Assembly: GCA_021604005.1 (NCBI GenBank)
Contig: BQIV01000034.1
Location: 1 to 51,158 of the forward strand
DNA length: 51,158 bases
From: Nitrospirales bacterium
GTDB taxonomy: Bacteria > Nitrospirota > Nitrospiria > Nitrospirales > UBA8639
Direction: 5' to 3'
Shown here: positions 1-51,158 of the stretch, one piece after another
How the letters are laid out: every line of letters starts with the position of its first letter
Position numbering within the stretch: position 1 is the first letter of the stretch
Program-made: the position numbers and the translations under genes
Notes under the pieces: generated by a model
Seen by the model: the letters and a program-made list of their open reading frames with translations, nothing else
Databases searched by the model: none
Told to the model about the DNA's origin: nothing

Positions 1-252
<252 letters not shown>

Positions 253-289
253 TCATTTTGCTCTTGATAGACATGGTCAATAAACCGTA

Positions 290-374
290 AGACGTAAAAT
301 GGAAAACGTAAGACTCAAGAATTTAAAAATAAAAATCGTAATAGATTTTTATTTAGACTCTTCCGTTTTACGTC
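290..374 (+). other. 23S-5S spacer with processing stem
   Basis: The spacer contains a long imperfect inverted repeat. AGACGTAAAATGG (290-302) pairs with CCGTTTTACGTCT (about 362-374). Inside it, AAATAAAAATC (327-337) pairs with GATTTTTATTT (343-353). Such stems in rRNA spacers are usually RNase III type processing sites. That role is inferred from structure and position only. Confidence 0.5.
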
Positions 375-389
375 TAACGTTGAAGAATT

Positions 390-505
<116 letters not shown>

Positions 506-513
506 ACTATTTT

Positions 514-557
514 GAAAGCCTATCATCCTTGTATTAAGGATGATAGGCTTTCTTTTT
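514..557 (+). terminator. Rho-independent terminator of the rRNA operon
   Basis: A perfect 17-bp stem runs GAAAGCCTATCATCCTT (514-530), loop GTATT, then AAGGATGATAGGCTTTC (536-552), followed by a run of T (553-557). The structure sits directly behind 5S rRNA. Confidence 0.95.
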
Positions 558-654
558 ATGTTATGTAAGGAAAAAGAGTCTGCCACGTTATCGAAAGCAT
601 AATGGCTCGAGCAAACGTGCTAGATGATTGGTTATAGACGTTGCAATTAAATTC

Positions 655-905
655 CACACACTTAAAATACGAATATCGAATTTCGAAACAACGAGAGCGA
701 ATCGAAAAACATTCCTTGTGACTTACATGAGACAAACGCCGCGAAAACTCCCACTCCAACAAGAGACGTTCATGGAATCGGCTCGCGCAATGACCAAATT
801 TCAAATATCGAAACCCACGCGCAAGAGGGAGCAGGGTGTTTGAGGTGTTTGGTCATTCGAATTTGGAGCGTGTTTCGGCTTTCGAGTTTCGGATTTTTAC
901 ACTTC
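655..905. repeat. Inverted-repeat element with cgaatatcgaa-type ends
   Basis: The left arm (about 655-690, core CGAATATCGAATTTCGAAAC) and right arm (about 870-905, core GTTTCGGCTTTCGAGTTTCGG) are imperfect inverted repeats flanking about 180 bp without a convincing gene. The same type of ends recurs at 24390-24600. Small open frames inside show no ribosome site or family resemblance. A non-autonomous mobile element or a decayed repeat is the likely nature. Confidence 0.5.
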
Positions 906-1181
906 ATCGCCTAGCGAAAGAACAAGCGGAAATTAATTGGATTAACTATAAATCTAAAAACAGCAGTTGGATCACGAACCCCTGCACACCTGGCCACCTG
1001 AAATCCAACTAGTTGGTTGCAACGAGACGTTCAACCAAGGCTGTCCTCTTCATGGAACCCGAAATGATCGTGGCTAGGCGTTCCATGGCTGATCTTCATG
1101 CACCAAGAAAAAATTTAAAATCTCTAACCACCCACAAGGTGACCACGAGAGTTGAACATGTCGTCTGCACCCACATATCGC

Positions 1182-1362
1182 GTATCCAAATACGTTCTAG
1201 CTGAGGTCGATTAACTCACTCCGCGCGATACCGCGTGAACATAAGGAAGGTTATGCCCGTCTGGATGACCGACAGGCGATTGATGGTCGCTAACGAAGGG
1301 GCAATCAGCATTCAGTGTGGAGACATATAGATTCGGCATAACTGAAACGGCTATAGCTTGCA
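1182..1362 (-). repeat. GGCTATAGC-family repeat mosaic
   Basis: Read on the minus strand, this begins with CTATAGCCGTTTCAGTTATG, closely matching the plus strand at 5290, and continues in parallel with 5290-5415 for about 125 bases. It then runs into GAGTTAATCGACCTCAGC...GAACGTATTTGGAT, which matches the right half of the copy at 26273-26373. It therefore looks like two related elements joined or nested. Confidence 0.6.
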
Positions 1363-1399
1363 CCGCTTTTTCGCGCTCAACTGCCGTTTCTACGTTAAA

Positions 1400-1777
1400 T
1401 TAAACAGATGCCGTAGCAGCAGGTATTTCTTTTTCTGAAATGATGTGCGGTCGATGTAGAGCATCATAGACTGTGGGATAGGTTGGAATAGAATCTGGTA
1501 CATTGGCAATATTCAGTTCATTGCGTACGGCACTCAGAGGACTGACGAGTGAAAGTGAACCATTATTGTCCTGAAAAAATTCGTGAGCAAAATGCAAGAC
1601 GCTAATGACTTTTGGGTCTAAAAAGTAGAGTGATGTCAGGTTGACGACAATATGGTTGTGCCCACCAGTATGCAGTTTTTCTATTGTCTCCACAAAATAA
1701 TCATGATCGGTTTCATCAAATCTTCCACAGCAATCTAAAATGATTGCTCCGGGTTGATGTCGCTGGTCAATGTACAT
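1400..1777 (-). CDS. STAS-domain protein (anti-sigma factor antagonist-like)
   Basis: A single STAS domain of about 125 residues, the fold of anti-anti-sigma factors such as SpoIIAA/RsbV and of sulfate-transporter tails. The hydrophobic strand-turn-helix region is visible (HIVVNLTSLYFLDPKVISVL, about residues 42-61). In classical antagonists this turn reads D-S-S-G and the second Ser is phosphorylated by the partner kinase. Here it reads D54-P-K-V, so the phosphorylation site is missing. An ATG at 1777 is chosen over an upstream TTG (1792) because AAGGAG lies about 7 bases before the ATG. No sigma-factor or kinase gene is adjacent, so its partner is unknown. It is probably a small STAS protein working without phospho-switching, perhaps by binding. 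Confidence 0.75.
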   Translation of the reverse strand: MYIDQRHQPGAIILDCCGRFDETDHDYFVETIEKLHTGGHNHIVVNLTSLYFLDPKVISVLHFAHEFFQDNNGSLSLVSPLSAVRNELNIANVPDSIPTYPTVYDALHRPHIISEKEIPAATASV

Positions 1778-1792
1778 GAAGTCTCCTTTCAA

Positions 1793-2349
1793 GAAATGGT
1801 GCCAAAGATCACCATATACATTAAATCGGTGAGTCTGACAAAAACCTTAACTTGGAGGCGTGTAATAGAAAATACTGAAGCAGTCAGGATTTCGATGGAA
1901 GTTGTTCTTTTAGGTGCTGAGAGAATCAGAACTACCGCCTCCAAAGATACCTTTTTGCTCTGAATATCGTTGGAGCAGGACTCCTAGATAGATGATCTAT
2001 AAAGTTGCTTGTTAAGGATGGAAGAGCAACCATGTACATCCAAGCATCTCAAATCCTATGCACCAGTTGGTTATGAAACACAAAGAAAAAATATACTCGG
2101 AGGTTGCTGGGAGATTTGAAGCAACCGTCTTCAAGAAAGCTGATTATGGACATCCCAGATGAAGCACGATGATAAGGTAGATTGCTTATACAGTGTTTGA
2201 TAGAACGAGGAATCATCATGCACAGAGAGGTCTTTCATTAAAATTCCAATATGAAGCTGCATTATCAACGATGTGTGTCGAATGCAAGGGCTGCGTAATA
2301 TGGAACGGTCGCATCCACTTAGGCCACCTGTAATAAACTATCAAAAGGG
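1793..2349. other. Gene-free stretch upstream of hemL
   Basis: About 560 bp between the divergently oriented STAS gene and the hemL promoter region. I see no open frame with a ribosome site, no RNA gene and no clear repeat. Small open frames here are short and not protein-like. Confidence 0.6.
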
Positions 2350-2377
2350 TTGAAGAACTCAATAGAGTCTTTAGAAT
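2350..2377 (+). promoter_or_regulatory. Candidate sigma70 promoter for hemL
   Basis: TTGAAG (2350-2355), a 16-base spacer, then TAGAAT (2372-2377), a 5/6 match to the -10 consensus. The implied leader of about 115 bases contains no obvious hairpin. The assignment is by motif only. Confidence 0.4.
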
Positions 2378-2498
2378 AGTTAGTTAATTAACCTGATACC
2401 TATCGTGGCCTAGGCACTGCACAGAGAAATTAAATAATCAGATAGACCCTGTGGCGGTCTTAGACTTTTTTACATGAGTATTTGAAGGAGGACATAAC

Positions 2499-3785
2499 GT
2501 GAAAACGAGTCAGTCTGTTCAATTATTTAGAAGAGCTCAGAGATTTATCCCTGGTGGGGTCAATAGTCCTGTTCGCGCGTTTCGGTCGGTAGGCGGAACG
2601 CCTCTAGCAATGAAAAAGGCAAAAGGTGTATATGTCAGTGATGTCGATGGCAATCGGTACATAGATTATGTTTTATCCTGGGGCCCAATGATTCTGGGGC
2701 ATGCACACCCGATAGTGCTAGAGGCTATTATCGAAACGGCCAAAAATGGAACGAGTTTTGGCACCCCGTCCAGGCAAGAGGTGGAACTTGCGGAGCTGGT
2801 GACAAGGATGATGCCGTCGGTTCAGCGTGTTCGACTTGTGAACTCTGGAACTGAGGCGACCATGAGTGCCATACGTCTCGCCCGCGCATATACCAGGCGG
2901 GACACGATTCTAAAGTTCGAAGGCTGCTACCATGGTCATGCCGATCATCTACTTGTGAAAGCCGGATCAGGTGTCGCAACACTTGGGATGCCAGATAGTC
3001 CGGGCGTACCAAAGACATTTGCAGGACACACTTTGACTGTACGCTATAATGATATCACGAGCGTTGAGCGGTTAGTGAAGAAACATGGGAAGAAACTTGC
3101 CTGCATAATTGTTGAACCGATTGCCGGAAACATGGGGGTGGTGCCTCCGCATCCTGAGTTTTTGCTTGCATTGCGTCACCTTACACAAAAACATGGAATT
3201 CTCCTGATTTTTGATGAAGTGATGACTGGATTTCGCGTACACCCTGGTGGAGCCCAAACGCTATTCAAGGTGAAGCCGGACCTCACATGCTTAGGGAAAG
3301 TTATTGGAGGCGGTTTGCCGATTGGAGCGTATGGGGGAAGAAAAGACATTATGGAGCTAATTGCCCCTGCAGGTCCGGTCTACCAAGCAGGAACATTATC
3401 GGGAAATCCGGTTGCCGTGGCCGCGGGAATCGAAACCCTCAAGCTGCTAAACAAACCGGGAGTGTATGAAGCGATGGAAAAGACGTCGAAAAAATTAGCG
3501 GAAGGGTTGGGAGAAGCTGCCAAGCAAGCAAAAGTTTCCTACTATCAATCCCGAGTGGGTTCGATGCTCGGTGGGTTTTTTACCAAAAGACCGGTTACTG
3601 ATTATGTAAGTGCGAAAAAGTCAGACACGAAACGCTATGCCAAATTCTTTCACGGCATGCTTAAGCAAGGAGTCTATTTTGCGCCGTCACAGTTTGAAGC
3701 AGCGTTTCTGTCAACAGCGCATTCCACTGCACACATCAACAAAACACTCGTTGCTGCCGAAAAAGTGATGAAAGCACTACGTTAA
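2499..3785 (+). CDS. hemL: Glutamate-1-semialdehyde 2,1-aminomutase
   Basis: This PLP enzyme converts glutamate-1-semialdehyde to 5-aminolevulinate, the second step of the C5 route to heme and other tetrapyrroles in the cytosol. The 428-residue length is typical. The N-terminal FIPGGVNSPVRAF motif, the class III aminotransferase NSGTEATMSAIRLAR block, the IFDEVMTGFR block and the PLP lysine in LGKVIGGGLPIGAYGG (K267) are all present. The start is GTG, with GGAGG about 8 bases upstream (2487-2491). It stands alone on the plus strand, with no other heme gene next to it. A C5 pathway fits a non-alphaproteobacterial organism with a large heme demand. Confidence 0.96.
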   Translation: MKTSQSVQLFRRAQRFIPGGVNSPVRAFRSVGGTPLAMKKAKGVYVSDVDGNRYIDYVLSWGPMILGHAHPIVLEAIIETAKNGTSFGTPSRQEVELAELVTRMMPSVQRVRLVNSGTEATMSAIRLARAYTRRDTILKFEGCYHGHADHLLVKAGSGVATLGMPDSPGVPKTFAGHTLTVRYNDITSVERLVKKHGKKLACIIVEPIAGNMGVVPPHPEFLLALRHLTQKHGILLIFDEVMTGFRVHPGGAQTLFKVKPDLTCLGKVIGGGLPIGAYGGRKDIMELIAPAGPVYQAGTLSGNPVAVAAGIETLKLLNKPGVYEAMEKTSKKLAEGLGEAAKQAKVSYYQSRVGSMLGGFFTKRPVTDYVSAKKSDTKRYAKFFHGMLKQGVYFAPSQFEAAFLSTAHSTAHINKTLVAAEKVMKALR

Positions 3786-3792
3786 TTGATTA

Positions 3793-3846
3793 TGGGTCAT
3801 GACTAGAGATTCTTGTCATTTCCACCTTCTTGACTAGTCTGACCCG
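3793..3846 (+). terminator. Hairpin after hemL (possible terminator)
   Basis: GGGTCA-T-GACTAG (3794-3806) pairs with CTAGTC-TGACCC (3834-3845) across a 27-base loop and one bulge. It starts 8 bases after the hemL stop. It lacks a T run, so it may be an mRNA 3'-end structure rather than an intrinsic terminator. Confidence 0.35.
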
Positions 3847-3921
3847 TAACTATATTGCCTGTACGCACGTCTGATTTGTTTATAGGCATATAGCAGAACC
3901 TCTGTGTTTCTCCTGTAATTT

Positions 3922-4164
3922 TTAATCGTCGTCGTCATCATCGTCATCATCATCCTCTTCGAGCGCAGCCTGCCGCATTTGTTCTTCCATGGCGTTGTGT
4001 ATCAGCATGCGAACGAACATGGAGATGACTGAGCCTTTTTCCAGGCTACCGCCAGGTGGAACGGCAATCCGACCCTCTTCCACCATTTTATCCAGCCACT
4101 GTTTTTGGTCTGGGGTAATATGAAGCGGGATTTCGATGAGCGGGACTTTTCCAAACATATCCAT
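3922..4164 (-). CDS. Small protein with a ten-Asp acidic tail
   Basis: An 80-residue cytosolic protein of unknown function. The first 65 residues look like a compact domain (begins MDMFGKVPLIEIPLHITPDQ, then a predicted helix ending MFVRMLIHNAMEEQMRQAA). The protein ends E-E followed by ten aspartates. The tail is encoded by an alternating GAC/GAT tract at about 3925-3955, a repeat that could change length by slippage. An AGGAGAAAA ribosome site lies just upstream of the ATG at 4164. I do not recognise the family. The acidic tail could bind divalent metal or a basic partner, but that is conjecture. It is transcribed towards hemL and its neighbours give no functional clue. Confidence 0.7.
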   Translation of the reverse strand: MDMFGKVPLIEIPLHITPDQKQWLDKMVEEGRIAVPPGGSLEKGSVISMFVRMLIHNAMEEQMRQAALEEDDDDDDDDDD

Positions 4165-4239
4165 TTATATTTTCTCCTACTGACAATATGTAAAAGATTT
4201 TCGGCTTGCTGTTACTGGTTCGTTGCACATGAAGGGAAG

Positions 4240-4336
4240 GTATAGCCGTTTCCAATAACTTTCGTATGCTTAAAGTGAGTAATCGCGAGGGTTAGTTGAT
4301 CGACCTCAGTTAGAACGTATTGGATTCGGTATAATG
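4240..4336 (+). repeat. GGCTATAGC-family element, copy of about 97 bp
   Basis: Starts GTATAGCCGTTTCCAATAACTT, continues through a centre GGTTAGTTGATCGACCTCAG that is identical to the copy at 26273-26373, and ends GAACGTATTGGATTCGGTATA. Ends and centre match 26273-26373 almost throughout, with a few changes in between. Confidence 0.75.
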
Positions 4337-4601
4337 TTTCAACGGCTTGACCACGAAGTTCAGGCGGCGAGCCATTGTGAATCTTTCCTTGAGAAACTCC
4401 ACGATCCCTTATGAATGCGCGAAAGACTCGTCCATACAAATTTGCTTTCTCTCGCATGTTTTATTTCTGGATCTTTTCACGCACACAAGCCAGTTGCATT
4501 CACAAGTAAGAAAAGAAAGTATTCCAAAAAAGTAAGGAGAGAATATGGATGAGCTAGGAATTTTCATAGCCCACCATGAACCCTAAAATTTCTGATGCCC
4601 A
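4337..4601. other. Intergenic remainder around the repeat at 4240
   Basis: Together with the element at 4240-4336, this fills the 437 bp between the Asp-tail gene and the outer-membrane gene. A minus-strand open frame (4212-4457) runs through the repeat, lacks a ribosome site and has its C-terminal half encoded by the repeat, so I do not call it a gene. Confidence 0.6.
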
Positions 4602-5207
4602 TTAGAAAGTATACCTGACTCCAACAAGAAAATTGATAGTAGAAGCATCAAAGTTTTGATTTTGATTCGCCACTTCCACACCGCCTCTATTCCGCTTCCA
4701 GGCAATTTCTCCATTTAGCATTAAATTGTTTGCTATCATTTCCAATGGATAATTGGCTCCTCCAGCAAGCCGCCACGCAAATGTATGATCGGGGTCGATA
4801 TTGACAATTCCCGAGTCTTCATCAAACGTATTCACGTTGAGTCCAATACCTGTAGAAAGGTAAGGGAAGATTGAGTCATATGCGTCCAAATGCCATATGA
4901 CTATTGGCATAAGCGAAATCGTATTGAGGCTTCCAAGGTCAACATTGTTCTCATTTTCGAAGGAACGATGCTCCCATTCCAACAAAAAACCTGCTGAAAG
5001 CGTTGGACTGAGTCCATAGGATATTTGGGCGTTTATCACCGGTCCGATGTCGCCATCGCTTCCTTCAATGGCTTCTTGGGATAAGAGGCTCAGACCCGTA
5101 TTAAATCCCGCCGTCCACCTACCCTCCTCGGCGTGAACCACTCCCAGGCAACTCAGATTCATAAGCACGCACATGAATAAAAAACGATAAAATGACATTC
5201 CCCGCAT
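4602..5207 (-). CDS. Outer-membrane beta-barrel protein
   Basis: A 201-residue protein with a signal peptide (MRGMSFYRFLFMCVLMNLSC..., cleavage probably after VVHA near residue 26). Alternating hydrophobic/polar strands follow, with the C-terminal strand ending in Phe (VGVRYTF), the outer-membrane assembly signal. Strand-like segments such as ISYGLSPTLSAGFLLEWEHR and the Gly-rich turn LAGGANYPLEM resemble small eight-stranded barrels (OmpW/OprF N-domain class). AGGAGG lies 7 bases upstream of the ATG. Its function is unknown; passive channel or surface-structural roles are typical. It stands alone between repeat-rich intergenic stretches, in the same direction as the Asp-tail gene. Confidence 0.8.
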   Translation of the reverse strand: MRGMSFYRFLFMCVLMNLSCLGVVHAEEGRWTAGFNTGLSLLSQEAIEGSDGDIGPVINAQISYGLSPTLSAGFLLEWEHRSFENENNVDLGSLNTISLMPIVIWHLDAYDSIFPYLSTGIGLNVNTFDEDSGIVNIDPDHTFAWRLAGGANYPLEMIANNLMLNGEIAWKRNRGGVEVANQNQNFDASTINFLVGVRYTF

Positions 5208-6118
5208 TAGAACCTCCTTCTATTAAAATTAAGGTGTATGAATTTGGGGGCATCCGCACAGAAAACTACAACCGTTCGATAAGACCTCATATAGCCGTTT
5301 CAGTTATGCCGAGTCTACATGTCGCCGCGTTGAATGCTGATTGACCCTTCGTTATTGAATCGTCAATCGTCTACAGGTCATCCAGGCGGGCATAACTTCC
5401 TTCTGTTCACGTTGTACCTCGTTGGGCTATAGCGAATCTACATAGACATCAGTATGCTTGAACGCGGTCGTTGAGCGACTCAGCTGAGCCCGAGAGATCC
5501 TCATTATTGCAGTCTTGCGGCTACTCATATCTCGATGACAGGTCTCCAAGTGGGGACTTTCTGCGCGGCATCACTCACTTCAAACATTGGAAGGTTATAC
5601 CCGCTTGGATTATAGCGAATCCACATCCACATACGTTTCAGTAGAACCACCCCGACATTCAATGCGGTATCCAACGTGTCAAGAGTACGGAAGTTCATGG
5701 AATCGGCTATAACTGACAATGCTTGATATTTTTTATCACGTATTGGATATCAAACTTGTACAAAGTGGCACTGTATCGTTTCGATATAACTGAATCGGCT
5801 ATAACTCCTGACTCGGATGTACAACACGCTGGTCATAAAACCACGCGCCTTTTGACTTTGTCAATCGATTTGTGAAATGCGAGAGTTCCCTGCTTCCGAG
5901 GGGAGAAAAAACAGAAAATGGGGGAGAACCGGATGGGGCTTTGTCTATGAGAGAGGAGAAATAACGGTATTTTATATGTGACAGTCGAGATATGATCTGA
6001 CAGACAGTATCAGATTAGATCAAGTTGTCATCGAAAGCCGATGCGCAATCGATCTTTTGGCTCATTGGTTCAGACCGGCTAAAAACGGCTGCTGTGGGGC
6101 GGTAATTGCAACGATTTG
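5208..6118. repeat. Long non-coding mosaic of GGCTATAGC-family repeats
   Basis: About 900 bp without a supportable gene. Element ends occur at about 5291 (ATATAGCCGTTTCAGTTATG), 5424 (GGGCTATAGCGAATCTACAT), 5601 (GATTATAGCGAATCCACAT), 5704 (CGGCTATAACTG) and 5793 (CGGCTATAACTCC). About 5290-5415 matches 1231-1360 in reverse. The stretch looks like several elements inserted into or beside one another. Positions 5830-6118 show nothing recognisable. Confidence 0.6.
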
Positions 6119-6499
6119 TTATTCGGCGTTGGCGTTAGATGAGAGAACGAACGACTGGAACCCGCCGTATGCCATCCGTTCAGCATCAAACCCTGAATTC
6201 GATGAATTAATCAGATCCGCCATTCTTGGGTCAGCCGCGACCTTTTTATTTGCTAAATCACGGGCCTCACGAGATTCAAATACCACCCATCCAAACACGA
6301 TGGCTTCGCCCTGGGTTGCGGCTACGAGATCAATGAATGAGCGCGTTCCCTCAAGTATCATGTCGTCGCTGACATATTCCCTGTAATCGAGCGCCCCGTG
6401 TTCCTTCCAAATATCTGCAACCGCTTCAACAAGACGCTTATACTCGTCTAGGCGATCGCGCGAAATGGGTAAAACGAATCCGTCGATATAGTGAGCCAT
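6119..6499 (-). CDS. DUF1428 family protein (YbaA-like)
   Basis: A 126-residue cytosolic protein of the DUF1428 family, a dimeric alpha/beta (ferredoxin-like) domain of unknown function. Characteristic pieces are the opening MAHYIDGFVLPI, the central FGWVVFESREARD and DPRMADL, and the late MAYGGFQSFV. The length equals the family norm. A weak GGAGCA ribosome site precedes the ATG at 6499. It is isolated, about 230 bp from dapB, and probably separately transcribed. The family assignment is confident; its biochemical role is unknown. Confidence 0.85.
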   Translation of the reverse strand: MAHYIDGFVLPISRDRLDEYKRLVEAVADIWKEHGALDYREYVSDDMILEGTRSFIDLVAATQGEAIVFGWVVFESREARDLANKKVAADPRMADLINSSNSGFDAERMAYGGFQSFVLSSNANAE

Positions 6500-6725
6500 A
6501 CTTGCTCCGATAGTGATAACGAATCTTAGCCGGAAAACAACGATTTGTCTCGTAAAACTTCAGCGAAATGCATCTATATCGAAGAAACTGCGAACTCCTG
6601 TTTTGGGGTCGATAACGACCTGTTTCCATCACCGCACTCGAATGTCTATTTTGGGGTTGAAAGCCCCGCCTTGGAGGAAGAGCTTCTTTACTTGGAATAG
6701 TTCAAGAGAAAATCATGTGATTTTG

Positions 6726-7526
6726 CTATAGGCCTAAGACGTCGGCCATTGTATAGAGCCCAGGGGGTTGTTTCACAACCCATTCCGCAGCGCGTAAAGC
6801 CCCCATCGCAAATGTATCGCGGGTATGGGCGCGATGGGTGATTTCGATGCGCTCTCCTGGTCCACCAAAGAGCACGGTGTGGTCGCCGATAATATCGCCG
6901 GCCCGAACGGTTTGCACGCCAATCTCTTTGGTCTTCCGTTGTCCGATGATCCCGTGCCGTTCATAGACTCCGACATCTTCTAAGTCCCAGTCCATTCCTG
7001 TAGCAAGGACTTCAGCAATTTTGAGGGCTGTGCCACTTGGCGCATCTTTTTTCTGATTGTGATGAGCTTCAATGACTTCAATATTATAGGTTTCACCTAA
7101 TGCTTTGGCGACTTTTCCGACGACACTCAAGAGCACGTTGACGCCGACGCTCATGTTTGGGGCAAACACGCATGGCACCTGTTTCGCAAATTCCTTGAGC
7201 TGTTGAAGTTCGGGTTGATCAAATCCTGTTGTGCCGATCACCATGGCTTTTTTTTGTTTGACGGCAAGTTGCAGGTTAAGTAGTGTCGCTTGCGGTGCGG
7301 TGAAATCAATAATGACGTGGGCATTCTGCAGGACATCCCCAAGCGTATTTTGTATGATCACCCCTGCCCGTCCACTCCCAGCCTCTTCTCCTGCATCTCG
7401 ATTCAACGCCGGATGTCCAGGGTTTTCTATGGCACCAGCGAGTTGCATGGTTGCTGATTCTTGAAGTAACGCAACCAATCGTTTCCCCATACGACCGGCT
7501 GCCCCCATGATAATAGTGTTAATCAT
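6726..7526 (-). CDS. dapB: 4-hydroxy-tetrahydrodipicolinate reductase
   Basis: Reduces the product of DapA to tetrahydrodipicolinate with NAD(P)H, in the diaminopimelate/lysine pathway. The N-terminal Rossmann motif GAAGRMGKRL, the GTTGF segment and the catalytic/substrate block EAHHNQKKDAPSGTA (about residues 154-168) are all present. The 266-residue length is normal. It is the last gene of the minus-strand arg-lys cluster: dapA ends 15 bases upstream of its ATG, so the two are co-transcribed. The product feeds both lysine and peptidoglycan. Confidence 0.97.
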   Translation of the reverse strand: MINTIIMGAAGRMGKRLVALLQESATMQLAGAIENPGHPALNRDAGEEAGSGRAGVIIQNTLGDVLQNAHVIIDFTAPQATLLNLQLAVKQKKAMVIGTTGFDQPELQQLKEFAKQVPCVFAPNMSVGVNVLLSVVGKVAKALGETYNIEVIEAHHNQKKDAPSGTALKIAEVLATGMDWDLEDVGVYERHGIIGQRKTKEIGVQTVRAGDIIGDHTVLFGGPGERIEITHRAHTRDTFAMGALRAAEWVVKQPPGLYTMADVLGL

Positions 7527-7541
7527 CGTAAATATGAGCCT

Positions 7542-8411
7542 TTATAGTCCGCAGGTCTTCATGACGTGAAAGAGTTTTTCCTGGTTTTCAGGAGAGATGG
7601 TTGTGAGTGGAAGACGAAGTTCATTCTGAAGTTTCCCCATCTTCGATAACGCTGCTTTGACAGGGATGGGATTGGTTTCATAGAACAATGCTGTAAACAA
7701 CGGATTGAGTTTGTAATGCAATATTCTCGCCTCTTCGTAGTTTCCCCGTATGGCCAAGTTAACCATGTTGGCCATATCCGCTGGAGCCACATTCGCTGTG
7801 ACGGTAATAACGCCTTTGGCGCCAATCGCCATCATGGGAAGCGTTAACGGGTCATCGCCGGCTAGCACCGTCATGTTTTCACCGCAGAGATCTATAATGG
7901 CCGAGACTTGTGATAGTGACCCACTCCCCTCTTTGACCGCAACGATCGAAGGAATGTCCGAGAGCCGCGCGATAGTCTCAGGCAACATGTTCAGCCCTGT
8001 TCGACTCGGGATGTTGTAGAGCACTAATGGAATGTCCGATGCTTTGGCCACGGAGGAATAATGTTGATACAGCCCTTCTTGCATTGGCTTATTGTAATAC
8101 GGTGTGATAAGGAGTGCTCCATCAGCCCCGGCATTCTTAGCATGTTTGGTAAACGTAATTGCCTCATCGGTGGAGTTGGATCCTGTGCCGGCAATGACTG
8201 TGACACGCCGGTTCACGATTTCGACGGTCAGGTCCACGACTCGCTCGTGCTCTTTGGGAGTCAACGTGGCTGATTCGCCCGTCGTTCCACACGGAACAAT
8301 GCCATGCGTCCCGTTTGCAATTTGAAATTCTATCAAGTCGGCATAGGTGGTCTCGTCAAATTTTCCGTCCTTAAATGGTGTGACAATAGCGACTAACGAA
8401 CCTGAGAACAT
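7542..8411 (-). CDS. dapA: 4-hydroxy-tetrahydrodipicolinate synthase
   Basis: Condenses pyruvate with aspartate semialdehyde; the committed step of the diaminopimelate pathway. A TIM-barrel aldolase of 289 residues with the GTTGES phosphate-side motif (42-47), catalytic Tyr132 in LYNIPSRTG and the Schiff-base Lys160 in IVAVKEGSG. These match the E. coli residues 133 and 161 within one position. A GAGG ribosome site precedes the ATG. It lies between lysA (86-bp gap) and dapB (15-bp gap) on the same strand, in one probable transcript. Confidence 0.97.
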   Translation of the reverse strand: MFSGSLVAIVTPFKDGKFDETTYADLIEFQIANGTHGIVPCGTTGESATLTPKEHERVVDLTVEIVNRRVTVIAGTGSNSTDEAITFTKHAKNAGADGALLITPYYNKPMQEGLYQHYSSVAKASDIPLVLYNIPSRTGLNMLPETIARLSDIPSIVAVKEGSGSLSQVSAIIDLCGENMTVLAGDDPLTLPMMAIGAKGVITVTANVAPADMANMVNLAIRGNYEEARILHYKLNPLFTALFYETNPIPVKAALSKMGKLQNELRLPLTTISPENQEKLFHVMKTCGL

Positions 8412-8497
8412 CGTAGGACCTCAATTAATATGAACATAGCCGTGAAAACGGAAGCGAGCGTGGTTGTGCTTCTCTGTTTGTCAGCGGCTTGTGAATG

Positions 8498-9769
8498 TTA
8501 TGACGTGCTCTTCTTCAGAAATGCTGGGATTGTTTCCCCGCGAATCAAGTCGGCATAGGTTTCCCGTGTACGGATGACATGTATTTCATGATCCTGAATC
8601 AAGACCTCTGGAACCCGGGGGCGTGAATTGTAGTTTGACGCCATGGTAAAGCCGTAGGCACCGGCACTCATGACAGCTAATAGGTCTCCGGAAACTGTCT
8701 CAGGTACCGCGCGTTCTTTTGCAAGAAAATCTCCTGATTCACAGATGGGGCCAACGATGTCGACCGTCTTCAACCGACTTGAAGATGGCTTTCGAACATG
8801 TTGAATGTCGTGGTAGGCCTCATACAAACTGGGCCGCAACAGGTCGTTCATCGCGGCGTCGACGACGACAAATCGCTTAGCTTCCGTATCTTTATTGTAC
8901 AGAACGCGAGTCATCATGACTCCGGCATTGCCAACGATAGACCGTCCGGGCTCCATAATCAACTGACATTTCAGGTCTTGGAGAAGAGGTGAAATCGCTG
9001 CGGCCAGGTCCTTCGGGTGTGGCGGAACTTCATCGGAATAGGTAATGCCAAGACCACCGCCAATATTGAGATAACGAATATTGATCCCTTGGACCTTCAG
9101 GGTTTCTATTAATGCTAAGATTTTTTTAAGCGCATCGGTAAAGGGAGTCAGTTCGGTCAATTGAGAGCCAATATGACAATGAACGCCGACAACCTCAATG
9201 TGCGTCAATTCCGATGCAGTTTTGAATTCTTCCAACGCCCGTTCTGCACCGATGCCAAACTTGCTTTTCTTTAATCCGGTGGAAATATACGGATGTGTCT
9301 TGGGGTCAATATCGGGGTTGATTCGAAGCGCGACTCGAGCACGGACTCCCATGTTTCCCGCGACTTCGTGTATCAACTGCAGTTCTCCCGCCGATTCGAC
9401 ATTGAACATTAAAATGTCGGCTTTCAACGCTTGTTCGATTTCATCTCCAGATTTACCGACACCGGCAAACACGATTTTTTGAGAAGGCACTCCCGCCTCC
9501 AGTGCTCGAAAAAGCTCTCCTCCGGAGACGATATCGGCCCCGCTCCCCTCTTGCGCCATAAGACGAAGGATTGCAATATTGGAATTGGCTTTCATCGCAT
9601 AGGCAATGGTGTGAGGAATCGCATTAAAGGCTTGGTCAAACGCGCGAATGTGTCGAACGAGCGTTTTATGGCTGTAAATGTAGCAGGGAGTGCCGACTTT
9701 GTGCGCAATCTCTTCCAGCGACACATTTTCGCAGTATAGTTGGTTATCGTGATAGTGAAAGTCATGCAT
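8498..9769 (-). CDS. lysA: Diaminopimelate decarboxylase
   Basis: Converts meso-diaminopimelate to lysine, the last step of lysine synthesis. A fold-III PLP enzyme of 423 residues. PLP Lys60 is in YAMKANSN, and the HCHIGSQ, GGGLG and EPGRSIVGNAG blocks plus the active-site Cys motif CESGDFLA are all present. It sits downstream of the small LptM-like lipoprotein gene with a 178-bp gap, which contains a consensus -35 TTGACA (complement of 9848-9853) but only a poor -10. It may therefore have its own promoter as well as read-through from the arg genes. Confidence 0.97.
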   Translation of the reverse strand: MHDFHYHDNQLYCENVSLEEIAHKVGTPCYIYSHKTLVRHIRAFDQAFNAIPHTIAYAMKANSNIAILRLMAQEGSGADIVSGGELFRALEAGVPSQKIVFAGVGKSGDEIEQALKADILMFNVESAGELQLIHEVAGNMGVRARVALRINPDIDPKTHPYISTGLKKSKFGIGAERALEEFKTASELTHIEVVGVHCHIGSQLTELTPFTDALKKILALIETLKVQGINIRYLNIGGGLGITYSDEVPPHPKDLAAAISPLLQDLKCQLIMEPGRSIVGNAGVMMTRVLYNKDTEAKRFVVVDAAMNDLLRPSLYEAYHDIQHVRKPSSSRLKTVDIVGPICESGDFLAKERAVPETVSGDLLAVMSAGAYGFTMASNYNSRPRVPEVLIQDHEIHVIRTRETYADLIRGETIPAFLKKSTS

Positions 9770-9947
9770 AGAGTAACATCTCGGTTAAAAGGTCAATCGC
9801 GGTCGTCTGTTTTTCTCTCATAGCGTATCATCTGTATTTGTAACGTTTGTCAAATTCGATATGACAAAGTCTGTTCTAGACACCAATACGTATTGTTAGT
9901 CATTGTCTACTGGGACTCATGAATCTGTTCCCTCGAGACATGTGTTA

Positions 9948-10178
9948 TTACCGCGCACCCACCGGACGAAGCGTTGGGAGCTGTATGGTCTCTTCTTCTA
10001 TGGGTATCAGCGGGACACCGTTTTCATCCTGTTGAGGTGGAGGTTGCCGTTGTTCCCGAATTTTGGCCTCTAACCCTACTTCCTCTGGCGCAATGGGAGG
10101 GCCAGCTGCGCCACATGCTGTAGAAAGACAAAGCAGCAGACTCGCACTGTAGATTCGTATCGATAGGGTCATCCACAT
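9948..10178 (-). CDS. lptM: Small LptM-like lipoprotein
   Basis: A 76-residue lipoprotein. A short signal peptide ends in lipobox STAC with the modified Cys at 22, followed at once by G-A-A-G-P-P, matching the C-G-x-x-G-P pattern of LptM/YifL. The rest is Pro/Glu-rich and probably unstructured. In E. coli LptM sits next to dapF and helps LptD, the outer-membrane lipopolysaccharide translocon, to mature. Related small lipoproteins are often found next to lysA, as here. GGAG lies 4-5 bases before the first ATG and 10 before a second ATG at 10172, so the exact start is uncertain. The family call rests on the motif, size and neighbourhood; the function here is inferred. Confidence 0.65.
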   Translation of the reverse strand: MWMTLSIRIYSASLLLCLSTACGAAGPPIAPEEVGLEAKIREQRQPPPQQDENGVPLIPIEEETIQLPTLRPVGAR

Positions 10179-10245
10179 AGTCTCCGTTGGACGATTAGGT
10201 GACGGCTATTGACCCAAGGACGTTCACGTTGAAAACGTTCGTGCA

Positions 10246-11721
10246 TTATAGCAGGCGTTTCTCTAACACACGCAACCTCTTTTCAACTTGTATTCTCGCC
10301 GTTCCTCCAATCTGCGCTTTTCTCTGTATCGCGCCCTCGGGGCTGAGTAAGGCTGATGCATCTTTCGAGAACCGAGAAGAGTGGGAGCGAAGTTCGGTTA
10401 ATGTGATATGGGCCAGATCTTTCTTCTGCGCAGTACAGTATCCGACAAGGTTTCCAATGATGGCGTGGGCTTCGCGAAAGGGAATCCCTTTTCGTACGAG
10501 GTAGTCAGCGAGTTCCGTCGCAAAGAGCAGGCCGGATTGGACGGCTTCCGCCATGACATCTTGCCGAACCTTGAGCCGTTTGATGAGTTCAGCATAGATG
10601 GTTACAGAGTCGGTCACGGTGTCTAATGCGTCAAACAACGGTTCCTTGTCTTCCTGTAGGTCTCGATTGTAACTAAGCGGCAAGCCTTTGAGTGTTGTCA
10701 GGACTGACATTAAATGGCCATAGACCCGTCCGGTTTTCCCTCTGACTAATTCGGCGACATCCGGATTTTTTTTCTGCGGCATCATGCTGCTTCCGGTGCA
10801 GAATGAGTCGGACATTTCAATAAACTGAAATTCCTGGGAAGACCAGAGTATGAACTCTTCGCTTATTCGCGATAGGTGCATCATCAGCAGCGAGCAGGCA
10901 TTCAGCACTTCGACGACGAAGTCGCGGTCTGACACAGTATCCAGGCTATTGGTCGTAACAGCGGGAAAGTCGAGCAGTTTGGCTGTAAATTTTCGATCAA
11001 TTGGGTAATTCGTTCCGGCTAGCGCTCCTGCACCAAGTGGCAGGACATTCAGCCGCGTTAAGGCATCCGAGAGTCTTCCTTTATCCCGCTCGAACATGTC
11101 CACATAGGCTAACACGTGATGGGCAAAGAGCACAGGTTGCGCTCGTTGTAGATGCGTGTAGCCTGGCATAATGACGTGGATATACCGCCGAGCCTGAACG
11201 ATCAGTGCTTTTTGAAGTTCTCGCAGTCCTGAAGATACGGTCGTGAGTGCCTCTCGAACGTAGAGTCGAAGGTCAAGTGCAACCTGGTCGTTGCGGCTCC
11301 TTCCTGTGTGCAGTTTTCCGCCAAGCGGGCCAATGAGTTGCGTGAGCCGGCGCTCGATACTCATGTGAATGTCTTCGTCTTCGTTTCGAAACTCGAACCG
11401 ACCGCGTTGAATTTCACGTAGAACTTTCTCTAAGCCTTGAATAATCGTTTGACATTCTTTCCGTGTCAGCACTTTTGCGTGGTGGAGTGTTTTGCAGTGG
11501 GCAATACTTCCTTGAATATCGTATGGATACAGGCGTTGATCGAACGGCAGCGATGTTGTAAATCGTTCAACGAGCTGATGGGTGCGCGTCTTGAACCGCC
11601 CTCCCCAAAGTTTTGTTGGCTGAGAAGATACAGGCGAGTTCTTGGTGGTTGTGAGCGACGCGCGAGCCTTGGAATGACTGCGTGACTGTGAAGCAGAATT
11701 GTTCGTGCGACGTTGGGGCAT
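10246..11721 (-). CDS. argH: Argininosuccinate lyase
   Basis: Cleaves argininosuccinate to arginine and fumarate, the last arginine step. The fumarase/aspartase superfamily signature GSSMMPQKKNP, the HTGRSRNDQ substrate block and the SLDTVSDRDF block are present. The start is taken at the ATG at 11721, because AAGGA lies 6 bases upstream. A TTG two codons earlier (11727) directly abuts that Shine-Dalgarno and is less likely. Before the usual first residues (LWGGRF) there is a Ser/Thr/Arg-rich extension of about 38 residues, making the protein longer than typical (491 against about 460). argG ends 10 bases upstream. Confidence 0.95.
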   Translation of the reverse strand: MPQRRTNNSASQSRSHSKARASLTTTKNSPVSSQPTKLWGGRFKTRTHQLVERFTTSLPFDQRLYPYDIQGSIAHCKTLHHAKVLTRKECQTIIQGLEKVLREIQRGRFEFRNEDEDIHMSIERRLTQLIGPLGGKLHTGRSRNDQVALDLRLYVREALTTVSSGLRELQKALIVQARRYIHVIMPGYTHLQRAQPVLFAHHVLAYVDMFERDKGRLSDALTRLNVLPLGAGALAGTNYPIDRKFTAKLLDFPAVTTNSLDTVSDRDFVVEVLNACSLLMMHLSRISEEFILWSSQEFQFIEMSDSFCTGSSMMPQKKNPDVAELVRGKTGRVYGHLMSVLTTLKGLPLSYNRDLQEDKEPLFDALDTVTDSVTIYAELIKRLKVRQDVMAEAVQSGLLFATELADYLVRKGIPFREAHAIIGNLVGYCTAQKKDLAHITLTELRSHSSRFSKDASALLSPEGAIQRKAQIGGTARIQVEKRLRVLEKRLL

Positions 11722-11731
11722 TGCCAATCCT

Positions 11732-12991
11732 TTATGTGCGGTCGTTCTTTTTGTTTCGCGTGGTTTGCATGGCTAATCGGAGCGCATTGATCCGGATGAA
11801 TCCAGTCGCATCCCGTTGATCGAATCCTTGTCCCTTTTCAAACGTTGCGAGATGTTTGCGGTACAGCGATTGCGGGGACCGTCGGCCAGTTACCGTACAG
11901 TTCCCCTTATAGAGTGTGAGACGAACGGTTCCCGTCACTTCTTGCTGTGCTTGATCGATGGCTGTTTGTAGCATGGTGCGTTCCGGAGAAAACCAATAGC
12001 CATTGTAAATAAGTTCCGCGTAGCGTGAAATAAGGCTATCACGAAGATGGAGAACCTCTCGATCCATGGTGATCGACTCGAGTCCTCGATGGGCGATCTG
12101 TAGAATCGTGCCGCCAGGTGTTTCGTACACACCACGGGCTTTCATTCCGACATACCGATTCTCTACAAGATCCACACGGCCGATGCCATGTTTTCCGCCA
12201 AGACGATTGAGTTGATGCAGCAAGGCCGCAGGTTTTAAGCGTTTGCCGTCAATGGCGACGGGGTCGCCGTTTTTGAATTGAATTTCGATAGATTCCGCTT
12301 TATTCGGTGCCCGTTCAGGAGAGACGGTCATTTTGAACATCTCTTCCGGTGGGGCGACCCAGGGATCCTCTAAAATTCCACCCTCATAACTAATGTGGAG
12401 GAGATTGAGGTCCATGCTATAGGGTTTGGCTTTGGTGACCGTAATAGGAATGCTATGTTTTTTCGCATACGCAATCAGATCCTCTCGTGAGGTAAATTCC
12501 CATTCCCGCCAGGGAACAATCACTTGGATGTCAGGAGCCAGTGCCGCATAGGCCAGTTCAAATCGAACTTGATCATTGCCCTTACCGGTCGACCCATGAC
12601 TGACAAAGGCGGCGCCTTCTTTTTGCGCGATTTCGATTTGGCGTTTTCCGATTAACGGGCGGGCAATCGATGTTCCTAATAAATAACTGCCTTCGTAGAT
12701 AGCATTTGCGCGCAACATGGGGAATACATACTGTTTGACAAATTCTTCTCGAAGGTCTTCAACGTAGACTTTCGAGGCTCCCACCGCTATGGCCTTTCGT
12801 TGAATCGCGTGCAAGTCTTCGCCTTGGCCTAGATCGGCGCAGAAGGTAATGACCTCGCATTGGTACGTATCTTTGAGCCAGCGCAAAATGACCGAGGTAT
12901 CTAATCCGCCGGAATATGCCAGTACGACTTTGTTCTTGGGTGGTCGGGATGATTGAGGAGATGCTGTCCTTTTTTTTGCTGGTTTCTTCAT
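11732..12991 (-). CDS. argG: Argininosuccinate synthase
   Basis: Joins citrulline and aspartate with ATP to argininosuccinate. The N-type ATP pyrophosphatase P-loop [12 protein letters not shown] follows a basic, Pro-rich lead of about 22 residues. The [12 protein letters not shown] and [10 protein letters not shown] blocks are also typical. At 419 residues it is slightly longer than usual because of the N-terminal tail. It lies between argF (107-bp gap) and argH (10-bp gap), all on the minus strand. The short basic extensions shared by ArgF, ArgG and ArgH here are a local peculiarity. Confidence 0.97.
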
Positions 12992-13098
12992 GACTGTGTT
13001 CGTCCTAACATAGGGTGTATAGTGTCAATCACTGTTCGCCATGTCATGCGTAGTCCTTGGGCGTGAAGAAGGTTTTGAATAGGGACGGCTTATCCAAA

Positions 13099-14055
13099 TT
13101 ATTTGCCGAGCCAATTAATTAAAATGGCATTTTGCATGTCGAGACGGTTTTCCGCTTGTTCTAAGACCACGGCCTGTGGGCCGTCGAGCACGCCTGTTGA
13201 AATTTCCTCACCTCGATGAGCAGGAAGACAATGCATGACAATGGCATCAGCTTTGGCCTTTCGTAGTAGCCGTTCATTGACCTGATAGGGAGTCAAGGCC
13301 TTGAGCCGCCGTTTCTGTTCCCGCTCTTGTCCCATGCTAATCCAGACATCCGTGTAGAGCACGTCAGCGTTCCGAACTGCCGCTATCGGATCTGAGGTGA
13401 CTTCGATCCGTGTTTTCGTTTTCAAAGCTTTTTCTTGTGCCCAATCCACAATTTTCTGGTCTGGTTCATACCCTGTTGGACATCCGACCGACACATGCAT
13501 GCCCATGAGCGCACCGGCTTCTAAGAGAGAATGCGTCACATTATTTCCATCGCCGATATAGGCTAGCTTTAAGCCTTTGAGCCGTTTCTTTTTACGTGTA
13601 ATCGTGAAAAGGTCTGCAAGGATCTGGCAGGGATGGCATTGATCGGTGAGTCCATTAATCACAGGTATCGTCGCATAGGTGGCCCAGTCTTCAAGTGTGG
13701 TTTGGTCGAATGTTCTGACGACCAGACCATCTACATAGCGAGAGAGGACCTGTGCGGTATCGGCGAGGCTTTCCCCCCGGCTCAACTGAATTTTCTCAGA
13801 ATCCAAAAACAGCGATTGTCCCCCTAATTGGTTCATGCCCGCTTCAAACGAGACCCGTGTGCGGGTAGAAGGTTTTTCGAAAATGAGGCCAAGAGTTTTT
13901 CCGACTAACGGTCTCGGTGTTCGACGCGCGCGCCGCTTTCCTTGAAGCGATTGGGCCTGTTTGATTAAAGCAGCAATGTGTTGGCTGGAAAGACTTGCGA
14001 TCGTCAAGAGATCTTTGCTGGTGTTTCGAGAAGTTCGTGTAGTTGATCGAGCCAT
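13099..14055 (-). CDS. argF: Ornithine carbamoyltransferase
   Basis: Forms citrulline from ornithine and carbamoyl phosphate. The carbamoyl-phosphate motif STRTRVSFE, the HPCQ motif in TDQCHPCQ, the ornithine-side region and the late HCLPAHRGEE motif are all present. The ATG at 14055 is preferred, with AGGA about 9 bases upstream. An in-frame TTG at 14079 would add eight residues without a ribosome site. A basic, Ser/Thr/Arg-rich lead precedes the conserved domain. argD ends 37 bases upstream, so the two are likely one transcript. I see no sign of the acetylornithine-specific variant, but that distinction is not certain from motifs alone. Confidence 0.95.
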   Translation of the reverse strand: MARSTTRTSRNTSKDLLTIASLSSQHIAALIKQAQSLQGKRRARRTPRPLVGKTLGLIFEKPSTRTRVSFEAGMNQLGGQSLFLDSEKIQLSRGESLADTAQVLSRYVDGLVVRTFDQTTLEDWATYATIPVINGLTDQCHPCQILADLFTITRKKKRLKGLKLAYIGDGNNVTHSLLEAGALMGMHVSVGCPTGYEPDQKIVDWAQEKALKTKTRIEVTSDPIAAVRNADVLYTDVWISMGQEREQKRRLKALTPYQVNERLLRKAKADAIVMHCLPAHRGEEISTGVLDGPQAVVLEQAENRLDMQNAILINWLGK

Positions 14056-14092
14056 AGGATGATTTCCTGCAATCGTCAAGTGTGACTGGTGA

Positions 14093-15286
14093 TTACTGCC
14101 GTTTGCTTAAGACATCCGTAAGGGTTGTTAAAAGCACATCAATTTCAGCTTGAGTAATAATCAGCGGTGGAATGAATCGAAGCACGTGTCCCATGGTGCA
14201 GTTAATGATGACCCGACGGGCAAGGCAATCCATCACGATTGGTTTCCCATCGACTGTGAGTTCTATGCCTTGCAATAATCCACGACCACGCACTTCTTTA
14301 ATAATGGGAAAACGCTCCTGCATGGCTAAGAGCCCTTTATGCAGATAGTTTCCTCGCTCCTGACTTCGTTTGAGTTCTTCCCCTTCAAGGAGAATCCGAA
14401 GCACCTGTAGCGCCGCCGTGCACGCGAGAGGATTTCCCCCAAAAGTTGAACCATGTGTCCCGTACGTAAAGGCTTTTGCAACCGTGTCAGTGGCTAGGCA
14501 CGCCCCGATTGGAATGCCACCGCCTAGGCCCTTGCCCAGCGTCATGATGTCCGGTTGAATGCCAAATTGTTGATAGGCAAACAAGGTGCCTGTACGCCCC
14601 ATTCCCGTTTGAATTTCATCGAAAATCAGGAGGATATTGCGTGCCGTGCAGAGGTTGCGGACAGCTTTGAGGTAGTCCGCACTTGCAACAACAACCCCAC
14701 CCTCTCCGAGTATGGGTTCAAGCATGATGGCCGCTGTGTGCTCCGTCACATTTGCTTCGAGTGCCTGAAGATCGTTGTACGGGACGTATCTGAATCCTGG
14801 GACAAGGGGCTCGAAGCCATGCTGGACTTTTGTTTGGCCGGTTGCGGTTAGCGTCGCCAGCGTCCGGCCATGAAAGGAATTCTCCATCGTGAGAATTTCC
14901 GATCTGTTGGGACCAAAATGATCGTGACTATATTTTCTCGCTAATTTTATGGCTGCTTCATTGGCTTCGGCTCCACTGTTCGCAAAAAACACTTTGTCGG
15001 CGAATGACTGTTCAGCCAACTCCCGCGCCAGCTTGGCATGCGGTTCTGTGTAAAAGAGGTTTGACGTATGAATGAGCTGGCGGACTTGTCGTTCGATGCT
15101 GGCGACCAAATCTGGGTGGCCGTACCCCAAGGCATTAACCGCAATGCCTCCCACGCAATCCAAGTAGGCTCGCCCTTCTGCGTCGTAGACCTTGCTGCCT
15201 TGTCCGCGAACAATGGACAACGGAAGCCGGTCATAGGTGTTCATGACATACTGATGAGTGATGGCTTGAAGCTCTTCTGTCAACAT
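14093..15286 (-). CDS. argD: Acetylornithine aminotransferase
   Basis: A class III PLP aminotransferase of 397 residues that makes N-acetylornithine. In many bacteria it also acts as succinyl-diaminopimelate aminotransferase (DapC role), which would link the arg and lys parts of this cluster. Motifs: NSGAEANEAAIKLARK, the LIFDEIQTGMGRTG block and the PLP lysine in LGKGLGGGIPIGA. It is the first gene of the cluster. No clear ribosome site precedes the ATG at 15286, so an internal Met (about residue 15) cannot be excluded. argB, argC and argJ are not in this window. Confidence 0.95.
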   Translation of the reverse strand: MLTEELQAITHQYVMNTYDRLPLSIVRGQGSKVYDAEGRAYLDCVGGIAVNALGYGHPDLVASIERQVRQLIHTSNLFYTEPHAKLARELAEQSFADKVFFANSGAEANEAAIKLARKYSHDHFGPNRSEILTMENSFHGRTLATLTATGQTKVQHGFEPLVPGFRYVPYNDLQALEANVTEHTAAIMLEPILGEGGVVVASADYLKAVRNLCTARNILLIFDEIQTGMGRTGTLFAYQQFGIQPDIMTLGKGLGGGIPIGACLATDTVAKAFTYGTHGSTFGGNPLACTAALQVLRILLEGEELKRSQERGNYLHKGLLAMQERFPIIKEVRGRGLLQGIELTVDGKPIVMDCLARRVIINCTMGHVLRFIPPLIITQAEIDVLLTTLTDVLSKRQ

Positions 15287-15719
15287 GTATAGCGAAACTT
15301 AAAGATTTTTCATTCAAACCGTACTTGCTGGCACGGCTACTAAAACACTATTAATTAGGGAGCCAATATAACCTTGGGTTAGCGTAGTATTTGGTCGTCA
15401 TTCTCCGTTTGATGCCGAAGGTTTTTGCACGTATCGACGCATCCATTCTGCTCGTCATCTACTGTCATGCTGAAACCTTGATGAGGTCCATTGAGAATGA
15501 GAACAGTCCTGCAATGGGTTAGCGGATTAGTAGGCGCGAAAACCCGCGTGAATACAGGCGAATCTAGCATACAGGTTCTCATGTTCGCAATATGAGTTGG
15601 TGTGCGATTACCTGTGAAAGTCGTTGGGAGGGGAGTGTGAAAAGATGTTATCTGTCCGAAAAAGGGTGTGATAGGGGAAGCTGATAGAGTTGTCACGCAA
15701 TACAGCGCAACAGTTTGGC
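15287..15719. other. Intergenic region between argD and the desaturase
   Basis: 433 bp. It should contain the promoter of the arg-lys cluster near 15290-15340, but I cannot choose a convincing -35/-10 pair. An open minus-strand frame at 15379-15789 overlaps the desaturase end and has a composition unlike a protein, so I do not call it. No repeat or RNA gene is seen. Confidence 0.6.
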
Positions 15720-16562
15720 TTATTGTGAGGCAGATTGTCGTCGGAGGTCGTGGGCGAAGCCAAGTTTGCTTAAGGTCCAGATGAGCCACTTGGATGGATC
15801 AAAATTATACCATTGTGGGCCGTTGCGATAATCGCTTTGGTACATGTGATGGTAGTTATGATAGCCTTCGCCGAATGTAAGGAGCGAAACGATCCAGCTA
15901 TCTCGACTCGAATCCGACGAGCCATGGGGTTGATTACCCCAGAGATGGCAGATTGAGTTAATAAAGAACGTGGAGTTGAGCACGAAAAACGTTCGTGCCA
16001 CGCCGGCCAAGAGGAAACAACTCACTCCGCCAATCCATCCGTTATAGAGAGACCCGACAATAAACGGCAGCAGTAATCCGGCGAGGACGACAGCGATATA
16101 ATTCCGATGCTGCCACATGACGAGAGGGTTTTGCTTCAGCCGGGTTTTATATTTGTCGTATCGTGATGGATCTGTTTCTTTCCAGAAGAGCCAACCGCAA
16201 TGACTCCACCAGAACCCGAGCTTGGCGTTATAGGGGTCTTCGTCTTTGTCGCATTGTGCATGGTGGCGAATGTGGTCGGACGCCCACTTGAGGGCGGAAT
16301 TTTGTAAAGCCATGCCGCCGGCAATCAGCAACATCATCTCGACCCACTTGGCGCATTTGAAGCTTCGATGTGAAAATAAACGATGATATCCAACGGTAAT
16401 CCCGAGTCCGGTGAACACGTATAGAATCACGAACATTGTCCAGTCTACCCAGGAGAAATCATAATAGTATGTAAAGATAGGCAGTCCGATCATGGCCCCT
16501 ACGACGATCGTGCCAAAGAGAATGGTCGTGAGATAGTCGAATTGTCTAACGGTAGTGTCCAT
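15720..16562 (-). CDS. Membrane fatty acid (acyl-CoA/acyl-lipid) desaturase
   Basis: An integral-membrane di-iron desaturase of 280 residues that introduces double bonds in acyl chains, adjusting membrane fluidity. The three histidine boxes are intact: HRLFSH (60-65), HIRHH (97-101) and HNYHH (about 237-241). They are separated by hydrophobic spans at about 15-33, 43-58, 73-90 and 155-185. The arrangement is that of delta-9 stearoyl-CoA desaturases (OLE1/DesC type). It is a single gene on the minus strand, 345 bp from ahcY. Electron donor and substrate form cannot be read from the sequence. Confidence 0.92.
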   Translation of the reverse strand: MDTTVRQFDYLTTILFGTIVVGAMIGLPIFTYYYDFSWVDWTMFVILYVFTGLGITVGYHRLFSHRSFKCAKWVEMMLLIAGGMALQNSALKWASDHIRHHAQCDKDEDPYNAKLGFWWSHCGWLFWKETDPSRYDKYKTRLKQNPLVMWQHRNYIAVVLAGLLLPFIVGSLYNGWIGGVSCFLLAGVARTFFVLNSTFFINSICHLWGNQPHGSSDSSRDSWIVSLLTFGEGYHNYHHMYQSDYRNGPQWYNFDPSKWLIWTLSKLGFAHDLRRQSASQ

Positions 16563-16890
16563 CTATAGAACCTCGGTCTTCAGTAAATGCAACTCACCAA
16601 GCTGTTGAAGAATAAAATGGGAATTTCTGGAAAGAAATTCCGAAACTGACAGGTGCTTATAGGATACACGCAGAAGGAAATCTTGTCAAAATGAAATGTG
16701 GGCTCTATGCCTGGACTTGTCGAGGGCGCAACGTGGGTTTGGTGTGAGACTGCAGCAAGAAGCACGTTGCCTCCATCATGAAGAAAGAGAAAACACGATG
16801 GAGGCGTATATTGATTTTTTCTGTGGTTACCGGACCTGCAGACTGACAAGTCCTCAACGCATAGGGACCGCTATCGTGTGCATTGAGGTC
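16563..16890. other. Intergenic region between ahcY and the desaturase
   Basis: About 330 bp with no gene that I can support on either strand. Short open frames lack ribosome sites. It presumably holds the desaturase promoter; no clear -35/-10 pair was found. Confidence 0.6.
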
Positions 16891-16910
16891 AATGACGGCA
16901 TGCCGTCATT
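16891..16910. promoter_or_regulatory. Perfect 20-bp palindrome at the ahcY stop codon
   Basis: AATGACGGCATGCCGTCATT is a perfect 20-bp palindrome overlapping the ahcY stop codon (complement of 16909-16911). In RNA it could only form a tight hairpin with a short loop, and no T run follows. It could be a protein-binding site or a short mRNA 3' structure. Confidence 0.45.
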
Positions 16911-18291
16911 AATATTTGTAGCTGTCTTCTTTAAATGGCCCGTCCACGGAGACATTGATGTAGTCGGCTTGAGTCTTGGTCAATTTGGTAATAACTCCTC
17001 CAAATCCACGAACCATATGCGCAGCCACTTCTTCATCAAGGCTTTTGGGTAAGACTTTTACCGTCACGTCTTGAATTTGTTGATCGGCAAATTTTCGTTC
17101 GTATAAATAAATCTGCGCGAGCACTTGATTGGCAAAGGAGCCATCCATGATTCGAGACGGATGACCGGTGGCGTTGCCTAGATTGACAAGACGCCCTTCG
17201 GACAAGAGAAGCAGGTGATCATTGCGGGATTTGTCACGATAGACTTTGTGTACCTGCGGTTTGACTTCCTCCCAATCCCAATGTTCACGCATATAGGCGG
17301 TATCGATCTCGTTGTCGAAATGCCCGATGTTACAGACAACAGCGCCTGCTTTGAGCGATTGCAACATGGCGGAATCGCAGACATTGAAATTGCCCGTCGT
17401 GGTCACGACGAGATCGGTGTTCCCTAGCAATGCCGTATTGATGTTTTCGACTTTTCCGGTATTGATTCCATCATTGTAGGGAGAGACGACTTCAAAGCCG
17501 TCCATGCAAGCTTGCATGCCGCAAATCGGGTCGATTTCCGAAACTTTCACGATCATGCCTTCTTGGCGAAGCGATTGCGCGGAGCCTTTCCCGACGTCGC
17601 CATATCCGATCACCAATGCTTTTTTCCCGGCGAGCAAGTGATCCGTGCCACGTTTGATGGCATCATTTAAGCTGTGCCGACATCCGTACTTGTTGTCGTT
17701 TTTCGATTTGGTGACCGAGTCGTTGACGTTAATGGCTGGAACTTTGAGTGTGCCTTTTTTCAGCATTTCCTGAAGGCGATGCACGCCGGTGGTGGTTTCT
17801 TCGGTAATGCCGTGGACACGGTCGAGCACGGCAGGATACTTTTCATGCAGCATTAAGGTTAAGTCGCCACCATCATCGAGGACCATATTGGCATCCCATG
17901 GCACACCATCTTTTAGAATCGTTTGCTCCAGGCACCAATCATACTCTTCTGCCGTTTCACCTTTCCAGGCATAGACCGCGATTCCGCGTGCCGCAATGGC
18001 TGCGGCTGCGTGATCTTGCGTCGAAAAAATGTTGCAGGACGACCAACGGACCTCTGCGCCAAGCTCAATCAATGTTTCAATAAGTACGCCGGTTTGAATC
18101 GTCATGTGAATGCAGCCGAGAATTTTCGCGCCTTTGAGCGGTTGGGAGGCTCGATACTTGTCCCGTAATGCCATCAACGCCGGCATTTCTGTTTCGGCAA
18201 TCGCAAGTTCCTTTCGTCCCCAATCGGCGAGGGAGATATCCGCGACTTTATAATCTGTCGTTTTCGGGTCTATGGTGGCTGCGGTGCTCAT
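16909..18291 (-). CDS. ahcY: Adenosylhomocysteinase
   Basis: Hydrolyses S-adenosylhomocysteine to homocysteine and adenosine, recycling the methyl cycle in the cytosol. The 460-residue length is typical. Seen are the N-terminal [15 protein letters not shown] block, [16 protein letters not shown], the [16 protein letters not shown] catalytic stretch and the NAD-binding [11 protein letters not shown] motif, and it ends in the canonical Y-K-Y. AAGGA precedes the ATG by about 9 bases. It lies 107 bp downstream of metK on the same strand, so the two enzymes that make and clear SAM products are likely co-expressed. Confidence 0.97.
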
Positions 18292-18398
18292 ATCGTTTGA
18301 ATCCTTTCTGTGAAAATCAACGTTCTCGACTCACGAACACAACGCGGAGGCGCGGGCATATGCTGCTCTGCCTCGCAATGTGATGTCGTGGTCGCGGT

Positions 18399-19550
18399 TT
18401 ATACCCCGGCTTCGCGACGAAGCGCGGTGGCTTTATCTGTTTTTTCCCACGTAAAGCCTGGCTCATTCCGGCCAAAATGACCATACGCGGCTGTTTGCTT
18501 GTAAATAGGACGACGTAATTTAAGGTGTTCGATAATACCGCGGGGGTTTAACGGGAAGTGTTTGCGAACGAGCTTTTCAATTCGTTCTGCGGCGGTTTTT
18601 TCGGTGCCTTTTGTATCGACGAGCACTGAAACGGGATTGGGGACGCCAATGGCGTACGCCAGCTGTACTTCGCATTTATCCGCGAGTTTGGCTGCAATGA
18701 TATTCTTCGCGATATACCGAGCCATGTACGAAGCCGATCGGTCGACTTTACTCGGGTCTTTTCCAGAAAATGCCCCGCCGCCGTGACTGCCAACGCCTCC
18801 ATACGTGTCCACAATAATTTTTCTACCCGTGAGTCCAGTATCGCCCATGGGTCCGCCTGTGACGAATCGTCCAGTGGGGTTGATATGGAATTTCACGGTT
18901 TTGGGATTATATAGTTTCTTGGGCATCACGGGAGTGATCACCTTGTCCATGATATCTTTTTCGATTTTTTTAGATGTGACGGAATCGCTATGTTGGGTCG
19001 AGACGACAATGGTATCAATTCTCACAGGTTTTCCATTTTTATATTCCACTGTCACTTGGGCTTTTCCATCTGGTCGGACCCAGGGCAAAATGTTTTTCTT
19101 GCGAACTTCTGCCAGGCGACGAGTTAATCTGTGGGCAAGCACGATTGGCATCGGCATGAGCTCGTTGGTTTCATTTGTGGCATAGCCAAACATCAGGCCC
19201 TGGTCCCCTGCTCCACCCGTGTCCACACCCATGGCGATATCCCCGGATTGCGCATCGATGGCGGTCAAGACCGAGCATGTCCGATTGTCGAATCCCCATG
19301 TGGCATCGGAATAGCCGACACTTCTAATGGTTTCCCTTATGATGTCAGGAATTTCAACATACGCTTTGGTTGAAATTTCTCCGGCGACAAAGGCCAGTCC
19401 CGTCGTCAAAATGGTTTCGCAGGCCACTCGACAGTTTTTGTCTTTCTTAATAATGGCGTCTAAGATTCCGTCAGATATCTGATCGGCGATCTTGTCGGGG
19501 TGTCCTTCGGTCACGGATTCTGACGTAAAGAGATAATTGGATCGTCTCAT
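18399..19550 (-). CDS. metK: S-adenosylmethionine synthetase
   Basis: Makes SAM from methionine and ATP. The start is the ATG at 19550, giving the usual opening [20 protein letters not shown] and 383 residues. The open frame extends 57 codons further upstream, but that part encodes the leader hairpin and has no resemblance to the family. Signature blocks [12 protein letters not shown] and [16 protein letters not shown] are intact. It is followed by ahcY, 107 bp downstream. A promoter and a structured leader lie upstream, suggesting regulation of the pair. Confidence 0.97.
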
Positions 19551-19568
19551 TAAATAGTATCCTCTATT

Positions 19569-19624
19569 TGGTTTAGGGACAATATGGACCCAACGAAAGG
19601 TCCATGGTACTAGGGTCCCTGTGT
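19569..19624 (-). promoter_or_regulatory. Structured 5' leader of metK-ahcY
   Basis: In the roughly 98-base leader (minus strand), AGGGAC pairs with GTCCCT as an outer stem. An inner stem ATGGACC / GGGTCCAT closes an internal loop and a loop of about 7 bases. No T run follows, so it is not an intrinsic terminator. A regulatory RNA element is plausible given the gene, but I cannot match it to a known SAM or SAH riboswitch class by eye. Confidence 0.45.
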
Positions 19625-19654
19625 GATGGATAATCGGCGGGCAAGACTTACACT

Positions 19655-19682
19655 CTAATAAAAATGTACCCCTACCTGTCAA
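19655..19682 (-). promoter_or_regulatory. Sigma70 promoter of metK-ahcY
   Basis: A perfect -35 TTGACA (complement of 19677-19682), a 16-base spacer and -10 TATTAG (complement of 19655-19660). The start site would be near 19648, giving a leader of about 98 bases. Confidence 0.6.
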
Positions 19683-19689
19683 TAACAAA

Positions 19690-20182
19690 TTCTCTCTTCT
19701 TGTGCTAACTGCACGAAGCAACAGGAATTTTAGAGAGTCTTAATATGGTGTAAGAGAGACATATTTTGCATAGTTATTGGGAAAGTAAAGAGGTATGTAC
19801 ATCTGGCAGAGTTGGGTGCATCGAAATCCTTCGTGTAAAGAATTTCATGGTCCCGCAAATACCTCTTCTTCTAATCGGCGGGGCAGTGTTATTCGAAATG
19901 ACTTATAGAATGCCGCGTTGTTTGTTGTTAGGGTTTAATACGTATTTATAACTTTATGATTTAGGTTGCCGAGCATGGCGGAAACCATGATGAGGACAGA
20001 GCTTCTTCAGCGTTATCATTGAGTTGCATTACCTAAATATCGGGTGTTAAGATCACGCGTCATCTCCATATGAACCCTCGTCACAATTGAGACAAGATCG
20101 GTGGAATTTCTTGACTTGGGCGGGGTTGTTATTCTGTGCGCACTCGCTGGTTGGTCAGAGAAGTTTTAAGGAGGCTGTTTAG
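19690..20182. other. Divergent intergenic region metK / stress-PCP_red gene
   Basis: About 490 bp. No gene with a ribosome site is seen. The plus-strand promoter of the 20183 operon should be here; a TTGACT at 20111 is noted, but no well-spaced -10 follows it. Confidence 0.55.
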
Positions 20183-22279
20183 ATGTACAAAACAATATAC
20201 ATTCCGGTTGATAATTCAGACCATTCGAATAAAGCCGTGGATTTGGGTGTGGCGTTAGCAAAGACCTTCGGCTCCAAGATTGTCGGGAGTCATGTCTATG
20301 CTGCCAAAATGCATGATAAGCGTTTTAAGCAGATGGAGGCTGGTCTTCCGGAAGAATACCATGATGAAAAAGAGCTCGACCGTCAGCGGCAAATCCATGA
20401 TTCATTAATTACTCGAGGTCTGCAAATCATCACGGACTCATATCTTGACTATGTTGACCAACAGTGCGCAGAAGCCAATATTCCGCTTGAACGTCGCTCA
20501 CTTGAAGGACGAAATTGGAAAGTGTTAGCCGAAGACATCGGCACGAACGGATATGACTTGACCATTATGGGGGCGTTGGGTGTTGGGGCTGTGAAGGATT
20601 CGGTCGTGGGGAGTAATACGGAACGAGTCGTACGACGTGTGCGAAACTCCGATATGCTAATCATTAAAGACTTGAAAGATACCCAAGAAGGAAAGATTGT
20701 TGTTGCTGTCGATGGAAGCCACTACTCCTTTGGCGGTCTTAAAACGGCCTTAGCGCTTGGGAAAGCGTTAAATAAGCCGGTCGAAGCCATTTCCGCCTTC
20801 GATCCCTATTTTCATTATGCGGCATTTCATAGCATTTCCGGTGTGTTAAATGAGGAGGCAGGAAAAGTTTTTCGGTTCAAGGAGCAGGAAAAGTTGCATG
20901 AAGAAGTCATCGATAGTGGATTAGCCAAAATTTATCAATCCCATCTCGATGTCTCGCGTGATGTGGCGCAGGATGAGGGTGCCGATATCAAAACCACGCT
21001 GTTGGATGGCAAGGCCTTTGAGAAGGTTATTCAATATGTTCGAAAGGAACAACCGTGGCTACTCATTGTTGGGCGGATTGGCGTTCATAGTGATGATGAT
21101 ATGGACATTGGGAGCAACGCCGAAAATCTTCTTCGGTCAGCACCCTGTAATGTCTTAATCTCAAATCAAAAATTTATACCACCGATTGATACGCAAGCTG
21201 AGTACACCATTGCGTGGACGGAAGAAGCCTTAAAGCGAATGGAGAAAATTCCTGTTTTTGCGCGAGGTGTTGCAAAGACAGCTATTCATCGCTATGCCAT
21301 TGAAAAAGGGCATACGATCATCAGTGATTCTGTGATTGATGCTGCCGTTGGCGATATCCTTCCCAAGGGGGCTATGGATGCTATGCGAGCGCTGGGTGGG
21401 AACCTGGATGCTGCAGGAATTGACCGCGATAAAATGCAGGCTGATGACTCAGTGGCTAGTGATCTCATGGGGTCGTCCCTCAGTGGTATGATGAATCAAA
21501 TCGTTGAGGAAAAACCTCAAGCCGTCAACCCTGGCGTAAGCGCGGCGAATCAGTCATACCTCGATCGCATGTCTCGTGCCTATTACGTGTGCAATGGTTG
21601 TGGATATATTGGGAAGGGTGACCCTGCTCCTGTGAAATGTCCGGTCTGCGCCGCAGATGGTGCGCAGTTCAAAGAGGTTGATAAAGCCATTTTTGATGCG
21701 GCGGCCAAAGCTGAAGGTGAACTTGAGACGCACCTCGCCTATGATGATGTTCCGATGCAGTGGACCAAAGATGCCAAGGAAGCCATCCGTGCAGTCCCGG
21801 CAGGATTTCAACGGAGACGAGCTAAAGCAAGGATTGAAAAATCAGCAAGAAAGTTGGGAATGACGACGATTACCTTGGAGTACGCATCGCCGACAATTGA
21901 AGAAGCAGCTGCAGAAGACTACACGCCAATTTTTGCCAATAAGGCACCTTCAGATGGGGAACCCACTATGAAGCCAAATGGAACCGATGGTCAAGATGCA
22001 GAATCCTCGCCCTACACGTGGGAGCCGGCGGCAACCGAGCGTCTCGAGCGGGCTCCGGCCGGATTTATGAGAGACTGCACGAAAGCTTTGATTATCAAGC
22101 ATGCTGAAAAGCTTGGCACGACAGTCATCACCATTGATGTTGCCAATGAAGGTATTGAACAGGCGAAGCATACAATGGAAGAAGCGATGAAGACTGGGAA
22201 TGTCAAAGATATTATTGCAAACTTAACTGGTTCAGGAGAGAAATCTGAAGCTCCTTCAGGAGCTGGCCAACATGGGTAA
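20183..22279 (+). CDS. Tandem universal-stress, PCP_red and zinc-knuckle fusion protein
   Basis: A 698-residue cytosolic multi-domain protein. Two UspA domains (about 1-165 and 168-328) each keep the ATP-binding pattern G-x2-G-x9-G-S (GALG...GS at 130-144; GRIG...GS at 297-311). There are three PCP_red units (about 344-388, 525-567 and 611-652), each of the form W-x-E/K/P-A-x(5-6)-P-x-G/F-x-R. Between the first and second lies a four-Cys knuckle, C470-x2-C473...C486-x2-C489, rubredoxin-like in spacing. PCP_red is known as the C-terminal segment of the protochlorophyllide reductase B subunit. GGAGG precedes the ATG. The stop overlaps the next gene by 8 bases. I infer a nucleotide-sensing and redox or tetrapyrrole-binding scaffold; the actual function is unknown. 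Confidence 0.85.
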   Translation: MYKTIYIPVDNSDHSNKAVDLGVALAKTFGSKIVGSHVYAAKMHDKRFKQMEAGLPEEYHDEKELDRQRQIHDSLITRGLQIITDSYLDYVDQQCAEANIPLERRSLEGRNWKVLAEDIGTNGYDLTIMGALGVGAVKDSVVGSNTERVVRRVRNSDMLIIKDLKDTQEGKIVVAVDGSHYSFGGLKTALALGKALNKPVEAISAFDPYFHYAAFHSISGVLNEEAGKVFRFKEQEKLHEEVIDSGLAKIYQSHLDVSRDVAQDEGADIKTTLLDGKAFEKVIQYVRKEQPWLLIVGRIGVHSDDDMDIGSNAENLLRSAPCNVLISNQKFIPPIDTQAEYTIAWTEEALKRMEKIPVFARGVAKTAIHRYAIEKGHTIISDSVIDAAVGDILPKGAMDAMRALGGNLDAAGIDRDKMQADDSVASDLMGSSLSGMMNQIVEEKPQAVNPGVSAANQSYLDRMSRAYYVCNGCGYIGKGDPAPVKCPVCAADGAQFKEVDKAIFDAAAKAEGELETHLAYDDVPMQWTKDAKEAIRAVPAGFQRRRAKARIEKSARKLGMTTITLEYASPTIEEAAAEDYTPIFANKAPSDGEPTMKPNGTDGQDAESSPYTWEPAATERLERAPAGFMRDCTKALIIKHAEKLGTTVITIDVANEGIEQAKHTMEEAMKTGNVKDIIANLTGSGEKSEAPSGAGQHG

Positions 22280-23660
22280 ATCTCTTCCTGTTCTTCATTC
22301 GCCAGGCACTCCTGCAAGTCAATCGGCCTTTCCGTCAAATGTCACGAGGTTTGATTCACCGGCGACACGTGGATCAGATAACCCATATGATGGTCGAACG
22401 GTTGATGACTTCAAGCCGTATCTCGTCGCGCTCAATCTCACGAAGCGATGCAATCTAAAGTGTGATCATTGCTATCTCGACGCCACGACCAAACTCGGTG
22501 GTGGCAATGATGAGTTAACGACTGAAGAATGCTATCGACTGATCGACCAAATTGCCGAAGTCAACCGTGGATGCCTGTTAGTCATTACGGGTGGTGAGCC
22601 GTTAGTCCGTCCCGATATTTTGGATATTGCCAGGCATGCGGTTAAATTAGGTTTTATGGTGGTGTTTGGAACGAACGGGATGCTTATTGATGATCCGATG
22701 GCGAAAGAGCTGGTTGACATCGGCGTCATGGGTGTCGGGATTAGCATTGATTCACTCGATCCTGAGAAGCACAATGCGTTTCGCGGCTTAGCAAAGGCTT
22801 GGGAAGGGGCGCTTGCTGGCATAGAAGCCTGTAAACGCAATGGGCTTCAGTTTCAGATTCATTTTAGTGCCCAGCCCATGAATTATCAGGAATTACCTAA
22901 GGTTGTTGATTGGGCCCATGACCTTGGAGCCAAAGTCCTGAATGTCTTCTTTATGGTGTGTACTGGGCGTGGAGAGGAACTTTCCGATATCACGCCTTCT
23001 CAATATGAAGAAGTCCTTGGCTATTTGGTTGACTGCCAAGACAAATATAACGATATGCTCGTTCGGGCCCGCTGTGCTCCACACTTTAAGCGGTTGGCGT
23101 ACGAAAAAGATCCCAATTCACCAATCACGAAAGCGCAGGGGTATATGGGGGGCGGCTGTTTGGCGGGGACGAATTATGCGAGAGTCACGCCGAATGGGGA
23201 TCTGACGCCATGCCCCTATATGCCGCTTTCCGCTGGGAACGTTCGTGATAAGAGTTTTGTGGATTTATGGGAACGATCAGATATATTTGACTCGTTTCGC
23301 TATCCTCACCTCAAAGGCAAGTGCGGCGACTGTGAGTACAGTGAAATTTGTGGCGGGTGCAGGGCGAGGCCTTATGTTGATCATGGCGATTGGCTTGATG
23401 AAGATGAATGGTGTCTCTATACGCCAAAAGGCGGGGATAAAGTTGAAGTCGCCTTTAATGTTCCTGAGGCAACGTCTGTTGTATGGGACGAAGCCGCAGA
23501 GACTCGACTGAATCGTATCCCGTATTTTTTACGTGCTATGGTGAAGAAAGGCGTTGAACGCCACGCGGTTGAACGAAACCTTTCAGTCGTGACAATTGAA
23601 CTCATGGAAGAACTTCGAAAAAAGCGGTTTGGAAACGAAACTCCGGTATTTAAGTTCTGA
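22272..23660 (+). CDS. Radical SAM/SPASM protein with C-terminal PCP_red domain (AhbD/NirJ-like)
   Basis: 462 residues. The radical SAM cluster motif C60-x3-C64-x2-C67 is followed by the GGEP motif (ITGGEPLVRPDI). A SPASM-type region with many Cys (about 285-380, including CPYMPL, CGDCEYSEICGGC and a late C) should hold auxiliary iron-sulfur clusters. The last 50 residues form a PCP_red unit (VVWDEAAETRLNRIPYFLR...). The core resembles the heme-modifying radical SAM enzymes AhbC/AhbD and NirJ, including an FFMVCTGRGEE stretch. An assignment to heme or heme d1 chemistry is therefore likely but not proven. Translation is coupled to the preceding gene (8-base overlap), with GGAG 9 bases before the ATG. 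The first 40 residues are unconserved-looking. Confidence 0.85.
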   Translation: MGKSLPVLHSPGTPASQSAFPSNVTRFDSPATRGSDNPYDGRTVDDFKPYLVALNLTKRCNLKCDHCYLDATTKLGGGNDELTTEECYRLIDQIAEVNRGCLLVITGGEPLVRPDILDIARHAVKLGFMVVFGTNGMLIDDPMAKELVDIGVMGVGISIDSLDPEKHNAFRGLAKAWEGALAGIEACKRNGLQFQIHFSAQPMNYQELPKVVDWAHDLGAKVLNVFFMVCTGRGEELSDITPSQYEEVLGYLVDCQDKYNDMLVRARCAPHFKRLAYEKDPNSPITKAQGYMGGGCLAGTNYARVTPNGDLTPCPYMPLSAGNVRDKSFVDLWERSDIFDSFRYPHLKGKCGDCEYSEICGGCRARPYVDHGDWLDEDEWCLYTPKGGDKVEVAFNVPEATSVVWDEAAETRLNRIPYFLRAMVKKGVERHAVERNLSVVTIELMEELRKKRFGNETPVFKF

Positions 23661-23782
23661 TTGAGTGACAACCATCCTGTGTTGTGTCAGACCTCAATAA
23701 TCCGACCATTGTATCGATCTATGTCAGGTGAGTGGGTCAGTTACTAATAATTTGATTCGTTATTCCTCAGAAACATAGTTTT

Positions 23783-24310
23783 ATGGAAGCTCTTCAAGCG
23801 GTCTTTACAGACCTCAATCAAGTTATACCTATTCTTGTCCATTGGCTGCATTTGCTTTCTGCCGTCGTCTGGATTGGTGGGTTGGCCTTTTTAGTGATGG
23901 CGGTGACCCCTGGCCTACGGACATCTGTACCGAAAGAATACATCAGACCGATTACCGAAACTTTTTATTTGCAGTATAAGCGAGTCGTGGGTGTGATTCT
24001 GGTAGTGGCCTTGTTCACGGGTGGAATTAATCTTCATTACGTGAGTAAAGCCATGGAGCTTATGACGGGCGATGGCATATCGCACAATGCCAAATATCTC
24101 ACGATCTTTTTCATAAAATTAAGTTTAGTTTTAGGTGTTTTAACGATATTTCTCTATACCGTCATCTTTAAGAATGAGCCGACGGGCGAAGAAACGACGG
24201 AAGAAAAAGAAGAAATGGTATATGAACCTGTCCCGTTCCAACGTGGAACCTTATGGATGGGGGTCTTTATCATCCTTTGTGCTGCAGCCATGAAGCATCT
24301 CCATAGCTAG
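23783..24310 (+). CDS. CopD-like four-helix membrane protein
   Basis: A 175-residue inner-membrane protein with four predicted spans (about 18-38, 68-90, 105-130 and 155-173). The first span, HWLHLLSAVVWIGGLAFLV, is the hallmark of the CopD/DUF2269-like family, where helix His residues are thought to bind metal or heme. Further His residues are H85 and H101, and a Glu-rich loop lies before the last helix. It starts 122 bp after the radical SAM gene on the same strand. No clear ribosome site is visible, so the ATG is chosen by homology-like topology. With the two genes before it, it may form one functional module, with the membrane partner perhaps handling heme, copper or electrons. Confidence 0.7.
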   Translation: MEALQAVFTDLNQVIPILVHWLHLLSAVVWIGGLAFLVMAVTPGLRTSVPKEYIRPITETFYLQYKRVVGVILVVALFTGGINLHYVSKAMELMTGDGISHNAKYLTIFFIKLSLVLGVLTIFLYTVIFKNEPTGEETTEEKEEMVYEPVPFQRGTLWMGVFIILCAAAMKHLHS

Positions 24311-24389
24311 TATTCTCCCTCCGTCCGGCCTTTCTCCCTGCCCGTTTCGTCTTAACCAATCTCTTTCCTGATGGCGGAGTCCTATAGAG

Positions 24390-24602
24390 AAAACTCAAGA
24401 CTCGAATATCGAAGTTCGAAAGAAATGAGAACGGGTAATTTATGAGCGTTTCAAATAACTTCCGCCGTTTGAAACGTTGTACCGCGCGGAGTTCGTTGTA
24501 TGTTCTCGTTTGGAACGTATTTGAATTCGCCATAATATATTCGAATCTTGGATTTCGGATTTGTTTCGGCATTTGATATTCAGATTTTCAGTGTATCGAA
24601 CG
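24390..24602. repeat. Inverted-repeat element with cgaatatcgaa-type ends, enclosing another repeat
   Basis: The left arm (about 24392-24428, core GACTCGAATATCGAAGTTCG) is an imperfect inverted copy of the right arm (about 24562-24600, core TTTCGGCATTTGATATTCAG). The ends resemble those of the element at 655-905. Confidence 0.55.
24442..24537 (+). repeat. GGCTATAGC-family element, degenerate copy
   Basis: GCGTTTCAAATAACTTCC at the left and GGAACGTATTTGAATTCGCCATA at the right match the ends of the 26273-26373 copy. The centre is different, as expected for a decayed or distinct subfamily. It is nested inside the inverted-repeat element. Confidence 0.6.
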
Positions 24603-24657
24603 TATGTGGGATGGCTGACTATCCAACTTTATACGAAATTGTGAGTGTGGCGGAGAC

Positions 24658-26196
24658 ATGGCTGCAAGAAAAAGCACGATAAAATCCTCAAGGGCAAAAA
24701 AGAAAGAAGTAGGAATGGAGGAAAGTCTTCAGATGCCAGAAGTCGTCATATCACATGAAATCTCAATTCCAAAAGTCGCCATCATTGGGCGTCCAAATGT
24801 TGGGAAATCCACGTTATTTAACCGAATCATCGGCTCGCGAAAAGCCATTGTCGATGATCGGCCTGGAGTCACGCGAGACCGTAATGCTGCTTCTTGTGCC
24901 TATCAAGGACGAATGTTTCAGCTTATCGACACCGGAGGTTTGGATCCTGCAGCGTCAGATGGCATGTTGTCACAAATCAAACAGCAATCTGAAATGGCAA
25001 TTGCCGACGCCGATATCTTAATTGTGACGATGGATGGACGGAGCGGTTTAACGCCGCTTGACGAAGAAGTGGCATCCTTGGTCCGAGGTATTCACAAGCC
25101 GGTGTTTTGGACTGCTAACAAGGTTGATACGCATAAAACAGAGCCCTTACTCGCAGATTTTTATAAGCTTGGTCTTGCGGACGTTTTTCCAATTTCAGCA
25201 GAGCATGGAATTGGCGTGGACGAATTACTTGAGGCGATGCTTCCCTATATTCCTAAAGGGCATGCAGACGAGAACGATCGGAATATTCCCAAAGTTGCGG
25301 TGGTGGGCCGGCCAAATGTTGGAAAGTCAACGTTTGTCAATTTAATTTTGGGTGAAGACCGGTTGGTCGTGAGTAATCAACCGGGTACGACACGGGATCC
25401 GGTTGATACAGAGGTGTCGTATCAAGGGGCTTCCTATGTGTTGACCGATACGGCAGGCATCCGGCGACGTGGACGAATAGACCGAGGCGTTGAGGGATAC
25501 AGCGTCGTTCGGGCCATGCGTGCCCTCGGACGTTCTGATGTCGCGATTCTGTTGTTAGATGGGGTGGAAGGGGTGACTGAGCAAGACTCCAAGATTGCAG
25601 GTTTGATTCAACGGCAGGGTCGTGGGTGTGTACTCATGGTCAACAAATGGGATTTACGGACAAAAGATCCAGAGGCACAAATACGGTATGAGCAAGAGTT
25701 ACAGCGGCGGTTTCCATTTTTTGGGTTTGTGCCAGTGGTGTTTGCATCAGCCTTACATCCGGAAACCATCGCGCAGGTTTTTCCAAAAGTTAATACAGTG
25801 ATGTCTGAGTTTGCGAAGCGCATTCCAACCGGACAGCTGAATCAGTTTTTGCAGCAGACGTTAGAGAAAAACCCGCTCCCGCTTCGAGCGGGGAATCCGG
25901 TCAAGTCCGTCTATATCACACAAGTCGCGACTAGGCCTCCGACCTTTGCGCTCTTTGTGCGGCATTCTGGCGATGTGAATGCCACGTACCAGCGATATCT
26001 TGAGAATGCACTTCGTGATGCCTTTGGCTTTATCGGTACGCCCATCAAGATCTTGGTTCGTAACAAAAACCCGCCGTCACCACCTCGGTTGAAGCCTAAG
26101 CCAAGTTATAAGCTGAAGCCCAAGCCTCAACGCAAGCTCAAACCAAAAGATAAGCCAAAGTCCATACGCACACGATCGAAAAACGTGAAAAGGTAA
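24658..26196 (+). CDS. der: Double-GTPase ribosome assembly factor Der (EngA)
   Basis: A GTPase for 50S subunit maturation. Two tandem G domains are complete: GRPNVGKST (about 42-50), DTGG and NKVD in the first; GRPNVGKST, DTAG and NKWD in the second. A C-terminal KH-like domain follows. The 512 residues are longer than the usual 440-490. There is a basic lead of about 38 residues, and a C-terminal tail of about 35 residues made almost only of K, P, R and L, which could contact rRNA. GGAG lies only about 3 bases before the chosen ATG; an ATG 19 codons later is an alternative. It is convergent with the M20 peptidase gene. Confidence 0.96.
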   Translation: MAARKSTIKSSRAKKKEVGMEESLQMPEVVISHEISIPKVAIIGRPNVGKSTLFNRIIGSRKAIVDDRPGVTRDRNAASCAYQGRMFQLIDTGGLDPAASDGMLSQIKQQSEMAIADADILIVTMDGRSGLTPLDEEVASLVRGIHKPVFWTANKVDTHKTEPLLADFYKLGLADVFPISAEHGIGVDELLEAMLPYIPKGHADENDRNIPKVAVVGRPNVGKSTFVNLILGEDRLVVSNQPGTTRDPVDTEVSYQGASYVLTDTAGIRRRGRIDRGVEGYSVVRAMRALGRSDVAILLLDGVEGVTEQDSKIAGLIQRQGRGCVLMVNKWDLRTKDPEAQIRYEQELQRRFPFFGFVPVVFASALHPETIAQVFPKVNTVMSEFAKRIPTGQLNQFLQQTLEKNPLPLRAGNPVKSVYITQVATRPPTFALFVRHSGDVNATYQRYLENALRDAFGFIGTPIKILVRNKNPPSPPRLKPKPSYKLKPKPQRKLKPKDKPKSIRTRSKNVKR

Positions 26197-26272
26197 CAGG
26201 GGGTAGAACGAAGGATTCTAAGAATTCTGAAGCGCCACGCGCTTACCTCATGATCCTGCTGCGTGGATACGC

Positions 26273-26373
26273 GGCTATAGCCGTTTCAAATAACTTCCAC
26301 ATGTTTAAAGTGCGTCATCGCGCGGGGTTAGTTGATCGACCTCAGCTGGAACGTATTTGGATTCGCTATAGCC
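26273..26373 (+). repeat. GGCTATAGC-family element, best-preserved copy (101 bp)
   Basis: It begins GGCTATAGC and ends GCTATAGCC, a perfect 9-bp terminal inverted repeat. The similarity extends imperfectly for about 25 bp (CGTTTCAAATAACTTC against GAATCCAAATACGTTC). It lies between the convergent der and M20 peptidase genes and touches the stop codon of the latter. The centre GTTAGTTGATCGACCTCAGC is shared with the copies at 4240 and 1182. It has no coding capacity. Confidence 0.8.
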
Positions 26374-27779
26374 TAGCGTGCTGAGCGCTTAGGTTTTTTC
26401 TTCATCACGGATTGACGTCCCAGCTGGGACAGTTCTCGAAAATAATGTACAAACGTTCGTATGCCGCCTGAGGCTTGCCCCCAATCAAAGTACTCATTGG
26501 GTGCATGATATCCATGTTCAGGCAGACTTAACCCCATAAACAGAATTGGGACATTCCACGTGCGGTCCAAATGGTCAATGGCTCCAATAGACCCCCCTTC
26601 TCGTACCATAACCGGTGGCCTATTAAATCCAGCTTGGACGGAACGGTGAAGCGCCTCGGCATATGGTCCGGTTGCGAGCCCTCGAAACGGTTCTAACTTC
26701 CCATCGCTGATCACCCGGACGTTTGGATTAATGCTTTTCACATGACGTCTCAGAAGCGTAAGGATTTTGTCTGGGCGTTGATTGGGAACAAGGCGCATGC
26801 TGACTTTCAGTTCTCCCGAGGCGGGCACAACGGTTTTGACGCCGGGCCCGGTATGTCCGCCGGTCAATCCGTGAATTTCAAACGTGGGAGCCGCCCAAAT
26901 GCGTTTTAATAATTCTGCGCGATGATCGGTGCGAAGCGAGCGTAATTGGTACGCTTGTTTAAATCGATTGACTTGAAAGCCTGAGGCGAGAAATTCTTTG
27001 AGTTCTTCGTGAGTTGGCTGCACGACCTTGTCATAAAACCCTGGGATCTTCACGTCTCCCGATTTCGCATCGACGCAAGCGTTGGCTACTTCGCATAGTT
27101 CAGTGAGAGGGTTACGGGCGCCTCCTCCGGTTAAGCCGGAATGGACATCAGTATTGCCGGTTTGTAGGGTCATGCGTGCCGATAGAAGACCGCGGAGGCC
27201 ACAGGGAATGGCCGGGCGTTGCTTTGCGATCCAGATAGTATCGGATACTAAGACTGAGTCTGATCGGGGAACAAGTGCTTGTTGACGTAGGATTTCAGCG
27301 AAGTTCGGACTCCCAATTTCTTCCTCCAATTCCCACAAAAACCGGATATTGAGGTGCAGTTTCTCTTCAATCGCATATCGTGCGGAAAAAAGTGCGGTGA
27401 GCGCGGGGCCTTTATCATCGGTCGTGCCCCGACCGCGATACCGATCAGCCTCTTTTTGAAAGGCAAAGGGGGCGTGCCGCCATTCAGGCTCATCTGCCGG
27501 TTGTACATCCAAATGATTATAAATCGTGACGGTAGGATAGTGGTTTCCCACAAACCAGCCACCAGATACGGCGGGGTATCCTGAGGTTTCCACCAGTCTG
27601 GCTTCGGCCCCAAAAGATTTAAGAAGACGTGTCGCCTCTATGCCCATTTTTCGTATATCGGTTGCATGGGCAGGGTCTGAACTAATAGACGGAATTTCGA
27701 CCATCTGTGCGAGGAGGTCTTCATAATGTGGGCGGGAACTTTTGATATAGGACTCAAGATGTGAGTCGTGTTTATCCAT
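26373..27779 (-). CDS. M20-family dipeptidase (CNDP/PepV-like)
   Basis: A cytosolic zinc peptidase of the M20 family, in the long (about 450-470 residue) dipeptidase group. The first metal-binding block IYNHLDVQP (H89, D91), the RGTTDDKGP metal-bridging Asp block, the catalytic WELEEEIGS and a late REGGSIGAI segment are visible. The start is taken at the ATG at 27779 (468 residues). The open frame continues 27 codons upstream, but a good extended -10 promoter lies there, which would make the longer form untranscribable. It is convergent with der; the M50 protease gene lies upstream in the same direction. Substrate unknown. Confidence 0.93.
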   Translation of the reverse strand: MDKHDSHLESYIKSSRPHYEDLLAQMVEIPSISSDPAHATDIRKMGIEATRLLKSFGAEARLVETSGYPAVSGGWFVGNHYPTVTIYNHLDVQPADEPEWRHAPFAFQKEADRYRGRGTTDDKGPALTALFSARYAIEEKLHLNIRFLWELEEEIGSPNFAEILRQQALVPRSDSVLVSDTIWIAKQRPAIPCGLRGLLSARMTLQTGNTDVHSGLTGGGARNPLTELCEVANACVDAKSGDVKIPGFYDKVVQPTHEELKEFLASGFQVNRFKQAYQLRSLRTDHRAELLKRIWAAPTFEIHGLTGGHTGPGVKTVVPASGELKVSMRLVPNQRPDKILTLLRRHVKSINPNVRVISDGKLEPFRGLATGPYAEALHRSVQAGFNRPPVMVREGGSIGAIDHLDRTWNVPILFMGLSLPEHGYHAPNEYFDWGQASGGIRTFVHYFRELSQLGRQSVMKKKPKRSAR

Positions 27780-27813
27780 CGTGTAATCTTCCCCAGATAC
27801 TGAGACAGTTCGC

Positions 27814-27822
27814 ATTATACCA
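27814..27822 (-). promoter_or_regulatory. Extended -10 promoter of the M20 peptidase gene
   Basis: The minus strand reads TGGTATAAT, a perfect -10 hexamer with the TGN extension and no good -35. Transcription would begin near 27807, about 28 bases before the ATG at 27779. This supports the shorter start. Confidence 0.6.
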
Positions 27823-28017
27823 TGACAAGAACATTTTTCGAGTAAGGAATTACTCTGCATAGCATGATGAGAGTTTTGTGTTGACAGGGAAATGGAGTGT
27901 GCTCAATGACTAGAAATATCAGCGTAAACATCAAGGACAAGGTGAATGTGTATGGTCGATATACAGTCGCCCTTGTCCGCTGCATAGAGCAACCGTTCGA
28001 AATTGGATGTGCAAACA

Positions 28018-29067
28018 TTAAAAGTAAAATGGAACGGGAGAGAAGGAGAGGGAGAAGATTGCCAAGGCACTCCAGGCGACCCAGATGCGCGTCTTCCCTA
28101 ACGAGGACTTTGGGTCAATGACGGGCGGGTGAGACAAGCCAACCAGTCCTGCAAGACAGGCCCATAATATCCACCCAGGCCAGCCTATTAATCCGAGGAA
28201 TACTAAGATGGGAACAGCTATAAGGGCTAAAGTCCGTTGCCGTTGGCCAAAGACGGCATAGGCGACATGCCCTCCGTCGAGCTGACCAATGGGAATAAGA
28301 TTTAACGCGGTCACAAAAAATCCGAACCAGGCTGCAAATCCAATGGGATGGAGGACGATGTCGTGAGTTTCTGGAATGGGGCCAAATATGATCCAGGCGA
28401 CAAATTGTAAGAAAAGGGGTTCGCCCAACTGGAGTCCAAACGTTTGATGACGCGGGACGACCTCCGAGAGAGACAGCCCAATAATTAAGGCAAATACGGC
28501 GGCGATAAACCCGGTGATTGGTCCGGCGACCCCAATATCAAACAAGGCGCGCTTGGGCATAATGGGCGATTTCATCCGAATGACCGCACCAAAGGTTCCG
28601 ATGAAATGTGGGGGGCCTGGAATGAATAAGGGAAGAGACGCGGGGACTCGGTGAATACGTGAAAGGACGTAATGTCCTAATTCATGGGTGACCAAAATTC
28701 CCAAAAGGGTACCGGCAAAGGGGAGTCCGCGAATGAGTGAGCCTGGATACTTCATCAGAAAATCCCAGGCTCCACTGACGGGCTTGGTATTGAGGTGGAG
28801 GGCACCCGCCCAGAGTGTCGTCAGAATCGTGAAGAGAAACAGAATAGTCGGGAGAACCCACATTGAGAATGTCGTGGTCAGAGGCTGAGTGGACGCGGGC
28901 ATGGTCTCATGCCAGTCTTGAGGATCTTGAAAGTCTAGAGGGCGATTCGGATCAGGAGATTCTGATGGTTCATGTGCGAGTCCTTCCGTATTCTTCTCTG
29001 GAGGAGACAAGAGGGAGTGAAGCGGATTGTGTTCCGGTCTCTGGGAGTTAGGTGATTGTTCGTCCAC
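28018..29067 (-). CDS. M50-family (site-2 protease-like) membrane metalloprotease
   Basis: A multi-pass inner-membrane protease of 349 residues. A Pro-rich cytosolic lead of about 65 residues is followed by hydrophobic spans. The zinc motif HELGH is at 128-132 (HExxH), and the third-ligand motif GQLDGGHV at about residue 263 is the family's N/L-D-G. The layout, with the HExxH in an early helix and the DG motif after several spans, resembles cyanobacterial/plant EGY-type S2P homologues. The start codon is a GTG without a convincing ribosome site, so the N-terminus is uncertain. It lies 53 bp downstream of the HTH-MBL gene and may share its transcript. Proteolytic substrates are unknown. Confidence 0.88.
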   Translation of the reverse strand: MDEQSPNSQRPEHNPLHSLLSPPEKNTEGLAHEPSESPDPNRPLDFQDPQDWHETMPASTQPLTTTFSMWVLPTILFLFTILTTLWAGALHLNTKPVSGAWDFLMKYPGSLIRGLPFAGTLLGILVTHELGHYVLSRIHRVPASLPLFIPGPPHFIGTFGAVIRMKSPIMPKRALFDIGVAGPITGFIAAVFALIIGLSLSEVVPRHQTFGLQLGEPLFLQFVAWIIFGPIPETHDIVLHPIGFAAWFGFFVTALNLIPIGQLDGGHVAYAVFGQRQRTLALIAVPILVFLGLIGWPGWILWACLAGLVGLSHPPVIDPKSSLGKTRIWVAWSALAIFSLSFSPVPFYF

Positions 29068-29120
29068 AGTTATCGAATTTCTGTTATGTCAGCAGTAAGC
29101 TGATTGGTAAGGGTTACGCG

Positions 29121-29972
29121 TTATGCGAATGGATTATACTGTTGTTCTTCTTGGACCGTGGTCGATGGTCCATGCCCTGGCAAGAGGACGGTATCGTTCT
29201 CAAGGCTACGGACAATATTTCGTACGGAGGCTAAATGGTCAGGATACAGTGAACATGGATTTGACCGACCAATCGATCCGGCAAAAAGTGTATCACCGAC
29301 AAAACACAGCGATTGCCTGTTATTGTTGAGATGAAAGCACAGGCCTCCAGGTGTATGCCCTGGCGTAGCGAGACATTCAATCGTGCGCGAGCCAATTGAA
29401 ATCTTCTGCTTATTATGAGGAAACGTGAGGAGTGCGCGAGAGGGCTTCCAAGGAAGAAGGTCAAGATCGTCTTTTCCAATATAAACGGGAACCGGCCAGC
29501 GTTCCAGTATTGTATCCAACCCTCCTGCATGATCGGTATGCCCATGGGTCAGGCATATGCCTTTGAGGTTCAATTGATGAACGTGAAGCGTTTCTAGCAT
29601 ATGCTTGGCATTGTAGCCCGTATCAATCATCAATGATTCTCGGGTCATGAGATCGGACAGCAAGTACCCCTTCACCTCGTACCCCCCAATATCTCCTAAG
29701 ACGGTTGTCACCAGCCCATCTTGCGATATCCAATGTGGAGCGGCATGTGGTGTCCAGCCATCGATGACAATACTGGTTAACGGTTGAGCGCGAAGGCTCA
29801 GGACCTGGGATAACGCGTTGATTTCATCGGTGTTTGGTAGCCGCACGCCTTTCTCAAGAGCTTCCAGATCGTTCCGGGATAGATGGCTGTGTTGTGCCAC
29901 CACCGCTAACGACAAATCTTGCCCGTGGCGAGATTTCTTAATAATGTCACAGAAATCGTCTTCTAAGCACAT
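29121..29972 (-). CDS. HTH / metallo-beta-lactamase-fold fusion protein
   Basis: 283 residues. Residues 8-60 look like an XRE-type helix-turn-helix (DLSLAVVAQHSHLSRNDLEALEKG). Residues 85-278 form a metallo-hydrolase domain with H143-x-H145-x-D147-H148, H206, D227 (FVGDTLF) and a late GHG, the two-metal site of glyoxalase II-like enzymes. The protein thus joins a possible DNA- or protein-binding module to a hydrolase; thioester or sulfur-related substrates are usual for this fold. A weak ribosome site precedes the ATG. The fusion may be a regulated hydrolase or an enzyme with a degenerate HTH used for dimerisation. It sits upstream of the M50 protease gene, with a hairpin repeat behind its start. 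Confidence 0.82.
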   Translation of the reverse strand: MCLEDDFCDIIKKSRHGQDLSLAVVAQHSHLSRNDLEALEKGVRLPNTDEINALSQVLSLRAQPLTSIVIDGWTPHAAPHWISQDGLVTTVLGDIGGYEVKGYLLSDLMTRESLMIDTGYNAKHMLETLHVHQLNLKGICLTHGHTDHAGGLDTILERWPVPVYIGKDDLDLLPWKPSRALLTFPHNKQKISIGSRTIECLATPGHTPGGLCFHLNNNRQSLCFVGDTLFAGSIGRSNPCSLYPDHLASVRNIVRSLENDTVLLPGHGPSTTVQEEQQYNPFA

Positions 29973-30000
29973 TATGCGATAGATCCAAAAGGCCGAATTC

Positions 30001-30090
30001 GTGAAACGTCGTTCGTTGCTCGTCTCTCATAAGAAGCTCTTTGCATTTATGCAATACGAGAGACGAGATATGCTTCACGAGTAACGTTAC
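30001..30090. repeat. Hairpin repeat (cgtcgttcgt type), copy 1
   Basis: The left arm (30006-30028, CGTCGTTCGTTGCTCGTCTCTC) pairs imperfectly with the right arm (30058-30087, GAGAGACGAGATATGC...GAGTAACG). The same left-arm wording occurs at 50186 in a second copy. It sits between the macro-domain gene and the HTH-MBL gene. Confidence 0.55.
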
Positions 30091-30091
30091 T

Positions 30092-30589
30092 CTATGATAC
30101 TCGATTGCGCCATGCTTGAACCATAGCGGCATCGACGTCGACAAGCATAACCCTTTCCAGAGATTGCGGCGAGAAAGAAAGCATTTCATTCATCATGTGC
30201 TCTGCAGCATCTATAGGAGGAACACCTCCAACTCCAGTGCCCATTCCCGGCAAGGCCAGCGAAGCAAATCCTTTGCGATCCGCTAACTGCAATGCGGCGC
30301 GAGTTGCGAGAGCTACGTTCTTGGCCGGGATTCGCATGGCCGGTTCCGGCATCGTGGGAGCATGAATAATTCCCTGAAACGCGGTCTTTCCTCCCGAAGT
30401 CAAAATTGCCTTTCCCACAGGGATGGGAGCCTGTTGCATTGCTTCTGTTTCAACTTCAGGGCCAGCAGCACGCCTGATCACACCAGCAACTCCTCCGCCC
30501 ATCAGTCCATAGCTGTTTGCGGCATTTACAATGACTTGGGCCGTCACATCAAGAATGCTGCCTTGTATGATTTGAATTTCTAAACGCAC
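30092..30589 (-). CDS. Macro-domain protein (ADP-ribose binding/hydrolase type)
   Basis: 165 residues, essentially one macro domain. The family blocks are present: QGSILDVTAQVIVNAAN (ADP-ribose adenine side), the Gly-rich MGGGVAGVIRRAAG loop and LPGMGTGVGG for the distal ribose. Such proteins bind ADP-ribose and often remove it from proteins or deacetylate O-acetyl-ADP-ribose in the cytosol. The GTG start has no strong ribosome site. It may be co-transcribed with the downstream HTH-MBL gene. No ADP-ribosyltransferase partner is visible nearby, so this is probably a housekeeping eraser rather than part of a toxin pair. Confidence 0.9.
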   Translation of the reverse strand: MRLEIQIIQGSILDVTAQVIVNAANSYGLMGGGVAGVIRRAAGPEVETEAMQQAPIPVGKAILTSGGKTAFQGIIHAPTMPEPAMRIPAKNVALATRAALQLADRKGFASLALPGMGTGVGGVPPIDAAEHMMNEMLSFSPQSLERVMLVDVDAAMVQAWRNRVS

Positions 30590-30964
30590 TTAGGTGCTAG
30601 TTGTTATAAGAACGATGGCTTAGGTTAGCATACGGTCCTAGCATCGTAAATCTAACCAAATTGCATGGCTCTCTACTTTGTTGTATCGCCAATGCTGGCT
30701 AACAATTGCACTCTGTGAGTATGGCATTTCTACTCAGTAGCTGCTGGTCGTAATGCCATCGCGTGTGGTTATCTTGAGAAATTTCTTAGCGGCGAGTGAA
30801 TCAAATAATTGCTTTGTGAATGTCAAGATATGATTTGGTCTTGTCCTAATTCCTCGATTGTACAATACTTGTGAAGTATGCTGATGGAAGAAGAGCCTTT
30901 GAGGCATTCTTTCCTCGTCATTAGCAGGAATCATGAGAGTGTTTTTATTCCATAGAGTGGTGCC
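30590..30964. other. Intergenic stretch upstream of the macro-domain gene
   Basis: About 375 bp without a supportable gene, repeat or RNA. A short minus-strand frame at 30734-30934 has no ribosome site and no family resemblance. Confidence 0.55.
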
Positions 30965-31154
30965 AGCGGTGGAGGAAATCCGTTAGCCGCCCTGATTGTT
31001 TTGGGCGGTCGATGCCGCCATTACGGCAGGTGCCGTCGATTACCGGTCGTTAGCGATTCAAGCCAATACGATGGCCATGGACCCGAAAGGAGTCGGTCTG
31101 TCTGCCGGCCCCTATCATCCCGACTTCCCAAAAGACTATCCCAATTACCAGTAA
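30965..31154 (+). pseudogene. Remnant of a protein-coding gene with a frameshift
   Basis: One plus frame from 30965 reads SGGGNPLAALIVLGG. After about 31005 the reading continues in another plus frame as AVDAAITAGAVDYRSLAIQ... and runs to LSAGPYHPDFPKDYPNYQ, with a stop at 31152-31154. The amino-acid make-up and codon use look protein-like, but there is no start or ribosome site and the frame changes. This looks like the C-terminal end of a decayed gene. I do not recognise the family. Confidence 0.45.
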
Positions 31155-31238
31155 TCGTCTCAATTCTCTTTGGAGTATTTTGTTCATACTCTAAGACAGA
31201 GAGAAGCATTACTCGATAGAGGATAGGTATGGGATACT

Positions 31239-31418
31239 TTACGACGTTGAGTTGCTCAGGGCATTCACGAGAATCTCAGTGTTTTTCTCAAGAATATGGT
31301 CACACAAGATCTGTCGTTTAGTTTCTTTGAGCATAGTCTGGCGATAGAAGGTCACCTCTTCAATATGTCCGCTAAATTTATGTTTTTGATAAAATGATCG
31401 CCAAGCATGGTCTATCAA
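31239..31418 (-). CDS. Short unrecognised open frame, possibly a gene fragment
   Basis: The minus strand encodes 59 residues from a TTG (31418), beginning LIDHAWRSFYQKHKFSGH and ending NALSNSTS. The open frame extends about 12 codons further upstream to a stop. The composition is convincingly protein-like and helical (FYRQTMLKETKRQILCDHIL). However, there is no ribosome site and no ATG or GTG, so it may be the C-terminal remnant of a longer gene. The neighbouring remnant at 30965-31154 suggests a degraded locus here. Confidence 0.4.
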   Translation of the reverse strand: MIDHAWRSFYQKHKFSGHIEEVTFYRQTMLKETKRQILCDHILEKNTEILVNALSNSTS

Positions 31419-31506
31419 AAAGTTCTTGACATGATGGGTGATCTCCGGTAGTTGTTACGAGTAAAGACGTGTTTTGTAATCTGTTAATTACTTCAAAGGG
31501 GGATTT

Positions 31507-31851
31507 ATGAAAAGAGGACTTGCCCTGTTGTTTGTTGCAGCGTACGCATTAATGTTGACAGCATGTAGCGGAGTTGGTGGGCTGAATCAGCCTAGTGCGG
31601 CTTTTGCGGTTGCTGGCATTTACTCTGATGTGAAAGGTGGAACTCAAGTTCTGGACAATGGAGTGGCTGCAACAAAAACGGGGAAATCGTGTAGTAACCA
31701 AATTCTTGGAATTGTTGCCAGTGGCGATAATACTGTGGAAACAGCCATGGCTGATGGCGGCATTTCAAAACTTGTCTATATAAACTATGAGTACAAAAAT
31801 ATTGTGTGGGGAGTGTGGACGCAGCTATGTACGGTTGCGCGAGGGAATTAA
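31507..31851 (+). CDS. TRL-like family lipoprotein
   Basis: 114 residues with a signal peptide and lipobox LTAC (Cys20), so it is lipid-anchored. The mature part follows the TRL-like pattern: a K-x-G-K-S-C-S-N-x-I-L-G-I-V stretch, then A-S-G-D-x-T-V-E-x-A, G-G-I-S-K-L and a C-terminal GVWTQLCTVARG. The family is named from a tRNA-associated locus and has no established function. A GGGGG-type ribosome site (AAAGGGGGA) precedes the ATG. A strong intrinsic terminator follows 45 bp after the stop, so it is a monocistronic unit. Confidence 0.82.
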   Translation: MKRGLALLFVAAYALMLTACSGVGGLNQPSAAFAVAGIYSDVKGGTQVLDNGVAATKTGKSCSNQILGIVASGDNTVETAMADGGISKLVYINYEYKNIVWGVWTQLCTVARGN

Positions 31852-31897
31852 GCTCCGCAATATAGTTTGTCTCACAGAAGTCTTTCACTGACATGTT

Positions 31898-31942
31898 AAA
31901 AAGGGTCCCGCCGAAATGTGAGTTTCGGTGGGACCCTTTTTT
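31898..31942 (+). terminator. Rho-independent terminator
   Basis: AAAAGGGTCCCGCCGAAA pairs with TTTCGGTGGGACCCTTTT across the short loop TGTGAG, and the right arm ends in a run of T. It ends the TRL-like lipoprotein transcript. Confidence 0.93.
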
Positions 31943-32023
31943 GTTGGCTTATCTGGAAGTGTCTTTTTGCCATTGCGCGAACATGATCTCAATCACTCTT
32001 TTCCTCCATCCAACATCTTTTTT

Positions 32024-32656
32024 ATGAAAAGCATACTCTTACTGATGGTGGCAGTAATCCTTGTTGGTTCTACAGATGAACTTATGGCACTGGATGAGAT
32101 CGATATATATTTGGGGGGATATGCTCAAGGAAGCATGCCTTCAGATTCATATAATGATGTTCAGGCGCATGGTCGATCTGCCCAGAACCTGTCGGTTGGT
32201 GGAGGATTAGGAGGGGGGATAAAAATAGGGTTATTCCACGACGTGACTAATAGAATTATCGGTATAGAGTTAGAATACGGCGGGAATGGAGGAGATCTCC
32301 GTTTTCAACAACTTGGTAGCATTGGGAAATCAACCGCTGATCTTGTCGTCCTTCATTCAATGGTGAATCTTATTGTCCGGTATCCTCATGAGTTTATGCG
32401 GCCGTATATCGGGGTTGGATTCGGATCGTCAAGCGGACTGTTGATTAATGCGAAAGTGGAAGGACGGAAGAATAAAGATGTTGAAAGTTCGCTTGCCTTC
32501 GGACATCAGTACTTTGCGGGGTTGCACATGAATGTGAGTGAAAAGATATTTTTATTCGGGGAGTTTAAATATATTCGTGCGAAGTATCACTGGCAAAAGT
32601 TCTCAGTTGATTATCGGTCGCAATCTGTGGTTGGGGGAATTGGGTATCAATTTTAG
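32024..32656 (+). CDS. Outer-membrane beta-barrel protein
   Basis: A 210-residue protein. The start is put at the ATG at 32024, because the longer frame (from 31928) would begin inside the terminator and precede a normal signal peptide (MKSILLLMVAVILVGS..., cleavage near residue 23). The mature part is rich in Gly and alternating strands (LSVGGGLGGGIKIGLF, FMRPYIGVGFGSSSGLL) and ends in the aromatic strand VVGGIGYQF, the outer-membrane barrel signature. It resembles opacity/OmpA-N-type eight-stranded barrels. No strong ribosome site is visible. It is convergent with the DUF4105 gene. Function unknown. Confidence 0.75.
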   Translation: MKSILLLMVAVILVGSTDELMALDEIDIYLGGYAQGSMPSDSYNDVQAHGRSAQNLSVGGGLGGGIKIGLFHDVTNRIIGIELEYGGNGGDLRFQQLGSIGKSTADLVVLHSMVNLIVRYPHEFMRPYIGVGFGSSSGLLINAKVEGRKNKDVESSLAFGHQYFAGLHMNVSEKIFLFGEFKYIRAKYHWQKFSVDYRSQSVVGGIGYQF

Positions 32657-32786
32657 CGATTGTCAAAAAATTTTCCAAAAGAATCTTTCTGTGTCGAGTT
32701 TCTCACTATGATGTTCGTATCGTCAAATGCATTCACGTTGATTTTCAAATCAAAGCCTGGCGTGTTGATAAGGTGTGGCGTCATGC

Positions 32787-34775
32787 TTAAAAGAAGGCTT
32801 GTACCCTGAGCATAACTTCATTGTCGCGATCGCGGTGGTTGAATTCTGTGCGTAGTGCCCAATTTTGGCTGAGCGTATAGCGTTGCCCAAATGAGACTCT
32901 GAAGTCATCGGATTGCTCACCGAGTGGATAGTAAAAATAGCCTATTGAAAATAAGGCTTTCCAATTGTCTGTGAGATTCGTCACAACCCCGCCTGTCACT
33001 CCAGGTCCAATGCGATGGTGATCGTCAAATGCTCCACTGATATTGGCATCACCTTCAGCAAACATAAAGTAGACTTCCCGGTTAATGACATCTGTCTCGA
33101 ATGCTCCTCCGATACCAATATTAACATTGCCGTTACTGCAGAGATCGCAATCTCGTGTCTTGATCGTTTCCATGCCCAGGTTGAGTTTCCATGATGGATG
33201 TGTAAATAGCGAATCTATTGGAGACAAGGATAAAACGTTTGCAAAGGTAAAACGCTCGAGTCGAAATTGATTTTGCTTTTCGTAATGCCGTAGTCGCAAG
33301 GATACGAGCTCAATCTGTGCGTCACGTGTATAGCCTGTATCAGGGTCGAGGAGGTCATGGTAAGCCCCTCTGATGGAAAATTGTTCGAATAACTCGTCTT
33401 CTCTCCACCCAAATCCGATGCCGACTCTGGACGTTTCATGTCCACGTTCAGGGGACGTTGTAAATGGTTTAATCGTAAACTGTGGTGATTGAATGCCTAA
33501 AAGGCTTCGCCTTACTAATACTTTTTGGGTTAAAGCCTTGATGTCTTTGACGTTGTCCTGTTCAGTGCGACTCCTATAACGAAGATAGTCTGCTGTCAAA
33601 TCTAAAAGGAATGCCTGTCGTGTAGGTGAGAGTGTTTCAAGGTTTGGTAGGGTGCGTACAGTCGTGTCGGATGTAACTTTATGAAAAAGCGCTATTTCAT
33701 TGCCTTGTAAGGACTCTTGCTTTCTTTTAATTTGAGTGTTGTGCGCGGGTCTATACACGATATCCTCAACAAGACCTTCTTGTTTCATTAAGAGTCTGAT
33801 GGTGTCTGCCGGGATAGTCCAAAATTGAAAATTGTCTGTAAGACGAATATCCGGATTTGCAATTTCAAGTAATGAAAGGATGTGATAGGCGCAATTTTCT
33901 TTAAAGAAAAAATAATCAAAGTAGGCGTTTCCCATCTCCCAGGCATGCAAAAGGAGTCGGTGTATCTGTTTTGGTGAGAAATTTAGCCGATATTCCCAAA
34001 TGTCTCTGTTTTCTAGATCTCGATACTCTTTGACCTTCATGTAATAGGGTATGGTTGAAAAAAATCCCTTGTATCCACCAAAGATTCCCTTCCAAGCATA
34101 TTCAATCCCTGCATGTTGAGGTACATCTGCCGCATAATTGATCGTATACGCCAGGATTCGTGTGTGTTCCGTTTGGCCTTTTTGGTCAACTCGTAAAAAT
34201 GTATGACCAAACATTGAGGCGGGATTGTTCATGAATGCTGAGGGGAAAATAATCGATATATTGTCAGGGTTAAGTTCATTGATCCATGACGCAAAACGTA
34301 GGCATGGTAGAGGATGAAGACGTTCGTCGTCGAAATGTAGTTTTTCTTTTAACCAGAAGTAACGGCCCCTGAGGGCGCATTGTGCAGGTTGTTCAGATCG
34401 CCCAACAGGATCGCGTGAGAAGAATTGACGAAGTGTGGCTAGCAGCTCGGCTTTGGGATCGGTTTTCCCGGATTCAGCCATAAAAAAACCAGGATCATCA
34501 ATTTCACTTGTGTATCCGCCCAAGGTATTAGATTTGTAATGGAGAAGTAAGTGCCAGTATCGTTGGTCGAAGAGATGCTTGTCGATTGCTTGTTGTTGGA
34601 GTTCCTGGATATATGTCGTGTTCTCAGCTGCATGTGTAATGACCGGAGATAGGGATAGAGAAGCAAGGCCGATTGTAAAAAAAAATGAAATGGGCCCCAG
34701 CACGTAGGCTAGGGCCCGGAAGGTGTTATCGAGTTGAGAGTTGAGCCAATACAGGGTGGACAACCATTGAATCAT
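32787..34775 (-). CDS. DUF4105 (Lnb N-terminal periplasmic-like) protein with C-terminal barrel-like region
   Basis: 662 residues. After a hydrophobic signal (about 27-50, ending ITHAA) comes the DUF4105 domain (about 100-350), with NPASMFGHTFLRVD, the IPYYMKVKEY stretch and FFKENCAYHILSLLE (conserved Cys and His). These give it a predicted cysteine-peptidase-like/NlpC-like character. The C-terminal 230 residues alternate polar and hydrophobic residues and end in Phe (LRVQAFF), suggesting an outer-membrane barrel. The start lies inside the DUF3015 gene (50-base overlap) without its own ribosome site, giving a long 26-residue lead before the signal. A GTG about 25 codons later would also work. 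The two genes are probably translated together. Confidence 0.8.
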   Translation of the reverse strand: MIQWLSTLYWLNSQLDNTFRALAYVLGPISFFFTIGLASLSLSPVITHAAENTTYIQELQQQAIDKHLFDQRYWHLLLHYKSNTLGGYTSEIDDPGFFMAESGKTDPKAELLATLRQFFSRDPVGRSEQPAQCALRGRYFWLKEKLHFDDERLHPLPCLRFASWINELNPDNISIIFPSAFMNNPASMFGHTFLRVDQKGQTEHTRILAYTINYAADVPQHAGIEYAWKGIFGGYKGFFSTIPYYMKVKEYRDLENRDIWEYRLNFSPKQIHRLLLHAWEMGNAYFDYFFFKENCAYHILSLLEIANPDIRLTDNFQFWTIPADTIRLLMKQEGLVEDIVYRPAHNTQIKRKQESLQGNEIALFHKVTSDTTVRTLPNLETLSPTRQAFLLDLTADYLRYRSRTEQDNVKDIKALTQKVLVRRSLLGIQSPQFTIKPFTTSPERGHETSRVGIGFGWREDELFEQFSIRGAYHDLLDPDTGYTRDAQIELVSLRLRHYEKQNQFRLERFTFANVLSLSPIDSLFTHPSWKLNLGMETIKTRDCDLCSNGNVNIGIGGAFETDVINREVYFMFAEGDANISGAFDDHHRIGPGVTGGVVTNLTDNWKALFSIGYFYYPLGEQSDDFRVSFGQRYTLSQNWALRTEFNHRDRDNEVMLRVQAFF

Positions 34776-35241
34776 GCAAGGCTTTTACCACGGCCTTTGG
34801 CGTCGTTTCACCATTATTCAAGAGAGAAGTGTATTTTTCTTGAGTCATGGCAAAGAATTCCGCATGGTGATCTTGTGGAATACCCATTAACGTGGCCATG
34901 GAAGCCAAGTGCTCCCCTTGTCCTTGTGCCATTTCTTGGGAAAGATTCTCAAAATTCACAGCGGCAAAGACGTTGACTTTTTCTTTCATGACAATGGTTC
35001 CGTCATTGGTGCATCCTGAGGTTCCAGAACTGATGCCGAATGTTTGGCTTCCGAATGTTCCATTGGTTGTTGCCATAAGCACTTGAGTTCCTATTGCATT
35101 CTGATTTGCACTACTACCAGACCAGGCCAGATGCCCTAGACCGCAACCCGGGCCACTGTTTGGCGGGTTGCCCAAGGCAAGTCCGGTGACTCCCAGTGAC
35201 AGTGCCGCTGTCAAGCACATCATCGATAATTTCTTACCCAT
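34726..35241 (-). CDS. DUF3015 family exported protein
   Basis: 171 residues with a Sec signal peptide (MGKKLSMMCLTAALSLGVTG, cleavage after ALG near residue 24). The mature domain has the family's GPGCGLGHLAW start, QVLMATTNGTFGSQTFGISSGTSGC and a second Cys. The C-terminal half is helical. It is a periplasmic or surface protein of unknown function. GAGGAGGA lies about 6 bases before the ATG. DUF3015 genes are often found beside DUF4105 genes, as here. Its last 50 bases overlap the DUF4105 gene, so the two form one operon behind the promoter at 35303-35311. Confidence 0.88.
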   Translation of the reverse strand: MGKKLSMMCLTAALSLGVTGLALGNPPNSGPGCGLGHLAWSGSSANQNAIGTQVLMATTNGTFGSQTFGISSGTSGCTNDGTIVMKEKVNVFAAVNFENLSQEMAQGQGEHLASMATLMGIPQDHHAEFFAMTQEKYTSLLNNGETTPKAVVKALHDSMVVHPVLAQLSTR

Positions 35242-35302
35242 GCGTTCCTCCTCCGTTTATTGTTATTATGACTCGACCCCCTGTGGGTCAGTAATGAAAC
35301 TG

Positions 35303-35311
35303 ATTATAGCA
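35303..35311 (-). promoter_or_regulatory. Extended -10 promoter of the DUF3015-DUF4105 pair
   Basis: The minus strand reads TGCTATAAT (perfect -10 plus TGN) with a poor -35. The start would be near 35296, leaving a leader of about 55 bases that contains a small hairpin GACCC-ACAGG-GGGTC. Confidence 0.6.
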
Positions 35312-35399
35312 GACGCATTTGCTCTGAAAAGAGGAAATGTTGCGTCAGGGAATCTCTCTAAAATTTGTAGTATCGTGTTTCGGGTGTGCTGTGTGGCTG

Positions 35400-36422
35400 C
35401 TAGCCTGTTGGGCTCTGTGTTGGTTCGATGTTCTGCCGTGTTTGCAGCAGATTGTCGAGAGTTCGGTGGGCAGCACGATAATTCGGGTGTGCGTGAGTCA
35501 AGTCTGTAAGTGTCGAAACGGCTTGATCGATGTTTCCACGATCAATAAGAACCGTCGCAAGCTTGAGCCAAGCTTCAAGACTGTCGGGATTGTGAGTGAG
35601 TAATTGTTCATAGGTGTGAATAGCTTCTTCCTGATCTCCCTGATTCAGGCAATTTTCTGCAAAGGATAGGTACATGTGCGTATCAAGAAAAGAGGTACGT
35701 TCTCGACATTCAGCCTGAAGCCAGCCAACATTGATGTCGGGGCGAATGGTTGTGATTTTTTGAGCCACGAGAAATTGATGAAACTCATGACGCAGTTCTC
35801 TCCCTTGCGGGGACCCAGCGTGCTTCTTTGTAACCTCTATCAATTCAAAGCCTCTGTCCTTTAGCTTTGTGTTGAGTTCGTGGTAGTCATAAAAACGGAC
35901 AGCGATGGTGTCCTCCATCGGGGCATCGGGTTGATTTCCAATAGGGATTTGGAAGACGAGAAGCCCTTGATTTTTGAGGACACGGTTAATTTCCTCTAAG
36001 TACCGGTCAAACACGGGGCGCGGCATATGCTGAAACGCCACGTATGAATACACAAAGTCAAAATGGCGATAGGGAAAAATTTTGAGATCGACGCCCGATG
36101 TTTCAAAGGTCGTCACATTGGGAATTCCTTGAAGCCACGTTTTGCTCTTCATGATCATTTCAGCAGACACATCGACTCCAATCAATTGGCGAAAGTGGAA
36201 AGAGAGGGGTTTCAACACTCTACCGATTCCACATCCAATATCTAATCCTATCCATGCTTTTTTATAGTATGGCCCAAGGGCGGCTACAATAGCGTCTGCT
36301 GTTCGCTGTCCGGATTCGGCAAAGACCGCTTCGTTTTTGTAATCTTCCGTCGCAATCCAATATCGTGTGTGGTGTTGCGCCCGACGATCCCAATCATGTT
36401 TCATTTTTGTGACGATATTCAT
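35400..36422 (-). CDS. SAM-dependent methyltransferase with C-terminal TPR repeats
   Basis: 340 residues. A class I methyltransferase domain (about 45-175) carries the SAM motif I LDIGCGIGRVL, the acidic GVDVSAEM after strand 2, and the FDFVYSYVAFQHM motif IV/post-IV region. From about 240 to 330 are two to three TPR-like helical pairs (AENCLNQGDQEEAIHTYEQLL, AWLKLATVLIDRGNIDQAV). The TPR part suggests that it binds a protein partner or forms a complex. The substrate is not deducible. It stands alone, facing the same way as the DUF3015 operon, with gene-poor DNA upstream. Confidence 0.87.
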   Translation of the reverse strand: MNIVTKMKHDWDRRAQHHTRYWIATEDYKNEAVFAESGQRTADAIVAALGPYYKKAWIGLDIGCGIGRVLKPLSFHFRQLIGVDVSAEMIMKSKTWLQGIPNVTTFETSGVDLKIFPYRHFDFVYSYVAFQHMPRPVFDRYLEEINRVLKNQGLLVFQIPIGNQPDAPMEDTIAVRFYDYHELNTKLKDRGFELIEVTKKHAGSPQGRELRHEFHQFLVAQKITTIRPDINVGWLQAECRERTSFLDTHMYLSFAENCLNQGDQEEAIHTYEQLLTHNPDSLEAWLKLATVLIDRGNIDQAVSTLTDLTHAHPNYRAAHRTLDNLLQTRQNIEPTQSPTG

Positions 36423-36806
36423 GAATAATTCCTTGAAGGTGGGTGGTGTGCCGAATGTAGAAACCTATGCGACGGTATCGTGACTGACAAAATTTTCTCT
36501 GGAATGGAGAGGTTCAGGCAATTTGGCCTGAGGTGAATCTTCCGCTAAAAAATCCGAATGATAGAAGATTATTTAGCAAAATGGTTGCCAGGTTTAGCCA
36601 AGAATTTTTATGCTGTTCAGGGATTCACGATGTATGGTGATTTGAGAGTTGTGTCTTCTCCAAGGGCATGCTGAGTAACTGTAAAGAGGTGTTATTTTTA
36701 GGCAACAGACTCCAGGTGATGGGCAAGCGATGCCTAGCAAAATTTGGATACTCGGTAACGTGTAAGAAATATTAATTAGTGCTTATGAAAGGAAAATGAA
36801 GGGAGC
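36423..36806. other. Gene-free stretch upstream of the methyltransferase gene
   Basis: About 380 bp in which I see no gene, RNA or repeat. It is rather A/T-rich and presumably contains the methyltransferase promoter. Confidence 0.5.
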
Positions 36807-36911
36807 GTGGCGGTAACCGTAAACGATATTTTGATAATATTCTTTGTGCATGTATTGGGAGTGTTGTGGTGCTTGATCTCGCGTCTGGACTCACTTTTTA
36901 GGTTCTCGTAA
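36807..36911 (+). CDS. Possible 34-residue single-span membrane peptide
   Basis: GTG (36807) to TAA (36909-36911) encodes a peptide with one clear hydrophobic span (ILIIFFVHVLGVLWCLI) followed by a charged end (SRLDSLFRFS). A GGGAG lies directly before the GTG, closer than usual. It is not supported by homology. It is reported because membrane peptides of this size are easily missed. Confidence 0.25.
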   Translation: MAVTVNDILIIFFVHVLGVLWCLISRLDSLFRFS

Positions 36912-37065
36912 TGTCGAGAGAATGTGAGTGTGTTGCGAGTCTACAGTGCTTACTTGATTGGAAATATTGAAAAAATATGTTGAGGTATTTTCATTGCTGT
37001 AAAACATCAAAATGAGAGAAGCAATGAAGGGGCGTGCTATGTTGGAGACGTCTCGGGAGAGTGCG

Positions 37066-37584
37066 TTACACAAAGAGATCTATGCGAGGTCGGCTGAGAG
37101 AGGAAGGGGCTTCGGACGATTCTTTCTTAGCTTCTTCCTTTTCTTTCGCTAACTCTTGTCGAGCTTGTGCCTCCAATGCCGCTGTTGATGCTGCGACGGC
37201 TCGATCTTGTGAGGATGGATCGGCTGGAGCTAATGCGGCCGCTCGAATTTGTTGAGCTTTGCGAATCGTCGCTTCGGGGTCTCCGGCAATTGGAGAGGTA
37301 TCAATACTGACTTCTCCTCCTACGGCATATTGCCGACCGTCCGGACCGCGTTCATACGTGAACGTTGCTCCACCTTTTGCAAGTCCGCCGGCAGCTGCGC
37401 TATGAGCGTGTTCATGGGCGCGGACTTCTTTGTCTCGCGCTCGAAGCTTCGCAATTTCTTCTTGTTCACCCTGCGAATGAGAAGAAGACAACTGGTCTTT
37501 GCGGGCATGTGAGTTTGTTCGTGTCTCAAGGATGTGTACAGGAGAGTTATAAGGTACTGTATTGGGCGAAATTTCCATCAACAT
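37066..37584 (-). CDS. SprA-related putative metalloprotease-like protein
   Basis: 172 residues of the SprA-related / putative metalloprotease CJM1_0395 family. The central block reads KLRARDKEVRAHEHAH (HEHAH at 57-61, an HExxH pattern), followed by AAAGGLAKGGATFTYERGPDGRQYAVGGEV, the family core, split here by position only. Before it lies a polar lead, and after it a Lys/Glu/Ala-rich helix (about 130-160, coiled-coil-like). No signal peptide is present. Its role is unknown; the HExxH suggests zinc hydrolase activity, but other zinc-protease ligands are not obvious. It is the only gene on this strand between 36423 and 38624. Confidence 0.8.
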   Translation of the reverse strand: MLMEISPNTVPYNSPVHILETRTNSHARKDQLSSSHSQGEQEEIAKLRARDKEVRAHEHAHSAAAGGLAKGGATFTYERGPDGRQYAVGGEVSIDTSPIAGDPEATIRKAQQIRAAALAPADPSSQDRAVAASTAALEAQARQELAKEKEEAKKESSEAPSSLSRPRIDLFV

Positions 37585-37821
37585 ATCTCTGTGCGTATTG
37601 GTAAATATAAATAAGAATAGTATCGGTGTTTAAGGAAGAAAGCTTTATTCGTTGGGTAGGCGCGTGTGTTGTCGTATGCTGAGTTGATGTCATTTTTTTG
37701 TTGTTGCTGCATGATGCTGTTGATTATGAGTAGGGAAGCGATTAGGTGAAGTGGATGTTCATTTGCCAGATGTATTAGCGAATTATCTTTGATGGTGTAT
37801 GTTCATGAGTGAGGAGTCATT

Positions 37822-38526
37822 ATGGTAGTTGCCGAAGAAAGGTTGCAGGTAAAAAAAATTTGGTACCTCAAGAACTTTAAAATATTTTCTAATCTATCGT
37901 GGCAGGAACGGAACGAATTCAGTCGTACGACTCGAATGATTTCCTATCGAAAAAGTGAGCGAATGTTCTTTCCCGGAGATGACAAGGCGCAGATTTATTT
38001 ATTGCAAGAAGGGCAGGCGAAAATCTCAAAAGTGCGAAAGGACGGACGTGAGTCCACCCTTGTTATTCTTGAGCCTGGGGAAATTTTTGGGGAAATGAAT
38101 GCGTCGCGCTCTACTTCATATGAATCAATCGTGGAAGCGATTGATCCTATGACGGTCTGTGAAATTCCACGAAATATCTTTGACAACTATTTACAGACGT
38201 ATCCAGATAGCGGAGGAAAGGTCGTAAAGGTAATAGGTGGTCGTGTCCAACAGCTGGAAACCAGAGTCCATGATCTCGTCTTTAAAAGTGCCTCAGCTCG
38301 TCTTGCCTCGCTCCTCGTGAGATTAAGTGAGACCATGGGAACGTTAGAACATGATGCCATTCGATTACCAATCCGATTAACGCATCAAAACCTCGGTCAT
38401 TTGATCGGGGTTTCATGCGAGACTGTGAGCACGCTCATGGGGCAATTTGCTCAATACGGGCTTCTTAAGTACGAGCGCCGGTCCATTCGAATTCTTGATA
38501 AATCGAGGCTTGCCAATGTGCAATAA
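37822..38526 (+). CDS. Crp/Fnr-family transcriptional regulator
   Basis: 234 residues. A cyclic-nucleotide-binding-like beta-roll (about 20-130; FFPGDDKAQIYLLQEGQAKIS, EPGEIFGEMNA) is followed by a long dimer helix and a winged HTH (about 155-225; LTHQNLGHLIGVSCETVSTLMGQF is the recognition region). No N-terminal Cys cluster as in Fnr is present, and the cAMP-contact Arg-Ser pattern is not clear, so the ligand is uncertain. GAGGAG lies 6 bases before the ATG. It is separately transcribed. Targets may include the small genes downstream, but there is no direct evidence for this. Confidence 0.9.
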   Translation: MVVAEERLQVKKIWYLKNFKIFSNLSWQERNEFSRTTRMISYRKSERMFFPGDDKAQIYLLQEGQAKISKVRKDGRESTLVILEPGEIFGEMNASRSTSYESIVEAIDPMTVCEIPRNIFDNYLQTYPDSGGKVVKVIGGRVQQLETRVHDLVFKSASARLASLLVRLSETMGTLEHDAIRLPIRLTHQNLGHLIGVSCETVSTLMGQFAQYGLLKYERRSIRILDKSRLANVQ

Positions 38527-38624
38527 ACGCGAATTCTTTCGCTTCTCTCCTGTGCAGGTGCGAATGGGAAACGTCAGTGTGAGGGAGGAATATAAGGAAG
38601 GTGTATCAACGAGGGTTACGCGAA

Positions 38625-38891
38625 TCAAAGGTCTCTTGTGTGCGTACGACGCAACTTTTTGATGACTAAGTCAGTTTGCTGGTTTTGCTTGGTAATGGAT
38701 CTGGCTAATTGCACCAGTAACAATGCTAAAAATGCCAAAAGATATATGGTAAGGGTTGTGCTTACTTGCGACGATTGCGTTTCGAAAACCGTTTGTGCGT
38801 TCTTGATCACTTGATCCGCAGCTGTAGTGCCACCTAAGAGGGTCATTGTGATCAAGGACCCTATGACCATTCCACAAAATAGTTTTAGCAT
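38625..38891 (-). CDS. Small two-span membrane protein
   Basis: 88 residues. There is a first hydrophobic segment at 3-24 (signal or span), a polar linker of about 20 residues, and a second span at about 47-64 (TLTIYLLAFLALLLVQLA). A basic cytosolic tail follows (RSITKQNQQTDLVIKKLRR). The family is not recognised. It could be an accessory subunit of a membrane complex. It is convergent with the Crp/Fnr gene. An overlapping frame at 38671-38907 is rejected in favour of this one because of its clear membrane pattern. Confidence 0.6.
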   Translation of the reverse strand: MLKLFCGMVIGSLITMTLLGGTTAADQVIKNAQTVFETQSSQVSTTLTIYLLAFLALLLVQLARSITKQNQQTDLVIKKLRRTHTRDL

Positions 38892-39053
38892 GGTACCCCT
38901 CGCTCACTCTTTACATGTGAAAGTCTATATGTCCATCTGGGACGTGTGTAATCCAAGTAACGCCGTTTCTAGGTTGAATAGTACCCATCATGTCTTGAGA
39001 GAATACATACCTCTGATGGGGTATTCATCTTTAGGACGTAAACTGGAGAAAGG

Positions 39054-39437
39054 TTAGCAACTCTGTCGCGGAGGCTGCTCAAGCGCAAGTGATACAATTG
39101 AGAGGAACTCACTGAAATTGCAGGGTTTGTTCAGGATTGCATAGGTCCCGGCATTGCGTGCTCTCGTCTTATCTGCTTCATCGAGGTTTCCACTCAGGAG
39201 AATAATAGGAGGAGATGGTGCGTCCGGTTTGCTTGAAAGCCGTTCGATAAATTCCAGTCCAGTCAGGACAGGCATTTTATTATCTGTCACAATCAGGTCG
39301 GCTGTCTCGGAATTTAACCATTCCAACGCCAATGCCCCATTGATCGATTCGATACATTCCAGGCCTTGTGATTCGAGCACTAATTTCAGGGCTCGTCTGG
39401 CATCATGGTTATCGTCAACTAATAAGACTCGCTTCAT
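39054..39437 (-). CDS. Single-domain response regulator (CheY-like)
   Basis: A 127-residue receiver domain with no output domain. The acidic pair D8-D9, phospho-acceptor D52 (IVTDNKMP), switch Ser82 and Lys104 (LNKPC) are all present. It acts in the cytosol as a phosphorylation relay or switch, binding partner proteins. There is no kinase gene nearby, so its input is unknown. It may be related functionally to the second response regulator at 40225. Confidence 0.93.
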   Translation of the reverse strand: MKRVLLVDDNHDARRALKLVLESQGLECIESINGALALEWLNSETADLIVTDNKMPVLTGLEFIERLSSKPDAPSPPIILLSGNLDEADKTRARNAGTYAILNKPCNFSEFLSIVSLALEQPPRQSC

Positions 39438-39610
39438 GTGTCCCGTTCTCGATTCACGTTATGTATGGTCATCAGGTTATGATGACCTCAATCATCCATG
39501 TTCGAAACACAATAATCTATTCCCCTTTTGGGGGGTATGCCGAGAAACGTGAGGAACGTTCAGGCGCGTGAACGGCACACAATTTCTACTGGACGAACAA
39601 AGTGGTAATG

Positions 39611-39880
39611 TTATGGCGTAGACGAGTCAAGAACCGTCCACCCTTTTTCTTCCATGCATCCGTCAAATGAGTAGGTGTGAGCCGAAATACCAGTCGTGCC
39701 GGTATTTATAATCGCATCTTCACATGCCAGTCGATCATATTCAAAATTCTTGGGGGATGCGCCTGCTTTGTACCACTGCTTTGGCCCGGATGAGCAGCTG
39801 GCAAGAAAGACGCTAAGGGTGATGATTAGGCTGAAGCCAAGTCGCATAGTACCGAATGGAAATCTGCGGATAGTATTCAT
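39611..39880 (-). CDS. Small lipoprotein of unknown function
   Basis: 89 residues. The signal peptide ends in lipobox LASC (Cys29), followed by S-S-G-P. The mature part contains WYKAGASPKNFEYDRLACEDA and a second Cys near FDGCMEEKGW, a pattern common in short periplasmic lipoproteins where the two Cys may form a disulfide. It is probably outer-membrane anchored, since residue +2 is Ser, not Asp. It is separately transcribed, with no informative neighbours. Confidence 0.75.
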   Translation of the reverse strand: MNTIRRFPFGTMRLGFSLIITLSVFLASCSSGPKQWYKAGASPKNFEYDRLACEDAIINTGTTGISAHTYSFDGCMEEKGWTVLDSSTP

Positions 39881-40224
39881 GGTAAAAGTGGGGTAATTTT
39901 ACGCCAGTCCTATCTAAGGTTCAACTGTAGCAAAGCGAATATTTTCGGATACAGTCTAATCTGTAAACGTGCGGTAGTCAGATACGTTGGTATTGTGAAT
40001 TTTTATGAAAATGAACCTCATTATTAATTTTCAATTACCGTATCCGTATTTAGTGAACTCCTCAAAAACCGATAAAGTCTCTGTACGCACAACTCGCTCT
40101 TCGTGTTTTAGGACACTTCCGAGCGTCTACCACAAATAGATGGTATCCAAGGCGACGCGTCACGGCAGATTGCACGCGTAGCACGGTTCACATTATGTCT
40201 TTTTTTATAGTCCTCAAGTGTTGA
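39881..40224. other. Divergent intergenic region between lipoprotein and response regulator
   Basis: 344 bp with no gene. It is A/T-rich around 40000-40060, and promoters for both flanking genes are expected, but I could not assign them. A minus-strand frame at 40108-40434 overlaps the response regulator and is rejected. Confidence 0.5.
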
Positions 40225-40878
40225 ATGAGTCACTTCATGTTGCAAATTCTTGTTGCAGAAGACGATCCCGTGATGCACGCTCTCCTTATGCATTCGCTCT
40301 CGGGGTTTGGGTATGAAATCATTGAGTGTGGGAATGGGGTTGAAGCTCTCAAGGAACTGAAAAATGCAGAAGGGCCAATAATCGGGATTTTGGACTGGGT
40401 GATGCCAGAGTTGAATGGGCCACAGGTTTGTCAATCTCTCAAGACTTCCGAGGGTGCGAGCCTGACATATCTCATTTTAGTGACATCGAAACGTAGTCGC
40501 GCGGATATTATCGAAGGATTTGAAGCTGGAGCGGACGATTACATAACCAAACCGTTTGATCTTCAGGAGCTTCATGCTCGGGTTCATGTTGGGGTTCGTG
40601 TTCTCTCGCTGCAGGAAACGTTCAAGGAACGCGTTCAACGGCTCGAACAGGCCTTGGCCGAAGTACAACAACTGCAAGGTTTACTGCCGATCTGTAGTTA
40701 TTGTAAGAAAATTAGGAATGATGAAAATTATTGGCAGCAAGTTGAAGAGTATTTATCACATCGTATCGATATTCAATTTAGTCATGGAGTATGTCCGCAT
40801 TGTTTCGAGAAAGAAATTGTCCCTCAATTAAAAGCCATCAAAGCCCGTAAGTCCTCTTCTTTTATTCTCCCTTCCTAG
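40225..40878 (+). CDS. Response regulator with a C-terminal four-Cys motif
   Basis: 217 residues. A receiver domain (about 6-122) with E12-D13-D14, phospho-acceptor D57 (ILDWVMPEL), T87 and K109 (TKPF) is followed by a coiled-coil-like helix (about 130-152). A motif common behind receiver or PAS domains ends the protein: LPICSYCKKIRNDENYW...HGVCPHCFEKE, with C157-x2-C160 and C190-x2-C193, probably a zinc or iron site. No DNA-binding domain is seen, so it likely acts on a partner. Two ATGs (40225 and 40237) are possible; neither has a strong ribosome site. Confidence 0.9.
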   Translation: MSHFMLQILVAEDDPVMHALLMHSLSGFGYEIIECGNGVEALKELKNAEGPIIGILDWVMPELNGPQVCQSLKTSEGASLTYLILVTSKRSRADIIEGFEAGADDYITKPFDLQELHARVHVGVRVLSLQETFKERVQRLEQALAEVQQLQGLLPICSYCKKIRNDENYWQQVEEYLSHRIDIQFSHGVCPHCFEKEIVPQLKAIKARKSSSFILPS

Positions 40879-41013
40879 ATCAATAAATCGCAACGTATTT
40901 CATGTTGATTGTCAACGCCTGACGGTGGATGTTCACGAAACATTTTTAGATAGTGAGCACTCGGATTTGCCTTAGAGGAGACGTTATCTCGGAATATGCA
41001 CAAGACAGGTAAC

Positions 41014-41793
41014 TTAATCGGGATTAGAGGCGGCTTCTTTGAGGGCCCATGATGCCCAGAGGTGGACATTGGGTGTCGGGTCGGCCTCTACGGCTTTCTT
41101 GAGAACGGGCACGTCATTTTTCCCACCGAGTTTGCCAAGGCGAAATGCGGCTTCGGTACGGACTCCTTCATCAGGATCGTTCAGTAAGGATGTTCTAAAC
41201 ACAATCAAAGCTCGTGTATCGGCAAGTTCCCCAAGTCCGGCTAAGGCTAGCTGACGCACACGAGCGTCGTCGTCTTTTGCTGCATCAAGAAAAATAGAGT
41301 ACGAAGCGGGAATTTCCAGTTCGGTGAGCGCTTGAACCACCGCACGTCTTGTCGAGACTTCTGAAATCAACAGCACCTGCCGTAGCAGATTTGACAATGT
41401 GGCTTCCGGCATCACATTGCGAAGCGCCGAAGCCGCAGCCTGTTTCACCTGAGTTGAAGAGTCGCCTAACGTGGTAATGAGCGCCAAGGCCGAATGGTGA
41501 GGTAATTCGGTTTCCATTTGCCCCAGGGCCCAGGCACTGTATTCGCGAACGAAGGGGTCTTCATCGCTTAAGGCAGCCGTTAATGCGGGAATGCCTTTAG
41601 CGTCAGCTACTTTCCCCAAAGACATGGCAGCGGTACGGCGCATGTCAACGCTTGGGTCATGGGCCAATAAGTCGGTGAGAATCGAAACCAAAGAGTCGGC
41701 ATCGTGAGAGCGGGGTTCCATGGAACAGCTTATGAACGTCGTAAAGGCAAGACTACTCATAAGCAGGAGATGAAATGGGGAAAAAATCCGCAA
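41014..41793 (-). CDS. HEAT-repeat lipoprotein
   Basis: 259 residues from a TTG at 41793. This start gives a normal lipoprotein signal (MRIFSPFHLLLMSSLAFTTF, then I-S-C). A longer frame runs back into the preceding gene in another frame and is not protein-like. The mature protein consists of about six HEAT/PBS-lyase-type helical repeats (ADLLAHDPSVDMRRTAAMSLG, DEDPFVREYSAWALG and similar, each about 31 residues). It is a protein-interaction scaffold facing the periplasm or outer membrane. It lies 34 bp downstream of the TatA-like gene and is probably co-transcribed. The start has only a weak ribosome site, so it could also be an ATG 11 codons later. Confidence 0.75.
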   Translation of the reverse strand: MRIFSPFHLLLMSSLAFTTFISCSMEPRSHDADSLVSILTDLLAHDPSVDMRRTAAMSLGKVADAKGIPALTAALSDEDPFVREYSAWALGQMETELPHHSALALITTLGDSSTQVKQAAASALRNVMPEATLSNLLRQVLLISEVSTRRAVVQALTELEIPASYSIFLDAAKDDDARVRQLALAGLGELADTRALIVFRTSLLNDPDEGVRTEAAFRLGKLGGKNDVPVLKKAVEADPTPNVHLWASWALKEAASNPD

Positions 41794-41827
41794 CCTGATC
41801 AAGGGCAAGAATCTAGAAGGTGGATCG

Positions 41828-42613
41828 TTACTCTTTAGGCGGTCCGGGTTGTTTAGCAGCTTCGATGGTTTCTTGCATTTCTTTTTCGGCTGCCTCCATT
41901 TCGGCTTGAATGGTTCGCATTTCAGGGTCAATGGAGTTTTTAATGTCTGAAGCTGCGTCTCGAAACGTTCGAATGGCACTTCCAAGCCCTTCTCCCAAGG
42001 TTTGCATGTCTTGGGGGGCCGGCGTCACGGCCGGCTTTGCCTTGGTTTTCATGGCGGCTTGTTGAGCTTGAACTCGCGCAACGGCCTGTTTATTGACGAT
42101 GGCTGAAGGCCGTTTCGCCATAGGCTTTGCTTGTGCTGAAGCTGGTAACGCTGGATAGGTTGGAGCGGACATAGACGGGGCAGCCATGCTTCGCTCTTCC
42201 ATTGTCAGAGGTGGTGGAGCCGTTTGTGTTGAGGCTTCAGATGGTTGAGTTGTTTTTGGTTGAACGACTTCTGGTCCAGCTCCCTTATACAGTAGGGCGG
42301 CAGTAGTTCCTGGGGTAAGTTCAGGTCCTGGTTGATACGGTTGATTAGACGGTGGAGTTTCTTGCTGGGGAGGAGCATGAGTCGGTGGTTGAGCTGAAGT
42401 TTCCGCAGCAGTCTCCGGATGAGCTTGTGCTGGAGCTTGTGGCTCCGGTGCGTTCGGATCGACGGGCGGAGGGATATCATTCACCTCTTTCTTAAAGCCT
42501 TTCAAGGCCTTTCCGACGCCTTCTCCAATTTGTGGGAGCCGACCGGCCCCAAATATGATCAGAACGATGACTAAGATGATAATCAGTTCTGAGAATCCCA
42601 TTGTTCCAAACAT
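41828..42613 (-). CDS. TatA/TatE-like protein with a long disordered linker and second amphipathic helix
   Basis: 261 residues. The start is TatA-like: a short N-terminal span (FSELIIILVIVLIIFGAGRLP, about 7-27), a hinge, and an amphipathic helix IGEGVGKALKGFKKEVND (29-46). TatA is normally only 60-100 residues long. Here a Pro/Gln/Ala-rich linker (about 47-200) leads to a second, similar amphipathic stretch LGEGLGSAIRTFRDAASD (206-223) and a charged coiled-coil-like end. TatA forms the pore of the twin-arginine export system; no tatB or tatC is next to it. It is probably co-transcribed with the HEAT lipoprotein. The weak GGAAAAG ribosome site fits the ATG at 42613. Confidence 0.85.
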   Translation of the reverse strand: MFGTMGFSELIIILVIVLIIFGAGRLPQIGEGVGKALKGFKKEVNDIPPPVDPNAPEPQAPAQAHPETAAETSAQPPTHAPPQQETPPSNQPYQPGPELTPGTTAALLYKGAGPEVVQPKTTQPSEASTQTAPPPLTMEERSMAAPSMSAPTYPALPASAQAKPMAKRPSAIVNKQAVARVQAQQAAMKTKAKPAVTPAPQDMQTLGEGLGSAIRTFRDAASDIKNSIDPEMRTIQAEMEAAEKEMQETIEAAKQPGPPKE

Positions 42614-42972
42614 ATTGCTTTTCCAATCTCTATTCGACGGAATCCTTGATCAATTATAGCGAAACTCACTCGTGCTCTGCCGAATGTCCATCATGTCAAC
42701 AGCGCTATACAATTCGTCTTACAAACGGCCACCTATTCCAACGGCTATAAGTCTTTTTCCTGAGAAACTGTATCGTTCGGGCTTAGGGGGTGTCAACCCG
42801 CGAGTTGTCGTCGAAATGGTGGACACTCATTCGAACTTGGACTTTTTTCATGCTTCGAGGAGAAGGAGAAGCAACAGCCGTGTTGTCTGGATCAGCGAAA
42901 ATAAAAAGCTTCTACAAGTCGAAGCGCGAGAATAACAATTGTATTTCTCCATGAGCATGATAAAATTCAGCA
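42614..42972. other. Divergent intergenic region carrying a repeat element
   Basis: 359 bp. The element at 42653-42751 occupies the middle. Promoters of the TatA-like gene and the 42973 gene must lie in the rest. A plus-strand frame at 42672-42935 runs through the repeat and is rejected. Confidence 0.55.
42653..42751 (-). repeat. GGCTATAGC-family element (diverged centre)
   Basis: On the minus strand it starts CTTATAGCCGTTGGAATAG and ends TTTCGCTATAAT, matching the family's ends. Its centre differs from the other copies, as in non-autonomous elements that share only their termini. Confidence 0.6.
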
Positions 42973-43443
42973 TTGATGTCTATGCATGCTTCACCACGAG
43001 TTCCACCCTATCGTATTACACTCTTTTATGGACCGGAATATCTTGAAGGTTCTCCTCAAACCATTCAATGCATCTTTAATGTCAAAAAAAGAAGTTGGAA
43101 GGGTGGCGTACAAATCGTTGTCGATATCGAACAATCGCAGTTCACACGAGTAGGGGCGTCCATTCAGTTTGACGAATGGTTGCGAGGCGTTATCGATCAG
43201 CTTCCAGAAGATTTCCGGTCTGAGAGTGAGGAGCGAGCGAAAGATCTGTTTGCCCAGCAAGTGTGTCTTGTGAAATTACAACAAGCGATTCAACACGGCA
43301 TTAAACAGGAAAATGCCACATTAGAGCATGAGATGTTGGTGAAGGAGTTAGATGCGGCCACGACCCAAGAGGCCGAGCAAATTAAACGTCAGGTTCTGAC
43401 GGAGCTTGATGTGCAAGAAATTGTGGCTCAGGAGTTTTCATAA
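42973..43443 (+). CDS. Conserved-looking hypothetical protein
   Basis: 156 residues, cytosolic. The first half reads like a beta-rich domain (RITLFYGPEYLEG, IQCIFNVKKRSWKGGVQIVVDIE). The second half is a long charged helix (about 95-156, LFAQQVCLVKLQQAIQHGIKQ to the end), coiled-coil-like. I do not recognise the family. The frame starts at TTG 42973 followed at once by ATG 42976; neither has a clear ribosome site. The codon use and helix pattern support a real gene. Confidence 0.65.
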   Translation: MMSMHASPRVPPYRITLFYGPEYLEGSPQTIQCIFNVKKRSWKGGVQIVVDIEQSQFTRVGASIQFDEWLRGVIDQLPEDFRSESEERAKDLFAQQVCLVKLQQAIQHGIKQENATLEHEMLVKELDAATTQEAEQIKRQVLTELDVQEIVAQEFS

Positions 43444-43793
43444 ATGGATGTTATGCTATATACGAAATGCCGTAAGAGTTCTGGGAGATAGATCGCAGAG
43501 GAAGGGCACATCATGCTTAGTCAACAACATCCCTCTAAGATTCATCGTGGTGACGAGGCAATGGGTGCAATATGTACACATGAATGTTACGCAACTGTTG
43601 GTAAATTGTGGTAAGACGTATTTGCTGATCGACCCTGTAATGACTGAACGTAGGGTGCAAGGCAAGTCCTGTCGATGTAGATAATTTGAGGCGAGCATGC
43701 TCGGGAAGCGGTTGAGAGAAACCGGTGAAAAGCGCATTCCTTAATTGGGGACAATTTATTTCTATTCCGTTTAGCAAGGGAGGGCTATATTCC
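43444..43793. other. Intergenic stretch of about 350 bp
   Basis: I see no convincing gene. A 33-residue plus frame at 43513-43614 has a GGAAGGG about 8 bases before its ATG but no protein-like character. The last bases contain the ribosome site of the following gene. Confidence 0.5.
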
Positions 43794-44171
43794 ATGAATA
43801 CGCATTCTTTCATATGTCGACCGATAGGTAGTGGGCGGGGTTCCATGGCAGTACTCGTCATGTGTTTGACCGCAGTTATGCTGTTGCATCCAGGTGCCGT
43901 GTTGGCCCAAGAAGAAGAAAGCCAAGCCGCTGAGGCTGGGTTGGGCATTGGGAGTGGGTTGCTGACGCTTGTGTATTTTCCGGTGAAAGTTGTGTATGCG
44001 GTATTGGGTGGTGTCGTCGGAGGCTTTACCTATGTGTTAACGGGTGGCGACCTTGAAACGGCGCAAACGGTGTGGAAGCCAAGTTTCCATGGAACCTATG
44101 TCATTACGCCGTCTCACCTGAAAGGCGATGAGGCCGTTCGATTTTATGGTGTGTCTCCATATGAAGAGTAA
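43794..44171 (+). CDS. Exported protein with a Gly-rich hydrophobic segment
   Basis: 125 residues from the ATG at 43794, chosen because GGGAGGG lies about 10 bases upstream. The longer frame (from 43725) lacks a ribosome site. The N-terminus carries a signal (about 15-40, cleavage after VLA before QEEES). The mature part has a Gly-rich hydrophobic stretch (about 50-85, LGIGSGLLTLVYFPVKVVYAVLGGVVGG) that could be a membrane hairpin or glycine zipper. The end HGTYVITPSHLKGDEAVRFYG looks structured. I do not recognise the family. Its gene lies just before the amidotransferase gene on the same strand. Confidence 0.7.
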   Translation: MNTHSFICRPIGSGRGSMAVLVMCLTAVMLLHPGAVLAQEEESQAAEAGLGIGSGLLTLVYFPVKVVYAVLGGVVGGFTYVLTGGDLETAQTVWKPSFHGTYVITPSHLKGDEAVRFYGVSPYEE

Positions 44172-44234
44172 TAGCCATTGAACCGCTAAAGATTACAAGA
44201 GAAATCGTCGTACGTTTGTGAAGGGCAATACAAT

Positions 44235-44996
44235 ATGAAACCTGTGATTGGTATCACGCCTGACTATAATGCCGGCGATCGTGAAGACATGGGCGGAAAG
44301 GAGCCGACGTATTTTCTTCGAGCTCGCTATGTGCAAGCCATTGAAGATGCGGGTGGGCTTCCCATTCTGTTTCCCTTGGTCATTGATAAGGCCCGGCAAC
44401 GTCAACTCTTATCACAGGTCGATGGACTTCTGATTACCGGAAGCGGGTCGGATTTAGATCCTCAGTTGTATGGCGAGCGTCAATGTGTGCCATTCCGGCA
44501 GATGAGTCATCAACGAAGTAGCCTCGAACTGGGAGTGAGCAAGTTAGTGTATGGAACACACCACCCAACGTTAGGCATTTGTGGGGGCATGCAATCCTTA
44601 AATGTGGCGTTGGGAGGGACGTTAATTCAGGATATTGCCGTTCAGCATTCGACAGACATTGCGCACTCGCCGCCTGGTTCCGCTACGAAGAAGGCACATG
44701 GAATCGCAATCGCGACTCACACACTCTTGCACAAAATTATTGGGAAACCCTTGATTCGTGTGAACAGCTCACACCACCAATCTGTGAAAAAAGTCCCAGG
44801 TCGATTGGTCACGAGTGCCGTATCTCCCGACGGCGTCATCGAAGCCATCGAGGCCCCAGCCCATCCGTTCCTTCTTGGCGTGCAATGGCATCCTGAATTT
44901 CTGTATAAGCACGATCCTATCCAAAGAAAATTATTTCAAGCCTTTGTGAAAGCTGCACGATCTTACAAGGCCTCACGCGCCATGCGGTCTGCATAG
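44235..44996 (+). CDS. Class I glutamine amidotransferase-like hydrolase (peptidase C26, PuuD-like)
   Basis: 253 residues. The catalytic triad is visible: Cys116 in LGICGGMQSLNVA, the His in GVQWHPEF, and the Glu in that same loop. NSSHHQSV is another family block. The family includes gamma-glutamyl-GABA hydrolase (PuuD), but many members have other amide substrates; no polyamine catabolism gene lies nearby to support the PuuD role. A GAAGGG ribosome site precedes the ATG by about 9 bases. It is preceded by the exported glycine-rich protein and is convergent with the 45067 gene. Confidence 0.85.
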   Translation: MKPVIGITPDYNAGDREDMGGKEPTYFLRARYVQAIEDAGGLPILFPLVIDKARQRQLLSQVDGLLITGSGSDLDPQLYGERQCVPFRQMSHQRSSLELGVSKLVYGTHHPTLGICGGMQSLNVALGGTLIQDIAVQHSTDIAHSPPGSATKKAHGIAIATHTLLHKIIGKPLIRVNSSHHQSVKKVPGRLVTSAVSPDGVIEAIEAPAHPFLLGVQWHPEFLYKHDPIQRKLFQAFVKAARSYKASRAMRSA

Positions 44997-45066
44997 AGAC
45001 CATGTTGGGCAGGCTATTCGCCTAGCACCAAATTGTAAGCTTGAATATTTCAGAGCTGGAGGCGTG

Positions 45067-45576
45067 TCATTCACTTGTTTGTGCTGGTTTAGCTTCCTGA
45101 TTAGGAGTGATGTTGGAAGAAGGAGGCGTCTCGGTAGTCTTGACTGGCTGAGCATTTTGAGGAGGAGAAGGAACTGCCTTCTGAGTCGCTTGTGGCGATG
45201 CCGCTTTGGCCTGAGTTGGTGCGGTGGCTGTTGACGGAGTCTTTGGCGTGCCTTTTTCGCCCGTTATTTCCGAGGCCGGAGGCTTAGGAGCTGCAGGTTT
45301 GGGTGGGGGTTTGGGTTTTTCCGGTTTGATTCCGCCCTCCCAATGGGGGCCTGAATACATTTCAGCAGACAAATCGTTTTCTTTCCATTTCACTTCAAAG
45401 GCCGCCGCGGCTTTATTCGGCGTTTCTCCACTACCTACGGTTTGATTCCACGGATACACTCTCGGTGAAATGTGGCATACGCTCTCTTCTCGTCGCATAT
45501 AGAGTGCGATAGGATTTCCACGATACGGACCCAAAAAAATATGAACTGTACCGACAAACTCAGGTAGTGACTCCAT
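45067..45576 (-). CDS. Protein with a small N-terminal domain and Pro/Ala/Thr-rich tail
   Basis: 169 residues from the second of two adjacent ATGs (45576), the better spaced from GAGG. A TTG start further upstream (45597) is less likely. The first 85 residues form a beta-rich domain of unknown type (EFVGTVHIFLGPYRG, CHISPRVYPWN, FEVKWKEND). The rest is a disordered Pro/Lys/Ala/Thr-rich tail (about 95-169), similar in flavour to the linker in the TatA-like protein. There is no signal peptide. I do not recognise the family. Confidence 0.65.
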   Translation of the reverse strand: MESLPEFVGTVHIFLGPYRGNPIALYMRREESVCHISPRVYPWNQTVGSGETPNKAAAAFEVKWKENDLSAEMYSGPHWEGGIKPEKPKPPPKPAAPKPPASEITGEKGTPKTPSTATAPTQAKAASPQATQKAVPSPPQNAQPVKTTETPPSSNITPNQEAKPAQTSE

Positions 45577-45723
45577 CATCGCCTCTATACCGTTCAAAAA
45601 AAATTATAGTGCCACAAGATAAGTAGAAACGGCAAGGTATATGGCGAGAAAAGTGTTGAGTTAAAACGGGAAGACCCATTCCGATCTATCAAAACGTAGA
45701 ACGAGAATTATTCCAGGAACGGG

Positions 45724-46203
45724 TTAGAGCGTCACCGTCGAGGGAGGAACCGCTTCACTTTTTCGCACTAAATAGAGGGCGATCATTAATACGAGAATAA
45801 TGACGACATGAAGACTGAGGTCCATCAGGTAATGATAGAACGTTTCTTTAGGAATGCCTTTGATATGGGAAAGTTCCGCACCGGTCGTCAGAATTTTTCG
45901 AACGGAAGCGATCACGCCGACATGGAGAAACGGTTCGAGTCGCACACGCTCGGATTGTAAAAACCCTAGAACCGTTCGAAAGAGCTCAAGCAGAATAATG
46001 ACGAGCAGTAAATCATTGATCAATGTGATAGACGCTTCCAGAAAACCGTGAGGTGCTTGATGGAAAAATTCTATCCAGCTGAATCCAAAAATCAGCATGC
46101 CTAGGACGAGAAAGCTTAAACAGGCGGTGATGTACCCCCACCGGTCCAGCCATTGCATCCATTTCACCCATTGTTTTGTTGATTCTGGAGTCCAGCCGTG
46201 CAT
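45724..46203 (-). CDS. PsiE-family (phosphate-starvation-inducible E) membrane protein
   Basis: 159 residues with four predicted spans (about 20-45, 55-80, 92-105 and 130-150). The loop SERVRLEPFLHVGVIASVRKIL between spans 2 and 3 is the hallmark of the PsiE family; its biochemical role is unknown. The ATG start at 46203 is without a strong ribosome site. The desulforedoxin-like gene lies 15 bp upstream on the same strand, so the two are likely one transcript. Confidence 0.85.
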   Translation of the reverse strand: MHGWTPESTKQWVKWMQWLDRWGYITACLSFLVLGMLIFGFSWIEFFHQAPHGFLEASITLINDLLLVIILLELFRTVLGFLQSERVRLEPFLHVGVIASVRKILTTGAELSHIKGIPKETFYHYLMDLSLHVVIILVLMIALYLVRKSEAVPPSTVTL

Positions 46204-46218
46204 GAGAGTGTTTTCGCT

Positions 46219-46611
46219 TCAGGCATTACCGGTTTGAGGTGTATGAGGAGCGGCGGCCGGGCCCCGCATCCCACTCCCAAATTCAAGGCTTTGCATGGCG
46301 GACTCTTGAACGGAGTGATTGCAGCAGATAATTTCCTGAAATCCTGCTCCACCATCCATGACCATGATGCGGAGTCCGCAGGAGTCAGGGAAGAGTTTTT
46401 TTTCGTCAATCGTCATGCCGATCATGAGACTGCCCTTTTTCCTCCCTTTACTGGTTTCAGGAGATGAGACCACATCCTCTTCGGTCAGGTCATGCCCGCA
46501 ACACCGCAACGTTTCGAACCCTTCCCCCCCGCTCATGACTTTCACGACAAGCCCGCAGGAATCTGGATAGCGTTTCCGTTCATCAATGATATCGCCCTTT
46601 TTCAGTGCCAT
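46219..46611 (-). CDS. Tandem desulforedoxin-like protein lacking one Cys ligand per repeat
   Basis: 130 residues from the ATG at 46611, which has AAGGAG upstream (the longer frame from 46629 lacks one). Two repeats (about 5-45 and 64-104) share K/R-x(2-3)-Y/F-P-D-S-C-G-L, a Gly-Gly-x-G-F turn and a C-C-x-H end. This is the layout of desulforedoxin, a small Fe(Cys)4 protein. However, the first Cys of its CxxC is Pro here (P16 and P75), leaving C19, C37, C38 and C78, C96, C97. His40 and His99 follow the Cys pairs and could be alternative ligands. The C-terminal 25 residues look disordered. It is probably a cytosolic metal-binding or redox protein, co-transcribed with the PsiE-like gene downstream. 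Confidence 0.75.
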   Translation of the reverse strand: MALKKGDIIDERKRYPDSCGLVVKVMSGGEGFETLRCCGHDLTEEDVVSSPETSKGRKKGSLMIGMTIDEKKLFPDSCGLRIMVMDGGAGFQEIICCNHSVQESAMQSLEFGSGMRGPAAAPHTPQTGNA

Positions 46612-46769
46612 GTCCCACTCCTTTCTCAAGGCTTATTGGATGAAGAATATATTGCGAATTGACACGTATGCGTTGAGGTGATGTGCGTACATAAGCAGAT
46701 TGAAAGATAAAAAGTCTAGAGCCTTGCTTGTGCCGGTTTTCGTGCATGCGTTCGTACACGAATCGTTCT

Positions 46770-47873
46770 TCACGCTTGTGTAGAAGCGATGCGCTGAATG
46801 TCGGCGAGAAGGGTCCGATGCGTAGGTGAACCGACAATGTTGGCTATAGTATGGTCATCCACGGGTGCGTAGGGAGTGAGGAAGCGTTGTTTGAGCGCGG
46901 AAATTCGAGCCAGGCTAGCATCCAGACGATTGGTAGAAATTGCCCCAGCCTTGACAGCCTCTTCGACAGCTTCAATGGCTTCAGCCTGACGAGCCTGTTG
47001 GTGGCAAATCAGGATGAGGTCAACGCCGGCCTGTATGGATCGAACGGCGGCATCTCCCATGGTCATATGTTCAGCAATCGCATTCATTTCAAGATCATCG
47101 CTGAGTACGACGCCGGAAAAGCCTAGTTCGCCACGAAGAAGCGTCGCCATGACCGTGTGCGACAGTGTGGCGGGAACGGTCTCGTCCAGCGCGGGGTAAT
47201 GAACGTGTGCACTCATCAATGCCTGCAACCCATGCGCGATTGCCGATCGGAACGGATGCAGTTCAATACGTTCCAGTCGTTCTTTGGACAGCGTCACGAC
47301 AGGTAATTCTTTGTGCGAGTCCTTGGTTGTTTCACCGTGACCAGGAAAGTGCTTGCCGCAGGCAATGACTCCATGATCGTGAAGGCCTGAGATGGTGGCA
47401 TTGCCCAACGTGCAGACTGTCTCCGGGTCTGCACTGAATGCTCGATTGCCGATTATGGGGTTCGATGGGTTCGTATGAATGTCCAAGACGGGAGCCATAT
47501 TCATATTGAACCCGACCGCACGTAATTCTTGAGCCGTCACGGCGGCTGCTTGATAGGCGAAATCAGATGATCCGCATGCCGCGACGGTTGCTGCGGGCGG
47601 GAAGATCGTAAACCCTGACGGCAAACGCGACACCTTTCCCCCTTCTTGATCGATAGCCATCAAGAAGGGGGAAGAGGCCGCAAGCTCCTGCAATGAGTTG
47701 GTCAACTGTGCAATTTGATGCGCGTCGACTAAATTACGAGAGAACAGGATAATACCGCCAGGTTGATAGGCGTGAAGCCAGGCGTTCAACTCTGGAGACA
47801 ACTCCGTTCCGTCAAATCCGATCATAAACAGTTGCCCGACTTTTTCGCGGAGGGTCATGACTCGTTCTCTCAC
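46770..47873 (-). CDS. nagZ: Beta-N-acetylhexosaminidase (peptidoglycan recycling)
   Basis: A glycoside hydrolase family 3 enzyme of 367 residues that removes N-acetylglucosamine from muropeptides in the cytosol. The signature KHFPGHG followed by DSH (catalytic His loop) and the nucleophile region VVLSDDLEMNAI are present. The annotated start is the GTG at 47873, which shares GTGA with the pepA stop (4-base overlap, coupled translation). An ATG five codons later (47858), giving MTLREKVGQLFMIG, is equally plausible and matches the usual start of the family. Confidence 0.95.
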   Translation of the reverse strand: MRERVMTLREKVGQLFMIGFDGTELSPELNAWLHAYQPGGIILFSRNLVDAHQIAQLTNSLQELAASSPFLMAIDQEGGKVSRLPSGFTIFPPAATVAACGSSDFAYQAAAVTAQELRAVGFNMNMAPVLDIHTNPSNPIIGNRAFSADPETVCTLGNATISGLHDHGVIACGKHFPGHGETTKDSHKELPVVTLSKERLERIELHPFRSAIAHGLQALMSAHVHYPALDETVPATLSHTVMATLLRGELGFSGVVLSDDLEMNAIAEHMTMGDAAVRSIQAGVDLILICHQQARQAEAIEAVEEAVKAGAISTNRLDASLARISALKQRFLTPYAPVDDHTIANIVGSPTHRTLLADIQRIASTQA

Positions 47874-49384
47874 TTTTGAGGTTTTGCAACCCGATTCAAA
47901 AGATATTGAATGAGCAATCGAGTTCCAATAGCCGTAGGCCCTTTACTGATGCAAGGACGATCGGATGCACTCCAGTCGGTACTTGCAATATCAAGGTGAA
48001 CCCATGGGAATTTCCCGACAAATTGTTTGAGAAACAGGGCTGCGGTGATCATACCGCCTCCACGGCCACCGATGTTCCGCATATCCGCGACATCGCTTTT
48101 TAATTGTTCAAAGTATTCATCCCACAGCGGCATTTCCCATACGCGTTCACCAGAGCATTCGCCGGCCTGTTTCAATTGTTCTTTGAGTGAGTCGTCAGTG
48201 CCCAACATCCCGATTGCAAATTGCCCGAGCGCGACGATACAGGCGCCTGTGAGGGTGGCGATATCGATAACGCAGGCGGGTTTCAGGCGACCGGCATAGG
48301 CCAGGCCGTCAGCGAGAATCAACCGGCCTTCGGCATCGGTATTTTGCACTTCGACGGTTTTTCCCGAGAGCATGGTTAAGATATCACCCGGTTTCGTGGC
48401 TCTCCCTCCCGGCATATTTTCAGCAACGGGTAACAGTCCGATTACATTGAGCGGCAGTCGCAAGCGGGCAGCGGCACGAACGGTTGCTAGCACTTCTGCG
48501 CCTCCAGTCATGTCGGCCTTCATGTGGTCCATATTTTCTGAAGGTTTGAGCGAAATGCCTCCGGAATCGAACGTGACCGTTTTTCCAACAAACACAATGG
48601 GTTTCTCCCCCTTTTTCCCACCCTGGTACTCCAAAATAATAAACTGCGGAGGATGTTGACTGGCCTGCCCTACTCCCAGTACGCCACCCATTCCCAGTTG
48701 TTTCATTTTGGCTGGATTGAGAACGGTTAACCGAACCTTCTTTTCCTTCGAAATTTTCTTGGCTTCTTCGACCACGCGAGAAGGCGTCATTACATTGGCC
48801 GGGTGGTTACATAGGTCTCGCGCAAAGCATGTGGCCTCACCCGTCGCTTCGCCTCGCTCAATGCCCCGTTTGACGGTATTGAGTAATGAGGGTTTATCGA
48901 CCAAGATCGTCATGCTGCTCAAAGGTTCTTTCCTGTTGGCGGAATCGGTTCGGTAAGGAGTAAAGCGATAGTCCCCTAGGATCATGCCATCGACCATCGC
49001 TTGGGCCAAATCATCCGGCCATAACCCCGATCGATCAAGTCCGAGCAGTGTGGTGGCGCATGTGCGCGTTTCTGCTTGGCTGACGCGTTTGGCAACGGTC
49101 CCCATCGCCTGTCGTACGCGATCGAGCGTGAGGTCATCGCGTTTTCCAAGACCAACGAGAAGAATCCGTTTTGCCGGAATGGCGCCTCGGGTATGAATTA
49201 AGACGGTTTGATTGGGTTTTCCCTGAAACTCTCCATTTTTTCGCATCTCGGTCAATTGTCCGCCAAGATTTCGGTCCAGGGGTTGGGTGGCTTTCCCAAT
49301 GTTCGTCTCATCTTCGTATCCCGGAATAACCAACACTTCTGTTGGAGTTCCCGTCAGTGTTCCTTGTTTTACCGTAGTTTTCAT
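47870..49384 (-). CDS. pepA: Leucyl aminopeptidase (M17)
   Basis: 504 residues. A cytosolic zinc/manganese aminopeptidase removing N-terminal residues from peptides; in some bacteria it also binds DNA. The C-terminal catalytic domain has the family signature NTDAEGRLILADG, plus the GKTVTFDSGG metal/lysine block and MKADMTGGAEV. GAGG precedes the ATG by about 6 bases. It overlaps nagZ by 4 bases, so the two recycling enzymes form an operon; queE lies 56 bp upstream and may be part of it. Confidence 0.96.
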   Translation of the reverse strand: MKTTVKQGTLTGTPTEVLVIPGYEDETNIGKATQPLDRNLGGQLTEMRKNGEFQGKPNQTVLIHTRGAIPAKRILLVGLGKRDDLTLDRVRQAMGTVAKRVSQAETRTCATTLLGLDRSGLWPDDLAQAMVDGMILGDYRFTPYRTDSANRKEPLSSMTILVDKPSLLNTVKRGIERGEATGEATCFARDLCNHPANVMTPSRVVEEAKKISKEKKVRLTVLNPAKMKQLGMGGVLGVGQASQHPPQFIILEYQGGKKGEKPIVFVGKTVTFDSGGISLKPSENMDHMKADMTGGAEVLATVRAAARLRLPLNVIGLLPVAENMPGGRATKPGDILTMLSGKTVEVQNTDAEGRLILADGLAYAGRLKPACVIDIATLTGACIVALGQFAIGMLGTDDSLKEQLKQAGECSGERVWEMPLWDEYFEQLKSDVADMRNIGGRGGGMITAALFLKQFVGKFPWVHLDIASTDWSASDRPCISKGPTAIGTRLLIQYLLNRVAKPQK

Positions 49385-49440
49385 GCAGTCCTCATCAGAA
49401 AGTTAAAAGTTTGACGTAATAGTGAAAAAACGAAATGGCG

Positions 49441-50097
49441 CTAGACGCCGCGCAAATCCGGGGCCCAAATGTATTTGTGGAGTTGTACTTGAAAGCGAAC
49501 GTGCAGGTGATCCTCAAGAATCCACTCAGCTAAGGGTTGCAGGTCGAGTTCACCAAAGACGGGACTGAATAAAATCGAACATCGATCGGGTAACCCATAA
49601 CGCTCCAAGACCTCTTTCGCCCACTCATAGTCCTGGCGATCTTTCAGGACAAACTTGGCTTCGTCTTTCTTGGATAACCGGTCAAGGTTCGACCAGTCCA
49701 TTCGATCCACCATGCCGCTGCCGGGGCATTTCACGTCGAGAATGACATGGGTGCGCGGATCAACTGGTGTCGTATCAATCGCACCGCTGGTTTCGAGCAA
49801 GACATCAAATCCCTGATCGCACAAGACGGACAAGAGTTCCGGCGTCCCGGATTGGCTGAGAGGTTCTCCGCCCGTTACTTCGACCAGCCGGCAATCATAG
49901 GCGTGTATCCGTTCGAGAATGGCCTCGAACGTCATGCGGTCGCCTCCGTGAAATGCATAGTCGGTGTCGCACCAGGTACATCGGAGGGGACAGCCTGTGA
50001 GGCGGACAAACACGCACGGGTGTCCGGCAAAGGAGGATTCACCCTGTATGCTATGGAAAATTTCCGTAATTTGAAGGTGAGAAGTCGTCAAATCCAT
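49441..50097 (-). CDS. queE: 7-carboxy-7-deazaguanine synthase
   Basis: 218 residues. A radical SAM enzyme making the 7-deazaguanine core for queuosine (tRNA) or related DNA modifications. The opening EIFHSIQGESSFAGHPCVFVRL precedes the modified cluster motif C-P-L-R-C-T-W-C-D, which is C-x3-C-x2-C; a TGGEPL motif follows. The size is typical of the short QueE class. No queC, queD or queF is adjacent. The start has a weak ribosome site. It precedes pepA-nagZ on the same strand. Confidence 0.94.
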   Translation of the reverse strand: MDLTTSHLQITEIFHSIQGESSFAGHPCVFVRLTGCPLRCTWCDTDYAFHGGDRMTFEAILERIHAYDCRLVEVTGGEPLSQSGTPELLSVLCDQGFDVLLETSGAIDTTPVDPRTHVILDVKCPGSGMVDRMDWSNLDRLSKKDEAKFVLKDRQDYEWAKEVLERYGLPDRCSILFSPVFGELDLQPLAEWILEDHLHVRFQVQLHKYIWAPDLRGV

Positions 50098-50167
50098 CAG
50101 GAATCGTTTGGAGTCAGTAGCAGAACAACTTATCAGTGACCGAATGACAATACAATCTTAACACACA

Positions 50168-50276
50168 TTTTATGTTTCGTATTTCGTCGTTCGTGAATCG
50201 TATCTCGTCATACGAAAAAGCCTAACCCAGAAAAATTTTCTCTCGAGATACGAGATACTAGCGACGAGCGACGTGC
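50168..50276. repeat. Hairpin repeat (cgtcgttcgt type), copy 2
   Basis: The left arm (about 50186-50209, CGTCGTTCGTGAATCGTATCTCG) pairs imperfectly with the right arm (about 50244-50272, GAGATACGAGATACTAGCGACGAGCGACG). The wording and arrangement match the element at 30001-30090. It fills the gap between queE and the HAD phosphatase gene. Confidence 0.55.
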
Positions 50277-50277
50277 A

Positions 50278-50973
50278 TTATACCCATTCAGTGACCGGCC
50301 AGCCTTGTTCTTTGGCCTTGCGCGTCATTCCGCGAATGGGATTCACGACAATGGGATTGCCCACCACCTTTAGGGCTTGGTAATCCCCTGGACTATCGCC
50401 GTACGCGTAGCTGCGCGTCAGGTCCAAGTGATATCGGGTGGCGAGGTTTTCAATGATTCGTCGTTTGCCTTCGCCATATGGAAGAGGAGCATAAACCCGA
50501 CCGGTGTATCCACCTTCGGTGGTTTGAAGTCGAGCAGCCTGAACAATGGAGACGCCCAAGACCTCTGCAAGTGGTTTAACGAGAAAGTCCGGCGATCCGC
50601 TGATTAAGGCGACATGGTGTCCGGCTTGTTGATGACGTGAGAGAATCCCTTCGCCTCGAATCGAAAGTTTCGCGCAGACCTCATTGCGGACAAACTCATC
50701 GGCCAATGGTTCGATAAACCCTGGCTGTTGACCAACTAAATAAAGTTTATGGCGACGGAGAGGGCTGAGCGACACCGGTGGGATGCGTTGCGTCAAAAAC
50801 CACACACTTTCTCGCATCTGCTGAAACCCAATCACGCCCAATTTCCACAAATGCCGAAAGAATAAGACTTCGATCGATAGGCCGGGGATTAAGGTATTAT
50901 CAACATCGAAAAAGGCCCCAATCCAGTTTTCTTGATATTCGGGTGCTGGGAGCTGAGAAGAAGAGTTTGGCAT
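50278..50973 (-). CDS. HAD-IB family phosphatase (SerB-like)
   Basis: 231 residues. Haloacid-dehalogenase motifs are in order: FFDVDNTLIPG (motif I, catalytic Asp pair), LISGSPDFL (motif II) and YGDSPGDYQAL (motif III/IV). A helical cap follows motif I (about 35-95). The subfamily includes phosphoserine phosphatases and other small-molecule phosphatases, so the substrate is open. The gene is followed by the hairpin repeat and queE on the same strand. No strong ribosome site precedes the ATG. Confidence 0.88.
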   Translation of the reverse strand: MPNSSSQLPAPEYQENWIGAFFDVDNTLIPGLSIEVLFFRHLWKLGVIGFQQMRESVWFLTQRIPPVSLSPLRRHKLYLVGQQPGFIEPLADEFVRNEVCAKLSIRGEGILSRHQQAGHHVALISGSPDFLVKPLAEVLGVSIVQAARLQTTEGGYTGRVYAPLPYGEGKRRIIENLATRYHLDLTRSYAYGDSPGDYQALKVVGNPIVVNPIRGMTRKAKEQGWPVTEWV

Positions 50974-51051
50974 GAAACAAATATGAAAACGTTGAGGATG
51001 AATGTATGAATCGTCAAAAGAATCTCTAAATTTTACTTACGCCCCAGTTCG

Positions 51052-51080
51052 TTGACAAGGGGAAAAAAGCGATTCATAAT
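51052..51080 (+). promoter_or_regulatory. Sigma70 promoter of the tRNA-Leu gene
   Basis: A perfect -35 TTGACA (51052-51057), an ideal 17-base spacer and -10 CATAAT (51075-51080). The start would be near 51087, just before the tRNA. Confidence 0.8.
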
Positions 51081-51090
51081 GGGGCCGAGT

Positions 51091-51158
51091 GCCGAAGTGG
51101 TGGAATGGCAGACACGCACGTTTAAGGGGCGTGTGGCGCAAGCCGTGCGGGTTCAAGT
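51091..51158 (+). tRNA. tRNA-Leu with anticodon AAG (truncated at window end)
   Basis: GCCGAAG acceptor strand, D-arm GUG...CAC, anticodon stem CACGU/GCGUG (one G-U pair), a long variable arm and the start of the T-arm (GCGGGUUCAAGU) make a class II tRNA very similar to E. coli tRNA-Leu(GAG). The anticodon loop UUAAGGG (51122-51128) puts A-A-G at 51124-51126, reading CUU/CUC after possible inosine formation. The 3' end lies outside the window, so the acceptor closure and CCA cannot be checked. Confidence 0.85.

Follow-up and report, generated by a model that had tools for sequence, protein, structure and literature searches.

A conserved gene module of universal-stress and radical SAM proteins with PCP_red domains, linked to heme metabolism in Nitrospirota and other bacteria

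Genes for AhbD are known to occur beside hemY, hemH and hemQ (PMC10548856), and in one archaeon ChdC serves under aerobic and AhbD under anaerobic conditions (PMC5746218). The PCP_red domain is the C-terminal domain of subunit B of DPOR (BchB/ChlB), and trait surveys have taken PCP_red genes as a marker of phototrophy (PMC12815261). Solved structures exist for relatives of this domain, namely Asr4154 and the C-termini of BchB (2l09, 2kru and 8vqi). We report here a conserved module of three genes with domains homologous to that of subunit B, located on a 51,158-nucleotide contig from a Nitrospirales bacterium (the window, by which we mean the whole stretch of DNA analysed). The module is linked to heme metabolism. 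The literature searched yielded no description of it, nor of PCP_red outside phototrophy.

All three genes lie on the forward strand, as do the features located below, at the positions given in an earlier note on this DNA (20183-22279, 22272-23660 and 23783-24310). By ORF coordinates, the ATG of the second gene sits 8 bases within the 3′ part of the first. The first gene encodes a double universal-stress protein (USP) of 698 residues, recognised from its ORF, Pfam matches and motifs. Usp is matched over two stretches (109 bits) and PCP_red over three (102 bits), both above the Pfam gathering scores. The ATP motifs claimed for it are intact, with G-x2-G-x9-G-S at residues 130 and 297, and most USP homologues retain both. 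Its four-cysteine knuckle is a rubrerythrin-type, rubredoxin-like RUBY_RBDX domain (residues 468-497, positions 21584-21673; 33.4 bits against a cut-off of 26.5) with cysteines at 470, 473, 486 and 489. Four PCP_red copies had been counted in the module. Three of these exceed the PF08369 gathering score of 32.5 bits singly, namely unit 1 (21215-21346, 52.5 bits) and unit 2 (21761-21880, 42.3 bits) of the USP and the one unit of the radical SAM protein (23484-23618, 58.7 bits), but unit 3 of the USP (22019-22144) reaches only 27.8 bits, under the single-unit cut-off.

The second gene encodes a radical SAM/SPASM protein (rSAM) of 462 residues with a C-terminal PCP_red domain, assigned from its ORF, Pfam and a tree. 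Radical_SAM (89 bits), SPASM (39 bits; residues 296-355, positions 23157-23336) and PCP_red (54 bits) are all above their gathering scores. The CxxxCxxC radical-SAM cluster motif is intact at residues 60-67 (22449-22472), and the cysteines of the SPASM region are located at 314, 351, 354, 360, 363 and 381. The description of this protein as AhbD/NirJ-like holds in that AhbD (TIGR04545, 306.8 bits) and NirJ2 (TIGR04055, 324.3 bits) are by far its nearest families, though it falls under the cut-off of 500 of each and belongs to a separate third clade. The rSAM-PCP_red proteins tested score 307-343 bits with both profiles alike. In a tree built on 330 columns, with the fill threshold chosen to omit the PCP_red region, 38 rSAM-PCP_red proteins form one clade beside 39 AhbD/NirJ2-type proteins with a support of 99; several of the latter exceed the AhbD or NirJ2 cut-off. 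The protein shares with AhbD the CxxxCxxC motif, SPASM-type cysteines and a gene that can adjoin hemY, and with NirJ2 its radical SAM subgroup. It differs from both in its lower score, its own clade and its PCP_red domain, and from AhbD also in having a USP partner.

A predicted model of the rSAM protein (pLDDT 80.5, pTM 0.78) was used in a structure search. The nearest solved SPASM structures belong to the peptide/PQQ maturases SuiB, SkfB and PqqE, matched over approximately residues 40-385 with Z of 26-29. Such a match would suit a module in which PCP_red serves as a generic docking unit, the rSAM modifies a protein or peptide, and the whole senses energy or oxygen and regulates respiratory complexes. 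PCP_red is indeed found in many architectures and repeats, USPs bind nucleotides, and USPs as a class go up at low O2 in N. marina, in a report that does not name the window's USP (PMC8115632). The SPASM fold predicted in common with the maturases does not, however, show the substrate of the rSAM. By sequence the protein sits with the tetrapyrrole enzymes, far above the peptide maturases; no precursor peptide was identified, and the heme-gene neighbours and fusion described below (HemY adjacency and a HemQ-type frame) would be left unexplained. We therefore consider a docking and sensing module quite unlikely.

PCP_red is present in 41/41 relatives, and the order USP, rSAM, CopD-like (the third gene) is retained in families f1, f2 and f3 among them; named matches at 80-85% identity come from Nitrospira and Nitrospirota. 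The observation set out in the earlier note is confirmed: it would have fallen had PF08369 scored under its threshold or had the three genes failed to occur together in relatives, and neither was the case. Within a phylum sample of 148 genomes, USP and rSAM are adjacent in 58 of the 61 genomes having both (count read by hand; the exceptions are G167, G047 and G166), and the gene order is reversed in one genome (G124, locus L072). Among the matches listed, rSAM-PCP_red proteins occur in Alpha- and Gammaproteobacteria, SAR324, Gemmatimonadota, a BD2-11 clade genome, Vicinamibacteraceae, Poribacteria, anammox bacteria, Nitrospinota and others, and a USP lies beside the rSAM in most of the groups outside the phylum. 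No USP was seen near the rSAM copies of Brocadia (L093) and Vicinamibacteraceae (L118). Family f4 keeps the USP and CopD-like genes together; its rSAM sits at a separate locus and is joined in the tree to Poribacteria with full support, a pattern suggestive of replacement and of a lasting need for the enzyme. In f17, Gammaproteobacteria and Brocadia the rSAM carries additional fused PCP_red units. Between the window and the complete genome G014, of the same family, USP and rSAM are conserved at 84 and 82% and MetK and AhcY at 87 and 83%, so that the two pairs are about equally conserved. Coincidental neighbours sharing an incidental domain might be argued from the poor conservation of the third gene between phyla and from a rubredoxin knuckle that is not universal. 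We give this idea almost no credence, as it is contradicted by linkage in several phyla, by the 58/61 adjacency, the reversed order at L072, the repeated fusions and the strong conservation.

Upstream of the module, on the opposite strand, the window carries metK and ahcY (16909-19721), which also lie near the module in G014. A SAM-supply link was rejected: the two genes were not seen at more distant loci, apart from an incomplete metK at the border of L096.

The wider set of loci also bears on how the two partners might act together. The knuckle is confined to the window's class and Poribacteria, so an electron donor of the rubredoxin kind is not a general feature. The USPs of f24-f26, L091, L115 and L125 show no PCP_red, yet mostly still adjoin the rSAM; PCP_red in the USP is therefore not required for pairing, and this weakens the suggestion in the earlier note that the partners bind each other through the shared domain. 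On its companion idea of nucleotide or redox control, the ATP motifs are retained in most homologues and the knuckle has the narrow distribution just given. In one single-contig genome the USP protein was matched as two distant pieces (G013:C1:897836-899062 and 543762-544517).

The tetrapyrrole link proposed in the same note gained independent support from two kinds of gene association. HemY directly follows the rSAM at around ten loci in Alpha- and Gammaproteobacteria and f17 (L092, L094, L110, L112, L113, L114, L116, L123 and, in f17, L075 and G048); with TIGR00562 (cut-off 97.85) the HemY proteins at L094, L114 and L075 score 286, 250 and 305 bits. In ten genomes of f18, PCP_red and PF06778 (HemQ type) share one frame, as judged by frame coordinates. 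In G065:C12, for example, PCP_red spans 10080-10202 and PF06778 10491-11009, with an offset divisible by three and equal frame length. HemQ/ChdC thus resembles the module in its association with PCP_red, but it belongs to a protein family other than that of the rSAM and has a gene of its own in the genome of the window.

Profile searches for other heme enzymes revealed gaps in several carriers. HemN was not detected in f1, f3, f5, f7-f9, f11, f15 or f16, PF06778 not in f5, f6, f11, f15, f16 or f17, HemY not in f11, f15 or f16, and an AhbD-type match neither in the window's class nor in f15 or f16. HemN, HemQ and AhbD all gave no match in f5, f15, f16 and G051, which all carry the rSAM; with these undetected, the rSAM is the strongest candidate left for the final step in these lineages (HemF was searched in G014 only, where an E. 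coli query gave no convincing match). One f5 genome, G132, has HemH and HemY adjacent and no HemQ, HemN or AhbD. In G014, HemE, HemY and PF06778 are present and the sole HemN relative is HemW-like. An AhbABCD siroheme route was considered for G014 and rejected on a motif search, which gave neither a NirDL/AhbAB motif nor a further AhbD/NirJ-like rSAM; the other radical SAM proteins that it found were one MoaA-like and one QueE-like.

The explanation we favour, with confidence falling a little short of even, is that the rSAM is an O2-independent enzyme of the coproheme decarboxylase type with an ATP-binding USP partner. The enzyme, a sister of AhbD and NirJ2, would probably work on iron-coproporphyrin (coproheme) and take off propionate carboxyls without O2, giving heme b or a close derivative. 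Such a step could serve where the O2/H2O2-dependent HemQ is absent or poor. PCP_red may hold the tetrapyrrole or dock the proteins that handle it, and the double USP, a constant partner, probably couples activity or assembly to the ATP level, a role suggested by its two intact ATP motifs. The assignment draws on AhbD and NirJ2 as nearest families, the single clade, the 58/61 adjacency, the HemY neighbours and the HemQ-type frame. It draws also on the heme-gene gaps described for f5, f15, f16, G051 and G014, and on the f4 copy, the rSAM-PCP_red fusions and a conservation like that of MetK and AhcY. The earlier note had spoken of an unusual heme; this is not supported as worded, since the ordinary step from coproheme to heme b fits at least as well.

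Several observations argue against a coproheme enzyme. The rSAM lies under both cut-offs of 500, and known AhbD biology offers no explanation for the role of the USP. PF06778 is also present in carriers of f1, f3 and f7-f9, and HemN in f6 and G048, which would make the step superfluous in those carriers; in f1 and f3 the PF06778 protein may be either a coproheme decarboxylase or a chlorite dismutase. In family f18 the HemQ/PCP_red frame coexists with HemN, HemH and HemY. Ferrochelatase, on the route to coproheme, is a further difficulty: HemH (PF00762) was not detected in the f1 genomes tested (G000 and five others) or in G014, nor in f11, f15 or f16, and a simple motif search gave no class II chelatase that could substitute for it. 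The f1 genomes tested do have HemY and PF06778 (and, in G014, HemE) although no ferrochelatase was detected.

A cluster of bd-like oxidase, EB_dh and cytochrome c genes similar to one found beside the pair is known in Nitrospira, Nitrospina and anammox bacteria, and unusual cofactor sites are predicted for the bd-like oxidases of Nitrospira (PMC6606698). In SAR324 L165 and in L125, Cyt_bd_oxida_I, EB_dh (alt-NxrC-like) and cytochromes c adjoin the USP/rSAM pair; parts of this cluster are found at L107, L124, L091, L072 and L092, and in L089 the rSAM lies within a nos operon. These neighbours support a respiratory use of the product, whether heme b or a special heme. We also considered that what the module makes or installs is a special tetrapyrrole, rather than ordinary heme b, for a nitrite-oxidoreductase-linked bd-like/cytochrome c complex. 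The odd cofactor sites and the loci just described are consistent with this, as is a two-unit PCP_red protein amid respiratory-type membrane genes of the window's genome, and an rSAM alongside HemN or HemQ would suit an extra product. Several loci, however, have no oxidase nearby, the gene is kept in lineages where no other decarboxylase was found, and the HemY neighbours suit a porphyrin(ogen) step equally. A special tetrapyrrole is in our judgement somewhat unlikely. The USP/rSAM pair is a concrete candidate for heme completion and bd-like oxidase cofactors in nitrite oxidisers.

A profile search of the window's genome (4.7 Mb, 92 contigs) located 12 PCP_red units, spread over five proteins that do not include a BchB. 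Outside the module these are a four-unit protein near sppA/rpsA-like genes, a cysteine-containing two-unit protein adjoining an Mrp/ApbC-type ATPase, and the small two-unit protein mentioned above. Unlike BchB, the module has no nitrogenase-like body, and the match to TIGR01278 (61 bits against 490) covers the C-terminal domain only. This suggests that phototrophy is not reliably indicated by PCP_red genes. The stand-alone proteins of four and two units may be carriers or scaffolds. A similar set lies in a single run beside a USP/rSAM/CopD run at L077:7629-10868, comprising a four-unit PCP_red protein, an iron-containing Haem_oxygenas_2 redox enzyme, a cysteine-containing two-unit PCP_red protein and an Mrp-type ATPase. 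An unlikely but broader reading is of a widespread tetrapyrrole machine, in which the ATP-binding double USP and several PCP_red carriers would deliver a precursor of heme to an AhbD/NirJ enzyme of a third kind that makes a respiratory heme form. If true, the bd-like complexes and those linked to nitrite oxidoreductase would use this heme form in nitrite oxidisers and anammox bacteria.

The third gene (23783-24310) encodes a small helical membrane-type protein of 175 residues, identified from its ORF and a family profile, and may contribute a membrane function. Its earlier CopD-like label is weak, as NF033808 gives 32 bits, well under its cut-off of 195. In the alignment its resemblance to CopD/HemJ consists of helices, a histidine early in the first of them and a lysine in a later one; H23, Y105, K112 and Y125 are invariant in 13 homologues. 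The protein nonetheless falls under every cut-off. HemJ (UPF0093, gathering score 34.2) does not match the window protein and gives 16.7 bits with the homologue at L098, and the fold search was uninformative, its predicted model (pLDDT 71) having no PDB match with E under 3.

Other genes occupy the position after the rSAM elsewhere. The family following it in f24 has no Pfam or NCBIfam match (L071 tested). In SAR324 the protein after the rSAM has PCP_red, and a similar protein in L125 falls into one cluster with it. Proteins in this position are encoded at L165:8284-9210, L071:10560-11291 and L087:10888-11649.
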